From contig JAJYAT010000003.1 in NCBI GenBank assembly GCA_021779375.1, positions 62,001 through 126,000 of the forward strand: 64,000 nt of DNA, written 5' to 3'. Position 1 is the first letter of the stretch, and every line of letters begins with the position of its first letter. The stretch is from a bacterium (GTDB lineage: Bacteria > Patescibacteriota > Gracilibacteria > JAHISY01). The notes under the pieces were generated by a model. The model saw only the letters and a list, made by a program, of their open reading frames with translations, was not told the DNA's origin and searched no databases. The translations under genes and the position numbers were made by a program. This document shows, one piece after another, positions 1 through 64,000 of the stretch.

Positions 1-368
1 CCCTTGTTTGCTTCGCGAATCGTGACATCGATTGTTTCGTCCGTGTCGCGCATTTCCTGTAATTTGACCCAGGCTTTTTCACGGCTCGCTTTGCGCAGAC
101 TTAGGACATAGTAGCCGTCAGCATTTTCCTCCTCGACGACATAAGCTGTGACGTCGTCACCCTCGACTAATTTTTTCGCTGTGTCGAATCCGTCGATTGC
201 CTCGCGACCGGCGATGATACCGGTGTAAGTGCCGTTGATTTCGACCAAGATTCGGTTGTTCGAAATATTTACAACCTTGCCGGTGACCGGCTGTCCGGGT
301 TGTGGTGGCGCGGGAATTTCATCCTCGGCCAAAAGCGCAGCCATCGCGCGATTATCTTTTTTACTCAT
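1..368 (-). CDS. rpsA: 30S ribosomal protein S1 (5' part, cut by window edge)
   Basis: The frame opens at ATG 366-368 and runs off the left edge, so only about 122 N-terminal codons are visible. The product starts MSKKDNRAMAALL, then a proline-rich linker, then an S1-type OB fold (GKVVNISNNRILVEING, followed by GIIAGRE and VTAYVVEEENADGYYVLS), then the start of what looks like a second repeat (WVKLQEM...IDVTI). S1 helps the 30S subunit bind and unfold mRNA. The call rests on the repeated S1 fold pattern; another multi-S1-domain RNA-binding protein is possible because the rest is missing. A TAGAAT -10 candidate lies at 434-439 and the shared TTTAACCCCC element lies 6 nt before the start. Confidence 0.75.
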   Translation of the reverse strand, partial: MSKKDNRAMAALLAEDEIPAPPQPGQPVTGKVVNISNNRILVEINGTYTGIIAGREAIDGFDTAKKLVEGDDVTAYVVEEENADGYYVLSLRKASREKAWVKLQEMRDTDETIDVTIREANK

Positions 369-384
369 TGTGCGGGGGGTTAAA
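369..384 (-). promoter_or_regulatory. TTTAACCCCC-N6-ATG element of rpsA
   Basis: On the minus strand TTTAACCCCC (384-375) is followed by CGCACA and then the rpsA ATG. The same decamer at exactly the same distance precedes the genes at 9398 and 61721. Its role is unknown; a pyrimidine-rich start region or initiation element is possible. Confidence 0.55.
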
Positions 385-433
385 AAATAAAAGCTTTCTC
401 ACGATTTCCGCGAATCGGGAAAAAGCCGGTGGA

Positions 434-439
434 TTCTAC
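434..439 (-). promoter_or_regulatory. candidate -10 box of rpsA
   Basis: TAGAAT on the minus strand about 65 nt before the rpsA start, which would give a leader of roughly 60 nt. No convincing -35 box was seen. Confidence 0.3.
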
Positions 440-469
440 GGCTAAAAATTTCATTCGTCAAAACTCAGA

Positions 470-506
470 AACATGGAGCATGTAGCACATAACATGGAAC
501 ATGGAA
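470..506. repeat. degenerate ACATGGA / GCACATAACATGG repeat
   Basis: This intergenic stretch is built from near-copies of ACATGGAGCAT / ACATGGAACAT with GTAGCACATAACATGG between them. A related sequence in the opposite orientation occurs at about 26740-26823. It is one of several degenerate short-period repeats in intergenic DNA of this window. Confidence 0.5.
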
Positions 507-521
507 GAGGTTTGAAAAGAC

Positions 522-538
522 CCTCTTTTGTAAAGAGG
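522..538 (-). terminator. possible terminator after the 617-1291 gene
   Basis: CCTCTTT-ACA-AAAGAGG hairpin in minus-strand reading, followed by GTCTTTTC. It lies about 80 nt beyond the stop of the upstream operon. The U-tract is interrupted, so the call is weak. Confidence 0.35.
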
Positions 539-616
539 TTGTCGGGAAGATTTAGCAGTTACGAGACTTGAAAATTCGAAAATTTTTTCCAGCTCAAGTC
601 TAAATAAGTTTCGAGA

Positions 617-1291
617 TTAGAATTCACCGCCGCCGAGGCTCTTGGTCGCTTCGATTTGGTTTTTGATCTTGAGCAGCACCGATTTCAAAATGAAGTCCGC
701 GAATTGCTCGATGCGCGTGAATTCCAGTTCAATTTTCCGTTCCACCAAAAAGTCGCGTGTCACGAAAGTGGTCAGTTTCACGAGGCTCGGGAAAAGCTCA
801 CCTTCCGGTGAGACGGCAGTCGCGAGTAAGCGCGCCGGCTGAGTCAGCCCGAATTCGAGTAAGCCGAAGCTCCACACATCGAGTGCATTTTTTACTTCGG
901 GCGGGAAATCGGTGTGGGCGACAAGCGTGCGTTCGCCGACTTTGGGTGCAATCAAAATTTGCGCGTTTTCGCCCAGCACGACCTCGAATTCTTTCTGCGC
1001 CTCAACCTCGACGAGCGCGAGAATTCCGAGAATCAGTCCGGCGGGGATGTTGTGATCGAGGCAGCGCGAAATCAAAATCATCGCGGCGGTATTCGAGCGC
1101 GTTTGTAGAAATTTGCCAATCACTTTCGCCAGGCGGTCGTCTTTGGCGCGGGCTTTGCCTTCCGCTTTTTTTAGCGCCTTTTGCGCTTTTTGGGCTTTGC
1201 GAATTTGCTCGCGAAAAACTTCGTCGGAAATTTCAGCGGCTTTGCCGCCGCCGCTTTCATCGTCAATCGGATTCAGGCTTTCGAGACTCAT
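617..1291 (-). CDS. uncharacterised protein, lysine/alanine-rich N-terminus
   Basis: I do not recognise this 224-residue protein. It has a charged N-terminal stretch (about residues 25-60, KAQKAQKALKKAEGKARAK, probably helical) and a more globular remainder with the hydrophobic run LILGILALVEVEA near residue 85. No signal peptide, membrane segment or known catalytic motif is visible. Its start overlaps the end of the next gene upstream (1288-1488) by four bases (ATGA), so it belongs to an operon lspA - 230-aa membrane protein - 66-aa protein - this gene. Codon use matches the core genes, which supports it being real. Confidence 0.75.
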   Translation of the reverse strand: MSLESLNPIDDESGGGKAAEISDEVFREQIRKAQKAQKALKKAEGKARAKDDRLAKVIGKFLQTRSNTAAMILISRCLDHNIPAGLILGILALVEVEAQKEFEVVLGENAQILIAPKVGERTLVAHTDFPPEVKNALDVWSFGLLEFGLTQPARLLATAVSPEGELFPSLVKLTTFVTRDFLVERKIELEFTRIEQFADFILKSVLLKIKNQIEATKSLGGGEF

Positions 1292-1488
1292 TCTTCGTTT
1301 TCTTCGAGCTCGTGAATTTTGTCCTCAATTTTGCCCCAAATTCGGCGCGCTTTTTTCTTCAAAAGCTTCTGCGTCTTTTTCGGTGTGAGGCTGAGTCCGA
1401 GCACTGACGCGATGGCGCCGCCAATCACAAGACCGGCGAGCAATTTGCCAGTGGATTTTTTTTCGGGATTTTCGTTCGAGTCAGTCAT
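1288..1488 (-). CDS. small YtxH-like single-pass membrane protein
   Basis: This 66-residue protein has a short polar N-terminus, one glycine-rich hydrophobic segment (LLAGLVIGGAIASVLGLSLT, about residues 16-35) and then a basic amphipathic tail (KKTQKLLKKKARRIWGKIEDKI). That arrangement is typical of YtxH / general-stress small membrane proteins, which is the only similarity I can offer. It overlaps the membrane-protein gene upstream by eight bases and the 617-1291 gene downstream by four, so the three are probably translationally coupled. Confidence 0.65.
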   Translation of the reverse strand: MTDSNENPEKKSTGKLLAGLVIGGAIASVLGLSLTPKKTQKLLKKKARRIWGKIEDKIHELEENEE

Positions 1489-2173
1489 TCAAAGGGTCTT
1501 GTCCCCAGGTTTGGTAAATCCAATGGTAAATCATTTCTAGGGCGGTTGTGAAGAGGCCGAAGAAAAACCACATTACTGGGAGAATTGACCATAGCACCGC
1601 GTCACTGCTATTTGTCGCGAGCTCGGCGGAAGTCGAGGCTGTCTGTCCCAACTGATAAATCAAAGCATTGATGACGATGGTCGCCAAAATCGTGAATACG
1701 ATTCCATAAATTGTGATGAGATTTTGGCGGCTCCCTTGAGAATTTGAAAGTTCGAGGATAAACATACTAGCGAAAGCTGAAACGACGAGCTGGAGTGTTG
1801 CGATTAGAGCCACTGGCTCTAAAACTTTATCTGAGCTCAAAATTGCGATTGTAAGAAAATTGACTGGTAAAAGAAAAATAAAAATCAGAACATTCGAGGA
1901 GATTACATTTTTCAAGATCTTGCGGGTATCAGCGTATTTTTCGCGATCAATCGTGGCAAAAATAAACGTGCCGAGGCAATTCGTGATGAGTGCCGTGATG
2001 AGTCCCATGACGACGGCAGAAAAAGTCAAAAACGGTCCAGAAATTCCTTGCCCACCGAGTGTTAGGACAAAAGCCACCAGAATGCTTGTTCCAATCAAAC
2101 CAATCCCGATGCCTGCGAGCGATTTGAAAAAGAAAAGTGGGAAATGAACTTCGCGCGGCGGAATAAATGGCAT
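1481..2173 (-). CDS. polytopic membrane protein, unknown function
   Basis: The reading frame extends upstream to 2233, but that would run into lspA; I place the start at ATG 2171-2173 (MPFIPPREVHFPLFFF), ten bases after the lspA stop. The 230-residue product has about five hydrophobic segments: LAGIGIGLIGTSILVAFVL, LTFSAVVMGLITALITNCLG, VLIFIFLLPVNFLTIAIL, a segment around LITIYGIVFTILATIVINAL, and WSILPVMWFFFGLFTTALE near the C-terminus. No recognised family motif was seen. Its place directly after lspA suggests envelope function, but that is inference only. Confidence 0.65.
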   Translation of the reverse strand: MPFIPPREVHFPLFFFKSLAGIGIGLIGTSILVAFVLTLGGQGISGPFLTFSAVVMGLITALITNCLGTFIFATIDREKYADTRKILKNVISSNVLIFIFLLPVNFLTIAILSSDKVLEPVALIATLQLVVSAFASMFILELSNSQGSRQNLITIYGIVFTILATIVINALIYQLGQTASTSAELATNSSDAVLWSILPVMWFFFGLFTTALEMIYHWIYQTWGQDPLND

Positions 2174-2183
2174 CGCAGGTGGG

Positions 2184-2627
2184 TTAGTTTTTCTTGAAAA
2201 TTTTAGTGTGAAAGATGATGAGAGTGGCGACACCGAGCGTGAGCGCCGTGTCGGCGAGATTGAAATTTGGAATGATACTGAGAGCGACGAAGTCGGTGAC
2301 GTGGGCGAAAATAATTCTCTCGCCGAGATTCGCGATGGCCCCGCCGAAAATTATGCCAAACGCGAATGCACCAATTTTAGAGGTTTTGCGGACGTTTTTC
2401 ACGAAAATATTTCCGAGTACGCCGAGTGCGACGAGCGAGAGCAGGATAATCCAAATCCGCGGAAATTCGATGCCGAAAGCGAGATTGGAATTTTCGACAA
2501 ACTCCAATTTCAAAAACGGCAGAATTTTGTACGGTACGAATAGATATTTTTGTGCGCCAAACTTCGTCAGGATGTCGAGAAAAACGATTCCTGTGAGCGC
2601 GCCCCAAAATATTCCTCGATTCTTCAT
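2184..2627 (-). CDS. lspA: lipoprotein signal peptidase (signal peptidase II)
   Basis: LspA cleaves the signal peptide of diacylglyceryl prolipoproteins in the membrane. The 147-residue product has four hydrophobic segments and both family signatures: FVENSNLAFGI and GGAIANLGERI...VTDF...FNLADTA, in which the Asp of VTDF and the Asp of NLADTA are the expected catalytic pair. The length fits the family, although some usual positions differ (NSNLAF for NxGAAF). Either GTG 2630 or ATG 2627 could start it; I choose ATG because it lies 7 nt after the TAAAAT box, like other genes here. A lipoprotein substrate is encoded at 27393. It heads a four-gene operon. Confidence 0.88.
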   Translation of the reverse strand: MKNRGIFWGALTGIVFLDILTKFGAQKYLFVPYKILPFLKLEFVENSNLAFGIEFPRIWIILLSLVALGVLGNIFVKNVRKTSKIGAFAFGIIFGGAIANLGERIIFAHVTDFVALSIIPNFNLADTALTLGVATLIIFHTKIFKKN

Positions 2628-2634
2628 CACCGGA

Positions 2635-2640
2635 ATTTTA
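2635..2640 (-). promoter_or_regulatory. -10 box (TAAAAT), lspA
   Basis: TAAAAT on the minus strand, 7 nt before ATG 2627; implies a leaderless transcript. Confidence 0.6.
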
Positions 2641-2787
2641 GCAAAATTAAATTTATAAAAAAAAGCTGAAATTATTAGGCATTCAGGTTACTGAAAAAAA
2701 TCGCCGCAGTGAGATTGTGCATATTCTTGAGCTGAGTATTTCGATTTCTGAATTTGACCTCGCAGCGTAGCTTGGTAGCTTTTACGC

Positions 2788-3204
2788 TTAGATTAAAAGC
2801 TCTCTGTGTTTTTTAAGAAGATTATCAGGCAGATTATCTTCGATTGCCTTCAGAAGATTGGATCTCGGCTCGTCCCTTGGTTTTTTATAAGTCATGCGCT
2901 TGCCCGATTCTGAAAACATCCTGCGCATAGTCTGACGTGCATCGTCGGCTATATTATCTGGGTTCATTTTCCTCAGCATGGAAACTCGGTCGTCAATAAA
3001 TCTCTCAACTAATTCTCGTGGGATAGAAGCACTTTGTTTTTTATTTAAACTATTTTTCAAAATCTCAGTTATCGCGTTTCTGGATTCAGTATGATTGACC
3101 TTCCAGTTTTTAATTAAATCAATCAAAAAGCGCACTTGTGTTGCCAGGATTTCGTAATCAGCGGTTGCGGTCTCTACGCCGGGAATGTAATTATCTTTAA
3201 GCAT
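2788..3204 (-). CDS. hypothetical protein, AT-rich
   Basis: I do not recognise this protein. I place the start at ATG 3202-3204 (MLKDNYIPGVETA), giving 138 residues; the frame can be extended to 3264 but the extra part looks non-coding. The product is mostly helical and charged, with a basic C-terminal region (MTYKKPRDEPRSNLLKAI). No membrane segment or catalytic motif is visible. Base and codon use are more AT-rich and less GCG/CGC-biased than neighbouring core genes, like the genes at 4560 and 58083, which suggests a different origin. It is divergent from glyA. Confidence 0.5.
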   Translation of the reverse strand: MLKDNYIPGVETATADYEILATQVRFLIDLIKNWKVNHTESRNAITEILKNSLNKKQSASIPRELVERFIDDRVSMLRKMNPDNIADDARQTMRRMFSESGKRMTYKKPRDEPRSNLLKAIEDNLPDNLLKKHRELLI

Positions 3205-3284
3205 TAATAAAAAAGGTAGAAAATTAAGGTGGAAAATTTTACAGGTTTTCATTACACTTGCCAAGCTTTTTTAATTCCCCAAAG

Positions 3285-4535
3285 ATGGATTACAAATTTT
3301 TGCCAACCACTGACCCGCAAGTTTTGGAATTGTTGCGCGCTGAGGAAGCTCGCCAAAAATCCGGGCTTGAGTTAATCGCCTCAGAAAACTACGCTTCGGC
3401 GGCAGTACTTGAGACGATGGCTTCGGTTTTGAATAACAAATATTCCGAAGGCTATCCGGGTAAAAGATATTACGCTGGCAATGAAGTCGTCGATTCGGTC
3501 GAGAGTCTCGCCATCGAGCGTGCGAAAAAACTCTTCGGGGCTAACTTCGTGAATGTTCAAGCTTTGTCAGGTTCGCCCGCGAATCTCGCGGTTTACTTCG
3601 CGCTGGTTCAGCCGGGCGATACGATTCTCGGATTGAAGCTCGATCATGGCGGACATCTATCACATGGTCATCCGATTAATTTCACGGGCAAGACTTATAA
3701 TTTCGTGCAGTATGGTGTGAATCCGGTGACTGGTCGCGTCGAGATGGACGAGGTGGAAAGATTGGCGAAAGAGCACAAACCGAAAATGATTGTGGCTGGA
3801 TTTTCAGCTTACTCGCGTGATTTCGACTGGGTGCGTTTCAAGCAAATCGCGGACGAAATCGGTGCGCTCACTTTCGCGGACATCGCGCACGTCGCCGGAC
3901 TGATTGCCGGTAAGGCGATTGCTGGTCCGATCGAAGCGGGTTTCGATGTCGTCACGACGACGACTCACAAAACCTTGCGCGGACCGCGCGGCGCACTCAT
4001 TTTTTCAAAAGATGAAGAAGTGGCGAAGAAAATCAATCGCTCGGTTTTCCCGGGATTGCAGGGCGGACCGCACGAGCATGTCATCGCAGCGATTGCAGTT
4101 GCGCTCGGAGAAGCTTTGCAGCCAGAGTTTTCCGAGTACGCGAAAAAAGTCATTCAAAACGCGCAAACTCTGGCGACTCAGTTGATTGCCAAAGGTTTCA
4201 AGATTATTTCCGACGGGACGGACAATCACCTCATGGTCGTCGATTTGCAGAATAAAAATGTCGGCGGCAAAGAATTCACCGATGCGCTCGACCGCGCCGG
4301 AATTTCCGCCAGCGCTTCGACGATCCCGAATGATCCGAATCCACCGATGAAGCCGAGCGGTGTGCGGCTCGGGACAGCCGCAATCACGACGCGCGGAATG
4401 GGGGAGGCGGAGATGGTCAAAATTGCCGAGTGGATTGATCGTGTCGCGCAGAATTTCGCTAACGAAGATGAGCTCGCCAAAATCAAGAAAGAAGTTTCGC
4501 AGCTTGCGGTTAAATTTCCTGTGCCGGGAATTTGA
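3285..4535 (+). CDS. glyA: serine hydroxymethyltransferase
   Basis: GlyA interconverts serine and glycine, loading one-carbon units on tetrahydrofolate with a PLP cofactor. The 416-residue product has the family signatures in order: ELIASENYAS near residue 30, YSEGYPGKRYYAGNEVVD near 55-72, SGSPANLAV and DHGGHLSHGHP, and the PLP-lysine motif VVTTTTHKTLRGPRGA with Lys near residue 228. The family is normally 410-430 residues. I choose ATG 3285 rather than an upstream in-frame codon because the conserved N-terminus begins right after it. A TTTAAT box lies 9 nt upstream of the start. TGA is used as stop. Confidence 0.95.
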   Translation: MDYKFLPTTDPQVLELLRAEEARQKSGLELIASENYASAAVLETMASVLNNKYSEGYPGKRYYAGNEVVDSVESLAIERAKKLFGANFVNVQALSGSPANLAVYFALVQPGDTILGLKLDHGGHLSHGHPINFTGKTYNFVQYGVNPVTGRVEMDEVERLAKEHKPKMIVAGFSAYSRDFDWVRFKQIADEIGALTFADIAHVAGLIAGKAIAGPIEAGFDVVTTTTHKTLRGPRGALIFSKDEEVAKKINRSVFPGLQGGPHEHVIAAIAVALGEALQPEFSEYAKKVIQNAQTLATQLIAKGFKIISDGTDNHLMVVDLQNKNVGGKEFTDALDRAGISASASTIPNDPNPPMKPSGVRLGTAAITTRGMGEAEMVKIAEWIDRVAQNFANEDELAKIKKEVSQLAVKFPVPGI

Positions 4536-4559
4536 ATCCGGGCTTTTTCATAGTGAGGT

Positions 4560-4979
4560 TCACCACTTAGATTCTTCGATTTGTATCGACTGCCAGAGCT
4601 TGTTTTTTATTTCGTTGAGAGCATTATCAATTTGCTTAAGAGAAAGCGTGAGCATCTGATTTGCGGATTCTTCAGTAAGCGGTTCCCAGCCGCAGTTGAA
4701 AAATTTTCGAATCATTTTTCTAACAGGGTATTCTCTCTCCCAGTCAGCTTTCATTTTCAGACGCAGAGCATCTCTTTCGAATGCCTTTAAGGTATTTTCA
4801 AACCTCTTATACCAGATTTTCATGAGTGCTTCTAAATGTACTTCAGACCGATTTTCTTGTGAAAAAACCAAAGCAAGTCTCCTCTCTACCTGCGCTTCCA
4901 AAGCTTTTGACTCAGGGTTTTTAAGTTTTTCAATCCCGAGTTGATCTTGAGTTTCCGCCCTGATTATAAGCTTATCCAT
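4560..4979 (-). CDS. hypothetical protein, AT-rich, helical
   Basis: I do not recognise this 139-residue protein. It is almost entirely charged and helical (for example ALRLKMKADWEREY and LKQIDNALNEIKNKLWQSI), with no membrane segment or signal peptide. AAGGA lies just before the start but only one or two bases from the ATG, too close to act as a normal ribosome-binding site. Composition is AT-rich compared with glyA and hom on either side. It is convergent with glyA and divergent from hom. It may be accessory DNA inserted between two core genes. Confidence 0.55.
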   Translation of the reverse strand: MDKLIIRAETQDQLGIEKLKNPESKALEAQVERRLALVFSQENRSEVHLEALMKIWYKRFENTLKAFERDALRLKMKADWEREYPVRKMIRKFFNCGWEPLTEESANQMLTLSLKQIDNALNEIKNKLWQSIQIEESKW

Positions 4980-5038
4980 GTCCTTGGGATTAAGTTAAAT
5001 GAGGGGTAAAATTACTCCGCTTTTTTAAAAATTGCAAA

Positions 5039-6325
5039 ATGGATTCAATCAAAGTCGGTCTGCTCGGTTTCGGTGTCGTCGGCTCAGGTGTCGTCAAAGT
5101 TTTGCAAAAAAATTCCGCCGAAATTGAAAAACGTGTTGGTCGCAAGATTGAGCTGGCGGCGATTGCGGACCTCGATCTGAAAACTGACCGAGGAGTCAAA
5201 GTGGACAAGAAAATTCTCACGACTGACGGATTCGCTGTCTGCGCTGATCCGCAGATCGACATCATCGTCGAGACGGTCGGCGGCACAGGCATCGCCGCGA
5301 AATTTATCGAGACGGCGCTGAGTCACGGTAAACACGTCGTGACAGCGAACAAAGCGCTGCTCTCCGAAAAAGGCGAGCCGCTTTTCGCACTGGCGGAGAA
5401 GCAGGGCAAACTTTTGCTTTTCGAGGCGGCGGTCGGCGGCGCGATTCCAATCGTGCGCACGCTCAAGACTGATCTCGCCAGCGAGAAGATTGAAAAGATT
5501 TTTGGCATTTTGAATGGGACTTGTAATTTCATTCTCACGAAATTGGCGAATGAAGGTGGCGAGTTTGCCGAAGTTCTCGCGGACGCGCAGAAGCGCGGCT
5601 TCGCTGAAGCTGACCCGACGCTCGACATCGAGGGCGGGGACACGGCGCACAAAATCGCACTGCTGGCTTCGATTGCTTTTGGTGCGAAGATTGATTTTTC
5701 CAAAATTCACATCGAAGGCATTACGAAATTATCTGCCGCCGACTTTGAATTCGCGCGTCGTCTGAATCGCAAAATCAAACTCATCGCAATCGCGAAAAAA
5801 GAAAATGGTGAGATTGAGATCCGCGTGAACCCGACGCTCTTGCCGATTGAATCGCCGCTCGCGAAGATTGACGGCGTGACGAATGCGATTGCGGTGCACG
5901 GTCAAAATCTCGGTCAAATCATTCTCTCGGGTCCGGGTGCGGGCTCGCTGCCGACGGCGACGGCGGTGGTCGGCGATATCATCGAGGCAGCGCGCGGTTC
6001 TGAGATTCCGAGTCGCGGCGTGCCGGAGCGATTGCTCCAAAAATTTCCAATCAAAAAAATCGACGCAATCGAGAGCGAATTTTATCTGCGCTTCGCAGTG
6101 AAGGATGTGGCGGGCGTGATTCGCGATATCTCAAATGTCTTGGCGAAATACGAGCTCAGCATTCGCGACATTTTGCAGCTTGATCTGAATGAATTTAAGC
6201 GCGAGGTGCCACTCGTGATTTTGTTGCACAAAAATTCTGAATTGCTCGTGCGCAAAGCGGTCGAAGAAATCAATCAGCTGAAGTGTGTGAACGGCAAAAC
6301 GGTCGTGCTGCGCGTTGAAGAATAA
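5039..6325 (+). CDS. hom: homoserine dehydrogenase with ACT domain
   Basis: Hom reduces aspartate semialdehyde to homoserine with NAD(P)H. The 428-residue product has the Rossmann motif GLLGFGVVGSGVV (residues 8-20), VTANKALL near 101, the substrate/catalytic region EAAVGGAIPI near 130, GILNGTCNFIL near 155 and the KRGFAEADPTLDIEGGD region near 185. The C-terminal part from about residue 350 (FAVKDVAGVIRDISNVLAKY) is an ACT domain, usual for feedback-regulated Hom. No aspartokinase is fused. The homoserine probably feeds metA and metY at 56-58 kb. The gene is monocistronic here. Confidence 0.93.
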   Translation: MDSIKVGLLGFGVVGSGVVKVLQKNSAEIEKRVGRKIELAAIADLDLKTDRGVKVDKKILTTDGFAVCADPQIDIIVETVGGTGIAAKFIETALSHGKHVVTANKALLSEKGEPLFALAEKQGKLLLFEAAVGGAIPIVRTLKTDLASEKIEKIFGILNGTCNFILTKLANEGGEFAEVLADAQKRGFAEADPTLDIEGGDTAHKIALLASIAFGAKIDFSKIHIEGITKLSAADFEFARRLNRKIKLIAIAKKENGEIEIRVNPTLLPIESPLAKIDGVTNAIAVHGQNLGQIILSGPGAGSLPTATAVVGDIIEAARGSEIPSRGVPERLLQKFPIKKIDAIESEFYLRFAVKDVAGVIRDISNVLAKYELSIRDILQLDLNEFKREVPLVILLHKNSELLVRKAVEEINQLKCVNGKTVVLRVEE

Positions 6326-6389
6326 TTTGCTTCAGGTTGTTGAGACAGATTGATATTTTGGTTGTAGAATGCTGTTTTAAGATTTTGAA

Positions 6390-6617
6390 ATGGGTAGCGT
6401 AGAAAAATTTCCGCCGGGTGAGCTACCAGAAGATTGTTCGGACGCATATTTTATTTTTCAGCTCAATCGAAATCCTGAAGACAGAACAGTGTTTTCATTA
6501 TGTTTCTCACAGGTATGCGCACGAACAACTCCAGGATCAAAAGATAAAAACGATATCAATGGTATTACTGGCAAAGTTGATACTGTCGATATTGCAACCG
6601 AAAGAGCCAAGGAATAA
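6390..6617 (+). CDS. small hypothetical protein
   Basis: A 75-codon frame (MGSVEKFPPGELPEDCSDAYF) between hom and the glycosyltransferase. No motif, signal or membrane segment is visible and I do not recognise it. A TTTTAAGAT stretch lies 7-8 nt before the ATG, loosely like the -10/start spacing of other genes here. The region is AT-richer than its neighbours. A chance frame cannot be excluded. Confidence 0.35.
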   Translation: MGSVEKFPPGELPEDCSDAYFIFQLNRNPEDRTVFSLCFSQVCARTTPGSKDKNDINGITGKVDTVDIATERAKE

Positions 6618-6633
6618 ATTTTTTGAGGGATGT

Positions 6634-6639
6634 TAAAAT
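6634..6639 (+). promoter_or_regulatory. -10 box (TAAAAT), GT4 gene
   Basis: TAAAAT 8 nt before ATG 6648; implies a leaderless transcript and argues against the upstream ATG at 6630. Confidence 0.6.
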
Positions 6640-6647
6640 TCCTCAAA

Positions 6648-7763
6648 ATGCACTCTCAAAAAATTCGTGTCGCGCTCATTCACGACTGGCTCACCGACTT
6701 CGGCGGTGCCGAGCGGGTGTTGCTCGCACTGCATGAGATTTTTCCTGATGCGCCGATTTTCACGAGTTTTTTTCGTCCGGAGAATTTACCGATGTTTGCC
6801 GAGGCGGATGTGCGCACGAGTTATCTGCAAAAAATTCCTTTTGCCAAAAAACACCACCGCCTGTTTTTTCCTTTCATGCCGGCGGCGGTCGAGTCATTCG
6901 ATTTGTCCGAATTCGATCTCGTGATTTCTGACTCGTCGTCGGGTTGTGCCAAGGGTGTGATTACGAAGCCGGAGACGCTGCATATTTGCTATTGTCACAA
7001 TCCGAATCGCGCGCTCTGGGACGGTTCGCACGAATATCTGCGTTTGCACGAGAATAATTTCAACTGGCTTGCGCGCAAAATGATTCCGCGCCAGCTGATG
7101 AAAATGCGCATTTGGGATCGCGTCGCGGCGGATCGGGTCGATTATTTTTTGGCGAATTCCGAATTCGTAAGCAAGCGCATTCAAAAATATTACCAGCGTG
7201 ATTCTGTCGTGATTTATCCGCCAGTCGAGACCAAAAGTTTTTCGCCGAGCGAGGAGAAAGCCAAGAATTATTTTCTCGCGGTGGGGCGGCTGATTCCCTA
7301 CAAACGTTTCGACCTCGCGATTCAGGCGGCGAATGTTTTGGGCGTGAAATTACGCGTCGTCGGAGTTGGCCCGGAAGAAAAGAAGCTGCGGGCGATGGCT
7401 GGTCCGACGGTGCAATTTTTCGGCAAAGTCTCAGAAGAAATTTTGCGGCGCATGTACCGGGAATGTCGCGCGCTCATTTTTCCCCAGGTCGAGGATTTCG
7501 GACTGACTGCGGTTGAAGTGCAAGCTTCCGGACGACCGGTCGTCGCCTTTCGCGGTGGTGGCGCGTGCGAGACTGTGCGTCCGAATCATTCCGGAATTTT
7601 TTTCGCCGAGCAAACCGTCTCGAGCTTGGCGGACGCGCTGCAGCGGGCGAGCGCGAAGCGCTGGGTCAAGAAATCAATCGTCAAAAACGCGGAACGATTC
7701 GATGTCGTCAATTTCAAAAAAAACATTCTCCAATTTGTCGAAGAGAAGTTGTCTGAAAATTAG
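6648..7763 (+). CDS. GT4-family glycosyltransferase
   Basis: The 371-residue product is a retaining glycosyltransferase of the GT-B fold, family 4. The N-terminal domain starts with VALIHDWLTDFGGAERV, the acceptor-domain glycine motif. The C-terminal nucleotide-sugar domain has FLAVGRLIPYKRFDLAI near residue 210, VVGVGPEEKKL, and the EX7E-type region FPQVEDFGLTAVEVQASGRPVVAF near residues 280-305. The role is transfer of a sugar from a nucleotide donor, probably to an envelope glycan; the substrate cannot be told. The ATG at 6630 lies upstream of the -10 box, so I start at 6648. Its stop overlaps that of the convergent gene at 7760 by four bases. Confidence 0.88.
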   Translation: MHSQKIRVALIHDWLTDFGGAERVLLALHEIFPDAPIFTSFFRPENLPMFAEADVRTSYLQKIPFAKKHHRLFFPFMPAAVESFDLSEFDLVISDSSSGCAKGVITKPETLHICYCHNPNRALWDGSHEYLRLHENNFNWLARKMIPRQLMKMRIWDRVAADRVDYFLANSEFVSKRIQKYYQRDSVVIYPPVETKSFSPSEEKAKNYFLAVGRLIPYKRFDLAIQAANVLGVKLRVVGVGPEEKKLRAMAGPTVQFFGKVSEEILRRMYRECRALIFPQVEDFGLTAVEVQASGRPVVAFRGGGACETVRPNHSGIFFAEQTVSSLADALQRASAKRWVKKSIVKNAERFDVVNFKKNILQFVEEKLSEN

Positions 7764-8335
7764 AACTTTCGTTCGATTTCAAAAAGATCAATCGTCCATT
7801 TGCCGTCGCGCAGGACGACCGCTGCCTTGCGAATCTCGGAATGGGTCGTACCGTCGAAGCTCCACACTGCGTCTTTGCGGAAACGGAAATACTTAGTCGT
7901 GAGTTTGCTTTCGGCAGGGAGTCGCTCGATGGCGGTTATTTTTAATTTTCCAGAAATATCATTCTTCATCGAATTCTCAAGCTGCGTGGCGTAGGCCTCG
8001 GGACTACTCGCCAAAAATTCAGTGGTGCGCAGTGCGACGGCGGCTGCGTAATTGCCAGCATTAATTTCTTCGAAATACTTCACAAGCACCGTCTCAGCGT
8101 CGCGCCAATTTTGTTGGTCGCTTGAGACCGTGCTGTTGGCGTCCTTCGGAAAATAAACGAGCGGTTCGTTCGCGTCTGCCGTGACATCGCTGACTGCTGT
8201 GAGTGGTACTTCCTGCGGACGGTGTCGCACAGCGTCGAGCTTGACTATGGCGTATGCGCCTGCCGTGATGAAAAGTGCCGAGCCGGAGATGATTAAAGCT
8301 GCCGGTAGTTTGGATTTCTTTTTGCGATAGAACAT
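7760..8335 (-). CDS. membrane-anchored protein, possible NTF2-like domain
   Basis: The 191-residue product has a basic N-terminus, one membrane anchor (LPAALIISGSALFITAGAYAIV, about residues 10-31) and a long extracytoplasmic part. The region WRDAETVLVKYFEEINAGNYAAAVAL and the C-terminal WSFDGTTHSEIRKAAVVLRDGKWTIDLFEI resemble the helix plus curved-sheet pattern of NTF2-like/SnoaL domains; that is a pattern impression. It starts three bases after the transketolase-half stop, so it is probably cotranscribed with that gene. Function is unknown. Confidence 0.6.
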   Translation of the reverse strand: MFYRKKKSKLPAALIISGSALFITAGAYAIVKLDAVRHRPQEVPLTAVSDVTADANEPLVYFPKDANSTVSSDQQNWRDAETVLVKYFEEINAGNYAAAVALRTTEFLASSPEAYATQLENSMKNDISGKLKITAIERLPAESKLTTKYFRFRKDAVWSFDGTTHSEIRKAAVVLRDGKWTIDLFEIERKF

Positions 8336-8338
8336 GTT

Positions 8339-9259
8339 TCAAATGTTAGCAGAAATTTTTTGCGCGAGACCGTCGGCGTCCAGTCCGTATTTTCTCAGCA
8401 AATCTTCACTGGTGCCACTCTCACCAAAGCCAGTCATGCCGATGCGGGTAAGTTTACAGTCACAATTATTCTCCGCGATGAGTTCGGCAATCGCGCTGCC
8501 GAGTCCGCCGATAATTGAGTGATCTTCCGCGGTAAAAACTTTTTGAAATTTTTGGACCAGCGGGAGAATTGTCGCTGTGTCGAGTGGCGCTAGTGTCGAG
8601 ACATTCACGACAGTCAGATTTTTGCCCTGCGACTCCAAGCTTGCCGCCGCGGCGAGTGCGAAGGGTACCTCCGTGCCGATGGCGAAAATCACGCCGTCAC
8701 TACCTTCGCGCAAAATATCGGCCTTGCCTAAATTAGCTTCAAATTTCTCATCATAGACGAAGGGAACTTTTTGTCGTCCGAGTCGGAGGTAGCAGGGAGA
8801 TTGCTCTGCGGCGATGGCGCGCGTCATCGCACGCGCTTCGAAATAATCCGCTGGGCAATAAACTCGTAAACCAGGCAGTCCGCGCATGAGACTCAAATCT
8901 TCGAGTGCCTGGTGGGTCGCGCCGTCTTCGCCAGTCAAAATTCCGGCGTGGCTGCCGACGAGTTTCACATTGTTCCCGGAATAACAGACCGACTGACGAA
9001 TCTGGTTGTAGCCGAGTCCGGTAAGGAAAACTGCGAAAGTCGCGGCAAATGGAATCTTGCCGCCGTGCGCGAGACCAGCTGCGACGCCGACCAGATTTTG
9101 CTCGGCGATGCCGACGTTCCAGGCGCGTGTGGGGTACTTTTCCGCGAATTTCAGCGTCTGGACGGAGTGGCGTAAATCGGCATCCACGACTACGACTTCC
9201 GGAATTTTTTCCGCAATATCGAGCAAGCCGTCGCCGAAGCCCTCACGAGTTGATTTCAT
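8339..9259 (-). CDS. transketolase, C-terminal subunit
   Basis: The 306-residue product matches the pyrimidine-binding plus C-terminal domains of transketolase: GDGLLDIAEKIPEVVVVDADL at the N-terminus, NVGIAEQNLVGVAAGLA with the catalytic Glu that activates thiamine diphosphate, GSHAGILTGEDGATHQALEDL, and a C-terminal domain (VNVSTLAPLDTATIL, AEDHSIIGGLG). Split transketolases are common in archaea and some bacteria; the N-terminal (diphosphate-binding) subunit is normally the adjacent gene but is absent here, so it must be elsewhere if the enzyme works. TAAAAT lies 7 nt upstream of ATG. Confidence 0.88.
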   Translation of the reverse strand: MKSTREGFGDGLLDIAEKIPEVVVVDADLRHSVQTLKFAEKYPTRAWNVGIAEQNLVGVAAGLAHGGKIPFAATFAVFLTGLGYNQIRQSVCYSGNNVKLVGSHAGILTGEDGATHQALEDLSLMRGLPGLRVYCPADYFEARAMTRAIAAEQSPCYLRLGRQKVPFVYDEKFEANLGKADILREGSDGVIFAIGTEVPFALAAAASLESQGKNLTVVNVSTLAPLDTATILPLVQKFQKVFTAEDHSIIGGLGSAIAELIAENNCDCKLTRIGMTGFGESGTSEDLLRKYGLDADGLAQKISANI

Positions 9260-9266
9260 CGGGCGG

Positions 9267-9272
9267 ATTTTA
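9267..9272 (-). promoter_or_regulatory. -10 box (TAAAAT), transketolase half
   Basis: TAAAAT on the minus strand, 7 nt before ATG 9259; implies a leaderless transcript. Confidence 0.6.
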
Positions 9273-9306
9273 CACGAAAAAAATTTGCTTTTCCTAAATA
9301 AAAGTT

Positions 9307-9397
9307 TAGAATACCAGTAATTTCCGGAAAATCGGTTCGACGGAGGGTTCTAACTTTCCATTCGCCATTTCAACGGAAAGTTTTAACCCCCTTTACA
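9307..9397 (+). promoter_or_regulatory. promoter and structured leader of zinc-ribbon gene
   Basis: TAGAAT near 9307-9312 is a -10 candidate. The leader contains an inverted repeat AACTTTCC...GGAAAGTT (about 9351-9381) and then TTTAACCCCC (9382-9391) exactly 6 nt before ATG 9398, as in rpsA and the gene at 61721. Confidence 0.45.
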
Positions 9398-9685
9398 ATG
9401 TCTGACGATCAGACAACATCCGCCGCTGGCGGCGACAAAACCCTCCATTGTGAGGAATGTGGCAAAGATTTCATCTTTACCGCAGGCGAGCAGGAGTTCT
9501 ACGAGGAAAAAGGCTTCACTCCGCCGAAACGCTGCCCAGAGTGCCGCGCTGCCAAAAAAGCAGCTGGTCGCCAGTTCACGAAAGTGACCTGCGCTGGTTG
9601 TGGCAAGGAAACCGAAGTCCCGTTCGTTCCGAGCGGAGACCGACCGGTTTACTGCCGCGAGTGTTTCGAAGCGAACAAAAGATAA
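9398..9685 (+). CDS. double zinc-ribbon protein
   Basis: The 95-residue product carries two CxxC pairs in each half: LHCEECGKDFIF...KRCPECRAAKK and VTCAGCGKETEVPF...YCRECFEANKR. Each half should bind one zinc ion. The first half resembles the small zinc-ribbon proteins annotated as probable zinc-binding or DNA-binding domain proteins that are frequent in Patescibacteria; the exact role is unknown. It is a single gene with its own leader and a terminator right behind it. Strong alanine/lysine content and core-like codon use suggest it is well expressed. Confidence 0.75.
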   Translation: MSDDQTTSAAGGDKTLHCEECGKDFIFTAGEQEFYEEKGFTPPKRCPECRAAKKAAGRQFTKVTCAGCGKETEVPFVPSGDRPVYCRECFEANKR

Positions 9686-9702
9686 TTTTTTCGTTTCAAA
9701 AG

Positions 9703-9729
9703 AAAAGAGGGTCTAGCGCCCTCTTTTTT
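9703..9729. terminator. bidirectional intrinsic terminator
   Basis: AAAAGAGGG - TCTAGCG - CCCTCTTTT stem-loop followed by T residues on the plus strand and preceded by A residues that give U on the minus strand. It separates the zinc-ribbon gene from the convergent ackA, whose stop codon lies inside the loop. Confidence 0.8.
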
Positions 9730-10732
9730 GTGCCTCCAAAATTTGCAGGGCGATTTCTGCGAGTTCGTCCGCGCGGATAACGGCGGTTTTTTTAATTTTC
9801 AAAAGTTTTAATTTCACTCCGATTTTTCGACGAATCATCGCGCTGCCACTGCCGATGCCACCAGAGAAAATGAGCAGATCGACGCCGCCTAAAATTCCCG
9901 TAAAAGCGAAAATTTGCTCGACGACGCGCTGCACGAAAATCTCGACTGCCAATTCATAATCGGGATTTTTCCGCGCTTCGCGCACGACTTTCGCAAAATC
10001 TTTTTCGCCGGTGAGTCCGAAAATTCCCGACTCTTCATTCAGAATTTGTAAAACTTTTTTGGGTGAAACTTTCATTTGCTCGACCAAAAATTCAAACACG
10101 CCTGGGTCGAGATCGCCTGCGCGGGTGAGCATCGGGAGTCCGGCAGCGGGCGTGAACGCCATCGAAGTCTCGACGGATTTTCCATTGCGCACGGCGGTTA
10201 CCGACGCGCCACCACCGAGGTGGCAAATCAAAATGCGCTCCGGTAATTTCCCACGCTCACGCAATTGGCGCAGAATGTTTTCGCAGGCGATGCCGTGGAA
10301 GCCGAATTTGCGGATGCCAAACTGCGCGGCGATTTTTTTCGCGATTGGCAGTGTGCGCGCGGTGAGTGGCAGCGTGTGGTGAAAATTCGTGTCGAAGACG
10401 CCGACGATTTTCGCGCGCGGCAATTCGGCGCGAATCGTTTTGACGAGCTGCACGGCGGGGCGATTGTGCAGTGGTGCGAGCGCAATCAGTTTTTCTAACT
10501 GGCGCAGTTCGCCTGCGCCGAGCAATTTTGGCGCGCTGAAAATTTCGCCGCCGTGCACGATGCGAATTCCGAAAAGATCGATTTCGTCAGTATTTTTGAT
10601 TTTCAATTTCCGCAAAATTTCCGCGAGTGCATGGTCGCGATTTGGCGCGGTGAATTCCGCCAACTTTTTTTCGTTCTCGAAAAAAGCGCATTTCAGCGTC
10701 GCGGATCCGGGATTGAGTGCGAGGATTTTCAT
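9713..10732 (-). CDS. ackA: acetate kinase
   Basis: AckA converts acetyl phosphate and ADP to acetate and ATP. The 339-residue product has the ASKHA signatures: ILALNPGSATLK at the N-terminus, FDTNFHHTLP near residue 115, FGFHGIACENIL, HLGGGASVTAVRNGKSVETSM near residue 170-190, and FTPAAGLPMLTRAGDLDPG. It is shorter than the usual 390-400 residues, and NPGSATL replaces the common NxGSSSL. Its ATG overlaps the xfp stop by four bases, so the two are one operon: phosphoketolase makes acetyl phosphate, AckA gains ATP from it. The downstream terminator overlaps its last codons. Confidence 0.92.
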   Translation of the reverse strand: MKILALNPGSATLKCAFFENEKKLAEFTAPNRDHALAEILRKLKIKNTDEIDLFGIRIVHGGEIFSAPKLLGAGELRQLEKLIALAPLHNRPAVQLVKTIRAELPRAKIVGVFDTNFHHTLPLTARTLPIAKKIAAQFGIRKFGFHGIACENILRQLRERGKLPERILICHLGGGASVTAVRNGKSVETSMAFTPAAGLPMLTRAGDLDPGVFEFLVEQMKVSPKKVLQILNEESGIFGLTGEKDFAKVVREARKNPDYELAVEIFVQRVVEQIFAFTGILGGVDLLIFSGGIGSGSAMIRRKIGVKLKLLKIKKTAVIRADELAEIALQILEAQKRGR

Positions 10733-13092
10733 TTTGAAGGCGTATTCCAGTTTTCGACTTCACTCGGATCGACTCCATTTTTCATTATAAATTCGTGATG
10801 CGTACGGATTTTCCCAGCGATGATTTTGCGAATTGCATCAAATTTCGCGCGGGAAATATTTTTTTGCGCACACAATTTTTCTGCCGCGTCGAGCGCGACA
10901 TGGAAGCGCGAAGTGCGGTTGCGGACTTCGAGATCGAGTGGCGTGGTGGTCGAGCCTTCTTCTTCGTAGCCATTCACTTTGATACGGTGGCTGCCGGAAT
11001 AATCGAACAACAGTTTTTTGACTGTGTGCGGATATCCGTGAAAATTGAAAATTACATTTTTGTCAGTCGTGAAAAATCGGTCCAAGAATTTCGAATTTGT
11101 CGCGGTCGTCGGATCGCCGACGCCGAGCGCGGTCAGCTCGCTGACATTCACGAAGCGCAGCCGAATTTGCGGCAATAGCTCGCGCAAAATCTTGAGCGCG
11201 GCGAGCGACTCATTCGTCGCGTAGTCACCACTCGCTGCCAACACAATTTGCGGATGGCGGTCGCTCAAGAATTTCCATTCCATGATTCCGTCGCGCATTT
11301 GCTTCCGCGCTTCGGGTAGCGTGAGCCACTGCGGTAAATCTTTTTTGCCGACGACGATCAAGTTCAATTTGTTGCGCGAACGTAAAGTTTCCTCCAGCGT
11401 GGCGAGCATCGAATTCGCATCGGGCGGCAGAAAGGCGGAAATCAGATTGCCGTCTTTCTCGAGCATGCTTGAGAGCAGCGAAGGATTCTGGTGCGAGAAA
11501 CCGTTGTGGTCTTGGCGTTCCAAGAGCGAAGTCAGAATTAAATTTAAACTTGGAAGCGGCGGGCGAAATTTCACGCCGTGCGAGGCTTTCACGAATTTAC
11601 AAAATTGGTCCGCCATACTCGCGACGATTTGTGTAAAAGCTTCGTAGCTCGCGAAAAAACCGTGGCGACCGGTTGCGACATAGCCGTGCAACATGCCGAA
11701 AAGCGTGTGCTCAGAAAGCAGTTCCATCACGCGACCCTCGCGCGCGAAGTCGCGATCCCATTTCTCGAGCGGCCATTGCCAGCTTCTTTTCGTCACGCGA
11801 AAAATCGCTTCGAGTCGATTCGAATAAGTTTCGTCCGGCGAAAAGAGGCGGATATTTTTTTTGTTTGTCGCGAAGACCTTCGCCAAAAATTCACCGCCGA
11901 CAGCCATTGCACTTTTTTGCGCTATGCCGCGCGCTTTGATTGCTGCCGCGAATTTTTCAAGTCGTGGTAATTTCAAATTTTTGACGACCTCGCCACCGCG
12001 CGCGAATTTCTGCGTTCCGCAACTTTTGCCGATGCGGGGAATCAATTTCGCGATGGCGGAATCAAGCTTTAATTTTCCGCTCGGCAGGACTTGGACGAGT
12101 TCTGCGAAATGATAGGAGTGTAGCCAGTTTTCTAATGCGCGTAGATTTTTCGGATTCTCGCGTACATCTTCAAGCACGACTTGGTGCGAGAGGCAGTTGC
12201 TTTCCAATTTCTTCGCGCCGTCGGATTTCACTCCAGTCCAACCTTTCGGCGTGCGCAAAATCACGACTGGCCACTTCGGCTTTACGACTGCTTTGCCACT
12301 GCGCGCTGACTTTTGAATCGCGCGAATTTCCGTCAGGGCGGCATCCATCGTGCTTGCCATTTTCTCGTAAACTTTTTCAGCGTGACCAGTGACGAAGTGC
12401 GGTGCGTAGCCGAGTCCTGCGAAAAATTTTCGAATTTCCGAGTCGCTCATTCTTCCGAGAACTGTCGGTCCGGAAATTTTGTAACCGTTCACGTGGACGA
12501 TTGGCAAGACGGCGCCATTTTCGCGTGGCGACAAAAGTTTGTTGCAATTCCACGCCGCCGCGAGTGGTCCGGTTTCCGCTTCGCCGTCACCGACGAGACA
12601 GACCGTCACCAAATTCGGATTATCCAGTACGCTGCCGAAAGCGACCGAGAGTGAGTAGCCGAGTTCGCCGCCCTCGAGGATCGTGCCGGGAGCGGCGGGA
12701 TTCGAATGGCTCGGGTAGCCGTAGGGTGCAGAGAATTTTCCGCAAATTTCGGCAAGACCTTTGTGCGTAAACGGAATTTTCTCCGGATAAAAATGCGCGA
12801 GCGATTTTTCCAAAAAAAGATTCGCTTGGACTGCAGGGAAGCCGTGACCGGGACCGGCGATGAAAAGAAAATCGGCGTTCGTTTTTTGGATCAAGCGATT
12901 AACATTCGCATAAACAAAATTAATCCCCGGGCAGGTGCCCCAGTGACCGAGTAGGCGCGCCTTGATATCGCTTGGTCGCAGCTCGCGCTCCAGCAAAAAA
13001 TTATCACGCAAATAAATCTGAGCGACGGCGAGATAATTAGTCGCGCGCACATATTTTTGCAACGCAGCAATTTCTGTTTTTGGGATGGTCAT
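10729..13092 (-). CDS. xfp: xylulose-5-phosphate/fructose-6-phosphate phosphoketolase
   Basis: This thiamine-diphosphate enzyme cleaves xylulose 5-phosphate (and often fructose 6-phosphate) with phosphate to acetyl phosphate and glyceraldehyde 3-phosphate. The 787-residue product shows LLGHWGTCPGINFVYAN, GPGHGFPA, GGELGYSLSVAFGSVLDNPNL, the ThDP motif VGDGEAETGPLAAAWN, and HVNGYKISGPTVLGR, all phosphoketolase signatures; length is typical (790-830). I start at ATG 13092 (MTIPKTEIAALQKYV); the frame runs 10 codons further up, but that part contains the TAAAAT box at 13113-13118. With ackA it gives an acetate-forming branch in place of full glycolysis. Confidence 0.95.
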   Translation of the reverse strand: MTIPKTEIAALQKYVRATNYLAVAQIYLRDNFLLERELRPSDIKARLLGHWGTCPGINFVYANVNRLIQKTNADFLFIAGPGHGFPAVQANLFLEKSLAHFYPEKIPFTHKGLAEICGKFSAPYGYPSHSNPAAPGTILEGGELGYSLSVAFGSVLDNPNLVTVCLVGDGEAETGPLAAAWNCNKLLSPRENGAVLPIVHVNGYKISGPTVLGRMSDSEIRKFFAGLGYAPHFVTGHAEKVYEKMASTMDAALTEIRAIQKSARSGKAVVKPKWPVVILRTPKGWTGVKSDGAKKLESNCLSHQVVLEDVRENPKNLRALENWLHSYHFAELVQVLPSGKLKLDSAIAKLIPRIGKSCGTQKFARGGEVVKNLKLPRLEKFAAAIKARGIAQKSAMAVGGEFLAKVFATNKKNIRLFSPDETYSNRLEAIFRVTKRSWQWPLEKWDRDFAREGRVMELLSEHTLFGMLHGYVATGRHGFFASYEAFTQIVASMADQFCKFVKASHGVKFRPPLPSLNLILTSLLERQDHNGFSHQNPSLLSSMLEKDGNLISAFLPPDANSMLATLEETLRSRNKLNLIVVGKKDLPQWLTLPEARKQMRDGIMEWKFLSDRHPQIVLAASGDYATNESLAALKILRELLPQIRLRFVNVSELTALGVGDPTTATNSKFLDRFFTTDKNVIFNFHGYPHTVKKLLFDYSGSHRIKVNGYEEEGSTTTPLDLEVRNRTSRFHVALDAAEKLCAQKNISRAKFDAIRKIIAGKIRTHHEFIMKNGVDPSEVENWNTPSK

Positions 13093-13112
13093 TTTTATAT
13101 TAGTTTCTCGGT

Positions 13113-13118
13113 ATTTTA
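13113..13118 (-). promoter_or_regulatory. -10 box (TAAAAT), xfp-ackA
   Basis: TAAAAT on the minus strand, 20 nt before ATG 13092. Together with birA, nadM and the 39291 gene it forms a second spacing class that would give leaders of about 12-15 nt. Confidence 0.5.
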
Positions 13119-13233
13119 ACACGTTTTTTTATTCTTTTCAATGACGCAAAAACTGAATCCCAAAACTAATTTAGATTTGGGCGGCGATGAATTTTCGAAT
13201 TTTCCAGTCTCGTAATTCACGAAATAATTTCCA

Positions 13234-13261
13234 TTCGAAACGCCCATCGGGGCGTTTCTAC
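13234..13261. repeat. degenerate GTAG/CTAC palindrome
   Basis: The right half (CGGGGCGTTTCTAC) is an intact half of the 28-bp palindrome family; the left half (TTCGAAACGCCCAT) has drifted at five positions. It still folds as GAAACGCC - CATCG - GGGCGTTTC. Confidence 0.6.
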
Positions 13262-13336
13262 AGTAATTTTCTATAGCAAGTCCTGGAATTTTAGCGTTTG
13301 GATTTTTTGAGCCTTGAGTCTTGATGCACGCCTGTC

Positions 13337-13366
13337 GTTAACCCACCACTTAAGTGGTGGGTTAAC
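13337..13366. repeat. perfect 30-bp palindrome
   Basis: GTTAACCCACCACTT followed directly by its exact reverse complement. It shares neither the length nor the GTAG ends of the 28-bp family. No U-tract follows, so it is not an obvious terminator. Confidence 0.7.
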
Positions 13367-13427
13367 TTGAACTGAGCCTTGAGTGTTATTTGAAAATTTG
13401 TAAATTCTGTAAATTGGAAAATTTCCT

Positions 13428-14612
13428 TCATGCTTCATGCTTCAGAATGTACTCGCGCAGCGGCGGGATGCCGTTGAATTCAATCGAACTGTATGAGGTC
13501 GTGTAGGCACCAGTCGAGAAAACATAAATGCGGTCGCCTTCGCGGCTTTTTTTCGGGAGTGTGTATTTGAAATTCTCGTACAGGACATCGACACTGTCGC
13601 AGGTCGGACCGGCGAGAATCACTTCGCGCAAGTCGCGCGAGTGTCTTTCGGTAAAAATCGGATATTTAATCGCCTCGTCGGTCGTCTCAATCAGACCACC
13701 GAATTTCCCGATGTCGAGAAAAACCCACTCGGTTTCGCTGGTCGCTGATTTTTTGGCGATTGTAATAATCTCGCTCACTATCACGCCAGCATCGCCGACA
13801 ATCGAGCGGCCCGGCTCGACAAAAATTTCCGGCATGTTCGCGCCAAAATTTTTCTTCAAAAAACGCTTGATTTCTCGAGCGTAAATTTTGAGGTTTTGTG
13901 CCGGCTGCAGATATTTCGACGGGAAACCGCCGCCCAAATTAATCGCGCGCAAATTCACGCCCTCGTGTTTTGCCAAACCGAAAATCTGCTTGACCTGACC
14001 GATGGCGTTGTCCCACTGACCGATGTGGCGCTGCTGCGAGCCGACATGGAAGGAAATACCGTAAGGATCGAGTTTGCGTTTTTTCGCTTCGATAATCAGG
14101 TCATAAATCATGTCGGGGTGCGCGCCGAATTTTCGCGAGAGTGGCCAGTCTGCGCCGCTGCCTTCCGTGATGAGTCGGAAAAAGATTTTTGATCCGGGCG
14201 CGCGGCGGGCAATTTTCCGCAAATCTGAGAATGAATCCGTCACGAAAATCCGCACGCCCTTTTTGTAAGCTGATTCGATGTCGGCTTCTTTTTTGATTGT
14301 GTTGCCGAAGCTGATTCGTTCGGCTGACACGCCGAGGTCGAGTAATTTATCAATTTCAAAAATCGTCGCCGCGTCAAAATTCGAGCCCTTTTTGTGGAGC
14401 AATTTAATCACGCGCGGATTGGGATTGGCCTTGATCGCGTAATAAATCGCAGCTGTGGGGAAGTTCTCGTGGAGCTCGTCGTAGTTCTGTGCGATTTTTT
14501 CCAGATTGATAATCAAAAAAGGCGTTGCCTTATCCGCAGCAAACTTTTTGATTTCCTCAAACTCAGCCTTACTCACGAAATTTGAGATTTTGCGGGTGGT
14601 GGAAGTGAGCAT
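13428..14612 (-). CDS. ornithine/lysine-type PLP decarboxylase (alanine racemase fold)
   Basis: The 394-residue product is a group IV PLP decarboxylase. Visible signatures: YYAIKANPNPRVIKLL with the PLP lysine near residue 63, FHVGSQQ near 190, LGGGFPS, EPGRSIVGDAG, GPTCDSVDVL with the catalytic Cys/Asp region near 340, and STGAYTTSYSSIEFNG. The GPTCD motif and length fit eukaryotic-type ornithine decarboxylase and bacterial lysine/ornithine decarboxylases rather than LysA. The product would be putrescine or cadaverine; which substrate is not decidable here. The first codon is taken as ATG 14612. It lies on the same strand just behind tRNA-Gly and its half-tRNA repeats, so its mRNA may be released by tRNA 3' processing. 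Confidence 0.88.
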   Translation of the reverse strand: MLTSTTRKISNFVSKAEFEEIKKFAADKATPFLIINLEKIAQNYDELHENFPTAAIYYAIKANPNPRVIKLLHKKGSNFDAATIFEIDKLLDLGVSAERISFGNTIKKEADIESAYKKGVRIFVTDSFSDLRKIARRAPGSKIFFRLITEGSGADWPLSRKFGAHPDMIYDLIIEAKKRKLDPYGISFHVGSQQRHIGQWDNAIGQVKQIFGLAKHEGVNLRAINLGGGFPSKYLQPAQNLKIYAREIKRFLKKNFGANMPEIFVEPGRSIVGDAGVIVSEIITIAKKSATSETEWVFLDIGKFGGLIETTDEAIKYPIFTERHSRDLREVILAGPTCDSVDVLYENFKYTLPKKSREGDRIYVFSTGAYTTSYSSIEFNGIPPLREYILKHEA

Positions 14613-14628
14613 CAAAGATTGCGAGAAA

Positions 14629-14768
14629 TGGAGCGGATGATCCCGCTAGGCGGGACGACCTGCGCTTTTTAAATTGGAGCGGATGATCCCGCTAGGCGGG
14701 ACGACCTGCGCTCTGTGAAGTTGGAGCGGATGATCCCGCTAAGCGGGACGACCTGCGCTCTGTGAAGT
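14629..14768 (-). repeat. three tandem half-tRNA-Gly repeats
   Basis: Three units of 46-47 bases begin at 14629, 14675 and 14722, in register with the 3' end of tRNA-Gly at 14769. Read on the minus strand each unit ends AGGTCG - 16-nt hairpin - CATCCGCTCCA. That is the tRNA-Gly variable region, a T-arm-sized hairpin of the same 16-nt length, the 3' acceptor strand, discriminator and CCA. The T-arm itself is replaced by TCCCGC-(CTA or TTA)-GCGGGA. Units differ by few bases. Confidence 0.85.
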
Positions 14769-14845
14769 TGGAGCGGATGACCGGGTTCGAACCGGCGACC
14801 TCCACCTTGGCAAGGTGGCGCTCTAGCCAACTGAGCTACATCCGC
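14769..14845 (-). tRNA. tRNA-Gly (anticodon GCC)
   Basis: Cloverleaf of 77 bases with encoded CCA. Acceptor GCGGATG pairs with CATCCGC; the anticodon stem CCACC/GGTGG encloses TTGCCAA, anticodon GCC; T-loop TTCGAAC. TAAAAT lies 9 nt before the mature 5' end. It reads GGC and GGU codons. Confidence 0.97.
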
Positions 14846-14854
14846 GTGCCGAGA

Positions 14855-14860
14855 ATTTTA
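14855..14860 (-). promoter_or_regulatory. -10 box (TAAAAT), tRNA-Gly
   Basis: TAAAAT 9 nt before the tRNA 5' end. Because the RNA end is known here, it supports reading TAAAAT as the -10 element at the protein genes. Confidence 0.65.
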
Positions 14861-14883
14861 GCAAAACTTTTTTTGAATTCAAT

Positions 14884-14889
14884 TAAAAT
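14884..14889 (+). promoter_or_regulatory. -10 box (TAAAAT), rlmH
   Basis: TAAAAT 6 nt before the GTG start at 14896; implies a leaderless transcript. Confidence 0.6.
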
Positions 14890-14895
14890 CTTCCC

Positions 14896-15357
14896 GTGAA
14901 AATTCGTATTTTGGCAATCGCGAAAAAGCCCCAAAATTGGGCTGCGGCAGCAGAGGCTGATTTTTTCAAGCGTCTGCAGAATTTCGCCGAAATCGAGATT
15001 ATCTTGCTTGCTCCGGCCGATGAAAATTCGCTTGCGGAAAAGGCGAAAAAAATTGAAGCGGACAAACTGCTCACCAAAATTTCACCTGACGATTTCGTGT
15101 TGGCCTGCGATCCGGGTGGTCGCAGTTTGAGTTCGGAAGACTTCGCGGAAATTTTCCGCGAGGCGCGCGACACTGCAAAAAAAGTTGTTTGTGTGATTGG
15201 CGGTTCGTCTGGTCTTGATGCCAAAGTCTTGGCGCGGGCGGATTTGAAAATCTCTTTTTCGCCAATGACTTTCCCACACGAGCTTTTTCGTGTGATTTTA
15301 CTTGAGCAGATTTACCGCGCGTTCACCATTCTCGCCGGAAAAAAATATCACAAATAG
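14896..15357 (+). CDS. rlmH: 23S rRNA (pseudouridine-1915 N3) methyltransferase
   Basis: RlmH is a SPOUT-class methyltransferase that modifies helix 69 of 23S rRNA in the 70S ribosome with S-adenosylmethionine. The 153-residue product has the typical start IRILAIAKKPQNW, the knot residues VIGGSSGLDAKVL near residue 100, and the strongly conserved end ISFSPMTFPHELFRVILLEQ...GKKYHK. Length (about 155) fits the family. The start is GTG at 14896. It is divergent from tRNA-Gly, whose promoter lies 24 nt away on the other strand. Confidence 0.95.
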   Translation: MKIRILAIAKKPQNWAAAAEADFFKRLQNFAEIEIILLAPADENSLAEKAKKIEADKLLTKISPDDFVLACDPGGRSLSSEDFAEIFREARDTAKKVVCVIGGSSGLDAKVLARADLKISFSPMTFPHELFRVILLEQIYRAFTILAGKKYHK

Positions 15358-15407
15358 CGGGTAGTGTTTAGTGTTAGTGTCTAGTGTTAGCGTTGGCAGA
15401 ATTTTTT
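15358..15407. repeat. degenerate TAGTGT(T)TAG repeat
   Basis: A short run of near-copies of TAGTGTTAG/TAGTGTCTAG between rlmH and the convergent zinc-ribbon gene. The reverse complement resembles the CTAACACTATCCA repeat at 40960-40992. Confidence 0.5.
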
Positions 15408-15758
15408 CTAAAAAATTTGCGAGAGTGCGAAGGCGCCGAGCGCGACGAGCACTGCCAAAATCAGCCAATTTTTCAAATCGAGTTTGCGCCGTTCGGCAGC
15501 CACGCGCTGTTCGACTTCTGCCACGACCATTTTGGCAACGCAATTGGGGCAGCGCATTTCGGCAATCTCGACAGCATCACCGCAGCTCGTGCAATTCAAT
15601 TTGGCGACGAAGCTTTTGCAGTGCTTACATTTTTTCGCATTCTTCTCGATGATTTCCGCGCACCAGGGACATTTCCGCAAATTTAAATCGACGCTGCAAA
15701 ATTTGCACTTCAGTGCATCGTCTTTGATTTTTTCGCCGCAGGCAGGACAATCCTTCAA
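15408..15758 (-). CDS. tail-anchored zinc-ribbon protein
   Basis: The 116-residue product has a run of CxxC motifs: CPACGEKI...CKFC, CPWCAEII...CKHC, CTSCGDAV...CPNC, which suggests three zinc ribbons, then a charged helix (EVEQRVAAERRKLDLK) and one C-terminal membrane segment (WLILAVLVALGAFALSQIF). The soluble part would face the cytoplasm. The frame extends up to 15881, but that overlaps the divergent gap promoter and repeat DNA; I place the start at TTG 15758, directly before the first ribbon. This start is uncertain. Function is unknown. Confidence 0.6.
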   Translation of the reverse strand: MKDCPACGEKIKDDALKCKFCSVDLNLRKCPWCAEIIEKNAKKCKHCKSFVAKLNCTSCGDAVEIAEMRCPNCVAKMVVAEVEQRVAAERRKLDLKNWLILAVLVALGAFALSQIF

Positions 15759-15838
15759 ATAGTTGGTAGTTAATAGTTCGTAGTTTATAGACTTGTCTGT
15801 ATCTTGGCCTATTTTAACAAATCTATTTGCGGCTCTGC

Positions 15839-15844
15839 TAAAAT
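15839..15844 (+). promoter_or_regulatory. -10 box (TAAAAT), gap
   Basis: TAAAAT 9 nt before ATG 15854; implies a leaderless or nearly leaderless transcript. Confidence 0.55.
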
Positions 15845-15853
15845 CTTCGCACG

Positions 15854-16861
15854 ATGAATTCCAAACCGATTCGCGTCGCAATCAATGGCTACGGTCGGAT
15901 TGGCCGTTGTTTTCACCGCCAAGCGCTGGGTGACGCCGCAATCGAAATTGTCGCGGTCAATTCGCGCGCCGATGCGGCGATGCACGCGCACCTGCTGAAA
16001 TACGATTCGATTTACGGCAAATGTGCGGCGGAGATTTCGGCTGAGAAAAATATTCTCAAAGTTAATAGCGCTGAGATTGCCGTACTCGCTGGTGATCCGG
16101 GCAAGGATTTTTCTTGGCGCGATTTCGACGTCGATGTCGTGATCGAGGCGACCGGACGACTCACCGATTATTCCGGCGCGGCGCTCCATCTCGAAGCCGG
16201 CGCACGCAAAGTGCTAGTGACGGCGCCTTGCAACGACATTCGCATTCCGACTTTCGTCGTCGGAGTAAATGATTCCGAATTCGACCCGAGCTCGAAGATC
16301 GTCTCGAATGCGAGCTGCACGACGAATTGTCTCGCGCCACTGGCGAAAGTCATTCACGAAAATTTCGGCATTCGCCGCGCGCAGCTTTCGACCGTGCATT
16401 CCGTCACGGGTAACCAAAACATTCTTGATAATTCGGGCGGTGATTTTCGTCGCGCACGCAGCTTCATCCCGTCAATCGTGCCGACGAAGACCGGAGTTTC
16501 TTCCGCGCTCGGTCGTGTGATTCCGGAGCTGGCGAATAAATTTTCCGGCGTGAGTCTGCGTGTGCCGACGGCGATCGTCTCGCTCGTCGATCTCACGGTC
16601 GAGCTCGAAAAAGCGACGACGGCGGAAGCGGTGAATGCGGCGATTGAAAAAAACGCCAAAGGAAAAATGGCGGGAATTCTTGGGATTTCGCGCGAGCCGC
16701 TCGTCTCGATTGATTTCCGCGGCGATACGCGCTCGTCGATTGTCGATGCTGAAAACACGAAAATTGTTGACGGAAAATTACTCAAAATTTTGTCTTGGTA
16801 CGACAACGAATGGGGCTATTCCGCGCGCGTCGTCGATCTCGTCAAAATGCTCGGAGCGTGA
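15854..16861 (+). CDS. gap: glyceraldehyde-3-phosphate dehydrogenase, type I
   Basis: GapA oxidises glyceraldehyde 3-phosphate to 1,3-bisphosphoglycerate with NAD. The 335-residue product has the Rossmann start VAINGYGRIGRCFHRQAL, the catalytic motif SNASCTTNCLAP (Cys near residue 156), the histidine region STVHSVTGNQNILD, and the C-terminal SWYDNEWGYSARVVDL. The usual HSYTNDQ is HSVTGNQ here, a mild deviation. Length is typical. It takes the triose phosphate released by the phosphoketolase. Confidence 0.96.
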   Translation: MNSKPIRVAINGYGRIGRCFHRQALGDAAIEIVAVNSRADAAMHAHLLKYDSIYGKCAAEISAEKNILKVNSAEIAVLAGDPGKDFSWRDFDVDVVIEATGRLTDYSGAALHLEAGARKVLVTAPCNDIRIPTFVVGVNDSEFDPSSKIVSNASCTTNCLAPLAKVIHENFGIRRAQLSTVHSVTGNQNILDNSGGDFRRARSFIPSIVPTKTGVSSALGRVIPELANKFSGVSLRVPTAIVSLVDLTVELEKATTAEAVNAAIEKNAKGKMAGILGISREPLVSIDFRGDTRSSIVDAENTKIVDGKLLKILSWYDNEWGYSARVVDLVKMLGA

Positions 16862-16887
16862 ATTTGAAAAGATAGCATTAATCTAGC

Positions 16888-16893
16888 TATAAT
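16888..16893 (+). promoter_or_regulatory. -10 box (TATAAT)
   Basis: TATAAT about 27 nt before ATG 16921, at the left end of the compositionally different block. Confidence 0.4.
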
Positions 16894-16920
16894 TAAGCCT
16901 TCCAATCTTAATTTTTGTTG

Positions 16921-17310
16921 ATGCTTCGTGATAGCGCCAACGGAAAATTACCTGGAGAACCTTCTCCTGCTGAGCTTGTGCGCGATGATTCGGTCTTTGT
17001 GCAAATTTTACAAAACATGCAGGTTGGCAGGGGGCAAGTTTTAAAAAAAGAAACTTTTGATAGTCTGAAACACTGCGGGGGCGATACAGCTTTGAGTGTG
17101 GCTCGTTTTTTGGTTGGTGAATTGTTTCCAGTAGCGGAACACACAAATTGTAATTATCGCCTAATGGCTTTTGAAAGTTGCGACGTCTCTGAACTTCTTC
17201 GGCACATCCAAAAAATAACTGGAATACAGTTCAGTGAATTTGAAATTAAATTAGTCCGAAGGGCAATTGAGGTGTGTTTGAGGTTAGAGATATTTGCTCA
17301 ATGCGCTTAA
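16921..17310 (+). CDS. hypothetical protein
   Basis: I do not recognise this 129-residue protein. Two TTG codons precede ATG 16921 in frame; the ATG is preferred. It is soluble, with four cysteines (HCGGD, TNCNYR, ESCDVS, VCLRLEIFAQC) and no repeat or membrane segment. Codon use is unlike gap upstream (fewer GCG/CGC, more TTA/AGA) and like birA and the carboxylase downstream, so it belongs to the same probably acquired block. Confidence 0.5.
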   Translation: MLRDSANGKLPGEPSPAELVRDDSVFVQILQNMQVGRGQVLKKETFDSLKHCGGDTALSVARFLVGELFPVAEHTNCNYRLMAFESCDVSELLRHIQKITGIQFSEFEIKLVRRAIEVCLRLEIFAQCA

Positions 17311-17434
17311 CCGAGTTCGATTGGATTTATAAAACTTTGTACGACGGAAGAGGCTAGTTTGCAGACTGCTTTTGATCAGTTTTGCCTCAATGAGTTTGAA
17401 TCATGAAGATTTGCTAATAATATAAAATATTTGT

Positions 17435-17440
17435 TAAAAT
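17435..17440 (+). promoter_or_regulatory. -10 box (TAAAAT), birA
   Basis: TAAAAT 19 nt before ATG 17460; gives a leader of about 12 nt. Confidence 0.45.
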
Positions 17441-17459
17441 CTGCAACTTCCGATTTGTA

Positions 17460-18452
17460 ATGTCGTCCTTTGACATTTCGGGAAATAAAAGCCAAGAAAA
17501 CAAATTTTTTAATTTAATTTTTGATATGGAAAAAAAGCCTAAACAGGCTGAACTTATTTCTGATGTGCCACCACGAGAATTAGATAAATTAGGCTTCCAA
17601 ATTTGTGCGAGCAGAGCGGTTGATCCTCAGCTCGCAGCTTTGATTCGAACTAACCGAAAATTGCTAGGCTATGATCTCGATGCCAATGGACGAGAATTTG
17701 GCAGAAAAATTATAGTTCTAGATACTGTTCCGACGACCATGGATTTGGTCGATGATTTGGCGCAGGCGGGACAGATGAATGCCGGTGATGTCTTAATCGC
17801 CTTGGAACAAACTAAAGGCTTGGGACAAAATGGCAGAAGCTGGGTTTCCAAGCGAGGTAATTTGCACGCCAATGTTTTGGTCGCTGGAACCGAAGAAGAA
17901 TTGCGTCTCAGCACGGTGATCGCTGCCTTGGCAAGCAATGCGACGGTTGGCAGTTTCGGAGTAGGGCAAAGCGGCATCAAATGGGTGAATGATATTTTGG
18001 TGAAAAACGGGAAAGGCTACGATAAAATTGCTGGAATTCTGACGCGTGTAATTCCGGTAAATATTTCGTCTAGGCTAGCGAATATCGGCATCGGGCTCAA
18101 TCTCAATACTTTCCCAGAAGCTGCCAACTTGGACCAATTCGTGACCGGAGTCACTACTCTGCGAAAAGAAACCCAACAAGAATTTTCTTTGGCCGAAGTG
18201 ACTGATGTTTTATTGCAGCACTTGGCTAAGCAATTTTTGCAAGTGCGACTTGGTAATCGACAAGAAATCATTCATGCGTACAATGATCAGTTGGTCGGTA
18301 GATTTCAGCCAGCTCGTTTGCATGATGATTCAAATGGCACAGTCGAAGCGAGTGGCAAATTTTTCGGAGTAAATGATTACGGTTATGCTCGAATCGGTAC
18401 AAGAAAAGGCTTGGAAGAATTTTTTAGTGGCCGTTTGGAGATAGTTCAGTGA
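17460..18452 (+). CDS. birA: biotin--protein ligase
   Basis: BirA activates biotin with ATP and attaches it to a lysine of a carboxylase. The 330-residue product has the ligase signatures: TVPTTMDLVDDLAQAG near residue 90, EQTKGLGQNGRSWVSKRGNLHANVLV near 120-145 (the biotinyl-AMP loop, with GLGQNGR for the usual GRGRxGR), IKWVNDILV near 180 and KIAGIL near 195. There is no clear N-terminal winged helix, so it is probably not a repressor; an N-terminal extension of about 90 residues is unexplained. ATG 17526 is an alternative start. The adjacent carboxylase is its obvious substrate. Confidence 0.9.
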   Translation: MSSFDISGNKSQENKFFNLIFDMEKKPKQAELISDVPPRELDKLGFQICASRAVDPQLAALIRTNRKLLGYDLDANGREFGRKIIVLDTVPTTMDLVDDLAQAGQMNAGDVLIALEQTKGLGQNGRSWVSKRGNLHANVLVAGTEEELRLSTVIAALASNATVGSFGVGQSGIKWVNDILVKNGKGYDKIAGILTRVIPVNISSRLANIGIGLNLNTFPEAANLDQFVTGVTTLRKETQQEFSLAEVTDVLLQHLAKQFLQVRLGNRQEIIHAYNDQLVGRFQPARLHDDSNGTVEASGKFFGVNDYGYARIGTRKGLEEFFSGRLEIVQ

Positions 18453-18454
18453 AA

Positions 18455-18486
18455 GAGACGCTTCTGCGAAGTGTCTCTCTTCGTTT
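18455..18486 (+). terminator. probable terminator after birA
   Basis: GAGACGCTTC - TGC - GAAGTGTCTC stem with one G-T pair, followed by TCTTCGTTTCT. Starts right behind the birA stop. Confidence 0.5.
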
Positions 18487-18583
18487 CTCGAAATGTCGTG
18501 AGATGGAGAGAGGCACTTTGTTTTGGTGTCTTGCTACAGTTTAGGTTTCGGCGAGTCGGGTGGTCCGATTCGCTGATGGTTTT

Positions 18584-18607
18584 CCACAGGTGTGCGCACA
18601 CTTGTGG
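18584..18607. promoter_or_regulatory. 24-bp near-palindrome upstream of carboxylase
   Basis: CCACAGGTGTGC / GCACACTTGTGG, one mismatch, ending 41 nt before the carboxylase start. It could be an operator or an RNA hairpin. Confidence 0.4.
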
Positions 18608-18622
18608 TTTGGTAAAAATTTT

Positions 18623-18634
18623 TCTAGATCTAGA
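18623..18634. promoter_or_regulatory. TCTAGATCTAGA palindrome next to ribosome-binding site
   Basis: Perfect 12-bp palindrome directly before GAAAGGGG, a purine-rich ribosome-binding site 6-7 nt from the ATG at 18649. A real Shine-Dalgarno-like site is unusual in this window. Confidence 0.4.
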
Positions 18635-18648
18635 GAAAGGGGAAAATC

Positions 18649-21600
18649 ATGAAGCGCTTCAGGGAGGTTGAAAGTTTAGTTAAAAATGGCGGCGAGGGGC
18701 GAGATGTCCGCGATCTTATTCGTGGAGCTCGCATTTTGGTTTTAAACCGCGGGATTGCTGCAGTTCGGGCGATCCCTACAATCAAAAAGATGGGGGCAAA
18801 AGCGATCATCATCGCTAACGATGGTGACATCGCTCGTAATGCCATGCCTGTTCGCATGGCAGATGAGGTGGTAAAAATTGGTCAGCATCCGGCTTACTAC
18901 AGCAACTTAGATGTTTTACGTAAAGCTATTTTGGAAAGTCGAGCTGATGCGCTTATCCCCATGTGGGGTTTTGTTTCGGAAAACCCTGCATTGCCAGCTT
19001 TTTGCGAGCAGGAGGGAGTTATTTTTGTTGGTCCTTCCGCCAAGGCAATGAGCTTGTCGGGCGATAAACTTGCCTATAAGCAAAAGTGTCTTGAGCTGGG
19101 AATCGAAACATCTATCTTTGCCGATGCTCCAACCATGGATGCCGCAAAAAAATGGCTTGGCGAAAATGGTGTTCCTGCTATCCTGAAGGGTAAATACACA
19201 GGAGGCGGGAAGGGCATCCGCAAAATATTTGAAATTGGACAACTGGAAGCGATGTTTTCTCAAGCGAGTTCTGAGGCGCGGCAAAATTGTGGGAATGACG
19301 AGCTTTTTATTGAAAAACTAGTTATGAACGCTCGTCACATTGAAATCCAGGTAATCGGAGATCGTTATGGAAATTATTTTGCGTTTCCGGAGCGAGATTG
19401 TTCTCTCCAGCGCAAAAATCAAAAAATCGCTGAAGTTTCGCCGTCACCGTGGAAAGAAATGACACAAGAGCGCCGAGAAAAATTGCAGCAATCCGCCATA
19501 AAATTCTTCAGTGCAATTGGTTATCATGGGGCTGGCACAAAGGAGTACTGGTGCAATAATCAAGACAATGCTGGCGAGCTGAACGCTCGTCTGCAGGTTG
19601 AGGCTGGCATCAGTGAAATGATCATGGAATTTTACAGGGGCGGGGAAAAAATCACCCTTGATCTTGTAGAGCACATGATTTTGGTTTCATTTGGCGGGAA
19701 GCTGGAGCTAGACGAAAAAAACTGTAAACAACGAAAAAATTACACTGCGATCCAATGCAGAATTAATGCAGAGGATCCACGATGTGATTTTCACGCGGAT
19801 TTTGGGCAAATCCAATACCACGGCTATGGTGCTCAGGATTCACGCCATGTTCGACTTCTGACTTCGATGGAATCAGGCGATCGATTAAGCCCGAATTATG
19901 ATTCATCAATTGGTCTTCTGATGGTTGGAGCTCTCGGTGGTTGGGCAGGTGCCCACGAAAAGATGGCTGGAGTTCTCAACCAGTACAACATTTTCGGGGT
20001 TGCGACAACGATTCCGTTCCACAGGAGACTGCTTAACGATCCAACCATTGCTGATGGTAATTTTGACCTTTCTTTTATAGGGGCCAACGTTGGTCGTTTA
20101 GCCGACTATCCTTTGGTGCAGCATCCTGAGGCTTGGAGACTAGGATCATTTGTCGCGAAGTTATCGGCTCTTGGCTACAATCCTGAGCTGAAGCTCGGAA
20201 TGTACACTAATGTGACAATGCCCTATTTTCAGGCTCCGACTATTGCGGTTCCGAAATTTGAGGTGGTTGAAAGATCTTACCCTGACATTGACAAGGTTGG
20301 CGCGGTTGAATACATCGATACGATTCGTCAGCTCAGGAAACAGGGGATTGTAAGTATCATGGACACAATCCGTGATGGTTTTCAGTCGGATTTTAATAAT
20401 ATGCAATCCGGCTGGCTTGATTCTCAGGTTGCTCCGATTATGGACGAATGCGGCTACGTCGGGATAGAGAATTTTGGGGGCGCGCATTATCACGTCTCCC
20501 TAATTGCACTTAAGCAAATGCCTTGGAGTGTGTCCCGGCACTGGAAAAAATTAGCTCCAAAAACGCCAAGCGCAAGTTTGGTACGGTGTGTAGTCGGCAA
20601 TGGCTATGCGCCGTTACCGGAAAATGTGTTGGTTGAAGGTTCGAGGCTGAATCATGAAAGTATTGACTGGATGCAAGATTTCGATTTCAACTCCGTCGAA
20701 AATTTAGCGCTGACGGCAGCGCTATATGCTAAAAACCCTAGTCGGATTTATGAGCTGAACTTGTCTCTGACTCCGCCATCAACAGGACAGGGTTTTTCCG
20801 TTGATTACCAGATGCAACAAGTGGCAGCTGGAATCGAAATTATTAAAAAGGTCAACGGTGTAAATGAAGAGGAGGCGATTAAGAGGTTCATTACTCGCGG
20901 TAAGGACATGGCTGGACTATTTGACCCGAAGCAAGTTTTCGATTTATTTTCTGCCATCAAAAAAACGTGGCCCGAGCTTGTTTTACGATATCATTGTCAT
21001 AACACAACAGGTCGCGGAATCGAAATGGCAGTCGCTGCGGCCAGGGCAGGGGTTGAAATCATCGACACCGTCAATGACGGCATGGCTAGATTCTATGGTC
21101 AGCCGCCAGTTTTGGCGGTAGTTGCAGCGCTACAAGACGAAGGGCTTAAAACCCCACTAAACCTGGAGGCAGTGCGGGCAGCAAAAGCAGTTTTTACTCA
21201 AGTGATGCCCTTTTGGGATCGTTGGTGTGGGACCGCGATTAAAGGTCCCAACTACGATGTTAAAAGGAGCTTGCAAGCTGGAGGTGCGTCATCCAGTTTT
21301 TACAAGTCCCTAATGGATGATGGACTGATGCACTTACTGCCTTATGTAGAGCGTTATATTTCTGAGTATGTTAAAATTTATGTTTATAACAACGTAACGC
21401 CCGGTCAGCAGATTACAAACACTACTGCTATCGGGAATGTGAAGGCCGCTTTCAAAAGGGGCGGCTACGAAGAAATCGAGAGGATCATTAGGTCACTGGC
21501 TAGATACAACGCTGGTGAAAAAGTGACGACCGATGAGCTCAGATTCGCATTTGATCCGGAGGCCACCCCGAAATCTCTTAGAGAATGGCTGATGGGTAAA

Positions 21601-22311
21601 AACGGTAAGACTGCAATGGGGCTACCACCTCGCCAGATTTATGATGCAATATTCAAAGATGGATCTGAGCACGCTTGGCAAAACCGGAAAATGGAGTTGA
21701 CCCCAGTTCGTTCGGTTAACCTGGAAAATAAAAAGGCTGAGTTGACCTCGATAATTAACAGGACGCCGACATGGGAAGAACTGGTAACATGGCTTTATCA
21801 CCCGGCTGATGCGAGCCATACGATTAAGTTTGTTGATCAGTTCGGGGACATAAACTTGTTGCCGCTTGATGTTTATTTTCAGGGACTCCGAGAGGAAGGT
21901 GATAGTTTCACATTCCGGGTCCATGACGATAAACTAGAGCACAGGTTTACTCTCATCAGTAGGGGTCGTCGTGATGGCGGTGATCATATCGTATATCTCG
22001 TCGATGGGGTACAGTTTGAAGCTACGGTTTCCCTGAAAGAAAGGGCGTTTGTCAATGCCAACGTTGACGACCCGTTTCAAATTGCCTCTAAAAAAGGCAA
22101 TTTACTCAAACTGTCATGTGAGGTTGGCGATGTGGTTAAACCCGGGGACGAGCTTTTCGTTTATACCGTGATGAAGGGCGAGTTTTCTGTTACGACTACA
22201 GTGCCCGGTAGGGTAAAAACAATTCACAGAAAGGAACTATTTAATATTGACTCGGTTGGTTCTGTGGTGGAGGACGGTGAGCTGATAATTACATTGCAGC
22301 CGCTTTCTTAA
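18649..22311 (+). CDS. divergent pyruvate carboxylase-like biotin enzyme
   Basis: The 1220-residue product has the full pyruvate-carboxylase order: biotin carboxylase (about 20-470), carboxyltransferase TIM barrel (about 545-840), linker domain, and C-terminal biotin carrier (about 1140-1220). Seen motifs include GKYTGGGKGIRKI (ATP loop), ELNARLQVEAGISE where the family normally has EMNPRIQVEHTVTE, MDTIRDGFQSD for DTTxRDAHQS, YHCHNTTGRG for the metal-binding HxH, and YTVMKGEF with the biotinyl lysine near 1176 in VMKG instead of AMKM. Reaction is inferred as ATP-driven carboxylation of pyruvate to oxaloacetate, but the many changes leave the substrate open. It follows birA and has a Shine-Dalgarno site and foreign-looking codon use. 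Confidence 0.8.
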   Translation: MKRFREVESLVKNGGEGRDVRDLIRGARILVLNRGIAAVRAIPTIKKMGAKAIIIANDGDIARNAMPVRMADEVVKIGQHPAYYSNLDVLRKAILESRADALIPMWGFVSENPALPAFCEQEGVIFVGPSAKAMSLSGDKLAYKQKCLELGIETSIFADAPTMDAAKKWLGENGVPAILKGKYTGGGKGIRKIFEIGQLEAMFSQASSEARQNCGNDELFIEKLVMNARHIEIQVIGDRYGNYFAFPERDCSLQRKNQKIAEVSPSPWKEMTQERREKLQQSAIKFFSAIGYHGAGTKEYWCNNQDNAGELNARLQVEAGISEMIMEFYRGGEKITLDLVEHMILVSFGGKLELDEKNCKQRKNYTAIQCRINAEDPRCDFHADFGQIQYHGYGAQDSRHVRLLTSMESGDRLSPNYDSSIGLLMVGALGGWAGAHEKMAGVLNQYNIFGVATTIPFHRRLLNDPTIADGNFDLSFIGANVGRLADYPLVQHPEAWRLGSFVAKLSALGYNPELKLGMYTNVTMPYFQAPTIAVPKFEVVERSYPDIDKVGAVEYIDTIRQLRKQGIVSIMDTIRDGFQSDFNNMQSGWLDSQVAPIMDECGYVGIENFGGAHYHVSLIALKQMPWSVSRHWKKLAPKTPSASLVRCVVGNGYAPLPENVLVEGSRLNHESIDWMQDFDFNSVENLALTAALYAKNPSRIYELNLSLTPPSTGQGFSVDYQMQQVAAGIEIIKKVNGVNEEEAIKRFITRGKDMAGLFDPKQVFDLFSAIKKTWPELVLRYHCHNTTGRGIEMAVAAARAGVEIIDTVNDGMARFYGQPPVLAVVAALQDEGLKTPLNLEAVRAAKAVFTQVMPFWDRWCGTAIKGPNYDVKRSLQAGGASSSFYKSLMDDGLMHLLPYVERYISEYVKIYVYNNVTPGQQITNTTAIGNVKAAFKRGGYEEIERIIRSLARYNAGEKVTTDELRFAFDPEATPKSLREWLMGKNGKTAMGLPPRQIYDAIFKDGSEHAWQNRKMELTPVRSVNLENKKAELTSIINRTPTWEELVTWLYHPADASHTIKFVDQFGDINLLPLDVYFQGLREEGDSFTFRVHDDKLEHRFTLISRGRRDGGDHIVYLVDGVQFEATVSLKERAFVNANVDDPFQIASKKGNLLKLSCEVGDVVKPGDELFVYTVMKGEFSVTTTVPGRVKTIHRKELFNIDSVGSVVEDGELIITLQPLS

Positions 22312-22448
22312 ACCAACTCTTGCCTTCAGATATCTTCGGATTGTCTGCGGGCAGAGTTTCGTTTTGACTAAGTTGTTTTCCGGTGGCGAGCCGCTGTCAT
22401 TAGCGGAGGCGCTACGCGGTAGACTTTTTACAAACAATTTAACGGTTT

Positions 22449-22489
22449 GGGGAGGAGGATTCAGTTCCTTCTCCCCATTCATTTTTTTA
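22449..22489 (+). terminator. intrinsic terminator after carboxylase
   Basis: GGGGAGGAGGA - TTCAGT - TCCTTCTCCCC stem (one G-T pair) followed by ATTCATTTTTTTA. Confidence 0.75.
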
Positions 22490-22578
22490 CCGAGAAAATA
22501 AGGAATTATTTTTTCAGTAAAGCAATGCGGTTTAATCATACAGGTTGGGATTTTCGCAGATTTTTCGTTGTCGTTTTT

Positions 22579-24186
22579 TCAGCGTGCGTCGACGATGCGG
22601 AGCTGGAGTTCGCGATTGCCATTCCACACATTTTCGCCGAAGTTGAAAACCAAGTCGGCGGTTTTTTGTTTTTCGAGCGCGGCTGCGAATTCGCCGAAGC
22701 GAAAAGCAATCGCCGTGATCTTCTTTCCGCCAACGCGCATTTTCAGATGCTTGCCTTCGTCGCCGATGGCGCGAATGTCTGCGAGCGGAGCAGCGCGCCA
22801 AAGCAGACTCGGCTCGGGATTACCGTTGCCAAAAGGCGCGAGCGAGCTGAGTTCGCCCAAGAAGTTTTCAGTCAAAATATTTTCCGCGACTTCCAGATCG
22901 AGGTCGAGCGTCGGCGTGAGTGCGATGGCTGCGATGTTTTGCTCCGCAAAATCAGCAATTTGCTTTTCGAATTCCGCGCGATTTTTCTCCTCGAGCGTGA
23001 AACCCGCCGCGCCGTGGTGTCCGCCGAATTTCACAAGTAAGTCGCTGCAAGCGTCGAGCGCGGCCGTGATGTTGAATTCGGCGAGCGGGGAGCGGCAGCT
23101 GCCGACGAGATTGTCCGCTTGCGCGCTCATCACGATGGCTGGACGGTAATATTTTTCGGAGAGATTCGCGGCGGCGAGTCCGATGATACCGGGGTGGAAG
23201 TCGCCACTCGCGACGAGAATTTTTTCGGCGCCGAATTTCCCGAGCTGCTCCTCGACCTCAGCCAAAATTTTCGCGGTGAAACCCTGTCGTTCGCGATTCA
23301 GTCGTTCGAGTTCGTCCGCGAATTTTTCACCTGCGCCATTTGCCAAAGCCTGAAACGCGACCAGTGGGTCGGCGAGGCGACCGGCGGCATTCAGTCGCGG
23401 CGCGACGCGGAAGCCGATGTCATCCGCCGAGACTTTGCCTTTGATACCAGCGTTCGCCAGAATTTTTTGTAAACCGGGATTTTTGATTTGTGGCAAGACA
23501 GCGAGACCAGCCGCGACGAGCGCGCGATTTTCACCCGTGAGCGGGCAGACATCGGCGAGTGTGCCGATTGCTGCGAGCGCGAGCATTTCATTTCTGAGCT
23601 CAGTCGGCAGCTCACCAAGATTTTCTGCGAGCTTCAGCGCGACCGCCGCGCCGCTCAGATTTTTGTCAGGATAAGCGCAATTCTTTTGCTTCGGATTCAA
23701 AATCGCAAAAGCCGGCGGCAAAACCTGCGGCGGCGTGTGATGGTCGGTGATGATGACGTCGATTCCCAGATTTTGCGCGAGCGCGATTTCCGCGACCGCC
23801 GAGATACCATTATCCACCGTCACGATGAGCTTCACGCCGAGAGTTTTCGCTTCCTCGATAAATTGCACATTCAAGCCATAGCCGTCGCGCATGCGGTGGG
23901 GCAGGCGCACGCTGACCTGTCCGCCGAGCTGCGTGATTGCTTTGAAAAGAATCACCGACGCTGTCACGCCGTCCGCGTCGTAATCGCCGACGATTAAGAT
24001 GCGCTCGCCTTTTTCAATTGCCAGATTGATGCGCGCCGCGGCTTTGGTGAGGTCGCGCATTTTTGCGCTGGCGTGAATTTCACTCGCGTCGATGCCGCGC
24101 ACTTTTTTCAGCTGCGCCAAAAAATCACCGCTCGCTTGCTCGCGCGGGAAGATCCATCGGCGGCCGAGAAGAGAGAGACGATCCAT
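22579..24186 (-). CDS. recJ: single-stranded-DNA exonuclease RecJ
   Basis: RecJ degrades single-stranded DNA 5' to 3' in recombination and repair. The 535-residue product has the DHH-family motifs: LIVGDYDADGVTASVIL near residue 65, VTVDNGIS near 120, IITDHHTPPQVLP near 145, LSGAAVALKL near 180 and RVAPRLNAAGRLADP near 260, then the DHHA1 region with GGHHGAAGFTL and the C-terminal OB fold. Length fits short RecJ proteins (about 560). Its ATG sits 7 nt after TAAAAT. It is transcribed alone between the carboxylase block and a RAYT gene. Confidence 0.94.
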   Translation of the reverse strand: MDRLSLLGRRWIFPREQASGDFLAQLKKVRGIDASEIHASAKMRDLTKAAARINLAIEKGERILIVGDYDADGVTASVILFKAITQLGGQVSVRLPHRMRDGYGLNVQFIEEAKTLGVKLIVTVDNGISAVAEIALAQNLGIDVIITDHHTPPQVLPPAFAILNPKQKNCAYPDKNLSGAAVALKLAENLGELPTELRNEMLALAAIGTLADVCPLTGENRALVAAGLAVLPQIKNPGLQKILANAGIKGKVSADDIGFRVAPRLNAAGRLADPLVAFQALANGAGEKFADELERLNRERQGFTAKILAEVEEQLGKFGAEKILVASGDFHPGIIGLAAANLSEKYYRPAIVMSAQADNLVGSCRSPLAEFNITAALDACSDLLVKFGGHHGAAGFTLEEKNRAEFEKQIADFAEQNIAAIALTPTLDLDLEVAENILTENFLGELSSLAPFGNGNPEPSLLWRAAPLADIRAIGDEGKHLKMRVGGKKITAIAFRFGEFAAALEKQKTADLVFNFGENVWNGNRELQLRIVDAR

Positions 24187-24193
24187 CTTCAGG

Positions 24194-24199
24194 ATTTTA
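24194..24199 (-). promoter_or_regulatory. -10 box (TAAAAT), recJ
   Basis: TAAAAT on the minus strand, 7 nt before ATG 24186; implies a leaderless transcript. Confidence 0.6.
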
Positions 24200-24217
24200 A
24201 CACCCTGAAAAATGAAA

Positions 24218-24793
24218 TTATTTTCTCAGTCGTTCCTCGTCTTTTTCCCAATTTTCAGGGTTCTGCCAAATGTAATCACGAATGTTATTTAATTCATCGT
24301 CGTCGCGAATGACATGGTCGTGAAATGATTTTTGCCAGACGGAATAAATTTGAGAATTTTGTTGGCGGATGATTCGGGTGACCGATGATTTGAATCCGTG
24401 AATTATTTTTGGAATCGCCATTTTGGTTCGATCAATTTTTTGTGATTGTGTTTGTGGAGAACACGGTATTTGTAGGGAACGCAGATCTGCGTTCCCTACG
24501 CGTTTTATAATTTTGTTCGAATTTTCAATCCAAATCAACCCGTGCACATGATTCGGCATCACCACGAATTCATCCAATTTTGCATTCGGAAAATGGTCGG
24601 GGATTTCGCGCCAACATTTTGTGGTGACCCGACCCAATTCATTCAAGACCATTTTGTTATTTTGAATTTCGCCAAAAATATTTTCGCGATTGGCGGTGCA
24701 GATGGTGATGAAATATGCGCCGTCGTTCGCGTAATCGAAATCTTTCAGTCGCGGCAATTTGCGGTCGCGGTCGGGGTGGGACGAGGCGCGCAT
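24218..24793 (-). CDS. REP-associated tyrosine transposase (RAYT), copy A
   Basis: This 191-residue protein is a Y1/HUH single-strand transposase of the RAYT group. Seen: RKLPRLKDFDYANDGAYFIT, the HUH motif in VVMPNHVHGLIW (near residue 83), SVWQKSFHDHVIRDDDEL, and DYIWQNPENW, whose Tyr matches the YIxxNP catalytic tyrosine of bacterial RAYTs. Family knowledge: RAYTs act on REP palindromes that carry a GTAG tetranucleotide. A 28-bp palindrome of that type (24472-24499) lies inside the gene and encodes VGNADLRSL; two more lie just upstream (24872, 24922). Copy B at 59642 is a paralogue. Motifs look intact, so it may be active. Confidence 0.88.
   Translation of the reverse strand: MRASSHPDRDRKLPRLKDFDYANDGAYFITICTANRENIFGEIQNNKMVLNELGRVTTKCWREIPDHFPNAKLDEFVVMPNHVHGLIWIENSNKIIKRVGNADLRSLQIPCSPQTQSQKIDRTKMAIPKIIHGFKSSVTRIIRQQNSQIYSVWQKSFHDHVIRDDDELNNIRDYIWQNPENWEKDEERLRK
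24472..24499. repeat. 28-bp perfect palindrome inside RAYT copy A
   Basis: GTAGGGAACGCAGA followed by its exact reverse complement. The same 28 bases recur at 24922, with shared flank CGGTATTT on the left. Confidence 0.9.
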
Positions 24794-24871
24794 GGTTTTA
24801 TTTTAATCGAAAAATTCACCGATCGTTTTGCGAGAAAACGTATTGTGGGCGGCGGTTGGTAGGTTCGGTCT

Positions 24872-24899
24872 GTAGGGAACAAAAATTTTTGTTCCCTAC
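24872..24899. repeat. 28-bp perfect palindrome (GTAGGGAAC type)
   Basis: GTAGGGAACAAAAA followed by its exact reverse complement; same ends as its neighbours, different core. Lies upstream of RAYT copy A. Confidence 0.9.
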
Positions 24900-24921
24900 G
24901 CGCGGTCGCGTTGCGGTATTT

Positions 24922-24949
24922 GTAGGGAACGCAGATCTGCGTTCCCTAC
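24922..24949. repeat. 28-bp perfect palindrome, identical to 24472-24499
   Basis: GTAGGGAACGCAGA followed by its exact reverse complement, again preceded by CGGTATTT. Spaced 22 bases from the palindrome at 24872. Confidence 0.9.
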
Positions 24950-25019
24950 GCCAAAACCAAATGAATTTTCATTCTCTATATTGTTTTTCATTCGCAGGTT
25001 TTTAATAAGACTAGGTGCC

Positions 25020-26477
25020 CTATTTCTCCGGCTTCAGCAGCGGAAAGAGGACCACGTCTTTTAGATTGTCCGAATTCGTCAGGAGCGCAGTGAGTCGATC
25101 GATTCCAATTCCCCAACCAGCCGCGGGTGGCATGCCGTGCGCCAATGCGCGGACAAATTCTTCGTCATTTTCCATCGCTTCGGGATCACCGCCATCACGC
25201 GCTTTTTGTTGTTTGGCGAAACGCTCGGCTTGATCGTCGGCGTCAGTCAATTCGCTGAAAGCGTTGATCACCTCCCAGCCATTGATCACGAGTTGGAAGC
25301 GATCGACTTTTTTCGGATTGGCGTCATTGCGGCGCGAAAGTGGGGAGAGCTCGACGGGGTGGCCGACGATGAAAGTCGGGTTCACGATTTTCTCGCGCAG
25401 GACTTTTTTGTACAGCGCGTCGATCAGATTGCCGCGACCGAGCTTCGGCAAATTCGCGACTTCGATTTTGAGCTCTTTGATTTTCGCGCGAATGTCCTCG
25501 TCGCTCGCGCTCGCCAGATCGAGTCCGGCTTCTCGCGAAATTCCTTCGACGAGGTCGACTCTCGGGAAAGGTCCGCGGAGCGAAATCTTTTGTCCGCCGA
25601 ATTCAATCTCGTCTTTGCCCAAAATTTTCACAATCGTGGCAAACATCCGCTCTGCCAGCTTCAACAAAAATTCATAATTCTCATAACCAGCGTAAAGCTC
25701 GAGCATCGTGAAATCCTGGAGGTGCGTCGGGTCGATGCCTTCGTTGCGGAAGCAGCGCGCGAATTCGAAAACGCGCTCGAAGCCGCCGATCAGGCAGCGC
25801 TTGAGATAAGTCTCGGGTGCGATGCGAAGGACGCAATCGAAATCCAGCGCTTCGTGATGCGTGCGAAAAGGTTTGGCGACGGCGCCGCTCGGTTTGGATT
25901 GGAGCACGGGCGTCTCGACTTCGACGAAGCCTTCACTTTCAAAAAAGCTGCGCAGGGATTTGATTAATTGCGAGCGAAACAAAAAGCGCTCGCGCGTCTC
26001 GCGATTCGTTGCGAGGTCGAGGTGGCGTTCGCGGTATTTTTTCTCGATGTCAGCGAGTCCGTGAAATTTCTCGGGCAGCGGGGAAAGGCTCTTCGTCAGC
26101 ATGGTGAGTTCCGCGACGAGGAGACTCGGCTCGCCGTGCTTCGTCGTGAAAGTCGTCCCGGTCGCGCCGACGATGTCACCGAGGTCGAGATTTTTCGCCC
26201 ACAGTGCGAAGTCCTTTGTTTGACCGTCTTGAATTACGATCTGATATTCGCCGGACAGACTCGCTAATTTCAAAAAGGCGAGCTTGCCCATCTGGCGCAG
26301 CTGCAAAATTCTCCCAGCGACCGCGACAGCGGGCGTGCCATCTTTCAAAGCTTTGGCGGCGGTGAGATCGTGCGTTTTGGCGAAGTGGTCAGCGAAAGGA
26401 TTCACGCCAGCCGCACGCAAAGCGGCAGCGCGCTCGCGGCGCATTTTCTCTTCGGAAATATTTTTAGGCTCGTTCAT
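25020..26477 (-). CDS. lysS: lysyl-tRNA synthetase, class II
   Basis: LysS charges tRNA-Lys with lysine. The 485-residue product has an N-terminal OB fold (VAVAGRILQLRQMGKLAFLKL, residues 50-70), class II motif 1 (SFFESEGFVEVETPVL), motif 2 (FEFARCFRNEGIDPTHLQDF, near residue 240) and motif 3 (GWGIGIDRLTALL, near 458). Length is typical. Its 3' end faces RAYT copy A with the REP palindromes between. No TAAAAT box sits at the usual distance; a TAAACT stretch lies about 20 nt upstream of the start. Confidence 0.96.
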   Translation of the reverse strand: MNEPKNISEEKMRRERAAALRAAGVNPFADHFAKTHDLTAAKALKDGTPAVAVAGRILQLRQMGKLAFLKLASLSGEYQIVIQDGQTKDFALWAKNLDLGDIVGATGTTFTTKHGEPSLLVAELTMLTKSLSPLPEKFHGLADIEKKYRERHLDLATNRETRERFLFRSQLIKSLRSFFESEGFVEVETPVLQSKPSGAVAKPFRTHHEALDFDCVLRIAPETYLKRCLIGGFERVFEFARCFRNEGIDPTHLQDFTMLELYAGYENYEFLLKLAERMFATIVKILGKDEIEFGGQKISLRGPFPRVDLVEGISREAGLDLASASDEDIRAKIKELKIEVANLPKLGRGNLIDALYKKVLREKIVNPTFIVGHPVELSPLSRRNDANPKKVDRFQLVINGWEVINAFSELTDADDQAERFAKQQKARDGGDPEAMENDEEFVRALAHGMPPAAGWGIGIDRLTALLTNSDNLKDVVLFPLLKPEK

Positions 26478-26534
26478 TTAAAAAGGCTACCTTGCGAGTT
26501 TAGCGAAAAGTTGGCGGACGCGGAAGTTTTGCTC

Positions 26535-26540
26535 TAAAAT
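26535..26540 (+). promoter_or_regulatory. -10 box (TAAAAT), tRNA-Arg region
   Basis: TAAAAT 13 nt before the tRNA-Arg-like partial copy and 84 nt before the real tRNA-Arg. Confidence 0.5.
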
Positions 26541-26553
26541 CCGTCAGCTTTTC

Positions 26554-26601
26554 GTGCGCCCGTAGCTTCCACCTTCGCCAAGGCTTCGGTGGACGGGCGG
26601 C
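26554..26601 (+). repeat. partial tRNA-Arg-like element
   Basis: GTGCGCCCGTAGCT here is an exact copy of the first bases of the tRNA-Arg region at 26623. It is followed by a hairpin TCCACC...GGTGGA and then CGGGCG, which can pair with CGCCCG as in an acceptor stem. The rest of the tRNA is replaced by the hairpin. Confidence 0.55.
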
Positions 26602-26624
26602 TGGTTAGCAGCAAAAAATAATGT

Positions 26625-26701
26625 GCGCCCGTAGCTCAGCTGGATAGAGCATCAGCTTGCGGAGCTGGGGGTCGTAGGTTCAAATCCTGCCGGGCGCACC
26701 A
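26625..26701 (+). tRNA. tRNA-Arg (anticodon GCG)
   Basis: 77-base cloverleaf with encoded CCA: acceptor GCGCCCG/CGGGCGC, D-arm GCTC/GAGC with A in the D-loop as in tRNA-Arg, anticodon stem TCAGC/GCTGG around TTGCGGA (anticodon GCG), T-arm with TTCAAAT. Bacteria usually read CGN with an ACG tRNA modified to inosine; GCG is uncommon. Confidence 0.93.
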
Positions 26702-26739
26702 AAATTTGCTACTCAAATCTCAAAGCTGATTTAGATTTG

Positions 26740-26823
26740 AGCATGAAACGTGGAACATGGAATATGGAGCAAGCTGTTTTTGTTATGCGCCCAATGCTCC
26801 ATGTTATGTGCTATGTGTTCCAC
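26740..26823. repeat. degenerate ATGGAACATGGAA / GCTCCATGTTATGTGC repeat
   Basis: Near-copies of GTGGAACATGGAATATGGAGC and, in the other orientation, GCTCCATGTTATGTGCTATG. Related to the repeat at 470-506. Confidence 0.5.
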
Positions 26824-26832
26824 GATTGGCGC

Positions 26833-26863
26833 TTGACAGCAAAGAAGTTTATCAATAAACTTC
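26833..26863 (+). promoter_or_regulatory. sigma70-type promoter with MarR-type operator
   Basis: TTGACA (26833-26838), 17-nt spacer, TAAACT (26856-26861). A perfect inverted repeat GAAGTTTAT-CA-ATAAACTTC (26844-26863) fills the spacer and covers the -10 box. This is where an autoregulating MarR repressor would be expected to bind. The marR start lies 28 nt further on. Confidence 0.75.
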
Positions 26864-26891
26864 GGTCTTCATCTTTTAGCTGTCCACCAAA

Positions 26892-27365
26892 ATGCCAACC
26901 AAGACTGGTCAGACCGAATTCGCTCTTAGTGAAGTTATCATCATGACGAGCACGCGCCTGCGTGCCATCGCTAATCGTTGCGTTTTCCGTGAGAGCAAAA
27001 TCACCGGCACGCAATTTCGGATTTTGCGTTTGCTCATGCTCAAGGATAAGCAGCAGCCGACTGAGGTTTTGAAGTTGGTGGGCGGTACGAAATCCAACGT
27101 AAGTCAGCGCATCAAATCACTGGAAAAGCAGGGCTTCGTCGTGCGTTCGGCACAAGTCGGAACAGATCGTCGCAACGTCTACATCGCGATTACTGAGGCG
27201 GGGCGCAAGTTGGTCGAGGGACTGATGCAGCGTTTTCATAAGGCGGCGAAGTCGCTTGAAAATCAATTCTCGCAAAAGGAGGTCGCAGCGCAGTTTGAGT
27301 TTTTCAAAAAACTGAACCAGTTGCTTGATGACAATGAACAAACCATTATTAAGCTTTTCGAATAA
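26892..27365 (+). CDS. MarR-family transcriptional regulator
   Basis: The 157-residue product has the winged-helix core of MarR: FRILRLLMLKDKQQPTEVLKLV, the recognition helix region GGTKSNVSQRIKSLEKQGFVVRSA and the wing with QVGTDRRNVYIAITEAGRKLVEGL, then a long C-terminal dimerisation helix. MarR dimers bind inverted repeats and release them on ligand binding. It is the first gene of an operon with an RND efflux pair (27393, 29137), and a perfect inverted repeat overlaps its promoter, so autoregulation and control of the pump are likely. The ligand is unknown. Confidence 0.9.
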   Translation: MPTKTGQTEFALSEVIIMTSTRLRAIANRCVFRESKITGTQFRILRLLMLKDKQQPTEVLKLVGGTKSNVSQRIKSLEKQGFVVRSAQVGTDRRNVYIAITEAGRKLVEGLMQRFHKAAKSLENQFSQKEVAAQFEFFKKLNQLLDDNEQTIIKLFE

Positions 27366-27392
27366 TTTTATTTTTAAGTTAAAACCTAAAAA

Positions 27393-29135
27393 ATGCAGTT
27401 CACTTCCAAATACCGCCGCCTGAGCTCTGCTGTGAGTCTCGGTCTCATCGTGCTCATCGCGACAGGCTGTGCGGCGACGCCAGCGACCGACAATTCCGCC
27501 GCGACAGTCTACGTCCCGTCAGTGCAGACCGTGCGTGTCGCGCCCGGACTGGCGCGTGAAATCGCGACGACGGGTGAGGTTCAAGCTGTGAAATCAGCCG
27601 TTTTGACGAGCGAGCTGAGTGCGAATGTACAAAAAGTTTATGTGAAAGTGGGTGACTCAGTGACAGCTGGTCAATTACTAGTCCAGCTCGCTTCCGCGAG
27701 TGTCAGCTCCAGCCGTTCGACGGCGGGAGCGGCTTACGTCAATGCCCAAAACTCTCTGACCCAGACTGGTCTATCCGCCGAACAGGGTGTGGCGGGTGCG
27801 CGCGTCGCACTGAATACGGCGCAAATTTCGCTTGCGAATACGCTCGCGCAAAACGAGGCGGTGCGGCAGCAGGCTGAGCAAATTTTGAATTCCGCGAAAT
27901 TGGCGAGTGGTCTGTCAGTTGATGCGGCGCAAACCGCGCTCGACAATGTGATTCGTTCCGTCTATCCGACGGCTGATTCCGCTGTGGCTGCGTGCGATGG
28001 CATCATCGGCGTCTCGCAAATTTACAAAAGCGCGAATGATAGTTACGAATATTTCCTGGGCTCGCTCAGCTTCGCCTCGAAGCCGGCGGCGGAAGCGTCC
28101 ATCACTTTAGCGCTCGATAAATTGGCTGGCACCGTTTCCGACTATGCCTCGGCGAGTGCGCTCCTCGCGGCGACAGAAGACGCCATCTTGAAGACACTCG
28201 ATGTCTTGAATAATTCGACTGTCGGTACGAGTTTCACTCAGGCGACTTTGAATGCTGATATTGGGGCGATTAATGCCAAGCTTTCGGCGGTGCGCTCGAC
28301 GATTTCGGCGCTTGATTCTGCGCAAGCCGGACTCGCCTTGGCACAGCAAAATTCCAATGGCACTTCACAGACAGTACTTTCCGCTGAGGCGAATTATCAG
28401 ACGACGCTCACGCAGCTTGCCGCAGCCGAAAAATCTGCGCGACAGATGGTCGAATCAGCGAAAGCTGCGCTCGAGTCTGCTCAGCGTTCGACGGAACTTT
28501 CCAAAACTTCGGCACGCGCTTCACTCAGCTCGGCGGCTGGTAATCTGAGCCAGACTGAAATTTCGCAAGATAAGCTCGCAATCCGTGCGCCTTTCTCCGG
28601 CAAGATTACCGAGATTGGAATCGAGCAGGGCGATCAGGTTGCGCCGGGTACGAAATTAATCTCAGTCGAAGATTCTTCGCAGCTCAAGATTGTCGCGTAT
28701 CTTTCGGCAGAGGAAGTGCGCCGCGTCAAGATTGGTGACGAGGTGAAAATCGCCAAGCAAAGCTCAGCCAAAATTGCGACGATTGCACCGTCGGCCGAAG
28801 CTTTCACACAAAAATTCGCCGTCGAAATTTTCACTGCAAATCCTTATCTGAAGCCGGGTGAATTTGTGCAGCTGCGTTTCCAGATTGGTGAGTCTGATGC
28901 TACGGACATGCGTATTTTTCTCCCACTCACCGCGCTCAATATTCTCGCTTCGGGAAATTCCGTCTGGGTGGTGCAGGATGGCAAAGCTTTCAAGCGACCG
29001 GTCGAGCTCGGCGCGCTCGAAGGTGAATTTGTCGAAATCGTGAGTGGGTTGAAATTAGACGAAGAGGTAATCGTCGGTGGCGGTCGCGTGCTCGATGAAT
29101 CAAAAGATGGGATTGCTATTACCGTAACCAAATAA
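27393..29135 (+). CDS. RND efflux periplasmic-adaptor-like lipoprotein (membrane fusion protein)
   Basis: The 580-residue product begins with a lipoprotein signal (VLIATGCAA, Cys near residue 26), so it should be processed by LspA and anchored outside the cytoplasmic membrane. It has the membrane-fusion-protein layout: first half of the lipoyl domain (VQKVYVKVGDSVTAGQLLVQL), a very long helical hairpin rich in Ala/Gln/Ser (about residues 105-385), the second lipoyl half (IRAPFSGKITEIGIEQGDQVAPG), beta-barrel and membrane-proximal parts. The hairpin is longer than in typical AcrA-like proteins. It lies 27 nt after marR and one base before the RND gene. Confidence 0.9.
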   Translation: MQFTSKYRRLSSAVSLGLIVLIATGCAATPATDNSAATVYVPSVQTVRVAPGLAREIATTGEVQAVKSAVLTSELSANVQKVYVKVGDSVTAGQLLVQLASASVSSSRSTAGAAYVNAQNSLTQTGLSAEQGVAGARVALNTAQISLANTLAQNEAVRQQAEQILNSAKLASGLSVDAAQTALDNVIRSVYPTADSAVAACDGIIGVSQIYKSANDSYEYFLGSLSFASKPAAEASITLALDKLAGTVSDYASASALLAATEDAILKTLDVLNNSTVGTSFTQATLNADIGAINAKLSAVRSTISALDSAQAGLALAQQNSNGTSQTVLSAEANYQTTLTQLAAAEKSARQMVESAKAALESAQRSTELSKTSARASLSSAAGNLSQTEISQDKLAIRAPFSGKITEIGIEQGDQVAPGTKLISVEDSSQLKIVAYLSAEEVRRVKIGDEVKIAKQSSAKIATIAPSAEAFTQKFAVEIFTANPYLKPGEFVQLRFQIGESDATDMRIFLPLTALNILASGNSVWVVQDGKAFKRPVELGALEGEFVEIVSGLKLDEEVIVGGGRVLDESKDGIAITVTK

Positions 29136-29136
29136 A

Positions 29137-32100
29137 ATGAACACGCCAGAAGAACTAGCAATCGCGAAAACCGGCAAATCGTTTTGGGGTTTTTGCGTGC
29201 GGAATTGGCGTGTCACTTTGCTTTTAATTTTACTGGCAATTTTCGGTGGTCTTTTCGAGCTCTCGCAGATGCCGCTCGAGTCGAGCCCGGAAATCAAAAT
29301 TCCGATTGCCGTAGTGGCGACAGTTTATCCGGGCGCTTCGCCGACCGACATCGAAAAGCTCGTCACGGATCCTTTGGAAATTCGGCTCAAAAATCTGGAT
29401 CAGCTCAAACAACTCACTTCATCTTCGAGCGAAGGCGTCAGTGCGATTACAGTCGAATTCAATCCGCAGGCGGATCTGACTGATTCGATTCGCAAGTTGC
29501 GTGACGAAGTGCTGAATGCGAAAGGGGATTTACCAGCGGATGCACTGGATTCGGTCGTGACCGAAATTCGACTCGACGATGTTTCGATTTTGACAATTTC
29601 TTTGCTGGCGAATTTGCCGCCCGAAGAAATGAAACAATATGCCGACGATCTCAAAACTTCGATTGAAGGTGTCTCTGGTGTGAGCGAGGTGATTCTCTCC
29701 GGATTGGCTGACAAGCAGATGCAGATCTTGGTCGACATTCAAAAATTGGAAGGTTACGGCTTGAGTCTGGCGCAGATTGTCGGTGCGGTCGCGGCGAATC
29801 ACATCGATTTTCCAATCGGCAATGTTCTCACGGATGGCTTTTATTACACCGCTTCATTCAAAGCTCAATTCGATTCAGCCGATGATTTGCTTTTGCTTCC
29901 AGTCGGTTCAGCCGGTGGGCAAAATATTTATCTGCGTGACATCGCGACCGTGCGTGAAGTTTTTGGCGCAACACAAAGTAGTGCGCGCGTTTACCGTGCC
30001 GCAGAAAAAGATCTCAGCAACTCCGTCACACTTCAGATCAAAAAGAAAACAGGTGCGAATATCGTCAAAGTCGTGGATACGGTGAAGCAGCGTGCGGCAG
30101 ATTTCAAAAAAAATTCTTTGCCGCCGAGCGTCAATGTCTTGCTCACGAACGACTACTCCGAATTTATTCGTGAGGATATTTACACCTTGGGTGAGACGGC
30201 GATTGAGACGATTCTCATCATCTTCGTCGTGCTTTATCTTTCGCTTGGTACTATCGAAACCTTGCTCGTGAGTTTCTCGGTGCCGCTGATTTTGCTCGTG
30301 TCTTTCATCGGCTTGCGTCTGGCTGGTGAGACTTTCAATAGCATCGTCATGTTCGCGCTCGTACTTTCACTCGGCATCGTGGTCGACAATTCAATCGTGA
30401 TTGTGCAGGCGATTTATCGCAACGTGAAAATAAAAAAAATGAACGGTTATGCGGCGGCGATGCTGGCGATTAGCGAATTCAAGACGCCGATTGTGGCGGG
30501 CACGCTCACGATTATGGCGGCCTTTTTCCCGATGACTTTGATGACTGGAATCATGGGTGAGTACATCCGGCACATTCCCAACACGGTCAACATTACCCTG
30601 GCTTCCTCCTTTCTGGTTGCGATTTTTTTGCTGGCGGGACTCTGCGCGCGGATTTTCCGCAATTACCATGTGAGCGAACGCACGGAGCGACAACCACTTT
30701 TGGTGCGTTATTTTTTGAGACCGCTCGAGTCGTGGTACGCCATACGTATTCGCCGGATTATGGAATCCAAGAGATTGCGGCGCACTTGGGTCATCGGGAT
30801 GGTGCTGGCTTTTTGCGTGACAATTTCTTTTCCTTTCATCGGGCTGATGAAAATTCAAATGTTCCCGACCGTGAATCAGGATTACTTCAATGTCGCAATC
30901 AAGCTGCCAGTCGGCGCCGAACTTTCGCAGACTGACGCGGTGGTGCAGCGTGTGGAAAAAATGATTCAAGCTTTGCCCGAGGTCGATAATTTCGTGACTA
31001 TTCTCGGTGGCGGTGCGGTCGGACTCTCGGGCGGACTCGGCGGTGGTGGAGGAGCGACTGGCTCGAATCAGGCGGCGATTACGGTCAATTTATTTAAGAA
31101 AGGTGAGCGGCAATTCAAAAGCTACGACCTGGCGGCGAAATTGCGCAGCGAAACGCTCGCGATTACTGATGCGACAGTCACAGTCGACGAATTGGAATCC
31201 GGTCCGCCGTCGGGCGCGCCAGTCGAGTTGCGCTTGAAGGGCGCTGACTCCAATCAGCTGGAGCAGGCTTCGGTCGCAGTGAAGCAGGCACTCGAAAAAA
31301 TTCCCGGCACTTACGATGTCAAGACTGATATTGAGACGGGCACGGGTGAATTTTATTTCCGTCCGCGCCGAGATCGTTTGAATTATTACGGGCTGACCGC
31401 GGTGCAGCTTGCGACCTTTTTGCGCACGGCTGTTTTCGGCAACGACTCGGTCAAGATTGTTCGCGCTGGCGAAGAGACGCCGATTGTCGTCGCGCTCGAT
31501 TTTCGTCAGGAAGCTTGCAAAGCGGATAAGCAGACACAGCTCCTGGAGCGGCGCGACAACCTCACGCTTTGCCGCAATACTCCGACCGATATTTCGACTC
31601 TCGAAAATCTTCTGGTGGTGACAGCGCGCGGGACCGTGCCAGTCAGTGAGCTCGCCGATGTTTCCTTGAATCCGGCGATTACCACGATTCGCCACCGCGA
31701 CACAGACACAGTCGTGACCGTGGACGCCAATGTTGACAGTCAAACTTTGCCGAGCGAGGTTGTCCAAAAATTATCAGCCGAACTCGATCAAATTTTGCCG
31801 GCGGGCGTGACCGCGGATTTTGGCGGCGAGACCGCCGACATCGCGGAAAGCTACAATTCACTTTTTGGTGCGATGGGCATCGGACTTTTCCTGATTGCTT
31901 TGATTCTTGTTTTACAATTCAATTCTTTCCGCCAACCCTTCATCATTATTTTCACGATTCCGCTTGCTTTGATTGGCGTCTTTGCCAGTCTCACTTTGCT
32001 CGGTCGTAATTTTTCCTTCCCCGGATTCATCGGCATCGTCGCGCTTTGCGGCGTGGTCGTGAGCCACACGATTATTTTGACTGATCGTTTTAATCATCAC

Positions 32101-32358
32101 ATCAAGCTTGGCATGCCAAAGCTGGAAGCAATCGTGCTCTCCGGTCGCGAGCGTCTCGAGCCGGTTTTTCTCACGACTGCGGCGACTGTCATGGGTATGA
32201 TTCCACTCGCTTTCAGTAGTGAAATGTGGACGGATTTAGCACTCACAATCGCTTTCGGTCTGACTTTTTGTACGATGCTGACGCTCGTGATGGTGCCGAT
32301 TTTTTACAATGCCTTAGTCAAAGAAGAAGAAGTCCGTACGCCTGAATACAAAGGATAA
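29137..32358 (+). CDS. RND-family efflux transporter
   Basis: The 1073-residue product has the RND repeat: TM1 (WRVTLLLILLAIFGGLFELSQMPLE), porter domain PN1/PN2, TM2-6 with LSLGIVVDNSIVIVQAIYRN, a second TM set starting near residue 550, a second porter domain, and a final TM bundle (GIGLFLIALILVLQFNS ... GIVALCGVVVSHTIILTDR). A glycine stretch (GGLGGGGGATGS) lies in the second porter domain. TM4 has one Asp (VVDN) where HAE1 pumps have DD. It is translationally coupled to the adaptor. RND pumps normally work with an outer-membrane channel, which is not encoded here. Confidence 0.92.
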   Translation: MNTPEELAIAKTGKSFWGFCVRNWRVTLLLILLAIFGGLFELSQMPLESSPEIKIPIAVVATVYPGASPTDIEKLVTDPLEIRLKNLDQLKQLTSSSSEGVSAITVEFNPQADLTDSIRKLRDEVLNAKGDLPADALDSVVTEIRLDDVSILTISLLANLPPEEMKQYADDLKTSIEGVSGVSEVILSGLADKQMQILVDIQKLEGYGLSLAQIVGAVAANHIDFPIGNVLTDGFYYTASFKAQFDSADDLLLLPVGSAGGQNIYLRDIATVREVFGATQSSARVYRAAEKDLSNSVTLQIKKKTGANIVKVVDTVKQRAADFKKNSLPPSVNVLLTNDYSEFIREDIYTLGETAIETILIIFVVLYLSLGTIETLLVSFSVPLILLVSFIGLRLAGETFNSIVMFALVLSLGIVVDNSIVIVQAIYRNVKIKKMNGYAAAMLAISEFKTPIVAGTLTIMAAFFPMTLMTGIMGEYIRHIPNTVNITLASSFLVAIFLLAGLCARIFRNYHVSERTERQPLLVRYFLRPLESWYAIRIRRIMESKRLRRTWVIGMVLAFCVTISFPFIGLMKIQMFPTVNQDYFNVAIKLPVGAELSQTDAVVQRVEKMIQALPEVDNFVTILGGGAVGLSGGLGGGGGATGSNQAAITVNLFKKGERQFKSYDLAAKLRSETLAITDATVTVDELESGPPSGAPVELRLKGADSNQLEQASVAVKQALEKIPGTYDVKTDIETGTGEFYFRPRRDRLNYYGLTAVQLATFLRTAVFGNDSVKIVRAGEETPIVVALDFRQEACKADKQTQLLERRDNLTLCRNTPTDISTLENLLVVTARGTVPVSELADVSLNPAITTIRHRDTDTVVTVDANVDSQTLPSEVVQKLSAELDQILPAGVTADFGGETADIAESYNSLFGAMGIGLFLIALILVLQFNSFRQPFIIIFTIPLALIGVFASLTLLGRNFSFPGFIGIVALCGVVVSHTIILTDRFNHHIKLGMPKLEAIVLSGRERLEPVFLTTAATVMGMIPLAFSSEMWTDLALTIAFGLTFCTMLTLVMVPIFYNALVKEEEVRTPEYKG

Positions 32359-32404
32359 AAATTAGTGAGCATTTTTTCGCTCGGATTTTTGTTATCCAAT
32401 TCGA

Positions 32405-33166
32405 TCAGCGCAAAACTGTCCCGGGGTTTTCGTCTTTCAGCACGATTTTCGCGAGGACATTTTTGCCGAGACCATTGGCGATGAAGACTTCGCACTCCGA
32501 AATTTTCGCCGCTTCGAGTTTCGTCCGCATGCCGCCGTGTCCGCCGTCACTGGCTGCGCCTGCCATTTCGAAATATTTTTTCAAATTGCGCTTGTCGACG
32601 GTTTTCACGATTTTGGCTTTCGGATTTTTGTGCGGTTCTTCCTCGAAAAGTCCGTCGACGTCAGTGAGTAAAATCAAGCTGTCCGCGCCGACGAGATTCG
32701 CGACGCGCGCCGCAAGTCGGTCATTCGCCATGTATTTCAGTTCATCCGTCGCTGTCACGTCATTTTCATTCACGATGGGTACGACTTTCTTGGCGAGCAA
32801 AAGTTTCAAAACATTGTGCGTGTTTTGCAGTGTATCCAGATTTTCGAAATCGTGCGGTGTGAGCAGCACCTGAGCGATGACGACTTTATTTTCCAGTGAA
32901 AAATATTTGTAATACTTCTGCATCAGATTGCTCTGACCGACTGCCGCGAGCGCTTGTTTTTCGTGCAGCGTTTCCGGGTCGGCGCGATTGAGCTTCAGCT
33001 CACCGCGACCGGCAGCGACCGCACCGCTCGTCACGATGACCGTCTCGACATCATTCATATGCAGCCGCTTTACTTCGCTTGAAATCTTTTCGAGAAATTC
33101 AAGATTGAGGCTACCGTCCGCGCGCGTGAGGAGATTCGTGCCGATTTTGATGACGACTCTATTCAA
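32405..33166 (-). CDS. proB: glutamate 5-kinase, without PUA domain
   Basis: ProB phosphorylates glutamate as the first step of proline synthesis. The 253-residue product has the amino-acid kinase fold: VVIKIGTNLLTRADGS, VTSGAVAAGRGEL, QALAAVGQSNLM, PIVNENDVTATDEL and LLTDVDGLFEEEPHKNP, then GGMRTKLEAAKIS. It ends where the C-terminal PUA domain (about 100 residues) of many ProB proteins would start; short forms are known. The start is TTG at 33166, directly before the conserved NRVVIKIG. No proA or proC is nearby. Confidence 0.9.
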   Translation of the reverse strand: MNRVVIKIGTNLLTRADGSLNLEFLEKISSEVKRLHMNDVETVIVTSGAVAAGRGELKLNRADPETLHEKQALAAVGQSNLMQKYYKYFSLENKVVIAQVLLTPHDFENLDTLQNTHNVLKLLLAKKVVPIVNENDVTATDELKYMANDRLAARVANLVGADSLILLTDVDGLFEEEPHKNPKAKIVKTVDKRNLKKYFEMAGAASDGGHGGMRTKLEAAKISECEVFIANGLGKNVLAKIVLKDENPGTVLR

Positions 33167-33284
33167 GAAATAAGGATTAAGTTTGAAAGGAATAAGTTTT
33201 TAATTCCAGTTTTTACAATTTGCTAAAATCCGCGAGGAGTATTTTATTACTTTTTGTTTTTTAATTCTCATTCTTGAAACCTAA

Positions 33285-34717
<1,433 letters not shown>

Positions 34718-34852
34718 AATTTTTTTAAGGATTAAGAAGTTGTTAGAAAAAAATGTTTTAGTTAAAATCTCGCGGCTCTTTGAGGTTTGATGGTCGGCAG
34801 CTTACTTTGGGAAAAATTCTACGAACTACTGACTAAAAACTACAAACTGCAT

Positions 34853-34927
34853 GGGGCCATCGTCTAGTGGCTAGGACGCCAGGTTCTCATCCTGGTAACA
34901 GGGGTTCGATTCCCCTTGGCCCTACCA
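34853..34927 (+). tRNA. tRNA-Glu (anticodon CTC)
   Basis: 75-base cloverleaf with encoded CCA: acceptor GGGGCCA/TGGCCCT with a G-U first pair, GTCTAG D-arm as in tRNA-Glu, anticodon stem CCAGG/CCTGG around TTCTCAT (anticodon CTC), T-loop TTCGATT. A TAAAAT box lies about 85 nt upstream. Confidence 0.93.
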
Positions 34928-35054
34928 AAAGAATTTAAAATTTAAAATTTTTAAATTAAAATTGCCACCACGAGTTGAGATTGTCAGATGGGTACCTCGA
35001 TAAGTACCGGTAAAATCAGAAGTTCTGAATCAGTAAAACAAGGTTTGACATCAC

Positions 35055-35131
35055 GGGTTCGTAGCTCAGTTGGTTAGAGCGTTCGCTTGACGTGCGAAAG
35101 GTCAGAGGTTCGACTCCTCTCGGACCCACCA
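35055..35131 (+). tRNA. tRNA-Val (anticodon GAC)
   Basis: 77-base cloverleaf with encoded CCA: acceptor GGGTTCG/CGGACCC, anticodon stem TTCGC/GCGAA around TTGACGT (anticodon GAC), T-loop TTCGACT. Its 3' end is four bases from the end of the convergent gene at 35135. Confidence 0.95.
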
Positions 35132-35134
35132 TTT

Positions 35135-35671
35135 TTATCTGGTCTTTTTGCGTGTGCGAATTTCCTTTCGTCTTGCGTCTTCGACCTCGGTCATGAATTT
35201 TTCGACAATGCTGGCTTCGATTGTCGAGGTGCTGATTTTGTCTGCTGTGCCGGCGGATAAGAAAATTGTTTTGATTTCTGGAAATTTTTTCGCGATGTCG
35301 AGTGCCGCTTTTTTGTGACGCGCGAGTTTCTTTTTCTCTTTACTAAAAACTAGAATGTCAGGCTTCAGTTTGGTGAGATGTTTGTTGTTGTGGACCTTCC
35401 TGTCTGAGATAAAAACATAATCGACCGACTTGAGTCCGAGCAAAACTTCCGCGCGTTGTTTCTCTGGGATGATTGGTCGGCGCGGAATTTTTATTCTCCG
35501 AATGAGGTCGTCGCTATTTAGTCCGACGACCAAAATATCGCCAGCAGCTTTGGCTTTTGCCAGCAGTCGGATGTGGCCGACATGAATCAAATCAAAACTT
35601 CCACCATGTAGGACGATTTTCTTGTTGCGTTGTTTTTCAAGTGCCTTGCAGACCGAGCTGAGCGTGTACAT
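35135..35671 (-). CDS. cytidylyltransferase-family nucleotidyltransferase
   Basis: The 178-residue product has the nucleotidyltransferase signatures KIVLHGGSFDLIHVGHIRLL (residues 18-37, with the HxGH motif) and TSTIEASIVEKF (ISTSTI) near the C-terminus, plus VVGLNSDDLIRRIK. This pattern is that of the RfaE/HldE C-domain and glycerol-3-phosphate cytidylyltransferase-like group, which join a phosphorylated sugar or polyol to a nucleotide. No kinase domain is fused. The substrate is not clear; a role in an envelope precursor is possible. It converges on tRNA-Val. Confidence 0.8.
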   Translation of the reverse strand: MYTLSSVCKALEKQRNKKIVLHGGSFDLIHVGHIRLLAKAKAAGDILVVGLNSDDLIRRIKIPRRPIIPEKQRAEVLLGLKSVDYVFISDRKVHNNKHLTKLKPDILVFSKEKKKLARHKKAALDIAKKFPEIKTIFLSAGTADKISTSTIEASIVEKFMTEVEDARRKEIRTRKKTR

Positions 35672-35748
35672 AAAGAGAAATTATTTCCCATGATGAGTCG
35701 CGGACTTCTCGGGTAGATTTTATTTTATAAATTTGCCTGGCTCAACTA

Positions 35749-36072
35749 CTACTTTTTCTTTTTTGGCAGAATTCGGATTCCTTTCATCCCACAAGCGAAA
35801 AGTCCGATGACAACAACTTTTAAAAAATAATGGTCGTGCAGGTCGAGAAAGTTTTTCGTCAGCGGGGTCATCCTACCGACGAGCAGATGTGTCGCGATGC
35901 CGATCGGCAAAGTCAGGAACAGCCAGTTTATTTTGGGGATACTGATGCGGATTTTGCGAAAAATTTTTGAGAGTAAGGGCGAGAGCAAATAAATTCCCAA
36001 AAATGCGACTGTGAAGTCGAAGATGGCGTAACCGAAGATTCGGTACTGTCGCAGAAAATCGATTGGGTTCAT
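35749..36072 (-). CDS. small multi-pass membrane protein
   Basis: The frame is open up to 36495, but that upstream part is the shadow of comF; I start at ATG 36072 (MNPIDFLRQYRIFGYAIFDF). The 107-residue product has three hydrophobic segments: YAIFDFTVAFLGIYLLSPLL, INWLFLTLPIGIATHLLVG and YFLKVVVIGLFACGMKGI, and a basic C-terminus (LPKKKK). I do not recognise a family. It is divergent from comF. Confidence 0.6.
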   Translation of the reverse strand: MNPIDFLRQYRIFGYAIFDFTVAFLGIYLLSPLLSKIFRKIRISIPKINWLFLTLPIGIATHLLVGRMTPLTKNFLDLHDHYFLKVVVIGLFACGMKGIRILPKKKK

Positions 36073-36114
36073 ATTGCGAGAATACTTTAACACTTTTTGC
36101 TTGGGTTTTTCGGC

Positions 36115-36120
36115 TAAAAT
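36115..36120 (+). promoter_or_regulatory. -10 box (TAAAAT), comF
   Basis: TAAAAT 6 nt before GTG 36127; implies a leaderless transcript. Confidence 0.6.
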
Positions 36121-36126
36121 CTGGTC

Positions 36127-36813
36127 GTGCTTAGTCGCGCGAAAAATTTCCTCCTCGAAATAATTTTTCCGATTCACTGCGTCGGCTGTGGCGGCGAGGG
36201 GGAGTGGCTTTGTGAAAATTGTGCGCACAAGATTCAGCTCAATTCGCAGCAATTCTGTCCGGTCTGCTGGCAGGCGAATCTCGGTGGTCGTATTTGCGCA
36301 CGCTGCTCTTCGCCGCTCGATGGTTTGCGTGTGGCAGCGAGTTACCAAAAAAATCCTGAACTCGCGCACGCAATCCAAACTTTGAAATACAAATTTTCTG
36401 AGCCGCTCGCTGCGAACTTGGCGGCGATTCTCGCGCGTTCGATTAGCTCGAAAAATTACCAAGCTGAGCGAATCGTCGTTCCCATTCCGCTGCACAAAAA
36501 AAGACTACGCTGGCGCGGCTTCAATCAGGCGGAATTATTGGCGCGCTTCGTTTCCAGTAAATTAAATTTGCCGTTCGCTCATGGACTCGTGCGTACCAAA
36601 AATACAGCACAGCAGGCGAAGCTCTCGCGCGCTGAGCGCATTCGCAATCTCGCCGCTGCATTCGAGCTTGCTCCGGATTTTTCGCCGCAAGGCAAAACTA
36701 TTCTCTTGGTCGATGATGTCGCTTCGACGGGGACGACTTTGATCGAGGCTGCCAAAATTCTCAAACAAAACGGCGCACGCGAGGTGTGGGGTTTGGTCTT
36801 GGCGAGGAAATAA
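36127..36813 (+). CDS. comF: ComF-family phosphoribosyltransferase
   Basis: The 228-residue product has the N-terminal double zinc-finger of ComF (CVGCGGEGEWLCENC, CPVC, CARC) and a C-terminal type I phosphoribosyltransferase domain with VVPIPLHKKRLRWRGFNQAELLA and the PRPP loop ILLVDDVASTGTTLIEA. ComF takes part in natural transformation, where it acts with the uptake machinery inside the cell; its enzymatic substrate is not settled. The start is GTG at 36127. No other competence gene lies next to it. Confidence 0.9.
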   Translation: MLSRAKNFLLEIIFPIHCVGCGGEGEWLCENCAHKIQLNSQQFCPVCWQANLGGRICARCSSPLDGLRVAASYQKNPELAHAIQTLKYKFSEPLAANLAAILARSISSKNYQAERIVVPIPLHKKRLRWRGFNQAELLARFVSSKLNLPFAHGLVRTKNTAQQAKLSRAERIRNLAAAFELAPDFSPQGKTILLVDDVASTGTTLIEAAKILKQNGAREVWGLVLARK

Positions 36814-36850
36814 TCCAATAATCCAATAATCCAATTATTCAATTATTTAC
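36812..36850. repeat. AATAATCC(A) tandem repeat
   Basis: Three to five near-copies of AATAATCCAAT run from the comF stop towards the convergent dut gene. Confidence 0.6.
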
Positions 36851-36858
36851 TCATTTTC

Positions 36859-37296
36859 TCATTGAATTTGGTCGGTTGAGCCGAAGCCGCCGCGCGTCTT
36901 GTTCTCGACCTTTTCAATCTCCTCAAATTCGGCGCGCTCGCATTTCACGAAAAGTCCCTGCGCGATTTTTTCACCGCGCTCGACGACGACTTTCACCTTC
37001 GAGAAATTATGTACCTGAATTTGCAGCTCATCTTTTTCACCGCAAAAATCTTGGTCAATAATTCCCAAACCATGCGGTTGCGTGAGACCTTTTTTGCGCG
37101 GTGTCGAAGAGCGTGAAGTGACGAGCAGCGCGAAGCCCGGGGGAGTTGCGACGATCACATTCGCCGGAATCAACTTGATTTCTTCCGGTGCAATCTCCGT
37201 CGTCTCACGCGCGAGCAAATCGAAACCGACTGCGCCGGCAGTCTCATAAATTGGCAGTGGCAGAGTCTTGTCGACGCGAAAGATTTTTACTTTCAT
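36859..37296 (-). CDS. dut: dUTP diphosphatase
   Basis: Dut hydrolyses dUTP to dUMP and pyrophosphate, keeping uracil out of DNA. The 145-residue product has the five trimeric dUTPase motifs: AGAVGFDLLA, SRSSTPRKKGL, GIIDQDFCGE with the catalytic Asp, GEKIAQGLFV, and the C-terminal RGGFGSTD. PRKKG and the Gly-rich end are slightly divergent. Its start overlaps the stop of the nuclease gene upstream by four bases, so the two are cotranscribed. Confidence 0.92.
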   Translation of the reverse strand: MKVKIFRVDKTLPLPIYETAGAVGFDLLARETTEIAPEEIKLIPANVIVATPPGFALLVTSRSSTPRKKGLTQPHGLGIIDQDFCGEKDELQIQVHNFSKVKVVVERGEKIAQGLFVKCERAEFEEIEKVENKTRGGFGSTDQIQ

Positions 37297-38213
37297 AGAC
37301 TGACAATAAATTTGTAATTTTGTTTCAAAATAAAAAATAGTTCGTCAAGATTTTTATCATCAGACATTTTATATTCAAAATGAAGTGCCCATTTGCGATG
37401 CCTTATATTAGTAATATTCATTTTTTTAGGAAATTTTTGATGGAATTCTTCTTTGCCAAAATGCAAAATCAAATGTTTTTTGTAAAAATTTACACCCAAA
37501 AAGCTCCGACCATTTAATTTAAAATCCATAAAGAATTTATGAAAATGTGCAGATATTCCGTTCCAACTTGGAAGCTCGCTCTCAATTTTTTCAAAAAGCT
37601 CCCAAGTTTTTTCCGATGCCCTTTTCTTATGAAAATCGCGATCATATTCTTTGAATTCCCGCGTGATTTTTTCGACTTCGGGATTTTTCAAAACTTCACC
37701 GATTTTCGGTTTTTCTTTTCGACGCTCAACTTTTTCCAAAAAGAAATTGTCGTTTTCAAAAAATTTGAATTTGAAAAGTTCGATTGGTAAATCGAGGCTT
37801 GCGGAGTCAATCTCGCGTTCTGAAAAATCAGCTGCTATGAAAATTAATTTCGACGACTGCCAGTCAATTTCGTCGTGATGATTTTTGATAATTTTTTTAT
37901 CCAAAAACTCAAAAATGAATTTCTCTTTTTTGGTCGAGAGTAGCCGAAAATATTGAAAACCCTGTGCGACGATTTCGCGTGCGCGATCTTTTTTGAGCTC
38001 GAAAATAACTGGGGAATTTTGTTCGCGATCAAACGCCAAAATATCGAAAAATAAGCCGTCAATCGAAAATTGTCGCGAGACAAAAATCAAATTCGAAAAA
38101 ATTTTCTCCAAATTTGGCGCGAATAAATCCTCTAAATCCTTTTCCGAAAATCGACTCGAAGATTTTTCGCGAATTTCCACGAGCTCTTTTTTCGGCAAGA
38201 TTTTGAAAAGCAT
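37293..38213 (-). CDS. predicted PD-(D/E)XK nuclease, NucS/DUF91-like
   Basis: The 306-residue product has a motif typical of NucS-like and related PD-(D/E)XK nucleases: FDILAFDREQNSPVIFELKK (Asp near residue 57, E-x-K near 72), followed by the helix REIVAQGFQYFRLL. The C-terminal third (LNGRSFLGVNFYKKHLILHF and HFEYKMSDDKNLDELF) resembles the substrate-side domain often fused to such nucleases (DUF5655-like). No restriction methylase is nearby. It is coupled to dut and lies two bases after rplA, so it is in a housekeeping operon, which fits a repair role better than a restriction system. The cutting specificity is unknown. Confidence 0.65.
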   Translation of the reverse strand: MLFKILPKKELVEIREKSSSRFSEKDLEDLFAPNLEKIFSNLIFVSRQFSIDGLFFDILAFDREQNSPVIFELKKDRAREIVAQGFQYFRLLSTKKEKFIFEFLDKKIIKNHHDEIDWQSSKLIFIAADFSEREIDSASLDLPIELFKFKFFENDNFFLEKVERRKEKPKIGEVLKNPEVEKITREFKEYDRDFHKKRASEKTWELFEKIESELPSWNGISAHFHKFFMDFKLNGRSFLGVNFYKKHLILHFGKEEFHQKFPKKMNITNIRHRKWALHFEYKMSDDKNLDELFFILKQNYKFIVSL

Positions 38214-38215
38214 TT

Positions 38216-39121
38216 TTATAAATTTTTCAAAAGTTGATTCGCATCGACGCGTACGCCAGGACCCATCGTGCTCGCGAGCGCGATGCCGCGCACATAATTC
38301 GCCTTCACAGCTTTCGGTTTCACGTCGAGGACAGCTTTCACATACGCTTTGATATTTTCAATCAATTTCGCATCATCGAAAGAAACTTTGCCGACTGTGT
38401 TGTGCAAAATTCCGAAGGAATCACCGCGGAATTCAACTTTGCCTTTTTGAATTTCAGCAATCGCCGTCTCGAAATCTTCGGTCACGGTTCCGGCTTTCGG
38501 ATTTGGCATCAAACCTTTTTGACCGAGCGTCTTGGCGATTTTGCCGAGCTTCTTCATCATCTCCGGCGTGGCGACGGCGACATCGAATTCGAGCCAGCCT
38601 TTGCCGATTTTCTCAATCAAGCTTTCCTCGCCGGCTTCGACCGCGCCCGCTTTCTTCGCGGCAGCCGCTTTGCCTTCTGTGACGAAGGCGACGACGCGCA
38701 ATTTCTTGCCCGTGCCGTGTGGCAGTGAGACGCTCGCGCGGACGCTTTGGTCGGATTTTTTCGGATTGATTCCGAGGCGCACATGAATTTCCAAACTGCC
38801 GTCGAACTTCGTCGTCGAACTTTCTTTGGCTAATTTCACCGCTTCGGCAATCGGATAAAGTTTTTCTTTTTCAATTTTCGCCGCAGCCGCACGCCATTTT
38901 TTCGAATGCACTTTGAGCGGATTGCGCTTCTGAGCCTTGCGCTCTTTGGCTGTTTTTTGCGGCGCATGCTTGCGTTCCTCTTTTGCTGCTTTTTTCTCCT
39001 CTTTTTCGGCGGCCTTCTTTTCCTTGGCTTCCGCCTTTTTTACTTTCAAAAGCTCGGCTTCGGAAAGTTCCGGAGTCGCGTTTTCTTTTTCCACTTTTGT
39101 GGAGTCTTTCTTGGGAGTCAT
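38216..39121 (-). CDS. rplA: 50S ribosomal protein L1 with long N-terminal extension
   Basis: L1 forms the mobile stalk at the ribosomal E site. Residues from about 75 to 301 are ordinary L1: YPIAEAVKLAKESSTTKFDGSLEIHVRLGINPKKSDQ, VRASVSLPHGTGKKLRV, GLMPNPKAGTVT near residue 200, and YVRGIALASTMGPGVRVD at the end. The first 70 residues are an extra lysine/alanine/glutamate tail (KKAEAKEKKAAEKEEKKAAK), probably helical, absent from standard L1 (about 230 residues). rplK, usually its neighbour, is not here. The start is ATG 39121; no internal Met before the L1 core would remove the tail. Confidence 0.93.
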   Translation of the reverse strand: MTPKKDSTKVEKENATPELSEAELLKVKKAEAKEKKAAEKEEKKAAKEERKHAPQKTAKERKAQKRNPLKVHSKKWRAAAAKIEKEKLYPIAEAVKLAKESSTTKFDGSLEIHVRLGINPKKSDQSVRASVSLPHGTGKKLRVVAFVTEGKAAAAKKAGAVEAGEESLIEKIGKGWLEFDVAVATPEMMKKLGKIAKTLGQKGLMPNPKAGTVTEDFETAIAEIQKGKVEFRGDSFGILHNTVGKVSFDDAKLIENIKAYVKAVLDVKPKAVKANYVRGIALASTMGPGVRVDANQLLKNL

Positions 39122-39264
39122 GATGATGAAATTATGAGGTGCGAACGCGCGAAGCCAAAATCTTCGTGCTCCCTCGATTTGTCTCCAATTTGCTTGGAAA
39201 ACCGGCGGATTTTACTCGTAATTATGCCTGGAAGCAAATCATTGAATTTTAAGCCAAAAAATGT

Positions 39265-39270
39265 TAAAAT
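39265..39270 (+). promoter_or_regulatory. -10 box (TAAAAT), 39291 gene
   Basis: TAAAAT 20 nt before ATG 39291; belongs to the longer-spacing class. Confidence 0.45.
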
Positions 39271-39290
39271 TGCAAGATAATTATGATAAA

Positions 39291-39815
39291 ATGACTGTCG
39301 TGAGTGGAAAAGAAAATTTCGAAAAATCCCACGAAAAGGCGCTTTCTGCGAACCCAGAAAAAGTCGATGTTGGCAAAATCGAAGCTGAGGCGGCAGTTGA
39401 TTCGATGGCTTCGGGAGTTTCGGCTGAAGCCATGAAGACAATCGAGTCGGCTGAATCGGCTGAAGGCGGTGGTGAGAGTTTTTCCGAACACAAAGGTGAC
39501 AAAAAAGATTACACTGGCGCGACCGGCGGCACGGTGAGTGACGAAGACGCGCAAAATTTATTCGCGTACGTCCAGAAGACAGTGCCACAGAAGCAAATGC
39601 AGCGTGAAGTGGCAGCGGCGATTCGCAAGGAAATTCGTCGCGAAGAGCAAAAAGTCTTGCTCGCTTACGTCGGTCTCAAAAAATATCCGCCACATTATCT
39701 CGCGGAAAAAATCGCTAAAATTCGCAGCCTGCGTGATTTGCTTTCGAATCTCGTCGACGCGACGAAGGAATTCCTGACTGGGCTTTATCTCAAGTGGGTC
39801 AGAAAAAGCGTCTGA
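39291..39815 (+). CDS. hypothetical protein with acidic disordered N-terminus
   Basis: I do not recognise this 174-residue protein. ATG 39261 lies before the TAAAAT box, so I start at 39291. The first 90 residues are Ala/Glu/Ser/Gly-rich and probably disordered; the second half is basic and helical (REVAAAIRKEIRREEQKVLLAYV, YLAEKIAKIRSLRDLLSNLVDATKEFLTGLYLKW). Codon use is core-like. It is divergent from rplA. Confidence 0.6.
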   Translation: MTVVSGKENFEKSHEKALSANPEKVDVGKIEAEAAVDSMASGVSAEAMKTIESAESAEGGGESFSEHKGDKKDYTGATGGTVSDEDAQNLFAYVQKTVPQKQMQREVAAAIRKEIRREEQKVLLAYVGLKKYPPHYLAEKIAKIRSLRDLLSNLVDATKEFLTGLYLKWVRKSV

Positions 39816-39958
39816 GGAGTGTTGGAAGTGTTCTAGATGTTCTAGTTGTTCGAGTTGTTCGAGATGTTAAAAACCACGAGCAGATAAAAAAATTCATTAG
39901 AACAATTAGAACAAGTCCGCCGCAGCGGACGATCGAACAATTAGAACATTTAGAACAC
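39805..39958. repeat. degenerate GTTCTAGATGTTCTAG / AGAACAATTAGAACA repeat
   Basis: About 150 bases of near-copies of TGTTCTAG/TGTTCGAG, then the reverse-oriented AGAACAATTAGAACA. GTCCGC-CGCA-GCGGAC is a small hairpin at about 39918. No gene is seen. Confidence 0.55.
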
Positions 39959-40825
39959 CTAGACCCTGCGTTCGCTCCAATTCAGTTTGCGCCGGAGAAT
40001 TTCGAAATGATTCCGTTTCTTGGGATGGATGACCTCGAGCTGCCAGTCGGCTTTTTCGAAAAGAATCTCGTCGCCGATTTTTAATTCAAAACTTTGTTGT
40101 CCATCGGCTGTGAGTACCAGATTTTTTCCTGTAATTCGACTGCGGATTTTGCCGTCGGCTGGCAGGACGAGCGGGCGCGCCGCGAGGAGGTGCGGATTGA
40201 TCGGCGTCAAAATTACCGCCGCTAAATTCGGGTCGAGGATCGGACCACCGGCAGAGAGCGAATAAGCAGTCGAGCCGGTCGGTGTCGCGACGATCGCGCC
40301 GTCGGCGTGGAAAGTCGCGATGCGCTTGCCGTCGAAATCGAAATCGAGCGCGATTAATTTTGCGACGCAGTTTTGATTCAAAACCATTTCATTCAGCGCG
40401 TGCAGTGTTTTCACGACTTGCTTGCCGCGCGAAATTTTCGCAGTGAGCAGGACGCGCACGCTGGTCTCGAAGTCGCCGGCAAAAAATTCAGCCAACAATT
40501 TTTCCAAATTTTCCGGCGCGAATTCCGTTAAAAAGCCGAGTGTGCCGTCGAGCCGAATCCCGGCGAATTTGCCGCTCGCGCCGAAGAACTCGCGCGCGGC
40601 GCCGAGCAACGCGCCGTCACCACCGAAGACCAAAATCAAATCGGCGTTTTTGATCTGCAGAGTTGTTGCCGCTTTCTCACCCAAAATTTTGGCAATCGGT
40701 TTCTCGAGGAGGATGGTCTTTTTCTGACGTTCCAAAAATTTCACGAGCTTCGCGAAATAGCTTTTGCGCGCGACGGAATTTTGTCCACCGACGAGCGCGA
40801 CCGAATTCAATTCTTGGTAAAGCAC
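39959..40825 (-). CDS. nadK: NAD kinase
   Basis: NadK phosphorylates NAD to NADP with ATP. The 288-residue product has LILVFGGDGALLGAAREF (GGDG motif near residue 67), IRLDGTLGFLTEF, the ALNEMVLN (NE) motif, and DGAIVATPTGSTAYSLSAGGPIL near residue 180. Length is typical. The start is GTG at 40825, 7 nt after TAAAAT. It pairs functionally with nadM at 55 kb. Confidence 0.94.
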   Translation of the reverse strand: MLYQELNSVALVGGQNSVARKSYFAKLVKFLERQKKTILLEKPIAKILGEKAATTLQIKNADLILVFGGDGALLGAAREFFGASGKFAGIRLDGTLGFLTEFAPENLEKLLAEFFAGDFETSVRVLLTAKISRGKQVVKTLHALNEMVLNQNCVAKLIALDFDFDGKRIATFHADGAIVATPTGSTAYSLSAGGPILDPNLAAVILTPINPHLLAARPLVLPADGKIRSRITGKNLVLTADGQQSFELKIGDEILFEKADWQLEVIHPKKRNHFEILRRKLNWSERRV

Positions 40826-40832
40826 GAAACGA

Positions 40833-40838
40833 ATTTTA
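40833..40838 (-). promoter_or_regulatory. -10 box (TAAAAT), nadK
   Basis: TAAAAT on the minus strand, 7 nt before GTG 40825; implies a leaderless transcript. Confidence 0.6.
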
Positions 40839-40959
40839 GGTTTTTCACAGCAAAGTTGAAAGCGGAAAGAATTTTGTAATTTTTAATTTTGTAAATAAAT
40901 CCAAAATCTAAATTTTTAAAAATTGTAAAAATTGGAAATTTGGGAGTTTCACAAAAAAT

Positions 40960-40992
40960 AAACTAACACTATCCACTAACACTATCCACTAA
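40960..40992. repeat. CTAACACTATCCA tandem repeat
   Basis: Two exact copies of the 13-mer AACACTATCCACT and a partial third between nadK and truB. Related by reverse complement to 15358-15407. Confidence 0.6.
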
Positions 40993-41026
40993 ATAATTTC
41001 TTGTCCGCATTTCGACTAGATTCAGT

Positions 41027-41032
41027 TAAAAT
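41027..41032 (+). promoter_or_regulatory. -10 box (TAAAAT), truB
   Basis: TAAAAT 7 nt before ATG 41040; implies a leaderless transcript. Confidence 0.6.
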
Positions 41033-41039
41033 CCTCCTA

Positions 41040-41933
41040 ATGGACGGCTTCATCGCAATCAACAAACCGAAGGGAATCACCTCGCACGATGCGGTTGCGT
41101 TCGCGCGGCGGCGTCTCAAAATTCAGAAAATCGGACACGCGGGGACGCTCGATCCGATGGCGACGGGAGTCCTCATCCTCGGTATCGGCGCAGCGACGCG
41201 ACTGCTGGAATATGTGCAAAATACCGAAAAAGAGTATGAGGCGGAAATTACTTTTGGCGTGACTTCGACGACGGACGACGCCGAGGGTGAGCTGACGAAT
41301 TTTCCGGACGCCAAAAAATTCACGCGTGCCGACCTCGAGAAAGTTTTACCAGAATTCATTGGCACGATTCACCAGATTCCGCCGCAATTTTCCGCCATTA
41401 AAATTGCCGGTCAGTCGGCGCACCGTCTCGCGCGGAGCGGTGCAGAGGTGAAGCTGAAATCGCGCGAAGTCACAATTTATGAAATTCAAATCCGCAATTT
41501 CGAATACCCAAAAGCGGAAATTTCTGTGCGCTGCGGCAAGGGGACTTACATTCGCTCAATCGCGCGCGATCTCGGCGCACGGCTCGAATCCGGCGCGCAC
41601 CTTTCGAAATTGACACGTACGCGCATTGGCGATTTCACGCTCAATCGTGCGTTGCCGCTGCGTTCGATTCGCGCGGAAAAAATTCTGCCGATTGAAGCTG
41701 GTGTGACTTTGCCGCAGATCAGCCTCACGCGGCTCGAAGCGGACAAAATTCAAAATGGTCAAAAAATTCCGTCGCGCACGAGTGATGAGTTGGTCGCCGC
41801 TTTTTTCGAAAATCACTTTCTGGCGATTCTGGCGCGTGAGGAGGCGAAGCATTTGCTGCGTCCCGAAAAAGTTTTTGTGCGGAATTTGCCGACTGAAAAA
41901 TTAATCGAATTCGCGACCCGCAAAATTCGTTAA
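41040..41933 (+). CDS. truB: tRNA pseudouridine-55 synthase
   Basis: TruB makes pseudouridine 55 in the T-loop of tRNAs. The 297-residue product has FIAINKPKGITSHDAV at the N-terminus, KIGHAGTLDPMATGVLILGIG with the catalytic Asp near residue 39, EKEYEAEITFGVTSTTDDAEG, QIPPQFSAIKIAGQSAHRLAR, and VRCGKGTYIRSIARDLG near 170. A C-terminal part resembling a PUA domain is present but weak. The start follows TAAAAT by 7 nt. wecA-like gene follows after 9 nt but has its own -10 box. Confidence 0.95.
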   Translation: MDGFIAINKPKGITSHDAVAFARRRLKIQKIGHAGTLDPMATGVLILGIGAATRLLEYVQNTEKEYEAEITFGVTSTTDDAEGELTNFPDAKKFTRADLEKVLPEFIGTIHQIPPQFSAIKIAGQSAHRLARSGAEVKLKSREVTIYEIQIRNFEYPKAEISVRCGKGTYIRSIARDLGARLESGAHLSKLTRTRIGDFTLNRALPLRSIRAEKILPIEAGVTLPQISLTRLEADKIQNGQKIPSRTSDELVAAFFENHFLAILAREEAKHLLRPEKVFVRNLPTEKLIEFATRKIR

Positions 41934-41936
41934 AAT
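41931..41936 (+). promoter_or_regulatory. -10 box (TAAAAT), 41943 gene
   Basis: TAAAAT 6 nt before GTG 41943, overlapping the truB stop codon. Confidence 0.6.
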
Positions 41937-41942
41937 TTTCGT

Positions 41943-42998
41943 GTGAATTTTCTTCCTCTCATTTTTGCTTTCGTTCTCACCATTTTTCTCACACTTTTCG
42001 CGCTGCGTTTTTTCCCCCAATGGGGTTTGCTCGATGATCCGAAAAGATACGGCTTGAAACGCGCGCCGATTCCTTATTTCGGTGGACTGGCGATTTTCGT
42101 CAGCTTCGTGATTACCGTGCTTATCTTCGTGCCGCTGTCAAAAGAAGTGCTCGGCTTGCTCGCGGGCGCGACTCTGCTGACGGCGACAGCTTTCCTCGAC
42201 GACGCATTTCGTTTGCCGCCGCTCGCGCGACTCGCTGTCCAAATCATCGCGGCGGGGATGCTCGTCATTTCCGGACTTGGAATTTCGCACCTAACTAATC
42301 CTTTCGGCGGGGCGATTGATCTCGCGGCGCTTGACTGGAATGTCGGTCAGTTTTGGGGCGGGGAATATCATCTCACTTTATTCGCTGATCTTTTTACAGT
42401 CGCGTGGGTCGTGCTGCTCACCAATTCTCTCAATTGGCTCGACGGCGTCGCGGGACTTTCTTCCGGTATTGCTGGACTGGCTGCGCTTGTCATCTTCTTC
42501 CTCGCGGCGCGGACGGGTTACCATTACTTCGACCAATCAGCGGTCGTCGCGCTTGCCGCGATTCTCGCCGGCGGGGCGCTCGCTTTCACGATTTTCAATT
42601 TTCCGCCGCCCAAAATTTTGCTCGGCGACTCCGGCTCGATGTTGCTCGGCTTCGTGCTCGCCGCACTCGCCGTTTTCTCCGGCGGCAAAATCGCGACTGC
42701 TGCGCTCGTACTCGGCTTCCCACTGCTCGACGCGATTTGGGTCGTGCTGCGTCGCTTACTCGCGGGGCACTCACCATTTCACGGGGATTATGGTCATCTC
42801 CATCATCGTTTGCTTGCCGCGGGATTTTCCCAGAAGCAAACCGTGATCGCGATTTACGCGGCGTCAGCTGCTTTCGGCGCGATTGCGCTTTTCATCGACA
42901 ACGCGTTCGGCAAATTAATCGCGCTCGCGATACTCTTCTTCGTCATGCTCGCGGTCGGCTGGAAATTGCGGCACGCGAAATTAGAGAAAGAAAGTTGA
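41943..42998 (+). CDS. polyprenyl-phosphate N-acetylhexosamine-1-phosphate transferase (WecA/TagO/MraY family)
   Basis: The enzyme moves a sugar 1-phosphate from a UDP-sugar to undecaprenyl phosphate in the membrane. The 351-residue product has about ten membrane segments and the family loops: LLDDPKRYGLKRAPIPYFGGLAIF, FLDDAFRLPP (DDxxR), NSLNWLDGVAGLSSG, ILLGDSGSMLLGF, and HGDYGHLHHRLLAAG. The histidine-rich HLHHRL loop is that of WecA/TagO proteins rather than MraY, so it probably starts a surface glycan rather than peptidoglycan lipid I. The start is GTG. Confidence 0.9.
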   Translation: MNFLPLIFAFVLTIFLTLFALRFFPQWGLLDDPKRYGLKRAPIPYFGGLAIFVSFVITVLIFVPLSKEVLGLLAGATLLTATAFLDDAFRLPPLARLAVQIIAAGMLVISGLGISHLTNPFGGAIDLAALDWNVGQFWGGEYHLTLFADLFTVAWVVLLTNSLNWLDGVAGLSSGIAGLAALVIFFLAARTGYHYFDQSAVVALAAILAGGALAFTIFNFPPPKILLGDSGSMLLGFVLAALAVFSGGKIATAALVLGFPLLDAIWVVLRRLLAGHSPFHGDYGHLHHRLLAAGFSQKQTVIAIYAASAAFGAIALFIDNAFGKLIALAILFFVMLAVGWKLRHAKLEKES

Positions 42999-43038
42999 TT
43001 TAGATTTTGGTCTCTTCGCATAGACAGATAAATTGTTG

Positions 43039-43692
43039 TTATTTGTTTTTCTTAATCGAATAGGGGTTATTTTTTGTAAAAACCCAGCCATTACAAAACA
43101 GATACGTAAGGAGTCCGTTCGTTATCGCAATCATTGTAATGATAGCTTCTCGCTCAGCTGATTTTGGGGTATCAATTTTATCGGACAGACAAAAAGTAAC
43201 TACTCCGTTAGCCTTAATTTTTGTGCACGCGCTAAGAATATGCTTATCAATAAAGTGAATAAATTTTGAGGTTTCTTTATAAACATTTTCCACCCACTCA
43301 AATTCTTTTTCTTTCGCTATCTGCGACAATAAATATCCATCCGTCATTTTGTTTCCATCTCTATCTTTTAAATTATTTGTTTGCTTACCGTTTAACTTTT
43401 TCATGGCAAATTCATTGGGATCTTTAACAATAGAAAGTGCATAAAATTGCAATAATGTATCTAAGTATAAGCGAATAATCGGAGCGGCGCTCAAAAAATT
43501 ACTCTTCTTAATCAATAAACAAAATCCTGCAATCAGCAATAGCGAACGATGTATTACACTTATTGCAAATAAGTCTACTGAAAATATGTTACCGCCATCC
43601 ACCAAGATAATATCTTTAGCGTTTTTTTTGAGTTGACCCTTTAAGCCTCCAAGAAATTTCATCAGCTCTTTCGATGTTTTGAGTTTAGGCAT
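43039..43692 (-). CDS. hypothetical AT-rich protein, DUF5677-like pattern
   Basis: I do not firmly recognise this 217-residue protein. A buried hydrophobic region SVIHRSLLLIAGFCLLIKK...IIRLYLDTLLQFYAL (residues 45-85) recalls DUF5677-type proteins, but this is only a pattern impression. The second half is soluble with two cysteines. Base and codon use are clearly AT-richer than the wecA-like and rpe genes around it, pointing to transfer. It is convergent with the gene before it and stands alone. Confidence 0.5.
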   Translation of the reverse strand: MPKLKTSKELMKFLGGLKGQLKKNAKDIILVDGGNIFSVDLFAISVIHRSLLLIAGFCLLIKKSNFLSAAPIIRLYLDTLLQFYALSIVKDPNEFAMKKLNGKQTNNLKDRDGNKMTDGYLLSQIAKEKEFEWVENVYKETSKFIHFIDKHILSACTKIKANGVVTFCLSDKIDTPKSAEREAIITMIAITNGLLTYLFCNGWVFTKNNPYSIKKNK

Positions 43693-43763
43693 AATCCAAA
43701 ATTTAGAATACCTCTGTTTATCATTTCTTAAATTTGGTCAGTTTTTGTCTACCACACATATTG

Positions 43764-44396
43764 TCAGCCGCGCAGGCTGGCAATCGCTTTTTCGCGGTTG
43801 TCGGATTTGAAAATGTAGTTGCCCGCGACCAAAACATTCGCGCCAGCGGCGATGGCTTTTTTCGCGGTTTCAGCATTGATCCCGCCGTCGATTGAGATGT
43901 CGAGTTCGGGATTTCCGGCGCGCAGCGCGCGAACTTTCTCCAAACTATTTTCCATAAATGCCTGTCCGCCGAATCCCGGCTCGACTGACATCACGAGTAC
44001 CAAATCAACGAGCGGCAAAAATTCCGCAATCGCTGCGACTGGAGTATTTGGCTTGATTGAGATTCCGGCGCGGCAGCCGAGACTTTTGATTTTGCGCAAA
44101 AGTGCCGCGACGTCGCCTTCGATTTCCGCATGAATCGTGATGGCGTCTGCCCCGGCTTGCGCGAAATCTGCCAACAAAATTTCTGGTTGGCCGACCATGA
44201 GATGGCAATCGCGGAAAAGTTTCGTCTGCAGACAGCGTACGACGGGCGCACCGAAAGTCAGATTGGGCACGAAGTGTCCGTCCATCACGTCGATGTGCAG
44301 CCATTCACAAAACCGCTCAACCGAAGCGATTTCTTCATTCAACTTACCGAAGTCGGCGGAGAGAATGGACGGCGCGATTTTGAGAGTTGGGGTCAG
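43764..44396 (-). CDS. rpe: ribulose-phosphate 3-epimerase, non-standard start
   Basis: Rpe interconverts ribulose and xylulose 5-phosphate, so it supplies the phosphoketolase substrate. The product shows LKIAPSILSADFGKL, WLHIDVMDGHFVPNLTFG, HLMVGQP, IHAEIEGD, MSVEPGFGGQAF and ISIDGGINAETAKKAIAAGANVLVAG, a complete family pattern. The conserved N-terminus KIAPSILSADF begins before the first ATG, GTG or TTG in frame. The frame closes at TAA 44408-44406, leaving CTG 44396 (or a non-canonical codon such as ATC) as the likely start. A 28-bp palindrome lies directly upstream and may have displaced the original start. Confidence 0.85.
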   Translation of the reverse strand: MTPTLKIAPSILSADFGKLNEEIASVERFCEWLHIDVMDGHFVPNLTFGAPVVRCLQTKLFRDCHLMVGQPEILLADFAQAGADAITIHAEIEGDVAALLRKIKSLGCRAGISIKPNTPVAAIAEFLPLVDLVLVMSVEPGFGGQAFMENSLEKVRALRAGNPELDISIDGGINAETAKKAIAAGANVLVAGNYIFKSDNREKAIASLRG

Positions 44397-44411
44397 GTTT
44401 AAGGGTTAGTG

Positions 44412-44439
44412 GTAGAAACGCGATTAATCGCGTTTCTAC
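44412..44439. repeat. 28-bp perfect palindrome (GTAGAAACG type) between rpiB and rpe
   Basis: GTAGAAACGCGATT followed by its exact reverse complement. Its GTAG end supplies the rpiB stop codon TAG on the minus strand, and its other end is four bases from the in-frame stop that bounds rpe. Confidence 0.9.
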
Positions 44440-44864
44440 GAAATTTCAATTTTCCGCACGCGTGTCTCGTGGCGACCGCCTTCGAATTCCGTCGTCAAAA
44501 ATTTCTCAAGCATTGCAGTCGCCAGTTGCGCATCGAGCTGACGACCGGCGAGGACGAGGACATTCGCATTATTGTGCCGGCGTGAGAGTTCGGCGTCTTC
44601 GACTGAGACGGCTCGCGCCGCGCGAATTCCAGCGTGACGATTCAGTGCCATCGAGATGCCGAGACCAGTGCCGCAGATTCCGACGCCGCGATTGTCCGGA
44701 TTCTCCAAAACCTTCACGGCTAATTTGTGGCCGTAATCAGGATAATCACAGGGTGCGGGTGAGTCGCAACCGAGATCATCGAAAGCGATTTTTTGTTCGG
44801 TCAAAAATTTTTTCAGCGAATTTTTTAATTCAAACCCGGCGTGATCGGAAGAGAGGAAAAGCAT
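44436..44864 (-). CDS. rpiB: ribose-5-phosphate isomerase B
   Basis: RpiB interconverts ribose and ribulose 5-phosphate. The 142-residue product has LSSDHAGFELKNSLKKFL, DYGHKLAVKV, GICGTGLGISMALNRHAGIRAA with the active-site Cys near residue 67, and RRHNNANVLVLAGR. Length is typical. It lies two bases after ftsH with a -10-like TAAAAT inside the last ftsH codons. The stop codon lies in a 28-bp palindrome, so the last one or two residues may derive from that insertion. Confidence 0.93.
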   Translation of the reverse strand: MLFLSSDHAGFELKNSLKKFLTEQKIAFDDLGCDSPAPCDYPDYGHKLAVKVLENPDNRGVGICGTGLGISMALNRHAGIRAARAVSVEDAELSRRHNNANVLVLAGRQLDAQLATAMLEKFLTTEFEGGRHETRVRKIEIS

Positions 44865-44866
44865 TT

Positions 44867-46699
44867 TTAGATTTTAATTTGCATTTCGACGGTCACTTTT
44901 TTCGCGCCGAAAAGTTTTTCAAATTCAGCTGAGTCGAGCGTCTCGATTTCGAGTAATCTCTCGGCGACTTTTTTCAGCTTCGCTTTGTTTTTCAGCAAAA
45001 CATTTTTGGCGGTCAGATAAGCAGTTTCAATAATCTTGCGTACTTCGTCGTCGATCTTGCTCGCCATTTCTTCCGAATAATCGCGTTCGTGCATCAAGTC
45101 TTTGCCGAGAAAAACATTGCCGTGGCTGCTGCCGAAAATGACCGGACCGAGCCGATCGCTCATCCCGAATTTCGTCACCATCGCGCGTGCGATTTTACTC
45201 GCGCGTTCGAGGTCGCTTGAGCTACCAGTCGTCACTTCGCCAAAAACCATTTCCTCGGCGACGTGTCCACCGAGTAGGCTCGCGAGTTCATCGTGGAAGC
45301 GGGACTCGCTTTCGAGGCGGCGATCTTCCGTCGGCAGATACCAAGTGACACCGAGCGCCATGCCGCGCGAGACGATCGAGACTTTGTGCACTGGATCGGT
45401 GTGCGGCAGGACATGCGAGACGATGGCGTGACCGGCTTCATGGAAAGCGGTGATTTTTTTCTCGTCGTCGGTCAGGACGCGCGATTTTTTCTCTGGACCG
45501 AGCGCGACTTTTTCGATGGCATGTTCGAGCTCGGATTGGGAAATGTTTTTCAGTCCGCGTTTCGTCGCGAGAATCGCCGCTTCATTCAAAAGATTCTCGA
45601 GGTCGGCACCGGTGAAACCAGGCGTTTGGCGCGCTACTTTCTCTAGGTCGGCATTTTTCGCGAGCGGTTTGTTGCGCGAATGTACGCCCAAAATTTCCAG
45701 CCGTTCGCCGATGTCTGGCATGTCGATCACGACGCGGCGATCGAAGCGTCCCGGGCGCAGTAGTGCTGGATCGAGGACATCAGGGCGATTGGTCGCAGCG
45801 ATCACGATGACATTCGTGCCGGTCTCGAAGCCGTCCATCTCGGTCAAAATTTGATTCAAAGTTTGTTCGCGCTCGTCGTGTCCGCCGCCCATACCAGTCC
45901 CGCGCGCGCGTCCGACCGCATCAATTTCATCGACAAAAACAATTGCGGGCGCATTGCGTTTCGCTTTCTTAAATAAATCACGGACGCGACTCGCACCGAC
46001 GCCGACGAACATTTCGACGAATTCCGAGCCGGAGATTGAAAAGAACGGCACGTTCGCTTCACCCGCGACTGCGCGTGCGAGCAAGGTTTTACCAGTGCCG
46101 GGAGGACCGACGAGCATCACGCCTTTCGGAATTTTCGCTCCCATCGCGGTGTATTTTTTCGGATTTTTCAAAAAGTCGACAATTTCAACTAATTCTTCTT
46201 TCGCTTCGTGCGCGCCGGCGACATCCGCGAAGGTCGTTTTATTTTTCGTCTTGTCGGAAACTTGCGCGCGCGATTGACCGAAATTCATCGCGCCCTGATT
46301 ATTGCTCTGCGCTTGGCGCATCATGTAAACCAAAAATGCGGCGATTAAAACAAAAGGAATAATTCCTGCAATCACATTCAGCCAAAAATCCGAGCCGGTC
46401 GAATCGATTGCCTCGATGACGACTGCCGATTTCGGATCACTCAGCCCGAGATCTTTCAGCGTCTCGCCGGCTGGGCGAACTGATTTTTCCGTGGTCTTGT
46501 CTTTCAGCTCAATCGTGAGTGCCGTGCCGTTGACGGTGATTTTGGTGATTGCACCTGCGGCGAATTGTTGCTGTACGGTCGTGATCGGTACTTCGGTTAT
46601 CGATGTTCCGTTTTCACCAAAAATAACGTAAACGCTCGCGGCAATTAGCGCGAGGACGAGCAGCGTCGAAAGTCCGTTTCGGCGCGAGGGAGTTTTCAT
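44867..46699 (-). CDS. ftsH: ATP-dependent zinc metalloprotease FtsH
   Basis: FtsH extracts and degrades membrane and some soluble proteins. The 610-residue product has TM1 ([19 protein letters not shown]), a small extracytoplasmic domain, TM2 ([21 protein letters not shown]), the AAA module with [19 protein letters not shown] (near residue 197), [12 protein letters not shown] and RPGRFDRRV, and the protease with HEAGHAIV (zinc site near 419) and the third zinc ligand region [13 protein letters not shown]. The frame opens at TTG, but ATG 46699 is 7 nt after TAAAAT and is preferred. It heads ftsH-rpiB-rpe and is divergent from dapB. Confidence 0.97.
44871..44876 (-). promoter_or_regulatory. 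-10-like box (TAAAAT), rpiB
   Basis: TAAAAT inside the end of ftsH, 6 nt before ATG 44864; may give rpiB its own transcript. Confidence 0.4.
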
Positions 46700-46706
46700 C
46701 AAAAGA

Positions 46707-46712
46707 ATTTTA
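46707..46712 (-). promoter_or_regulatory. -10 box (TAAAAT), ftsH
   Basis: TAAAAT on the minus strand, 7 nt before ATG 46699; implies a leaderless transcript. Confidence 0.6.
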
Positions 46713-46750
46713 GGAAGCAGGTGAGAGTTTAACTTCGCAGGAAAAAGAAG

Positions 46751-46756
46751 TAAAAT
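46751..46756 (+). promoter_or_regulatory. -10 box (TAAAAT), dapB
   Basis: TAAAAT 6 nt before ATG 46763; divergent from the ftsH box 38 bases away. Confidence 0.6.
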
Positions 46757-46762
46757 TTCGGC

Positions 46763-47503
46763 ATGAAAATTGCGATTATTGGTTTCGGCAAGATGGGGCG
46801 TGCGATTGAAATTGCGGCTAATTCAGCGCATCACACGGTTGTCGCGAAGATCGATCCCAAGGCACCAGAGGCGACAGCGAGCGAGATTTCCGCTGCCAAT
46901 CTGAACGGCGCGGAAGTCGCGATTGATTTCACGCATCCTGAGGTTGTGATTGCGAATTTACAAAAACTCACTGCGCTCAAAATTCCGACGGTCGTAGGCA
47001 CGACAGGCTGGTACGAAAAATTACCCGAAGTGGAGCAGCTGGCGCGAGCCAATCAGGTTGGGATTCTTTACGCCGGCAATTTTTCCGTCGGGGTGCAGGC
47101 TTTTTACAAAATCGTCGAGAATGCGGCGCATCTTTTGAGTGGTCAAGGTTTCGACGTCGCGATTCACGAGACGCATCACACTGGCAAGGCCGACGCGCCG
47201 AGTGGCACGGCGAAAGAAATCGCTGCGAAAATTCTCGCCAATTTCCCTGCCAAGAAAGCAGTTATGCTCGATAATGCCGAGCAGCCGATTCCAGCTGACA
47301 AGCTCCAAATTTCTGCGAGTCGCGTTGGCAAAGTCGTCGGTGTCCACGAAATTATTTTTGACGGTCCGAGCGAGACGATTCAGTTGATTCATTCTGGTAA
47401 AAATCGCGATGGCTACGCGGCGGGCGCAGTCGCAGCTGCGGCGTGGTTGCTTGCGAAAAAGTCAGCCGGAGTTTTCACCGCTATTGATTGGCTTGGATTT
47501 TAA
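46763..47503 (+). CDS. dapB: 4-hydroxy-tetrahydrodipicolinate reductase
   Basis: DapB reduces the dipicolinate-pathway intermediate with NAD(P)H for lysine and diaminopimelate synthesis. The 246-residue product has the Rossmann start IAIIGFGKMGRAIE, AIDFTHPEVV, VVGTTGWYE, GNFSVGVQAFYKIVENAA, the catalytic EIHETHHTGKADAPSGTA region (here VAIHETHHTGK), and GVHEIIFDGPSETIQLIHSGKNRDGYAAG. Length fits. Its stop codon overlaps that of the convergent rbfA (TTAA shared). Confidence 0.94.
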   Translation: MKIAIIGFGKMGRAIEIAANSAHHTVVAKIDPKAPEATASEISAANLNGAEVAIDFTHPEVVIANLQKLTALKIPTVVGTTGWYEKLPEVEQLARANQVGILYAGNFSVGVQAFYKIVENAAHLLSGQGFDVAIHETHHTGKADAPSGTAKEIAAKILANFPAKKAVMLDNAEQPIPADKLQISASRVGKVVGVHEIIFDGPSETIQLIHSGKNRDGYAAGAVAAAAWLLAKKSAGVFTAIDWLGF

Positions 47504-47820
47504 ACTCCGAGTGAGGCGATTTTTGTGAGGAGCGCATTCGTGCTATCGATTTCCAAAATAATCTTGGGGATTTTTTTGCGCGGCAAATTGGCGTTCACTT
47601 CGCGCTGAATTTCGCCAATCACCTTTTTCGCGAACTCATCGAATTGGTGTGAATTGCGTTCGATTGCGACGCCGACTTTCGCGGAATCTAGTCCGCTCGC
47701 GATTTTCACATAGGCGACACTCACGAAGCCAAATTTTTTCAGCGGGAAAAAGCGCGGCACGATTGCGCCGATCATTTTCTCCAGGTGTTTTTCGAGCTGT
47801 TCGCGGCGGGTGAAGGTCAT
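47500..47820 (-). CDS. rbfA: ribosome-binding factor A
   Basis: RbfA binds the 30S subunit late in assembly. The 106-residue product has the KH-like pattern of the family: an N-terminal helix REQLEKHLEKMIGAIV, FVSVAYVKIASGLDSAKVGVAI (for VTDVxxSPDLxxAKVYVS), a middle helix DEFAKKVIGEIQREVNANLPRKKIPKIILEIDST, and the short C-terminal helix. Match is weaker than for the enzymes here but length and order fit. It overlaps the dapB stop by four bases. Confidence 0.78.
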   Translation of the reverse strand: MTFTRREQLEKHLEKMIGAIVPRFFPLKKFGFVSVAYVKIASGLDSAKVGVAIERNSHQFDEFAKKVIGEIQREVNANLPRKKIPKIILEIDSTNALLTKIASLGV

Positions 47821-47880
47821 TGAAAATTTAAGATTTAAAATTGAAAATTTGAAAGTGATTGGCTGGGTTTCAGTTTAAGC

Positions 47881-47886
47881 TAAAAT
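47881..47886 (+). promoter_or_regulatory. -10 box (TAAAAT), fmt
   Basis: TAAAAT 7 nt before ATG 47894; implies a leaderless transcript. Confidence 0.6.
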
Positions 47887-47893
47887 TTTAACA

Positions 47894-48817
47894 ATGAGTA
47901 AAAAACTCAAAATCGCTTTCGCGGGGACTCCGGATTTCGCGCTGCCGTCACTCGAAAATCTTTTCGCTGATTCGGAGATTACAATCGAAAAAGTTTTCAC
48001 ACAGCCGGATCGACCGGTCGGTCGGGGGCAAAAAATCGCGTCGCCACCGGTTAAAATTTTGGCGGAAAAATTTCACTTGCCAGTCGAGCAAAATAAATTG
48101 ACTGCTGCGAATTTACCTGAAGATTTAGATTTTCTCGCGGTTGTCGCTTTCGGACAGATTTTGCCGAGCGAGATTTTGGCACTGCCGCGCTTTGGTTGCG
48201 TCAATCTGCACGCTTCGCTCCTGCCCAAATTTCGCGGCGCGTCGCCGATTCAGTCGGCGATTCTCGCGGGCGAGCAAAAAACTGGCGTGAGTTTCCAAAA
48301 AATTTCGGTGAAGCTAGATGTGGGCGATCTTTTTGCGAGTTTCACCATTCCGCTTAAAAATGAAACTTCGTCCGAGCTTGCCGTCAAATTGGCAGTACTT
48401 GGCGGAGCAAAATTTCCCGAGGTGTTGAAAAAAATCGCCGCCGGAGAAATTATCGCGATTCCGCAAGATGAGACAGCGGCGACGCATTGCAGCAAGATTC
48501 AAAAAGCGGACGGTCAGGTCGATTGGCAAAAAGATTCGACGGATCTTTTGCTGCGCAAAGCGCGCGCATTCTTCGACTGGCCGGGCGTGTGGACGATTTT
48601 CGCCAAGCAAAATCTGAAGCTTGTCGAATTCACCGCGGCTCAGAAATTTCCGGGCAAAAAACCGGGCGAAGTTTTCGCATCGGAAAAACATATTTTCGTC
48701 GCGACGCGCGATGCTTCGCTCGAATTACGAAAAGTTCAGCTCGCCGGTAAAAAAGTTCTTGAGGCAGTGGATTTTGCGCGAGGGAATGTGAAGTTTGTGG
48801 GAAGTTTGCTTGAGTAA
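47894..48817 (+). CDS. fmt: methionyl-tRNA formyltransferase
   Basis: Fmt formylates Met-tRNA(fMet) with 10-formyltetrahydrofolate. The 307-residue product has IAFAGTPDFALPSLENL, TQPDRPVGRGQKIASPPVK, VVAFGQILPSEILALPRFGCVNLHASLLPKFRGASPIQSAI with the catalytic Asn-His region and SLLPKFRGAAPI-like loop, DVGDLFA, and a C-terminal domain. Length fits. Its presence means initiation uses formylmethionine, relevant to the many apparently leaderless mRNAs. Confidence 0.95.
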   Translation: MSKKLKIAFAGTPDFALPSLENLFADSEITIEKVFTQPDRPVGRGQKIASPPVKILAEKFHLPVEQNKLTAANLPEDLDFLAVVAFGQILPSEILALPRFGCVNLHASLLPKFRGASPIQSAILAGEQKTGVSFQKISVKLDVGDLFASFTIPLKNETSSELAVKLAVLGGAKFPEVLKKIAAGEIIAIPQDETAATHCSKIQKADGQVDWQKDSTDLLLRKARAFFDWPGVWTIFAKQNLKLVEFTAAQKFPGKKPGEVFASEKHIFVATRDASLELRKVQLAGKKVLEAVDFARGNVKFVGSLLE

Positions 48818-48885
48818 AAAATTTTAAAGTGGTACTTGCTTTTCAAAAAAATTATGTCAAAATACTAACTTGTTAATCCAAAATT

Positions 48886-49077
48886 ATGCTTACAGAAATT
48901 TATTCCGAGAGTAATTATCTAGCTCCAATTAGTAAGGAGCGTGGTGTTATCGGTGGAATTTACGGTAACTCAAAATTGGCACCAAAAATACAAGTAGCAG
49001 AGCCATGGAGGGTGTATTCTTTGCCAGCGCAGCGAACAAACACAAGACAGCGAGAGACATGGGAATCGCACCGATAG
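48886..49077 (+). CDS. small hypothetical protein
   Basis: A 63-codon frame (MLTEIYSESNYLAPISKERG) in an AT-rich stretch with no core genes. No motif is visible. The region upstream has TTGTTAATCC but no clear promoter. It may be a chance frame. Confidence 0.3.
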   Translation: MLTEIYSESNYLAPISKERGVIGGIYGNSKLAPKIQVAEPWRVYSLPAQRTNTRQRETWESHR

Positions 49078-49164
49078 TAGTGATGGTGTTATTCGATAAA
49101 AACTGCGAATGGCTCTTGACTGGTCAGATAAAATTCTGAAGATTTTTTAATTTTCCATTTAAAC

Positions 49165-49326
49165 ATGATTAAATTTAGTAAGAACCCAAGAGGCGAGCGG
49201 GTGATTGATTACAATGAAGCTGACTATCAGGCGTACGTGGCGCACATGGAAAAAGTTAGCCCAGGTTATCGTATGGATGCGAGGCGAAGGCAGAAACAGG
49301 TTTTTGAGCAAGGCTATTCGGATTGA
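49165..49326 (+). CDS. small basic hypothetical protein
   Basis: A 53-codon frame starting MIKFSKNPRGERVIDYNEAD and ending KQVFEQGYSD. It is charged, without membrane segment. TTTAAAC lies directly before the ATG. It sits among other small AT-rich genes, which supports it mildly; I do not recognise it. Confidence 0.4.
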   Translation: MIKFSKNPRGERVIDYNEADYQAYVAHMEKVSPGYRMDARRRQKQVFEQGYSD

Positions 49327-49449
49327 AGTTTTTTTGTCGGCGATTTCGTAGTGGTAGCAGGCGAAATCTACGACTAGCTTTTTGAAACATCATCTTGACT
49401 TTTAAAATTTATTTGTTATAATTAAATCTAAACTTTAACCAAGAAAATT

Positions 49450-50103
49450 ATGAGTCCTAAATCGGAATCGTTCGCGCATAAGCTTGTTGGCTTCCCTGAG
49501 CCTGAAAAACAGAAAGGTGGAGAAGAAGGGGCGGGGTCAGCTCAAAAGGCGCAAATTATTGAGCTTAGAACTGGTCTACCAAAGTTCACCCCACTCCAAT
49601 TCGATGATAGCGGACTCACTCCTCCCGGGAAGATTTCGAAAGAGCAAGAGCGCGCGCGAATCGAAGCGGATGACAAAGCTTTTGCTGAGGAAAGGGAAAA
49701 AATGAAGTCTCGATTGGCCGTTCATGCGGCAATGTCTAAATTTGGATTTTTGACGAAGCTGGGTAAAAGAGACGATGAAGCTGGGGCAAGTATGGTGGTG
49801 GGAGATGCCTTATTTCAGTCTAATGAGGTAAAAGCCAGAAGAGACATCATTAATCAGGAGATTAAAAGATTACAAGATGAGCTACTTAGACTTAAATTTG
49901 TCGAGGCGAAGTACGATTTGGAGACTCTGGAAGCAGCTATCGTGGTTTTATCGAAGGGCGATAGATTGAGTCCTAGAAACCGTTCTGCGATTGCAGAAAG
50001 TTTTTCTCTTGATTTAAATTTTGGTTTGGAGGATTTAGTCCCTATTTATACAGGGATTAAAGAAGATTTTTCTAAATTAGGATTGCTTTCTTTGAAGGAA
50101 TAG
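49450..50103 (+). CDS. hypothetical protein, helical
   Basis: I do not recognise this 217-residue protein. The N-terminus (about 60 residues, rich in Pro, Gly, Glu, Lys) is probably disordered; the middle is helical and charged (KISKEQERARIEADDKAFAEEREKMKSRL, then RRDIINQEIKRLQDELLRLKFVEAKYDLETLEAA, a likely coiled coil near residues 130-165). TATAAT lies near 49420, about 25 nt before the start. Codon use is AT-rich. It precedes dgt by 27 bases, but dgt has its own -10 box. Confidence 0.6.
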   Translation: MSPKSESFAHKLVGFPEPEKQKGGEEGAGSAQKAQIIELRTGLPKFTPLQFDDSGLTPPGKISKEQERARIEADDKAFAEEREKMKSRLAVHAAMSKFGFLTKLGKRDDEAGASMVVGDALFQSNEVKARRDIINQEIKRLQDELLRLKFVEAKYDLETLEAAIVVLSKGDRLSPRNRSAIAESFSLDLNFGLEDLVPIYTGIKEDFSKLGLLSLKE

Positions 50104-50118
50104 CTAGATGATTCTTGC

Positions 50119-50124
50119 TAAAAT
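50119..50124 (+). promoter_or_regulatory. -10 box (TAAAAT), dgt
   Basis: TAAAAT 6 nt before GTG 50131; implies a leaderless transcript. Confidence 0.6.
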
Positions 50125-50130
50125 TTCCGC

Positions 50131-51246
50131 GTGCTTCTGAAACGCGGTGATCTCGAAAAGCGTGAACGCGTTTGGTTCGCGCCATATGCGACATTCGCCG
50201 ATGCGGCGCGGCGTGAATTTTCCGACGAGCGCGATGAATTTCGCACGGAGTTTCAGCGTGACCACGCGCGCATCATCCATTCCAAGGCGTTTCGTCGGCT
50301 GAAAGGTAAGACGCAGGTTTTCGTCGCGAGCCACGGTGACCACTTCCGCAATCGACTCACGCATTCGCTCGAAGTTTCCCAAATTTCGCGCAGTCTCGCG
50401 CGCAATCTCGCAGTAAATGAGGATCTCGCTGGAGCGATTGCGCTCGCGCACGATCTCGGTCACACACCTTTTGGTCACGCGGGCGAGGAGCGGCTCAATT
50501 CCTTGCTCAAAAAATTCGGTAAAAGTTTCGAACACAATCGGCAGTCGCGGCGTATTCTTCAGATACTCGAAAAAAAATATCCCGATTCTGACGGTTTGAA
50601 TCTGACGTTCGACTTGCTTGACGGTTTGGCGAAACACGCGACGATTTACGATGCGCCTGAAAAAACAGACTCGCAGCCTTCACTCGAAGCGCAAATCGTG
50701 AATTTGGCGGACGAAATCGCCTATACGAATCACGATCTCGAGGACGGTTTGCGCGCGAGGATTTTTTCGCGGGAAGATTTGAAAAACCTAAATCTGTGGC
50801 AAAAAGCACTCGCAAAAGTTGATGCGAAATTACCGACTGAGGCTTTTAATCACCGCGCCGTTTCGGCAATCATCGATTTGCTCAATCGCGATTTGCTCGA
50901 AAATTCCGCCCAAAATTTAAAGAAACACGCGATTGATTCGCTGCCGAAAGTTCGGAATTTCGCTGAGCCGCTCGTCGGATTTTCTCCCAAAACGCAGGCT
51001 GATTTGATCGAGCTGCGCCAGTTTTTGCGCCAAAATTTTTACCTCGCGCCGGCGGTTGCCAAGCTGTCAAATCGTGGAGCGGACATTATCGAAAAGCTTT
51101 TTACCGCGATTCTCGCGCAGCAAAATTTGCTCCCGCCGGAATTTGCGCGTCGTCTCAAAATCGACCCACCCGAAATCGTCGTCGCGGATTTCGTCGCCGG
51201 AATGACGGATAATTTCGCCGAAGATTTCTTGGCAAAGATTGAATAA
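50131..51246 (+). CDS. dgt: dGTP triphosphohydrolase-like HD protein
   Basis: The family hydrolyses dGTP (or other dNTPs) to the deoxynucleoside and tripolyphosphate. The 371-residue product has FQRDHARIIHSKAFRRLKGKTQVF, the HD motif RLTHSLEVSQISRSLAR, AIALAHDLGHTPFGHAGEERLN, and the metal-binding VNLADEIAYTNHDLEDGLR near residue 190. The C-terminal half matches the bacterial type II dGTPase length. The start is GTG. The true substrate in this subgroup can be dATP or several dNTPs. Confidence 0.9.
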   Translation: MLLKRGDLEKRERVWFAPYATFADAARREFSDERDEFRTEFQRDHARIIHSKAFRRLKGKTQVFVASHGDHFRNRLTHSLEVSQISRSLARNLAVNEDLAGAIALAHDLGHTPFGHAGEERLNSLLKKFGKSFEHNRQSRRILQILEKKYPDSDGLNLTFDLLDGLAKHATIYDAPEKTDSQPSLEAQIVNLADEIAYTNHDLEDGLRARIFSREDLKNLNLWQKALAKVDAKLPTEAFNHRAVSAIIDLLNRDLLENSAQNLKKHAIDSLPKVRNFAEPLVGFSPKTQADLIELRQFLRQNFYLAPAVAKLSNRGADIIEKLFTAILAQQNLLPPEFARRLKIDPPEIVVADFVAGMTDNFAEDFLAKIE

Positions 51247-51299
51247 GATTTGGCGAAATCAAAATTGAGGTTTAGAGTAGCGTCTCTGTTTTTTGCTCT

Positions 51300-51512
51300 A
51301 TGGAAAAAGTTGGTTCCGAAACGCCAGTCACGATTTATTTTTTGCCAGACCCAGCTCGGCGGCAAGAATATCCTTCAGCCAATCCTTTCAAAATCGAAAG
51401 ATCAAGAGGGGAGATAGAAGATCTTATTTCTCTCGGAATCCTGGAAAAATCGCACCGACAACAGGGTTATGTTTGGAGCTTGGAGCCACCTCAGGGCTGG
51501 GTCGAAAATTGA
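51300..51512 (+). CDS. small hypothetical protein
   Basis: A 70-codon frame (MEKVGSETPVTIYFLPDPARR) between dgt and the penicillin-binding protein. No motif or membrane segment. TTTTTTGCTCT precedes the ATG. I do not recognise it. Confidence 0.4.
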   Translation: MEKVGSETPVTIYFLPDPARRQEYPSANPFKIERSRGEIEDLISLGILEKSHRQQGYVWSLEPPQGWVEN

Positions 51513-51553
51513 GATCGGGTTTTGCGCAAGCCGAAGATTTTTCCAAAAAATGA

Positions 51554-51559
51554 TAAAAT
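51554..51559 (+). promoter_or_regulatory. -10 box (TAAAAT), PBP1A gene
   Basis: TAAAAT 8 nt before ATG 51568; implies a leaderless transcript. Confidence 0.55.
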
Positions 51560-51567
51560 AGCGCGCG

Positions 51568-54500
51568 ATGGAAAATTCTCAAAAAGCCTCAATTTTGAGG
51601 CGGATTCGGATGCGAATCCAAAATCACGGTAACGGCAGATGGAAAACTTGGCTCGGACTTTCCGCCGGTTTGCTCGTCGTCGTGTGGTTCCTGCGCGTGT
51701 GGATTGTCCTTTTCATTTTGCAGGTCGCACAGTTTGTGCTTTCGCCGATTTTGCCGAGCATCGATGACGTCAACGCACTTTTCGCGAGTCAGTCCACAAT
51801 CATTTACGACCGCGAAGGCGGTGAGCTTTACACGATTCATGGCGACGAAAATCGCTTCGAGATTCCTTACGAAAAAATTCCGGACACAGTGAAGGTTGCG
51901 ACGGTCGTCGCAGAGGACGACAAGTTTTTTTCGCATCCCGGTTTCGACGTCGACGGCATCATTCGCGCAGTGCTGAGTGAGTTGGGTGTCGGTCACTTCA
52001 TAGGCGGCGGTTCGACGATTACACAGCAATTCGTCAAAAACGCCTATCTTTCTCCCGAAAAAACTTACTGGCGCAAACTCCAGGAATTGATGCTTGCGCT
52101 CAAATTGGAAAATAAATTTTCGAAAGAAGAAATCCTCGCGATGTATCTGAATCGCATTCCGTATGGTAATAATGCCTACGGCATTCAGGCGGCAGCGCAA
52201 ACTTTTTTCAATAAAAACGCGGAGGAACTGACTTTAGCCGAGGCGGCGGTGCTCGCTGGCTTGCCACAGGCACCGAGTCGCTATTCACCGTACGGACAAG
52301 ATCGCGAGCTTTTGATGGGCAGTTGCGCCAAGCCGCCAGTTCCGGCTGGTCCGGAAGATTTGGTCGCGGTCGAAGATCCCAAAACTGCCGATTCCAAAAC
52401 TAAAAACTCAAAAAGTACCGACTCGAAGGACGCGACAGAAAGCACGTCGGCTGAGTCGCAGCTCGTTTCGGCCTGCACTTCGATTGACGATCCGGCCTAC
52501 ACGCCCGGTCGCAAAGATTACGTTTTGAATCGTCTGCTCAGTCTCAATTATATTTCCAAAGATGAATTCGCGCAGGCCTGGCGGGAATCCAACAATTTGA
52601 AATTTCAGTCTTACCACGAGTCGATTCGCGCGCCGCACTTCGTTTTTTACGTGCGTGATTTGCTTGAGGAAAAATACGGTCGGGATGTGGTCGAGCGTGG
52701 TGGATTGCGAGTTTTCACGACACTCGACCCGAAGCTCCAAAGCAAGGCCGAGGAGCTAGTCGCGGCCCAATTTCCGCAGAAGCAAAATGAAGATGGCACC
52801 GCAACTTGGGGTGTGAATCGCTTCGATGCGACGAATGCTTCGCTGCTCGCGGTCGACAATCCGACCGGACAGATTCTCGCCATGGTCGGCAGTCGCGATT
52901 ATTTCGAGACGGTCGGGGAAGACGGCAAAGGCAATGACGGCGCGACCAATCTGACGACGCGTCCGCGCCAGCCCGGATCAAGTTTCAAACCATTCGTCTA
53001 TGCGACGGGACTCAAGCAGGGCTACGCTCCGGCTTCGGTTTTTTGGGATGTCGAAACCAATTTCGGTCGGGGGACGGATGAATACACGCCCAAAAATTAC
53101 GACGGAACTTTCCTCGGTCCGATTTCCATGCGGCGTGCACTGGGTGGTTCGCGTAACATTCCGGCGGTGAAAATGGCGATCTTGGCAGGCGAATTGCCAA
53201 TCGTTCAGACAGCTCACGATCTGGGTCTGACGAGCGTGAAATCCGACGAACGCTACGGTCCGACCATCGGACTTGGTGCGCCGGAAGTTCCGATGCTCGA
53301 GATGGTCCAGGGTTATTCCGTTTTTGCGAATGGCGGCTATGCCGTTCCGCCGACGCCGATTCTCAAAATTACCGACGCGCGCGGCAATCTGATTGACGAA
53401 TTCGCTGACCCGAAAAAAGAACTCGTGCTTGATCCGGGCATCGCCTATCTGATGACCAATATGCTTTCCGATCCGAGCTCGCGACCGAGCACTTGGAATT
53501 CCTACCTCACCCTGCCTGGTCGACCGGTCGCTGCCAAGACGGGTACGGCAAACAAAAAGATTTCCGAAAAATCGATTCTGCCGGGTGATGTGTGGACGAT
53601 TGGCTACACGCCCCAGATGACCGTCGCGACTTGGATGGGTAATAACGACGGCACGCCGATGAATATGAGTGGCGGCGGATTCGCCTCGGCCGGTCCGATT
53701 TGGATGGGCTTCATGAAAGCGGCGCATGAAGGTCTACCAGTCAAAAATTTCCCAATTCCAGAGGGCATCGTGCAGCGTAGCGTCTCGCGACTGACTGGCA
53801 AATTAGCTTCGTCTTCGACGCCGATTGATCAGATTACGACGGATATTTTCATCGATACAGCCACGCCGCTCGAGGTCGATGATTCTTTCATGGAAATTGC
53901 CGTTGATCGTGTGAGTGGCAAATTGCCGAGCGCGCTGACACCGGAGTCGGCGATTGAAATGCGCAAATTCGAAAATCTACACTCGGAGCGACCCTACGAT
54001 CCGGATTGGGAAAATCCAGTGCAGGCTTGGGTAAAAGCAGTTTATGGCGCAGATTCCGCGATTGCGCTGCCGCCGACCGAAACTGACGACGTCCATACGG
54101 CTGCGACTGCGAAGCTTGCGCCGACAGTCACGATTGTCTCGCCGGTGTCCGGCTCGACCGTCCAAAAATCGACGATTGGCATCTGGGTCGATGTCACTGC
54201 GCCCAATGATGTCGAAAAAGTCGAGTACTACCGCGACGACGAATTGGTCGTGACAGCGACGACGGCACCATGGAAAGGTGTGATTCCAATTCCTAAAAAA
54301 TTAAACGACGGAGATCATGTGAAGATTACTGCCAAGGTTTTTGACAAGCTCTATTATTCCAGCACTTCGACTGTCGATGTTATTGTCGGTGAAGATACGC
54401 AAATGCCGACTGTCCACATCACAGCGCCGACTGCGAATTCTGAGGTTGCACGCGGCACGACCTTGCTCGCGAGTGCGGAGGCTTTCGATGCTGGTGGCGA

Positions 54501-54996
54501 TATCGCGAAAGTTGATTTTTATCTCGACGGTTCGAAAATTTCCGAAATCGAATATCCGCCCTTTGAAGTGCCGATTGTGCTGGATTCGAACACGCGACTT
54601 GGTAGTCACACTTTGCTTGTCGACACGACCGACACGACCGGACGCTCTGTGAGTGAGTCAGTCAATTTCACGGTCACAGAAGGCGGAGCTGATGCTGAGG
54701 GCTCCACCATTATTTCCCCGGTCAATGGTGCGACGATTTCCGTGCAAAAAAACTCCATTGACGTGATTGCCCAGATCAACAGCGCGAATTTCACGCCGGC
54801 TGAGGTTGACTTCATCGCGCGCAATCTCGCGAGCGGCGAGCGTACGACCTTCGCGACGGTCACCAGCCCGAGCACGCCGACCCTCACAGCGACGTGGTCG
54901 GATTTGGCGGTGGGCAAGTATGAAATTTATTTCAAAGCGCGTGACGCGAGCGGCAAATCGATTATTTCCGGTCGCAACACTGTCGAGATAAAATAA
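51568..54996 (+). CDS. class A penicillin-binding protein with C-terminal Ig-like domains
   Basis: This bifunctional enzyme polymerises lipid II and cross-links the strands. The 1142-residue product has one N-terminal anchor (SAGLLVVVWFLRVWIVLFIL), a GT51 domain (AEDDKFFSHPGFDVDGI near 115, GGSTITQQFVKN, YLNRIPYGNNAYGIQ), a serine transpeptidase with PGSSFKPFVYA (SxxK, near 470), SRN in GGSRNIPAV, and AAKTGTANK (KTGT, near 655). Between the two domains lies a Ser/Lys/Asp-rich insert flanked by cysteines (about 250-310). Residues from about 850 form three Ig-like repeats (VTIVSPVSGSTV, VHITAPTANSEV, TIISPVNGATI), probably wall-binding spacers. Usual PBP1A length is 650-900. Confidence 0.94.
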   Translation: MENSQKASILRRIRMRIQNHGNGRWKTWLGLSAGLLVVVWFLRVWIVLFILQVAQFVLSPILPSIDDVNALFASQSTIIYDREGGELYTIHGDENRFEIPYEKIPDTVKVATVVAEDDKFFSHPGFDVDGIIRAVLSELGVGHFIGGGSTITQQFVKNAYLSPEKTYWRKLQELMLALKLENKFSKEEILAMYLNRIPYGNNAYGIQAAAQTFFNKNAEELTLAEAAVLAGLPQAPSRYSPYGQDRELLMGSCAKPPVPAGPEDLVAVEDPKTADSKTKNSKSTDSKDATESTSAESQLVSACTSIDDPAYTPGRKDYVLNRLLSLNYISKDEFAQAWRESNNLKFQSYHESIRAPHFVFYVRDLLEEKYGRDVVERGGLRVFTTLDPKLQSKAEELVAAQFPQKQNEDGTATWGVNRFDATNASLLAVDNPTGQILAMVGSRDYFETVGEDGKGNDGATNLTTRPRQPGSSFKPFVYATGLKQGYAPASVFWDVETNFGRGTDEYTPKNYDGTFLGPISMRRALGGSRNIPAVKMAILAGELPIVQTAHDLGLTSVKSDERYGPTIGLGAPEVPMLEMVQGYSVFANGGYAVPPTPILKITDARGNLIDEFADPKKELVLDPGIAYLMTNMLSDPSSRPSTWNSYLTLPGRPVAAKTGTANKKISEKSILPGDVWTIGYTPQMTVATWMGNNDGTPMNMSGGGFASAGPIWMGFMKAAHEGLPVKNFPIPEGIVQRSVSRLTGKLASSSTPIDQITTDIFIDTATPLEVDDSFMEIAVDRVSGKLPSALTPESAIEMRKFENLHSERPYDPDWENPVQAWVKAVYGADSAIALPPTETDDVHTAATAKLAPTVTIVSPVSGSTVQKSTIGIWVDVTAPNDVEKVEYYRDDELVVTATTAPWKGVIPIPKKLNDGDHVKITAKVFDKLYYSSTSTVDVIVGEDTQMPTVHITAPTANSEVARGTTLLASAEAFDAGGDIAKVDFYLDGSKISEIEYPPFEVPIVLDSNTRLGSHTLLVDTTDTTGRSVSESVNFTVTEGGADAEGSTIISPVNGATISVQKNSIDVIAQINSANFTPAEVDFIARNLASGERTTFATVTSPSTPTLTATWSDLAVGKYEIYFKARDASGKSIISGRNTVEIK

Positions 54997-55018
54997 ATCA
55001 TTTTCCGAGAATTTCTGC

Positions 55019-55024
55019 TAAAAT
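55019..55024 (+). promoter_or_regulatory. -10 box (TAAAAT), nadM
   Basis: TAAAAT 22 nt before ATG 55047; longer-spacing class. Confidence 0.45.
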
Positions 55025-55046
55025 CGGACTCCAGAAAACTATTTTT

Positions 55047-55610
55047 ATGCCACCAAAAAAAGTTAAACGCGTCGCTTTCATCGGTCGCTTTCAGCCTTTT
55101 CATCGCGGTCATCTTTCCGTGATTCAGGACCTGCTGCCGAAATTCGACCAGGTTCTGGTCGTGGTCGGATCGAGTGACAAATTCCGCACGCTCGACAATC
55201 CTTTCACAGTCGGCGAGCGTCACGCGATGGTCAAGGAGACGCTGGAGTCGCTCGGCGTGAAGTCGGAACAATTCAAAGTCGTGCCGCTGCCAGATATCGA
55301 CGACGATGAAAAATGGGTGAAGCACGTTATCAAAACTTGCCCTGATTTCGAGGCGGTCGCGATTACCGACAATCCACGTGTCGAGAAGCTTTTCCGCAAA
55401 GACGGCAAAAAGAAAATTATCAAACCGAAAAAGAAGTACGCCATTTCGGCGACGATTGTTCGCGAGGAAATCAAAAAAGGTTCAGACCTGCAAAAATATC
55501 TGCCGCAGCCTGTGATTTCCTTCCTCCAAAAAATCGGGGCGACGCGTAAAATTATGGACATCGAAGAAGAGGCTTTGGCGGCGGAAAGCGAAGGATGCGC
55601 GGAGGAATAA
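55047..55610 (+). CDS. nadM: nicotinamide-nucleotide adenylyltransferase, archaeal NadM type
   Basis: The enzyme makes NAD from NMN and ATP. The 187-residue product has AFIGRFQPFHRGHLSVI (HxGH motif near residue 20), VVVGSSDKFRTLDNPFTVGERHAM, VPLPDIDDDEKWVKHV and YAISATIVREEIKKG (ISxTxxR motif). GRFQPFHxGH and the DI/D-W pattern are those of archaeal NadM rather than bacterial NadD. A lysine-rich stretch (KKKIIKPKKKY) replaces part of the usual loop. It is followed by a 28-bp palindrome. Confidence 0.88.
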   Translation: MPPKKVKRVAFIGRFQPFHRGHLSVIQDLLPKFDQVLVVVGSSDKFRTLDNPFTVGERHAMVKETLESLGVKSEQFKVVPLPDIDDDEKWVKHVIKTCPDFEAVAITDNPRVEKLFRKDGKKKIIKPKKKYAISATIVREEIKKGSDLQKYLPQPVISFLQKIGATRKIMDIEEEALAAESEGCAEE

Positions 55611-55621
55611 TTTCTGACTCA

Positions 55622-55649
55622 GTAGAAACGTTGCATGCAACGTTTCTAC
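55622..55649. repeat. 28-bp perfect palindrome (GTAGAAACG type)
   Basis: GTAGAAACGTTGCA followed by its exact reverse complement, then GTTTTTC. It lies between the ends of nadM and metY and could serve as a terminator for nadM. Confidence 0.9.
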
Positions 55650-55669
55650 GTTTTTCGGTTTCTATATTT

Positions 55670-56935
55670 TCAGCACTTCTTCAGAGCCTGCTCGAAATCA
55701 TCTCTGATGTCTTCGATGTGCTCGAGTCCGACAGAGACGCGAATCGTTTCTTCACTCACGCCAGCGGCGGCGAGTGCTGCTTTCGAAAGCTGCGAGTGTG
55801 AAGTCGAGGCGGGATGTAGGACGAGTGTCTTCGCGTCGCCGACATTCGCGAGGTGACTCGCGAGCTTGACCGACTCAATGAATTTTTTGCCGGCTGTGCG
55901 CCCTTTTTTCAAACCAAAAGTGAAGACTGAACCGAAACCGCCTTCGAAATATTTCAGCGCGTTTTCATTGAAAGGATGAGTCGGTAGTCCGACGAAATTA
56001 ACCCAGGCGACTTTGGGATGGTCGACCAGGAATCGCGCGAGTGCGTTGGCATTCTCCGAATGCTTGCGAATACGCAGTCCGAGCGTTTCGAGTCCGAGCA
56101 AAAATTGCCAAGAGTTGAAAGGCGAGAGGCAAGCGCCGAGATTGCGCAGACCGTCGACGCGCGCTTTCGTCGTGAAAGCCACTTTGCCGAGACTGGCGAA
56201 TTGCAGATCATGGTAGCTCGGGTCTTTTTGTGCGAAGAGCGGATTAACTCTCCAATCGAAATTACCACCGTCGACGACGATGCCCCCGATCGAAGTGCCG
56301 TGTCCGCCGATCCATTTCGTGAGTGAGTGAATGACGATGTTTGCACCGAATTCAATCGGTCGGCACAGCACCGGTGCGAAAGTATTGTCGACGATGACCG
56401 GCACTTTGAATTTCTTCGCGACTTTGGCGATCTCCGCGAAGTCGAGAACTTCGCCGGCAGGGTTGCCGATTGTCTCGAAATAAACTGCGCGCGTATTCCG
56501 CCGAATTAATTTTTCCAATTTTGCTGCAGAGAGCTTCTCGACGAATTCGACCTCGATGCCGAAGCGCGGCAAAGTGTGGCGGAACAAAGTTTCCGTGCCG
56601 CCGTAGAGTGCGGTCGAGGAAATAATGTGGTCGCCTTTTTGCGTCAAAGTTAAAATTGCCAAAGAAATTGCTGCCATGCCACTCGCGGTCGCGACTGCGG
56701 CTGATCCGCCTTCGAGCGCGGCGATGCGTTCCTCGAGCACGGCAGTCGTCGGGTTGCCCATGCGTGTGTAGATATTGCCGGCTTTTTTCAGCGCGAAAAG
56801 ATCGGCGGCTTCTTTGGTCGAGCCGAAGTCGAAACTCGCAGTTTGGTAAATCGGCGTCGCGCAAGCATTCGCCGCATTTTTGGCGCGGCCAGCGTGAATC
56901 GCGAGCGTCTCGGGATGTAATTTTTTTGAAGTCAT
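55670..56935 (-). CDS. metY: O-acetylhomoserine sulfhydrylase (aminocarboxypropyltransferase)
   Basis: MetY makes homocysteine (or methionine with methanethiol) from O-acylhomoserine, with PLP. The 421-residue product has LHPETLAIHAG, YTRMGNPTTAVLEERIAALEGG, SGMAAISLAILTL, the PLP-lysine motif VIHSLTKWIGGHGTSIGG near residue 208, and HPASTSHSQLS near 370. Length and the HP(A)STxHxQL end fit MetY rather than MetB. It lies 15 bases after metA, so metA-metY is an operon under the attenuator at 57900-58014. Confidence 0.93.
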   Translation of the reverse strand: MTSKKLHPETLAIHAGRAKNAANACATPIYQTASFDFGSTKEAADLFALKKAGNIYTRMGNPTTAVLEERIAALEGGSAAVATASGMAAISLAILTLTQKGDHIISSTALYGGTETLFRHTLPRFGIEVEFVEKLSAAKLEKLIRRNTRAVYFETIGNPAGEVLDFAEIAKVAKKFKVPVIVDNTFAPVLCRPIEFGANIVIHSLTKWIGGHGTSIGGIVVDGGNFDWRVNPLFAQKDPSYHDLQFASLGKVAFTTKARVDGLRNLGACLSPFNSWQFLLGLETLGLRIRKHSENANALARFLVDHPKVAWVNFVGLPTHPFNENALKYFEGGFGSVFTFGLKKGRTAGKKFIESVKLASHLANVGDAKTLVLHPASTSHSQLSKAALAAAGVSEETIRVSVGLEHIEDIRDDFEQALKKC

Positions 56936-56950
56936 GAGCGGGGAGTTAAA

Positions 56951-57856
56951 TTAAAGTTTTTCGAGATCGAATGGTGTTTCCTGATAAACATAATAATTCA
57001 GCCAGTTCGAGAAAAGCAGCGTGGCATGCGCGCGCCAGCGCATTTGCGGCTGACCTTTTTCGTCGAAGTAATTCTCCGGCTCGGGGAAATTCGGATCTTT
57101 GGCGCGGTCGCGCTCGAATTCCGCCTGCAAAGTTTCGCGGTCGTATTCGGCGTGATTAAACGCGAAAATCTGGCGCAGCTTTTTGTTGCGCACGAGGTAA
57201 ATGCCAGCGTCTTTCGCGTCAGCGAGAATTTCGAGATCCTTCACTTTGCGTAGATCGACTTCGCGCGTTTCCGTATGGCGCGAGACCGGCACCCAAAAAT
57301 TCTCATCAAAACCGCGCAAGAGAATCGCATTTTTTTTGCGCGCTTTGTGCAAGAAGACGCCAAATTTTTTGCGTGGCAGTTTGTGTTTCGGGATTTTATA
57401 AAAATGCTGCAACGCCGCCTGTGCACCCCAGCAAATGAAAAGGCTCGAATAAACATTCGTCAGGCTCCAGTCCAAAATCCGCTTCAACTCGTCCCAGTAT
57501 TTCACCTCCTTCCAATCGAGCTGCTCGACTGGTGCACCCGTCACGATTAGTCCATCGAATTTGCGCGTCTTTACGCCTTCGAAAGTCTGGTAAAAATTGA
57601 CGAGGTGTTTTTCAGAAATATTTTTCGGACGATAGCTTTCCGTCGTGAGAAAAGTGAGATTGACCTGCAGTGGCGAATTGCCGAGCAGGCGCGCGAGCTG
57701 GGTCTCGGTCTCGATTTTGGTCGGCATGAGATTTAGTACGGCAATCTCGAGCGGACGAATGTCCTGCTTCGCCGCGCGTTTTTCTGGCATGACGAAAATA
57801 TTCTCGCGCTCGAGTAATTTCTTGGCGGGGAGTTGGTTGGGAATTTTGATTGGCAT
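56951..57856 (-). CDS. metA: homoserine O-acyltransferase (MetA family)
   Basis: MetA transfers an acetyl or succinyl group from CoA to homoserine. The 301-residue product (start ATG 57856, MPIKIPNQLPAKKLL) shows IAVLNLMPTKIETETQLARLLGN, FDGLIVTGAPVEQLDWKEVKYWDEL, the catalytic SLFICWGAQAALQHFY (Cys near residue 142), KKFGVFLHK, SRHTETR with the catalytic His region, and FNHAEYDRETL. MetY downstream suggests acetylation. The frame extends to 57949, but that part is the attenuator leader. No ribosome-binding site is seen at the ATG. Confidence 0.94.
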   Translation of the reverse strand: MPIKIPNQLPAKKLLERENIFVMPEKRAAKQDIRPLEIAVLNLMPTKIETETQLARLLGNSPLQVNLTFLTTESYRPKNISEKHLVNFYQTFEGVKTRKFDGLIVTGAPVEQLDWKEVKYWDELKRILDWSLTNVYSSLFICWGAQAALQHFYKIPKHKLPRKKFGVFLHKARKKNAILLRGFDENFWVPVSRHTETREVDLRKVKDLEILADAKDAGIYLVRNKKLRQIFAFNHAEYDRETLQAEFERDRAKDPNFPEPENYFDEKGQPQMRWRAHATLLFSNWLNYYVYQETPFDLEKL

Positions 57857-57899
57857 TTTGTAGTTGGTGGTTAGTAGTTTAGAGCTTTTAAAATTTTTT

Positions 57900-57925
57900 A
57901 AAAAAACCTCTCCGGGAGAGGTTGC
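57900..57925 (-). terminator. terminator arm of the metA attenuator (regions 3:4)
   Basis: Minus strand AACCTCTCC (57923-57915), one loop base, GGAGAGGTT (57913-57905), then a run of U to 57900. It lies 44 bases before the metA start, so it would end transcription before the gene. Confidence 0.85.
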
Positions 57926-57969
57926 CAGTTTTCCGCGCGCAAAAAGCAACCTCTCAGTTAGAGAGTTGC
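57905..57969 (-). promoter_or_regulatory. methionine transcription attenuator
   Basis: Four segments on the minus strand: region 1 GCAACTCTC (57969-57961), region 2 GAGAGGTTGC (57955-57946), region 3 GCAACCTCTCC (57925-57915), region 4 GGAGAGGTT (57913-57905). Regions 1:2 pair with a bulged G; 2:3 are exact complements over ten bases; 3:4 form the terminator. Region 1 lies inside the leader peptide gene right behind two Met codons, and the leader stop codon lies in the 1:2 loop. This is the layout of ribosome-mediated attenuation. Confidence 0.85.
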
Positions 57970-58001
57970 ATCATTTCGGCTGCGCAGTAGGAGTTTTTCA
58001 T
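57954..58001 (-). CDS. metA leader peptide
   Basis: A 15-codon frame, MKNSYCAAEMMQLSN, starting at ATG 58001 and ending at TGA 57956-57954. It starts 7 nt after TATAAT, like the leaderless genes of this window, so the ribosome could load at the mRNA 5' end. Codons 10 and 11 are both Met; codon 6 is Cys. If Met-tRNA is scarce the ribosome would stall on the Met pair and cover region 1 of the attenuator. Confidence 0.75.
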   Translation of the reverse strand: MKNSYCAAEMMQLSN

Positions 58002-58008
58002 CGAGGGA

Positions 58009-58036
58009 ATTATAGATTCTCTCTAGTTAAATGCAA
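58009..58036 (-). promoter_or_regulatory. metA leader promoter
   Basis: TATAAT (58014-58009) with TTGCAT (58036-58031) 16 nt upstream. Transcription would start at or beside the leader peptide ATG. Confidence 0.65.
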
Positions 58037-58082
58037 GTTGGAATTTCTTGGGCCGGTGAGTTGTCCAACCTTCAATCAAACT

Positions 58083-58439
58083 TCAACTACATCCAAGTGC
58101 TCTCCAATTATCTTCAACTACGTCCAAGTGTTGAGGATAATTTCGGGAGACAAAACTGCGAAAATCTGACTGATATGCCCGTCCAATTCGATTGCGTAAA
58201 TCATCTACTAAATGACAAGTCTCAGGAAAAAGGTCTTCGATTAATACCAAAGAGCCAATTGCACCTATTAGCTCTCCTTTTGGTAATTTGCCTTTATCAC
58301 AAATAATGTTAAACGGAAAAACATCGAATTTTATGCCCAAACGTTTTTCTCCATTTTCCACAGACTTCACTAGTCTTTTAGCCTGCGCACTAACCTCTAC
58401 GTGCTCATATTCCGAGAAATCGATTATTTCGCTCCCCAT
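58083..58439 (-). CDS. hypothetical protein, AT-rich
   Basis: I do not recognise this 118-residue protein. It starts MGSEIIDFSEYEHVEVSAQ and has a hydrophobic middle (GELIGAIGSLVLIEDLF) that is probably buried rather than membrane-spanning, and an acidic C-terminal part. AT-rich codon use unlike rmuC and metA. It lies upstream of the metA promoter on the same strand without visible terminator. Confidence 0.5.
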   Translation of the reverse strand: MGSEIIDFSEYEHVEVSAQAKRLVKSVENGEKRLGIKFDVFPFNIICDKGKLPKGELIGAIGSLVLIEDLFPETCHLVDDLRNRIGRAYQSDFRSFVSRNYPQHLDVVEDNWRALGCS

Positions 58440-58525
58440 CTTTAGATGGTTAAAAAATGATTAACCCTTTAATCTGAATTTAATCTTAACAAGTTTTACA
58501 AATCTTGCAAGTCTTTTTAGCGTGT

Positions 58526-58531
58526 TAAAAT
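58526..58531 (+). promoter_or_regulatory. -10 box (TAAAAT), rmuC
   Basis: TAAAAT 6 nt before ATG 58538; implies a leaderless transcript. Confidence 0.6.
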
Positions 58532-58537
58532 CCAAGA

Positions 58538-59632
58538 ATGGAAATCTATCTTCTTGCCGGTGCGATTTTGCTGGCTTTCGCTGCTTTGGCTTTTTTCGTC
58601 TCCAAAAAATTTGCGGAGCTCGCGAAGCCGAGCGAGGACAATGCGCAAAAATTGATGCTCGACGTGATTGAAAATTTGCGCAAAGAAATTCATCACCAGA
58701 CGGGCGAGACGCAGAAGACGACTTTGCAAACGCTCGATTTGCTCGAAAAGAAATTCGCGAATCTAAATGACTCGGTCGATCAAAAATTAACCGACAACAC
58801 GAAGAAGCTCGACGCGCGGCTCGACGGTGCGGCGCGCGAAATCGCCAAAGTCTCGGGTGAGCTCGGCAAGATGGCGGAGATTCGCGGCTCGGTCGAATCC
58901 CTGACGAACTTCCTCAAGCATTCCAAACGCCGTGGCAATCTCGGTGAGGAAGGACTGAAAGAAATGCTGGCGGAGGCACTGCCGCGCGAGAAGTGGAAGC
59001 TCCAATTCGCGTTCGCGGGCGGGGAAGCAGTCGACGCGATTATCGAGACCAAGAACGGCAACATTCCAGTCGACTCCAAATTTCCGCTCGAGAATTTCGA
59101 GAAAATGCGCACGGCGGCGGACGAAAAAATCGCCGAGACTTTTCGCCGGGAATTCGCGAAAGACTGCAAAAAACACATCGACGCGATTGCGAAGAAATAC
59201 ATTCGACCGGAGGAAGGCACGACGGACTTCGCGGTGCTTTATTTGCCGGCGGAGTCGATTTACAACGAGGCGAGCGAAAATTCTGAAATCTCGCGTTACG
59301 CCCGCGCCAAAAATATTCAGCTCGTTTCGCCGAATTCATTTTTCTATTTCTTGCGCGTTGTCCTGATCGCTTTTCAGTCCGAGAAATTTGAAGAGAACGC
59401 CAAGAAAGTTTTGGCGCTAATCGCGGGGGTCAAGACTGAGGCGGGGAAATTTGGCGCGAATCTCGAGCTCACCGCCAAGCATCTGAATAATGCCAAGAAA
59501 AATATGGACGACACAGTTTCGAGTTACCAGCGCCTGGAAAGCAAAATCGAGCGCGTCGGGGAATACTCGGACGCGGTGCCGCTGGCGGAGGTGGCGGAAG
59601 AGGAGATTGAGGTGGAGTTGCCGCTGGAATAA
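58538..59632 (+). CDS. rmuC: RmuC-family DNA recombination protein
   Basis: RmuC proteins limit DNA inversions at short inverted repeats and contain a PD-(D/E)XK-like core. The 364-residue product has an N-terminal membrane anchor (YLLAGAILLAFAALAFFV), a coiled coil (about residues 25-120), and the core GNLGEEGLKEMLAEALP, AVDAIIETKNGNIPVDSKFPLENFEKM near 165-190, TTDFAVLYLPAESIYNEA, and LVSPNSFFYFLRVVLIAFQ. Length is a little short for the family. Palindromic repeats and a RAYT gene directly follow it. Confidence 0.92.
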   Translation: MEIYLLAGAILLAFAALAFFVSKKFAELAKPSEDNAQKLMLDVIENLRKEIHHQTGETQKTTLQTLDLLEKKFANLNDSVDQKLTDNTKKLDARLDGAAREIAKVSGELGKMAEIRGSVESLTNFLKHSKRRGNLGEEGLKEMLAEALPREKWKLQFAFAGGEAVDAIIETKNGNIPVDSKFPLENFEKMRTAADEKIAETFRREFAKDCKKHIDAIAKKYIRPEEGTTDFAVLYLPAESIYNEASENSEISRYARAKNIQLVSPNSFFYFLRVVLIAFQSEKFEENAKKVLALIAGVKTEAGKFGANLELTAKHLNNAKKNMDDTVSSYQRLESKIERVGEYSDAVPLAEVAEEEIEVELPLE

Positions 59633-59641
59633 GTTATTGAA

Positions 59642-60181
59642 ATGTCAGAGCGCAATCGTAAATTGCCGCGGCTAAAAGGTTTTGATTACACGACTAATGG
59701 TGCGTATTTCGCGACAATCTGTACTGCCAATCGTGAAAATATTTTTGGTGAAATTCGAAATGACAAAATGATTTTGAATCATCTTGGGAAAATTGTTGAA
59801 AAATATTGGCGAGAAATTCCCAATCATTTTACTGATGTGAAATTGGATGAATTTGTCGTGATGCCAAACCACATTCATGGCATTGTTTGGATTGAGAATT
59901 TAGCAGGTACGATTGGCGCACGCGTAGGGAATGAAAATTTTCATTCCCTACAAACACCAAATTGTGGTGCGAAATCGCGATCATTGTCATCGATTGTTCG
60001 TGGTTTCAAAATTGGCGTGACGAAATGGGCGCGTCAAAACTCGTCGATTTATCCTGTCTGGCAAAAATCTTTTTTCGATCGTGTGATTCGCGATGAAGAC
60101 GAGTTGAATCGCATTCGCGAATACATTTGGCAAAATCCCGAGAAATGGGAGAATAGCGAGGAGAAGTTGCCGTTGGAATAG
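59642..60181 (+). CDS. REP-associated tyrosine transposase (RAYT), copy B
   Basis: This 179-residue protein is a paralogue of the RAYT at 24218. Seen: RKLPRLKGFDYTTNGAYFAT, HUH motif in VVMPNHIHGIVW (near residue 80), PVWQKSFFDRVIRDEDEL and EYIWQNPEKW with the probable catalytic Tyr. A 28-bp palindrome (59924-59951) lies in the gene and encodes VGNENFHSL at the position where copy A has VGNADLRSL, also from a palindrome. It begins ten bases after rmuC and precedes an AT-rich gene of unknown role. All motifs are intact. Confidence 0.88.
   Translation: MSERNRKLPRLKGFDYTTNGAYFATICTANRENIFGEIRNDKMILNHLGKIVEKYWREIPNHFTDVKLDEFVVMPNHIHGIVWIENLAGTIGARVGNENFHSLQTPNCGAKSRSLSSIVRGFKIGVTKWARQNSSIYPVWQKSFFDRVIRDEDELNRIREYIWQNPEKWENSEEKLPLE
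59924..59951. repeat. 28-bp perfect palindrome inside RAYT copy B
   Basis: GTAGGGAATGAAAA followed by its exact reverse complement. In transposase orientation it is flanked by CGC on the left and AAACACC on the right, close to AAATACC in copy A. Confidence 0.9.
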
Positions 60182-60193
60182 AAAATTTTAATT

Positions 60194-61543
60194 ATGAATT
60201 GGAATGAGTTCATACAAATCGTTGAAGACAGACTCAATACTTGGTGGGCATTAATTAGCGGATTAATTGTTTTTTCACTATTTTTTGCTGCGATTCATCC
60301 AACATTAAAAGAATTTATATCTATATGGTTTTGTTTGTGTGTATATCTTTTGGCTCTGTTTGGGTGGGTTGTTTATTGGGCATACAATAGATTTCGTTTA
60401 CCTAGGAATAAAAAGAATAAAGTCGGGATAGTAATTGCTATTTATTCCGAAAACAAAACAGAAAGGGAAAAATTAAAAGCAGATTTTGTTTCAGAATTAA
60501 AAAATAGTTTTAGGAAGGAGGGTGTTCTGGATGTTACCAGCATCGTTTTCCTGAAAAATCATTTTGCACACAGAATTCATGATTCAGATGATTCAAGGAG
60601 GGAAATTGAAAAAATGAACAAAAAAGTGAGGGCTCATTTTTATGTTTGGGGTAATGTGAGAAAAAGACCAGATGGTGAGTCTGCTGAAAGATATTTCATA
60701 AATTTTCATGGGTATGTAGTTCATAAGCCTGTTGCTCAACAGCTTAGACAACAGATATCGATGGAATTTTCGAAAGTTTTGCCTGTGCAGGTTGATTTTC
60801 TTGAAAATACTAGCTTTAGAGGTTTTCAGGTCTCCGCTGCTATGGTCCACCTAGCCGCACAATATATAATAGGCGTTGCGGCATTTGTGTCGCATGATCC
60901 GAATTTAGCCTATAAGCTTCATAGGGGATTAAAAGAAAAGTTTAATTCGGTGCCGCACCTTAAAGACATTGGTAATCGTTTACCATTATTGGTTGCGGAT
61001 GAAGCTTTTTGGATAGCAAGGTGGTATTTTGATAATCAGAACTATGATAAGACGAGAGAATTTTTAAGTATCGCCATGACTGAGAGTCCTAATCATTATG
61101 GGGCATGGCTTTTTAAGGCAATTATTGATTTTTCTCTTGATCGGGATTCAAATGAAGCGTTAAAAAGCGTGAACAAAGCACGAGAATATGCAAATAATAC
61201 TTTTGAGTGGAGATATAGTGAGGCTTTTCTGCAGTTTTGGGAAGAGAACTATCAAATAGCTTTAGAAATTTGCCAAAAAATAAAAAATCAATCATTTCGT
61301 GATGAAGCATTTTCGTTAGCTGAGGTAAGACAATTTAATTTGAAAATTTTAGAGAAAGAGGACAAAGCCCAATTATATTTTTGGATTGGATATCTAGCTT
61401 TTTTTAAGGAAAAAAATTTGGGAAACGCTTTACATGATTTTGAGCAATTCGAAAAATTAGCTGACGACAATATGAGTATGCTTAAAAACAAATCGTCGGT
61501 CTATTTGAAAGACATAAAGAGAGCGCTTGAGTTAAAGGATTAA
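60194..61543 (+). CDS. membrane-anchored TPR-like protein, unknown function
   Basis: The 449-residue product has two N-terminal membrane segments (WALISGLIVFSLFFAAI and FCLCVYLLALFGWVVYW, residues 18-65), a cytoplasmic alpha/beta-like region (VGIVIAIYSENKTEREKLKADFV, then HFYVWGNVRKRPDGESAERYFINF), and a C-terminal helical part with TPR-like helix pairs (YFDNQNYDKTREFLSIAMTE, YGAWLFKAIIDF, YWIGYLAFFKEKNLGNALHDFEQ). AT-rich codon use and position beside a RAYT suggest accessory DNA. A sensor or defence role is possible but not supported by any motif. Confidence 0.6.
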   Translation: MNWNEFIQIVEDRLNTWWALISGLIVFSLFFAAIHPTLKEFISIWFCLCVYLLALFGWVVYWAYNRFRLPRNKKNKVGIVIAIYSENKTEREKLKADFVSELKNSFRKEGVLDVTSIVFLKNHFAHRIHDSDDSRREIEKMNKKVRAHFYVWGNVRKRPDGESAERYFINFHGYVVHKPVAQQLRQQISMEFSKVLPVQVDFLENTSFRGFQVSAAMVHLAAQYIIGVAAFVSHDPNLAYKLHRGLKEKFNSVPHLKDIGNRLPLLVADEAFWIARWYFDNQNYDKTREFLSIAMTESPNHYGAWLFKAIIDFSLDRDSNEALKSVNKAREYANNTFEWRYSEAFLQFWEENYQIALEICQKIKNQSFRDEAFSLAEVRQFNLKILEKEDKAQLYFWIGYLAFFKEKNLGNALHDFEQFEKLADDNMSMLKNKSSVYLKDIKRALELKD

Positions 61544-61626
61544 CTTTCTTCTCGATTTTTTTGTTTCTCGCTTTTCGTGCAAGTCATCCCACCTCAAAAT
61601 CATTTGCCAACCTAAACAAATTTGTT

Positions 61627-61720
61627 GTACAATTTTTGTGTTCTCTCGTCTTCCACCCTTCGTTCGCTAAGCGAACTTCGGAGAACAGGTCGTGAGGACA
61701 AGCCTTTAACCCCCTTAAAA
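61627..61720 (+). promoter_or_regulatory. structured leader with TTTAACCCCC element
   Basis: TACAAT (about 61628-61633) is a -10 candidate. The leader has a hairpin GTTCGC-TAA-GCGAAC (61662-61676) and ends TTTAACCCCC (61705-61714) exactly 6 nt before ATG 61721, as in rpsA and the gene at 9398. Confidence 0.45.
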
Positions 61721-62104
61721 ATGACCACCATCGCACTCGCTCAAATCATCGGGCCAGTCATGATCGCGGCGGCGATTGGTTTCATCGCGCATCCGAAGTT
61801 CTACAAAAAAATCCTGAAAGACTTCGAGGCGAATCAAGGGCTGATTTACTTCACGGGGATTCTCGTCATGGTCATCGGTTTGCTCATCGTCAACAATCAC
61901 AATATCTGGGAATGGTCCGCGGCGGGTGTGATTACTCTCGTCGGTTGGTCGGCTGTTCTCAAGGGTGCGACTTTTCTCATTGTCCCAAATCTGCTTTTCA
62001 AAATCTCCAATCCGATTATTAAAAATGGGATTGTGATGAAAATCGCGATGATTGTTTTACTCGCGGCGGGTGGTTATCTCTCTTACATTGGTTATTGGCT
62101 GTAA
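61721..62104 (+). CDS. small four-TM membrane protein
   Basis: The frame is open from 61622, but I start at ATG 61721 because the shared TTTAACCCCC element precedes it and the upstream part is a hairpin leader. The 127-residue product has four hydrophobic segments: IALAQIIGPVMIAAAIGFIA, GLIYFTGILVMVIGLLIVN, WSAAGVITLVGWSAVLKGATFLIV and VMKIAMIVLLAAGGYLSYIG. I do not recognise a named family. Having the same leader element as rpsA suggests a housekeeping gene. Confidence 0.65.
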   Translation: MTTIALAQIIGPVMIAAAIGFIAHPKFYKKILKDFEANQGLIYFTGILVMVIGLLIVNNHNIWEWSAAGVITLVGWSAVLKGATFLIVPNLLFKISNPIIKNGIVMKIAMIVLLAAGGYLSYIGYWL

Positions 62105-62170
62105 AAACTTTCAGCGGAATTTTGCTAACCGAGCGAATTTTCGTTAGGCTTTTCCGCGTTTGAATTCCAA

Positions 62171-64000
62171 ATGAAAAAACTTGTCATTGTCGAGTCTCCT
62201 GCGAAGGCGCGGACGATCACCAAATTTCTCAGCAAAGACTTCACAGTGCGTGCGTCGATGGGACACGTGCGTGATTTGCCGAAATCCAAAATGGGCATCG
62301 ACATTGAGACGGGCAGCTTCCTGCCGGAGTACATCGTCTCGGCTGACAAAACGAAAGTGATTGCTGAGCTCAAAAAGCTGGCGGACAAAGCGGACGAAAT
62401 CATTCTGGCAACTGATGAGGATCGCGAAGGTGAGGCGATTGCGTGGCATTTGCTGGCTGCGCTCAAAATTCCTAAGACCAAAAAAACTCCGCGAATCGTT
62501 TTCCACGAAATCACCAAAGAGGCGATTCAAAATGCGATTAAGTCTCCGCGCGAGCTCGACCGCAATTTGATCGACGCGCAGCAGGCGCGGCGCGTGCTCG
62601 ACCGCTTGGTGGGTTATGAATTGTCGCCGCTGATTTGGAAAAAAATTCGTTACGGTCTTTCCGCTGGTCGCGTGCAATCAGTCGCGGTGCGCTTGATTGT
62701 CGAGCGTGAGCGCGAAATCGAGGCTTTCAATCCAGTCGAATACTGGACGGTCGGTGCGCATTTCGAGACACCGCGTGGTGATAAATTTTTCGCGGAACTG
62801 GCGAAGATTGATGCCAAGAAAGCCGAAATCAAAAAGAAAAATGAGGCAGAAAAAGTTGAGCTCGATCTCCGGGGCGCGGAATTCCGCGTCGCGAAAATCG
62901 ACCGCAAGGAGCGTGTGCGCCATCCGGCACCGCCTTTTATCACTTCGACTCTGCAAGCCGAAGCCGCACGCAAGCTCGGATTTAGTGTGAAGAAGACGAT
63001 GATGCTCGCGCAGAAACTTTACGAAGGTGAGGATCTCGGCGAAGGTTTGATTACCTACATGCGTACCGACTCCACGAATCTCGCTGAGTCGGCGGTGAAA
63101 AAAGCGCGTTCGGTTATCTCCGAAAAATTTGGCAAAAATTTCGTGCCGAGCGAGGTGCGCAAATTCACGAAAAAAGCGAAAGGCGCACAGGAAGCGCACG
63201 AAGCGATTCGCCCGACCGATCCCGCGCGTTTCCCAGAAGCGCTGAAAGCTCAATTGGAAAATGACGCCTGGCGTTTGTACGAATTAATCTGGCAGCGCTT
63301 CCTCGCTTGCCAAATGGCGGACGCACTGCTCGACCAGACGGGTGTCGATATCGCCGCCAAGAATTACACTTTTCGCGCGACGGGGCAGATCGTGAAATTC
63401 GCGGGCTGGCTTGCGGCTTATTCCGTCGGTTATGATTCAGATGAGGAAGCGGCGGAGGATTCCGAAAAATTATTGCCGGAGATTCTCGAAAACGAAATTC
63501 AAAAGTTGCTCGCGCTGAAATCGGAACAACATTTCACGAAGCCACCGGCGCGCTACACTGAGGCGACGCTGGTCAAAAAATTGGAGGCGGAGGGTATCGG
63601 GCGACCGTCGACTTATGCGCCGACGATTTCTACGATTCAGACGCGTGGCTACGTCGAGAAGCTCGACCGTGCGCTCGCCCCGACAGATACCGGGAAGGTC
63701 GTGAATGATTTTCTCGTGCAGCATTTTCCGAAAATCGTCGATCTCCAATTCACCGCCAAGATGGAAGCGGAGTTCGATGAGATTGCGGAGGGTAATTCGA
63801 AATGGAATGCGATGATTGGCGAGTTTTACAAACCTTTCCATTCCGAAGTCGAAAAGAAAACCGAGACAATTAAAAAAGAGGATGTCGTGAATGAGACGAC
63901 TGATGAGATTTGCGACAAATGCGGCAAGCCGATGGTGATTAAATTGGGACGTTTCGGCAAATTCCTCTCTTGCTCCGGTTATCCGGACTGCAAAAACGCC
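62171..64000 (+). CDS. topA: DNA topoisomerase I (cut by window edge)
   Basis: TopA relaxes negatively supercoiled DNA through a transient 5'-phosphotyrosine link. The visible 610 residues start KKLVIVESPAKARTITKFL (TOPRIM), with DEDREGEAIAWHL near residue 82, ARRVLDRLVGYELSPLIWKKI, GLSAGRVQSVAVRLIV, the active-site YMRTDSTNL (Tyr near 296) and IGRPSTYAPTISTIQ. A zinc-ribbon of the C-terminal type begins at the edge (CDKCGKPMVIKLGRFGKFLSC). An insert of about 30 lysine/glutamate-rich residues (KKAEIKKKNEAEKVEL) lies near 220. The start ATG 62171 is clear. Confidence 0.96.
   Translation, partial: MKKLVIVESPAKARTITKFLSKDFTVRASMGHVRDLPKSKMGIDIETGSFLPEYIVSADKTKVIAELKKLADKADEIILATDEDREGEAIAWHLLAALKIPKTKKTPRIVFHEITKEAIQNAIKSPRELDRNLIDAQQARRVLDRLVGYELSPLIWKKIRYGLSAGRVQSVAVRLIVEREREIEAFNPVEYWTVGAHFETPRGDKFFAELAKIDAKKAEIKKKNEAEKVELDLRGAEFRVAKIDRKERVRHPAPPFITSTLQAEAARKLGFSVKKTMMLAQKLYEGEDLGEGLITYMRTDSTNLAESAVKKARSVISEKFGKNFVPSEVRKFTKKAKGAQEAHEAIRPTDPARFPEALKAQLENDAWRLYELIWQRFLACQMADALLDQTGVDIAAKNYTFRATGQIVKFAGWLAAYSVGYDSDEEAAEDSEKLLPEILENEIQKLLALKSEQHFTKPPARYTEATLVKKLEAEGIGRPSTYAPTISTIQTRGYVEKLDRALAPTDTGKVVNDFLVQHFPKIVDLQFTAKMEAEFDEIAEGNSKWNAMIGEFYKPFHSEVEKKTETIKKEDVVNETTDEICDKCGKPMVIKLGRFGKFLSCSGYPDCKNA

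Follow-up and report, generated by a model that had tools for sequence, protein, structure and literature searches.

Partial tRNA gene copies with arms replaced by short palindromes in Patescibacteria and other bacteria

What are the three near-identical, CCA-ending sequences that follow a tRNA-Gly gene in a member of the Gracilibacteria, and how did each come to carry a palindrome where a tRNA arm should be? The locus lies in a stretch of 64,000 nucleotides, hereafter the window (contig JAJYAT010000003.1, positions 62,001 to 126,000, assembly GCA_021779375.1), from a genome of 1.07 Mb (G000); the only Rfam matches in the window are to tRNAs. The tRNA-Gly(GCC) gene (14769–14845, minus strand) is intact and encodes its CCA (ARAGORN; Rfam RF00005, 70.5 bits). 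Repeat search, alignment and folding delimited three units behind it on the same strand: unit 1 (47 nt, 14722–14768), in which the hairpin TCCCGC-TTA-GCGGGA at 14734–14748 replaces T-arm positions 50–64; unit 2 (47 nt, 14675–14721; hairpin 14687–14701, loop CTA); and unit 3 (46 nt, 14629–14674; hairpin 14641–14655, loop CTA). The start-to-start spacing of the units is 46, 47 and 47 nt, in register with the tRNA-Gly 3′ end. A preliminary description of this DNA had reported a tRNA-Gly with three tandem, CCA-ending part copies in register, and ARAGORN, Rfam and the repeat search confirm it. The decarboxylase gene that it placed 3′ of the array on the same strand is also there (13428–14615, minus strand); the product carries the domains of PLP-dependent ornithine/DAP/arginine decarboxylases, and its reading frame starts about 14 nt past the last CCA of the array. 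A single sigma-70-like promoter match was identified 5′ of tRNA-Gly (14855–14882, minus strand; 9/12, a consensus match only), and no terminator-like site was reported on the minus strand from tRNA-Gly to the end of the array. Beyond the promoter match lies the gene of an RlmH-type SPOUT methyltransferase (14896–15357, plus strand), which is syntenic with tRNA-Gly in two relatives, G002 and G004.

Each unit is composed of a spacer, the 3′ strand of the D-arm, AGGTCG, TCCCGC-NNN-GCGGGA and TCATCCGC-T-CCA. The unit cores, AGGTCG-TCCCGC-NNN-GCGGGA-TCATCCGCTCCA, were located at 14722–14754, 14675–14707 and 14629–14661, with loops TTA, CTA and CTA, respectively. Unit 1 directly follows tRNA-Gly and opens with ACTTCAC ahead of the D-arm strand, AGGTCG, the hairpin and TCATCCGCTCCA; the spacers between units are 13–14 nt. 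Alignment to tRNA-Gly revealed that the anticodon arm is cleanly absent between GAGCGC and AGGTCG in each unit and that the D-arm 3′ strand survives as AGAGCGC, or as AAGCGC in unit 3, two features that the preliminary description lacked. The 5′ acceptor strand is absent as well; the variable loop and the 3′ acceptor strand with CCA are retained by each unit. The exchange of the T-arm for TCCCGC-NNN-GCGGGA had been recognised correctly, but its length had been given as 16 bases; the perfect palindrome spans 15 nt, or 17 if the G and T on either side are counted, and takes the place of tRNA positions 50–64, with the closing bases G49 and T65 retained. A single loop base separates unit 1 from unit 2. 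Unit 3 matches unit 2 throughout the 33-nt core but has a diverged spacer (core, no changes; spacer, changes at 5 of the 13 positions compared; Fisher p = 0.0009, on hand-set counts). We rejected a chance origin of the array on the basis of the repeats, the rarity of the pattern, the survey of tRNA flanks and the null for arm-exactness described below; the folding of a 246-nt region (z = −5.07) is likewise far from random expectation. A CRISPR array was also rejected: the repeat is 33 nt, but the spacers of 13–14 nt are too short and are themselves repeated.

The units might act as RNAs. According to this explanation, the CCA-ending hairpins would serve as tRNA-processing decoys, as points that release the downstream mRNA or as small acceptor-like RNAs, much as the preliminary description had proposed when it listed decoys, signals for 3′ processing, a source of minihelices and mRNA release. 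Each unit is predicted to form one extended hairpin beside its 3′ CCA (z = −3.3 to −4.2 for single units; −20.3 kcal/mol and z = −3.94 for unit 1), the core is unchanged where the spacer of unit 3 has diverged, and full-length swapped copies at other loci retain the cloverleaf layout. The comparison with relatives argues in the opposite direction. At the tRNA-Gly locus beside RlmH, copy number changes, as a comparison suggested earlier was meant to reveal: G000 has three units, G004, which belongs to the same genus, a single relic whose hairpin differs, and G002 no adjacent copy. G005 carries one relic of its own tRNA-Gly, in which no arm-swap palindrome was detected. The Gly-type array of the congener G002 sits on another contig, between unrelated genes and away from any tRNA, and has decayed: over 33 nt its two copies differ at 5 and 6 positions, a CCA has been lost from one and both palindromes are mismatched. 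This turnover, together with the decay in G002, speaks against a conserved function and suggests that relics still linked to the gene are young, although the decay evidence comes from one detached array, and linked copies could also owe their intactness to gene conversion by the neighbouring tRNA. The near-identical retained segments and the unchanged core of unit 3 could likewise reflect selection or gene conversion rather than youth. The decarboxylase gene was not found in the stretches examined around tRNA-Gly of G002, where the contig is short, and G004, and on this ground control of the decarboxylase by the units was rejected. Genes downstream of relics vary, many relics are 5′ fragments without CCA or end in the middle of an arm, and several lie past a terminator-like hairpin (Ignavibacteria, Bacteroidetes). 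A t-element-like processing signal would be cut from a transcript by RNase P or RNase Z; the units of the window have no 5′ acceptor strand. None of the roles proposed earlier found support, and we regard functional RNAs as distinctly improbable.

We surveyed partial tRNA copies independently of any palindrome pattern by combining ARAGORN with a local BLAST of each tRNA against its own 700-nt flanks, other tRNAs being masked, for 192 tRNA genes of six genomes (G000, 46; G003, 42; G005, 20; G042, 39; G354, 35; G353, 10). G005, G353 and G354 are partial samples and G042 is nearly complete (Rfam matches: 42, 32, 42 and 41, respectively). Same-strand partial self-copies were identified at 49 of the 192 genes (G000, 12; G003, 8; G005, 9; G042, 12; G354, 6; G353, 2), and no antisense copies were present in these flanks (0/192). 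When each flank was searched with one random non-cognate tRNA, 3 of the 192 gave a same-strand match and none an antisense match. The aligned relic segments are mostly 100% identical to the parent gene and mostly lie within 200 nt of it, some as far as 553 nt. Further copies in G000, next to Lys(CTT), Arg(TCT), Pro(GGG) and Asp, emerged at a looser threshold and by eye, and unswapped tandem copies were absent among its 46 tRNAs. The window itself contains a second relic, a 5′ copy of tRNA-Arg(GCG) (GCGCCCGTAGCT; 26556–26612, plus strand), with a D-arm broken by a 26-nt palindrome (26568–26593, TCCACCTTCGCCAAGGCTTCGGTGGA); the intact tRNA-Arg(GCG) adjoins it (26625–26701, plus strand; ARAGORN).

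Partial copies beside tRNA genes are usually ascribed to integrating elements, with an element of 9–23 kb between copy and gene, according to the passages of van der Gulik et al (2023; PMC9897764) on which we draw. The relics could accordingly be attachment-site scars, that is, half copies left where elements integrated in an anticodon or T loop and have since disappeared, with the palindromes a later arrival. As in the fragments covered by those passages, an intact tRNA is accompanied by a same-strand part copy whose breakpoints fall in one of these two loops; copies of the 5′ part are found upstream of the gene and most copies of the 3′ part downstream of it, the flank is mostly unrepeated, and outer split tRNAs enclose an intact one at several loci. 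However, no integrase-bearing element of 9–23 kb lies between the intact and the partial tRNA; in most relics the spacer measures between tens and a few hundred nt, which leaves no room for such an element. Tandem arrays of two or three units are not expected from integration, and the exact replacement of positions 50–64, 27–43 and 11–24 by palindromes is left without explanation. Attachment-site scars seem to us very unlikely.

At the loci L145, L123, L172 and L188, the intact tRNA lies between an upstream 5′ fragment and a downstream 3′ fragment, as if inside an older split tRNA, and inverted repeats flank the inner tRNA at L145 and L188.

Simple tandem duplication should leave a repeated flank, and one accompanies 12 of 34 3′-end relics and 3 of 12 5′-end relics. 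Since this is a minority, duplication accounts for some copies and not for all, which lowers simple tandem duplication as the source of every relic; many copies may have another origin.

Palindromes in the copies were screened within the surveyed flanks as GC-rich, perfect palindromes with a stem of at least 6 and with tRNA sequence on both sides. The screen gave 44 such palindromes. An arm is exactly replaced by 32 of them (16 T-arms, 9 anticodon arms and 7 D-arms), 5 were inserted cleanly with no loss of tRNA sequence, and the remaining 7 were classed as other; in two of these seven, the palindrome is CCTGCC, its outer pair is ambiguous, and inspection by eye again indicates a clean insertion. 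For the statistics we left out the CCTGCC insertions and merged tandem or shared rows (37 rows to 27), keeping the exact row at the Thr locus of G354. We also excluded the 29 tRNA-linked sites derived from a pattern, because the pattern fixes the left edge. Among the 27 independent replacements, 23 coincide with an arm to within 1 nt at both ends; when gaps of equal size were slid along these tRNAs, the mean was 2.5 and the maximum 10 in 100000 trials. The stretches replaced are 50–64 for the T-arm, 27–43 for the anticodon arm and 11–24 for the D-arm, and the retained edges (49/65, 26/44 and about 10/25, respectively) mean that one base pair, or pair position, is kept at the base of each arm. 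D-arm palindromes are mostly TCCGCC..GGCGGA, anticodon-arm palindromes TCCCGA..TCGGGA or TCCCGC..GCGGGA, and T-arm palindromes TCCCGC..GCGGGA. The CCTGCCTRCCGGYAGGCAGG palindrome is inserted rather than exchanged.

Swapped units were also amplified at other tRNAs. Tandem arrays comprise three units at Gly and at Asp (G010) and two apiece at Pro, Leu, Gln (G042), Glu and Thr (G003); the hairpins of an array are the same or almost the same, and several arrays repeat the spacer too. Tandem amplification of a T-arm-swapped unit of 45–47 nt occurred independently at tRNA-Asp (G010, three units) and tRNA-Pro(TGG) (G042, two units). The earlier suggestion of a slippage product that spread a palindrome is thus upheld in part: the single loop-base difference between units 1 and 2 and these independent amplifications agree with it. 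Other loci display stepwise stages. A Bacteroidales tRNA-Val is followed by two copies, the first with a swap of the anticodon arm alone and the second with swaps of both arms; a full-length copy upstream of a Komeilibacteria tRNA-Gly has the T-arm alone swapped; and at a Bacteroidetes tRNA-Gly, the terminator was duplicated along with the copies.

Among 353 genomes of the class, 7 contain the pattern GGTCGTCCCGCN{1,8}GCGGGA, at 15 sites, of which 14 lie beside a tRNA gene and one, in G212, does not; read backwards, the pattern is absent from the 353 genomes. In a named genome collection, AGGTCGTCCCGCN{3,4}GCGGGAY matched 93 stretches; the 80 loci covered among these hold 86 sites, 29 of them at most 800 nt from a tRNA gene; many of the remaining sites fall in high-GC genomes. 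The tRNA-linked sites come from Patescibacteria, Bacteroidetes, Ignavibacteria, Calditrichia and one record labelled Woesearchaeota. Within G000, TCCCGCN{1,8}GCGGGA has 23 sites, 5 of them in tRNA relics, and TGCCTRCCGGYAGGCA 12 sites, 6 in relics. The tRNA-linked swap records inspected are MAGs or labelled uncultured, and no isolate genome with an arm swap was seen; with an assembly artefact in mind, we note that relics are present in many independent assemblies and inside long contigs. The best reading is that arm-swapped tRNA relics are a widespread class, to which the units of the window belong. We found no description of arm-swapped tRNA copies or of an exact arm exchange in the titles and abstract openings of the open-access papers that our text searches listed.

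The palindromes invite comparison with REPs. Passages of Di Nocera et al (2013; PMC3733652) distinguish two superfamilies, tagged GTAG and CGTC, the latter in Bacteroidetes and Chlorobi, and give the CGTC type an unpaired tag, a stem of 8–9 bp with A-T pairs in positions 1–2 and a CCA-like tail; REP palindromes exceed 100 copies per genome according to the abstract of PMC2817692. Under REP transposition, REP-like hairpins moved by RAYT, an IS200/IS605-like Y1 enzyme, would enter tRNA copies after a resident GTAG or CGTC, and the native arm, resembling a tagged hairpin, would be lost in the same reaction. Entry would be at the GTAG before the D-arm and at the CGTC formed at T-arm and many anticodon-arm junctions, and both known tags are indeed readable at swap junctions: the GTAG native to the tRNA precedes D-arm swaps, and the sequence at T-arm swaps is GGT-CGTC-CCGC. 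Proteins matching PF01797 occur in 12 of 16 genomes, with four in G000, one of them in the window, and the CCTGCC palindrome behaves as a clean mobile insertion. Like REPs, the arm palindromes are short and GC-rich with CCCGC/GCGGG cores. Unlike REPs, which are intergenic, they replace tRNA arms exactly, are few per genome and lack a separate unpaired tag; their stems of 6–7 bp start with T-C-C and have no A-T pair in position 2, and the CGTC and GTAG readings use tRNA bases. GTAG is in any case conserved in tRNAs and hence no independent evidence. Known Y1 chemistry inserts a hairpin without deleting one from the target. PF01797 was unmatched in G003, G010, G042 and G358, all with relics or swaps, which lowers RAYT as the sole agent, and the palindromes around the RAYT gene of the window have another sequence, GTAGGGAAC..GTTCCCTAC. 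Overall, REP transposition appears unlikely as the source of the swaps.

The RAYT-like gene of the window (24218–24793, minus strand) scores above the cut-off for PF01797 and just under it for NF047646; its palindromes lie at 24872–24899, 24922–24949 and, inside the open reading frame, 24472–24499. Canonical-looking REP copies (TGTCAT-TCCCGCGAAAGCGGGA-ATCC) were identified elsewhere in the same family, for example, at locus L100 of G005. At L253 (G000:C3:19594-19824), a Y1 transposase domain match falls within an open frame of 1236 aa.

Arm exchange beside many tRNAs of distant bacteria points to hairpin swapping in DNA by an undescribed route. We infer that hairpins are exchanged in DNA while it is single-stranded and that the relics do not function as RNAs. 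Retroposition of tRNA copies is unlikely, since RVT_1 (PF00078) was absent from five swap- or relic-bearing Patescibacteria (G000, G003, G005, G010 and G042) and was present in 2 of 11 genomes. On balance, we consider it probable that the units of the window are relics of tRNA-Gly whose arms were exchanged hairpin-for-hairpin on DNA, the resulting unit then being amplified in tandem. A redundant copy, whole or partial, would arise beside the gene; one or more of its cloverleaf arms would form hairpins in single-stranded DNA; and an arm would be exchanged at its base for another short, GC-rich palindrome during replication, by template switching or by a hairpin-recognising ssDNA enzyme. In the window, the anticodon arm would also have been lost at its base before the swapped unit of 46–47 bp was duplicated in tandem. 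Alternatively, palindrome and copy might have been made in one event. A swapped copy would share less homology with the gene, and this may let it persist where unswapped tandem copies are lost. Against exchange at the DNA level we count that neither an intermediate nor an enzyme was seen in this analysis. More tentatively, Patescibacteria, Bacteroidetes, Ignavibacteria and others could possess a hairpin-exchange reaction on DNA; recognising an extruded hairpin, such as a cloverleaf arm, at its base, the reaction would spare one base pair and swap the inner hairpin for a palindrome of similar length, and tRNA genes would record it as their redundant copies tolerate the exchange.

The nearest tandem array of tRNA 3′ ends to the window units is, we take it, that of the E. 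coli tyrT repeats (rtT RNA region). These lie in tandem 3′ of the tRNA gene, measure about 178 bp and each repeat the tRNA 3′ end including CCA. The two arrays share tandem tRNA-3′-end repeats with CCA downstream of a tRNA; however, no arm of the tyrT repeats is known to be swapped for a palindrome, whereas the window units are 46–47 bp long, have the T-arm exchanged and have counterparts at many tRNAs and in several phyla. Hairpin elements also occur in Rickettsia genes (RPE; passages of PMC3733652) and in sponge mitochondria (passages of PMC2800124). The CCTGCC palindrome of G000 behaves like the elements of those passages in being mobile and entering genes. RPEs and the mitochondrial hairpins are insertions, whereas the relics show an exact exchange of arm for hairpin, which the passages of PMC2800124 do not describe.

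Three other observations deserve mention. The 20-bp CCTGCCTGCCGGTAGGCAGG palindrome apparently lies inside protein genes (by eye argC-like and Mur-ligase-like) at L254 (G000:C1:21912) and L262 (G000:C12:128101), a placement that resembles Rickettsia palindromic elements. A structured element of about 150 nt is present ~140–200 nt after tRNA genes at L070 and L057 (G000), L331 and L334 (G003) and L308, L317 and L322 (G005). This element begins after a terminator-like hairpin, has a GGTTYC-GGCG core and ends in GCYANC, on which a partial copy of the cognate tRNA follows, running from the T-loop (TTCRA) to CCA; the element adjoins Ala, Leu, Val, Arg, Ser, Tyr, Asp and, in part, Glu tRNAs, and its Rfam hits all fell below the gathering score, none being convincing. 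A candidate division WOR-3 genome (L126, L159, L169, L187 and L196) carries a dispersed repeat, ACCACAG-AGGTCGTCCCGCCTTAGCGGGATCCCGAAGGAAGCGGGACAGAGA, away from tRNAs.

Arm-swapped relics explain tRNA-like debris that annotation tools may misread, and they mark recent turnover of tRNA genes in one-copy tRNA sets. With their known boundaries, tRNA arms offer a natural test set for the mechanism of exchange. If hairpins exchange as units, REPs and RPEs would gain a possible route of spread without target-site duplication or insertion, and this would bear on how CGTC-type repeats without a dedicated transposase move.

Follow-up and report, generated by a model that had tools for sequence, protein, structure and literature searches.

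What gave rise to the truncated, hairpin-bearing copy of a tRNA 5′ end that lies just upstream of an intact tRNA-Arg gene in a member of Gracilibacteria? The locus is part of a contiguous stretch of 64,000 nucleotides (hereafter the window), and an earlier note on this DNA had regarded the copy as a tRNA-like decoy with a palindrome in it. Here, we have compared it with the other tRNA genes of the same genome, with orthologous loci in relatives, and with a family of small nuclease genes found beside tRNA genes in several bacterial phyla. It is probable (roughly two chances in three) that the feature is the scar of a small, homing-like GIY-YIG element that invades tRNA genes.

The tRNA-Arg locus and its displaced 5′ piece

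The intact tRNA-Arg gene (anticodon GCG; 26625-26701, + strand) was identified by ARAGORN and by Rfam (RF00005, 66.5 bits). It is flanked on the left by a lysyl-tRNA synthetase-like gene (lysS; ORF at 25020-26477, - strand; PF00152, 2.3e-79), which fixes the orthology of the locus, and on the right by a gene for a MarR-family regulator (ORF at 26892-27365, + strand; PF12802, 4.4e-9). An exact 14-nt repeat, GTGCGCCCGTAGCT, is present at 26554-26567 and again at 26623-26636, and its first copy, on the + strand, is the displaced 5′ tRNA piece, composed of GT and tRNA-Arg positions 1-12 (GCGCCCGTAGCT). The piece continues with the hairpin TCCACCTTCGCCAAGGCTTCGGTGGA (TCCACC...GGTGGA; 26568-26593, + strand), and then with CGGGCG (26594-26599) and a D-arm remnant, GCTGGTTAGCAGC, which reads CAGCTGGATAGAGC in the tRNA itself (together 26594-26612, + strand; delimited by alignment with the orthologous copy in the relative G004 and a decayed copy in G002). 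When folded as a single strand, the piece forms both stems (z = -2.4). The repeat, the hairpin with CGGGCG behind it, and the duplication of part of a tRNA whose inside was replaced by a hairpin had all been described correctly in the earlier note. Its suggestion that CGGGCG closes an acceptor-like stem did not hold: the piece in G004, which contains an orthologous hairpin with a different loop, has CAAGCAG at this place, and beyond the hairpin the two pieces share the D-arm remnant GCTGGnTAGC. Since CGGGCG is not conserved and the shared part is the D-arm remnant, the hairpin is placed within the D stem of the piece.

A comparison of relatives revealed occupied and empty versions of this site. 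The insert between lysS and tRNA-Arg(gcg) occurs in the window genome (G000) and in G004, has decayed in G002, and is lacking in G001 and G003; G005 has no insert upstream of this tRNA either. The -10-like promoter box of the tRNA transcription unit, TAAAAT (26535-26540, + strand), is located directly 5′ of tRNA-Arg in the insert-free G001 and G003, so that it precedes the piece where the site is occupied and the tRNA where it is empty. The start of the piece corresponds to the start of the tRNA in insert-free relatives, a little 3′ of the box. A search of the genome with the PF01541 profile gave no match anywhere in the window, the surroundings of the Arg scar included; with no nuclease gene nearby, the link between scar and element rests on anatomy, place, and orthologues.

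Two further features were observed in the surroundings. Downstream of tRNA-Arg, at 26742-26825, CATGAAACGTGGAACATGGAATATGGAGC and GCTCCATGTTATGTGCTATGTGTTCCACG form a large imperfect inverted repeat, and similar sequences occur in other flanks. In addition, a gene for an IS200-like Y1 transposase, of the RAYT type by reading, lies 0.2 kb from lysS (24218-24793, - strand; PF01797, 1.1e-8).

The tRNA-Gly array

The second case in the window is the intact tRNA-Gly gene (anticodon GCC; 14769-14845, - strand; ARAGORN), whose 3′ end is repeated downstream in three tandem copies of 46-47 bp on the same strand. The first copy (14718-14764) has TCCCGCTTAGCGGGA instead of the T arm, and the second (14671-14717) and third (14625-14671) have TCCCGCCTAGCGGGA; in these copies TCCCGC..GCGGGA exactly replaces the T arm, positions 51-65. 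The parallel that had been drawn between the two tRNAs is therefore real, with the difference that the Gly copies are three 3′ pieces, lie on the 3′ side, and have the T arm exchanged. For the remaining two tRNAs of the window, tRNA-Glu and tRNA-Val, no piece of themselves was found nearby, which agrees with the earlier count of two affected tRNAs among four. Tandem tRNA 3′ ends downstream of a tRNA are also known as the RtT repeats of Escherichia coli tyrT, which are not known to have a hairpin swap or a nuclease.

tRNA pieces across the genome and its relatives

The genome comprises 1.07 Mb in 14 contigs and encodes 46 tRNAs. Such copies recur at other tRNA genes, so that the finding named in the earlier note as a refutation, their absence from all others, was not obtained: self-matches of at least 10 nt within 300 bp on either side were found on the tRNA's own strand for 15 of the 46 tRNAs and on the opposite strand for one, and exchanging flanks between tRNAs of different amino acids gave a mean of 2.2 and a maximum of 7 (200 shuffles). 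The opposite-strand and swapped-flank controls rule out chance repeats. By chains and by reading of the sequence, the piece-bearing tRNAs are Phe, Ala-tgc, Ala-ggc, Ala-cgc, Asn, Tyr, Leu-gag, Leu-taa, Gly-gcc, Arg-tct, Arg-gcg, Lys-ctt, Pro-cgg, Pro-ggg, and Asp. A hairpin is present in the pieces of all of these except Ala-cgc, and in most pieces of the genome it stands for one arm of the cloverleaf. Several swaps are exact to the borders of an arm: the D arm (t11-23) in Phe and Lys, the anticodon arm (t28-44) in Ala-tgc, and the T arm (t51-65) in Gly and Pro-cgg. Under chain scoring within this genome, the Arg-gcg piece scores 9, below the cut, and three low chains (Asn DN, Met UP, and Leu-taa UP; scores 10.6-11.4) are probably noise, because five opposite-strand chains reach 10.2-13.9. 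Given such low scores, the weakest pieces of the genome (Arg-gcg, Asp, and Leu-taa) are backed by orthologues or by the hairpin family and not by score.

The pattern extends to relatives. Across six genomes, a piece of at least 11 nt was detected on the own strand at 62 of 195 tRNAs and on the opposite strand at 3, the sample consisting of all 46 tRNAs of G000 and of 36 of 43, 11 of 22, 37 of 42, 29 of 33, and 36 of 42 in G001 to G005, respectively. When seven tRNA loci were searched against Rfam, no family besides tRNA was found there. An explanation by group I, group II, or tRNA introns was rejected because the intact tRNA is separate from the piece and Rfam reported only tRNA (in the window and at the seven loci).

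GIY-YIG nuclease genes beside tRNA genes

What the window does not contain is seen in complete elements, which hold a GIY-YIG nuclease gene between the piece and the tRNA. In the same genome, a hairpin-bearing piece, a complete GIY-YIG ORF, and the intact tRNA follow one another at the 5′ side of tRNA-Asn and tRNA-Leu(gag). The PF01541 profile has seven matches in this genome, one of which is UvrC by length, and four of the six stand-alone genes are located 40-133 bp from a tRNA. Thirteen loci of relatives were laid out, most of which show the order piece, ORF, and tRNA, and some of which have several pieces. With GIY-YIG ORFs of relatives in the class grouped by hand into UvrC, DLYPKL-type, and stand-alone ORFs, 25 of the 41 stand-alone ORFs have a tRNA no more than 500 bp away, and all 25 share its strand, whereas neither UvrC (0 of 5) nor the second kind of GIY-YIG protein, the DLYPKL type (0 of 12), is found near one. 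Among the 195 tRNA neighbourhoods mentioned above, a GIY-YIG ORF was found no further than 600 bp from the tRNA in 21, of which 17 contain a piece of at least 11 nt as well. Some GIY-YIG matches in genomes of the same class (G014, G018, G025, and G027) contain in-frame TGA, which fits a reading of TGA as an amino acid in part of the class.

Species of one genus differ in which tRNAs are occupied. At tRNA-Leu(tag), G003 has a 363-bp stretch that G000 and G004 lack, and the flanks on either side of it align. A nuclease gene beside its presumed target is thus found with both occupied and empty alleles, and the presence or absence is exact to the site between relatives.

A scan of 84,980 genomes (GTDB, one genome per species) yielded 52 loci, 40 of which have a tRNA no more than 500 bp away, all 40 sharing its strand; as the queries were five closely related proteins of the tRNA-linked type, these loci are biased towards Asn/Gln-type nucleases. 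By our own estimate, about 46 tRNAs per Mb place approximately 5% of positions this near to a tRNA, corresponding to 2-3 of 52 loci by chance. The other 12 protein matches have no tRNA in reach, and some of them are at contig ends. Under the phylum names given in the records, mostly of metagenome bins, the hosts include Patescibacteria (Altimarinota/Gracilibacteria, Moraniibacteriota, Kerfeldiibacteriota, and others) as well as Bacteroidota, Ignavibacteriota, Planctomycetota, Omnitrophota, and Bdellovibrionota. A tblastn search with one Gln-type protein found two plasmid and six phage records, all below 60% identity.

Anatomy of the complete element

The complete element occurs in two forms. 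In the 5′ form, a near-complete copy of the local tRNA, which lacks one acceptor strand and has a hairpin for one arm, is followed by the ORF and then by the intact tRNA; in the mirror (3′) form, the intact tRNA is followed by the ORF and then by a hairpin-bearing 3′ piece ending in CCA. The ORF has approximately 80-90 codons, encodes a single-domain GIY-YIG nuclease, and is on the strand of the tRNA. Typically, upstream pieces extend from tRNA position 1 to about the T-loop, and downstream pieces start in the D arm and reach CCA. In both forms it is usually the anticodon arm that is swapped, and at the Arg locus of the window it is the D arm. This anatomy, the same-strand linkage, and their repeated occurrence beside tRNAs of many kinds and across many phyla are observed directly.

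Among 66 distinct tRNA-linked loci, a pseudo-tRNA with a score of at least 8 was detected beyond the ORF in 56 and, on the reverse complement, in 13, the latter number being inflated by the palindromes; strong pseudo-tRNAs (score of at least 15) were found in 42 and on the reverse complement in none (best score 14.3). Ten of the 66 loci have no recognisable piece. A perfect stem of at least 5 bp is present in 41 of 50 replaced or interrupted stretches (random mean 3.6, maximum 8; letter shuffles 4.7, maximum 10), and CCCG..CGGG in 32 (random 0.3; shuffles 2.5, maximum 6). This set of 50 omits mismatch gaps of a few letters, the weak chains of L207, L212, L229, L120, and L121, and the second gaps of L128, L185, and L234, and it retains L203, L225, and L228, in which the replaced stretch is no hairpin. 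The junctions are mixed, with the T-loop at many pieces and the anticodon loop at some, and only 5 of 33 3′ pieces start exactly at T54. Some ORFs (L070, L112, and L189) overlap the 5′ half of the tRNA (..SGVAQW, ..HWGVAKW), with the TAG or TAA of the D-loop serving as stop codon.

Besides these elements, a second family of inserts without ORF was observed (L242, L171, L148, L305, L291, L177, L176, L006, and L019), located 3′ of tRNAs for Val, Ser, Leu, Asp, Arg, and Ala. Here the intact tRNA is followed by 100-150 nt with a hairpin, often with GCTAGC, and then by a 3′ piece of the tRNA, often starting at T54. The hairpin covaries (CCAG/CTGG, CGAG/CTCG, and CGTG/CACG, with GCGA-type loops; double changes in three of four pairs), and Rfam gave no match besides tRNA for this family (seven loci). 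In addition, a hairpin of the form TTCTTCG..CGAATGGC or TTCGTCCCGC..actcatgGCAAGCCA directly follows CCA at L029, L022, L030, L043, and L115, among others, in places tandemly repeated, and it may be either a terminator or another repeat.

The nuclease protein

In the complete elements, which unlike the window scar carry the gene, the catalytic Y, Y-G, R, and E residues are invariant in all 15 proteins compared (PF01541, 2.4e-18). The dN/dS ratio (NG86) ranges from 0.09 to 0.19 in all eight ORF pairs, at saturated dS, and the ORF is under purifying selection. Profile matches to solved chains were strongest for BH0048 (4.7e-16) and EF2693 (1.6e-15), followed by SLX1 (2.5e-9), with I-TevI at only 0.0044. 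The predicted structure, a single domain of moderate model quality (pLDDT 76), likewise has its best fold matches among UPF0213 proteins and SLX1 and not I-TevI. A C-terminal DNA-binding domain as in I-TevI and the Seg proteins is absent from these proteins of approximately 80-90 amino acids, which form one domain in the model. The tRNA-linked ORFs therefore most resemble the structure-specific UPF0213/SLX1 nucleases by profile and by fold; SLX1 works with SLX4 on branched DNA.

In a tree of 66 proteins (poorly resolved; L113, which duplicates L197, was omitted), the neighbouring tRNA switches amino acid 39 times, compared with a minimum of 43 in shuffles (0 of 300 as low), while the upstream or downstream form changes 18 times versus 22.2 in shuffles (16 of 300 as low). 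Related nucleases thus cluster on the same tRNA identity.

Comparison with known systems

Free-standing GIY-YIG homing elements, phage SegB beside tRNA genes, and GIY-YIG inserts in rRNA genes of the candidate phyla radiation (CPR) are already known. The open-licence literature, with subscription journals mostly outside it, yielded no account of minimal GIY-YIG elements that are linked to tRNA genes on the chromosome and accompanied by an arm-swapped pseudo-tRNA. Phage SegB cuts tRNA genes, with a preference for RAWTSGAAC, and gives rise to tandem tRNA-segB copies (PMC13096335). SegB of T4 and T6 is similarly a free-standing GIY-YIG homing endonuclease beside tRNA genes of many isotypes, but in phage genomes; the elements described here are located on bacterial chromosomes, encode one domain of approximately 80-90 amino acids, occur once per tRNA gene, and contain a pseudo-tRNA with a hairpin for an arm, and their cutting of tRNA genes, the activity of SegB, is putative (PMC13096335, PMC2988022).

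The insertion sequences in CPR rRNA genes are comparable in that they place GIY-YIG genes in non-intron inserts of structural RNA genes within the same radiation. They concern rRNA and not tRNA, of which the text of that study makes no mention; in that study, most inserts are placed at the top or base of stem-loops, and those with GIY-YIG genes are regarded as outside spread by homing (PMC11270868). REP/RAYT and Rickettsia-type palindromic elements are likewise short perfect palindromes dispersed in the genome, also inside genes (PMC3733652), whereas the palindromes here are concentrated in tRNA pieces and replace arms. Stand-alone homing-endonuclease ORFs of fungal mitochondria also involve a partial gene duplicate beside an intact gene in nuclease-rich DNA, but the truncated copies there are of protein genes and are explained in that study by duplication (PMC4162613).

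Proposed mechanism and alternative explanations

The best reading, by analogy, is that the element acts like phage SegB with a UPF0213/SLX1-like protein. The nuclease would cut its cognate tRNA gene, and repair would add the ORF together with a rebuilt tRNA part, so that the cell retains a functional tRNA and the original 5′ part, with the promoter, is left behind. The hairpin swap may destroy the cut site in the left-over copy and prevent its maturation as tRNA, and the new flank on the ORF side may protect the intact copy. By reading, the complement of the SegB site RAWTSGAAC would fall in the T-loop, where many pieces end or begin. At 26554-26612 the ORF would have been lost or never present, leaving the hairpin-bearing 5′ piece alone; this piece may be either the 5′ relic of such an element, without an ORF, or a relative that has no ORF and was moved in trans.

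A simple version of this mechanism faces the objection that, if the body of the tRNA is the target, the intact tRNA should also be cut. Immunity by a recoded anticodon stem of the intact tRNA was ruled out: stem differences average 1.73 in occupied/empty pairs versus 1.74 in empty/empty pairs (136 class I tRNAs, with Met tRNAs left out of the pair counts), and the stems of tRNA-Asn are the same in occupied and empty genomes. In the absence of such recoding, the source of protection must be the altered flank, regulation, or a structure-specific target, and the last of these would suit the SLX1-like fold.

The main rival is an invasion of neutral, spare tRNA pieces that arose by tandem duplication, in which REP- or RPE-like palindromes would accumulate, through an IS200-like/RAYT transposase or template switching, with the GIY-YIG gene as a bystander. 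The Y1 transposase gene at 24218-24793 is a possible mobiliser, and palindromes do occur elsewhere: CCTGCCTRCCGGCAGGCAGG has 12 sites in the genome, six of them at tRNA pieces and six not (two of the latter inside protein genes by reading), and TCCGCCnnGGCGGA is at tRNA pieces in four of its seven sites, one of the seven being inside RNase P RNA. Palindromes were located within argC-like and murD-like genes (by reading) and RNase P RNA (RF00010) at L050, L058, and L064, which correspond to C1:21910, C12:128099, and C6:491 of the same genome. This rival is therefore partly true, but for TCCCGA..TCGGGA four of five sites are in tRNA pieces, many pieces show arm-exact replacement and not insertion, and the same-arm swap recurs beside GIY-YIG genes in distant phyla, which would not be expected from neutral decay. 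It thus leaves the cross-phylum swap beside the same nuclease family unexplained, and we regard it as rather unlikely to be the whole explanation. For the Arg piece, the hairpin core has one site in 64 kb with up to three mismatches (1.1 expected); a dispersed palindrome as the sole cause was rejected since the exact core is single in the window, as was a REP/RAYT element with many copies of a GTAG-headed palindrome, GTAG being the tRNA's own.

Other explanations are weaker than an element scar. The pseudo-tRNA might be a selected RNA leader or tail that governs how the nuclease is expressed or processed or how toxic it is, or a decoy in a toxin-antitoxin-like arrangement. Over 20-30 nt the arms of the piece body match the intact tRNA exactly even though the ORFs have diverged, a hairpin-for-arm exchange would preserve a cloverleaf-like fold, and the strand is always the same; however, the piece precedes the ORF as a leader in the 5′ form and follows it as a tail in the 3′ form, which ill suits a single regulatory role, and gene conversion or recent insertion equally accounts for the identity. 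We found no support for the earlier note's decoy in the sense of a functional mimic, and consider this explanation improbable. Integrase core sites start at the T-loop and end with CCA, and some 3′ pieces resemble them in this respect (the five with a T54 start), as relics of tyrosine-recombinase attachment sites of integrative elements at tRNA 3′ ends would. Such relics are very improbable here, as the inserts measure tens to a few hundred bases and would hold no integrase, the arms are swapped, and this route does not produce 5′ pieces in front of a tRNA such as that at tRNA-Arg, so that this origin is largely refuted for 5′ pieces.

Beyond the scar itself, a broader reading is put forward tentatively, as somewhat less probable than not: a widespread class of selfish chromosomal elements, in Patescibacteria and at least five other phyla, may target tRNA genes via a minimal SLX1-like GIY-YIG nuclease and keep, under selection, an arm-exchanged pseudo-tRNA (a CCCG..CGGG hairpin for the anticodon, D, or T arm) as a working part, either as an immunity mark or as a structure recognised by the nuclease. 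The stem exchange would then be the signature of the class, whose scars would riddle tRNA neighbourhoods.

Implications

tRNA genes are landing sites of phages and islands via recombinases. The loci described here suggest that very small stand-alone nuclease genes on bacterial chromosomes, each tied to one tRNA identity, target them as well. If true, this would account for the many truncated, hairpin-bearing tRNAs in ultra-small bacteria and would provide a natural set of miniature nucleases that are either tRNA-specific or structure-specific. It would also make testable how an element that occupies an essential gene may persist if it rebuilds this gene and disarms the copy left over.

Follow-up and report, generated by a model that had tools for sequence, protein, structure and literature searches.

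Leader peptides have been found beyond the Proteobacteria, and their repeated origin has been suggested (PMC2965389). In mycobacteria, leaderless poly-Cys attenuators are established (Canestrari et al. 2020, via PMC9031893). The mycobacterial cys leaders are without conserved terminator hairpins; in the Actinobacteria, poly-Cys leaders were described without terminators, and no RNA element was found upstream of methionine operons (PMC1262725). Several leaderless leaders have been reported in Streptomyces, and metL, which precedes metNIQ in Streptomyces lividans, is a weak candidate for methionine (PMC8079986). In the open-access literature, most subscription papers being outside our reach, we found no study linking Patescibacteria/CPR to leader-peptide attenuation, and a search of the same literature for a methionine leader or attenuator returned nothing relevant.

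The window, as we call the whole 64,000-nucleotide stretch of DNA analysed here, contains an element in front of metA-metY which an earlier note, made from the sequence alone, had read as a complete attenuator of the trp/his type. That reading is supported by the recurrence of its Met codons and of its 2:3 and 3:4 complementarity in relatives. We conclude that the element is very likely a ribosome-mediated transcription attenuator of this type, which would sense the charging of Met-tRNA through translation of an apparently leaderless ORF. The conclusion is founded on the geometry and recurrence of the parts seen in the sequence, an excess of complementarity and the link to the methionine pathway, from which transcription start, translation, stalling and methionine-dependent termination are inferred.

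The source genome of the window (G000; 1.07 Mb, 98% complete), which its kin place among the Patescibacteria (NCBI: Candidatus Peregrinibacteriota), carries metA and then metY downstream of the leader on the minus strand. The U-run ends ~45 nt before the operon, the ATG of metA lies at 57856, and the two genes are separated by an intergenic gap of 15 nt. Assignment of the first gene to the acetyltransferase type is marginal: it scores 460.9 bits on the NCBIfam homoserine O-acetyltransferase MetA model, whose cut-off is 460.5. TGA is recoded elsewhere in the same class (G061) and is a stop codon in G000; recoding in the window's genome was rejected, as metY ends with TGA at the end of the profile and the metA and metY matches contain no internal TGA. 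In one congener, G003, the operon order is metA-cysK-metY, with a cysteine synthase-like gene lying between the other two (L003).

As summarized in Table 1, the promoter described in the earlier note (TTGCAT-N16-TATAAT, with a 16 nt spacer) and, 7 nt farther on, the 15-codon Met-Met frame are all present on the minus strand. The frame reads ATG AAA AAC TCC TAC TGC GCA GCC GAA ATG ATG CAA CTC TCT AAC TGA. Over 10 bases, segment 3 is the exact reverse complement of segment 2, as had been claimed; the predicted duplex has an energy of -19.7 kcal/mol, compared with a shuffle mean of -7.3, and 0/500 shuffles were as good. The pairing of segment 3 with a segment 4 followed by U was also found, with the T-run reaching 57900. 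Two details required adjustment. A single G bulges out of the 1:2 pairing, which is otherwise present. The stop codon, which had been placed in the 1:2 loop, is only partly there, since TGA extends from the loop into the start of segment 2. The fold of the element as a whole is better than those of dinucleotide shuffles (z-score -2.96). A consensus scan by itself would not have revealed the element, since terminator-like matches are about equally common in shuffles. We considered a second terminator at 1:2, which is followed by TTTTTG in G000, and rejected it because the T-run is not kept (TTTTC in G002, TTCTT in G003); for the same reason, the 1:2 hairpin is more likely to serve in pausing or protection.

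Table 1. Features of the metA-metY attenuator region, in window coordinates
Feature	Position	Strand	Remarks
-35-like hexamer TTGCAT	58031..58036	-	Counterparts TTGCTT in G002, TTGCAT in G003
-10 hexamer TATAAT	58009..58014	-	7 nt (TCCCTCG) ahead of start codon; leaderless geometry
Leader ORF, 15 codons, MKNSYCAAEMMQLSN, TGA stop	57954..58001	-	Without Shine-Dalgarno sequence
Tandem Met codons (control codons)	57969..57974	-	All leaders retain MM or MMM
Segment 1 GCAACTCTC	57961..57969	-	Would be covered by ribosome stalled at second Met codon
Segment 2 GAGAGGTTGC	57946..57955	-	Putative antiterminator 5' arm; would be covered by ribosome at stop codon
Segment 3 GCAACCTCTC	57916..57925	-	Common to antiterminator and terminator
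Segment 4 GAGAGGTT and U-run	57900..57912	-	Segment 4 at 57912-57905, then T-run; intrinsic terminator 3:4
Extra helix, 5' arm inside leader ORF	57977..57987	-	Pairs with 2-3 spacer when ribosome absent (predicted)
Extra helix, 3' arm, 2-3 spacer	57933..57940	-	Equivalent helices, different sequence, in G002 and G003
metA, homoserine O-acyltransferase (acetyltransferase-type)	56951..57856	-	Pfam PF04204, E 2e-130; NCBIfam NF047918; first regulated gene
metY, O-acetylhomoserine sulfhydrylase (OAH/OAS)	55670..56935	-	Pfam PF01053; TIGR01326, E 6e-179; second gene

These parts suggest the following sequence of events. RNA polymerase would start at or within a few nt of the leader AUG, and the leader ORF would be translated as a leaderless mRNA. 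When charged Met-tRNA runs short, a ribosome would stall on the Met-Met codons and cover segment 1, leaving segment 2 free to pair with segment 3; the 2:3 helix would block the 3:4 terminator, and the polymerase would read on into metA-metY. With ample Met-tRNA, the ribosome would proceed to the stop codon and cover segment 2, allowing 3:4 to form and transcription to stop. In the absence of a ribosome, formation of 1:2 and 3:4 would stop transcription as well. A ribosome covers ~10 nt downstream of the codon in its A site. Across the leaders, 9-20 nt separate the last Met codon from the start of segment 2, so that with this codon in the A site a ribosome would hide segment 1 and free segment 2.

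We folded the uncovered RNA of eight leaders in the corresponding ribosome states. With a stalled ribosome and segment 4 not yet made, 2:3 was predicted in 8/8; with the ribosome at the stop codon, 3:4 was predicted, again in all eight. When the stalled state was folded at full length and equilibrium, 2:3 was kept in 6/8, and G005 and G138 favoured the terminator. The ribosome-free fold contained the 3:4 terminator in G000, G002, G003, G138, G140 and G319, and 2:3 in G005 and G144. These deviations, of G005 and G138 when stalled and of G005 and G144 without a ribosome, imply that timing during transcription must matter.

The model raises the question of how methionine can be sensed by translation that itself requires methionine to start, from the AUG of an ORF that looks leaderless. 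A shortage of methionine should also reduce the charging of initiator tRNA, which would counteract stalling at the control codons. This is the main conceptual difficulty, and it is unresolved. We infer that, with several control codons per leader, elongation may be the more sensitive step than initiation.

All three congeners with metA, G000 included, carry the element. Their leader peptides are MKNSYCAAEMMQLSN (G000), MTKSFRAIEMMQLS (G002) and MFSTRNSNAMMMQLS (G003), each with nine codons ahead of the Met run and a start codon 7 nt past the -10 hexamer, and G002 and G003 retain the promoter, the start, MM or MMM, and segments 1-4. The segments of G003 (GAGAGCTTGC for 2, (CT)AAGCTCTC for 3 and GAGAGCTT for 4) differ by a triple compensatory change at the matching position (2 G>C, 3 C>G, 4 G>C), which preserves both alternative helices; the remaining substitutions in the congeners' segments are G-U tolerant. 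The extra helix between the 5' part of the leader and the 2-3 spacer is kept with different sequence. Covariation, which the earlier note had named as a check, is suggestive of the alternative pairings in these alignments, and the support is modest, coming from three close sequences only.

To define recurrence more widely, metA was sought in 353 genomes of the class, which yielded 17 genes above the family cut-off, and a sample of the phylum added one from another class (G389); with 18 genes found in Patescibacteria, metA is rare in these bacteria. An automatic criterion was applied to the 400 nt upstream of each gene: an ORF of 6-45 codons with two adjacent internal Met codons, and an intrinsic terminator within 130 nt. 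As the criterion was set after the first sequences had been seen, identically scanned controls carry the weight. An earlier terminator criterion was dropped after missing G315 and misassigning the hairpins of G133 and G137, and its fold-based replacement was used equally on controls. A Met leader with a terminator preceded 14/18 of the Patescibacteria metA genes, compared with 0/78 metA genes of other bacteria (Firmicutes and others) and 19/2700 dinucleotide shuffles of the upstream regions (0.7%). In G140 the first gene behind the leader encodes a homocysteine S-methyltransferase and metA follows directly, which brings the number of operons to 15/18. No Met leader was found before metA in G162, G164 and G061.

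Every leader contains tandem Met codons, from MM to MMM, which are enriched over shuffles and over other bacteria, and in every case an intrinsic terminator lies between the leader ORF and the first gene. The runs are often richer in relatives (for example, MMQMMM and MMSMMM), and in G318 and G389 two leader-terminator units stand in tandem ahead of metA. Apart from the Met run, distant leader ORFs have little or no similarity to that of the window, as illustrated by MITTIFKSSAATMMMQMMMTSQMRGGVLI (G138), MLFRGFTAMMQMMMQFRSELGSF (G144), MKNIKVMMPMMINLLPKAS (G319) and MLNQLMQMAMMMLGMKISADLVRVPR (G315). The Met codons and the 2:3 and 3:4 complementarity are kept in both congeners and reappear, with unrelated sequence, in most other Patescibacteria metA operons; the comparison with relatives proposed in the earlier note came out in favour of its reading.

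The complementarity of segment 3 to the region between the Met codons and segment 3 was tested against shuffles, and most leaders showed an excess. In seven (G000, G002, G003, G137, G138, G139 and G144), only 0 or 1/500 shuffles did as well (p<=0.002). Values for other leaders were 0.006 (G133), 0.01 (G316), 0.018 (G319) and 0.04-0.05 (the first leader of G318, and G331); the excess over shuffles was not significant for G315, the second G318 leader and both G389 leaders. Combined by Fisher's method, the p-value was 3e-9 with one leader per genus (nine genera) and 3e-7 with one per family. According to the earlier note, relatives that keep metA but lose the Met codons or the 2:3 complementarity would refute its reading. 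Most relatives keep both, but three metA genes are without a leader, so that the element is not universal, and some leaders lack a significant 2:3 excess.

The apparently leaderless start which that note had suspected recurs in the two congeners and in most other Patescibacteria metA operons. A promoter with its -10 hexamer ending 6-10 nt ahead of the start codon was present in 12/16 first leaders, compared with 0.43 expected from shuffles. The distances were 7 nt in G000 and G005 (GTG start), 8 in G138 and G140, 9 in G315, G319 and G331, and 6 in G316 (GTG start), and this geometry recurs among families whose sequences are unrelated. As transcription usually starts ~7 nt past the -10, the 5' end of the transcript would be expected at the start codon or a few bases from it. 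We detected no Shine-Dalgarno-like sequence in any leader inspected. Promoter geometry and the absent Shine-Dalgarno sequence together support a leaderless ORF, in the absence of 5'-end data.

Three other accounts of the element deserve consideration. A 118-aa ORF (58439-58083) in the same orientation ends ~80 nt before the leader start, and the hairpins could merely terminate this upstream gene, the small ORF being accidental. The promoter, however, sits between that gene and the hairpins, and the element tracks metA and other Met genes rather than the upstream gene, which in G003 and G319 is divergent, so that the terminator can serve metA only; this explanation has next to no chance of being right. 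An unrecognised metabolite riboswitch or tRNA-binding leader of the SAM or T-box type, with incidental Met codons, might instead control the terminator, as Met genes elsewhere are usually so controlled and two of the control metA loci have a T-box or SAM riboswitch. Rfam covariance models, which detected those T-box and SAM elements in the control loci, gave no riboswitch, T-box or leader family at threshold in any of the 18 Patescibacteria loci, and a SAM riboswitch or T-box was rejected for the window element on this ground. Furthermore, the RNA from the start codon to segment 1 is unconserved between families, whereas the Met codons, the frame and the distance to segment 2 are kept, and we regard control of this kind as extremely unlikely.

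It is also conceivable that regulation depends on the nascent peptide or is coupled to translation in some other way (an arrest peptide, Rho polarity or metA initiation), and not on stalling at Met codons. Some leaders extend up to 15 codons beyond the Met run, with C-termini that are partly conserved (...MRTEMKVSVVAVSLN in G316, ...MRTEMQISGVVVSLH in G318). Yet peptides of different families have little in common except Met runs, the terminators are intrinsic in every case, and the geometry of the segments fits stalling at codons; we consider this possibility very unlikely. Attenuation by ribosomes stalled at Met codons remains the reading we prefer.

We also looked for leaders genome-wide. 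The pattern ATGATGNNNATGATG was too unspecific, also when combined with a T-run, and a tighter one, ATGATGNNNATGATGATG, worked; its other matches were mostly inside long ORFs or without a terminator. Met leaders with terminators were found before a lone metY in G005, which has no metA, and, in G294 and G310, ahead of genes for homocysteine S-methyltransferase. Two further leaders precede two-gene operons (L234 in G238, L235 in G370), in which the product of the first gene is similar to MmtN, a Met S-methyltransferase of solved structure (7vvv; E 3e-47 and 8e-24), and the second is a homocysteine S-methyltransferase, as judged by reading its sequence. The structure 7vvv was identified as MmtN in PMC9135737, where active MmtN was shown in such bacteria and an S-methylmethionine cycle was proposed; a Met leader ahead of an mmtN operon fits such a cycle. 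All assigned extra targets (metY, homocysteine S-methyltransferase and the mmtN operons) belong to methionine metabolism. A 329-aa target behind a Met leader in G314 (L236) had no Pfam, NCBIfam or PDB match. In G316, a FAD-type protein encoded behind metA is an unexplained target; a second Met leader, MYFNFLMMQALMRTEMKVSVVAVSLN (L097), lies between the two genes and resembles the second tandem leader of G318. From its sequence, this appears to be a duplicated or relocated attenuator unit.

Short poly-Cys ORFs followed by terminators were observed before cysK in G236 (L178), G294 (L179) and G134 (L180), and before a PF01053 gene in G325 (L183). Examples are MIYSQLISNCCCLSKEAPLES, MIPTASCICCCTIEHCSRAT and MRISLSATVCCCCCLI, the start of the last lying ~8 nt past TATACT. 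The background rate of CC with a terminator is ~2%, and the poly-Cys ORFs in the class are probable cysteine leader-peptide attenuators. In G318, a Ser-rich ORF, MTHILSSSKTSRRPSGKGRKEV, followed by a terminator precedes glyA, which encodes serine hydroxymethyltransferase (L092 minus strand / L243); it is a possible Ser leader.

Taken together, we think it likely that a whole sulfur-amino-acid regulon of Patescibacteria is under the control of leaderless leader-peptide attenuators, poly-Met at metA, metY, homocysteine S-methyltransferase and mmtN-homocysteine S-methyltransferase (some in tandem) and poly-Cys at cysK and a Cys/Met-metabolism PLP-enzyme gene. On that assessment the regulon would be without precedent for methionine leader peptides, and its members would be the first ribosome-mediated attenuators described in the phylum. 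Methionine would join the amino acids sensed by leader-peptide translation, with full attenuator parts and wide recurrence, and regulated expression of a classical kind would extend to ultra-small bacteria that are mostly uncultured and about whose regulation hardly anything is known. For the puzzling mmtN genes that these bacteria carry (PMC9135737), the link would be to methionine limitation and not to DMSP synthesis.

Like SAM riboswitches and Met T-boxes, the Patescibacteria leaders appear to control met genes in cis by premature termination; unlike them, no locus contains a matching RNA. They share with the E. coli trp, his, thr, leu and phe attenuators a short ORF with tandem control codons, mutually exclusive 2:3 and 3:4 pairings and a stop codon adjoining segment 2, and differ from E. 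coli leader attenuators in using Met as the control amino acid and in the apparently leaderless start without a Shine-Dalgarno sequence. No match to Leu_leader (RF00512) or its kin in Rfam reached the curated gathering score; L088, a leader from one distant relative, scores against Leu_leader only at E 0.11. S. lividans metL has likewise been proposed as a leaderless leader peptide for a methionine gene, but in its peptide, MSTTSDRTPATEATTTPGARCMCRRMCAF, the internal Met residues are just two and stand apart, alongside three Cys, and no typical Rho-independent terminator was identified (PMC8079986). The mycobacterial poly-cysteine attenuators resemble the Patescibacteria leaders in having a short ORF, apparently leaderless in the latter too, with contiguous sulfur-amino-acid codons before a biosynthetic operon; the Patescibacteria leaders are set apart by Met in place of Cys and by an intrinsic terminator with clear segments 1-4. 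These poly-Cys attenuators and the metL candidate temper the novelty asserted in the earlier note: the mechanism is classical, and it is the amino acid and the phylum that are new in this strength.
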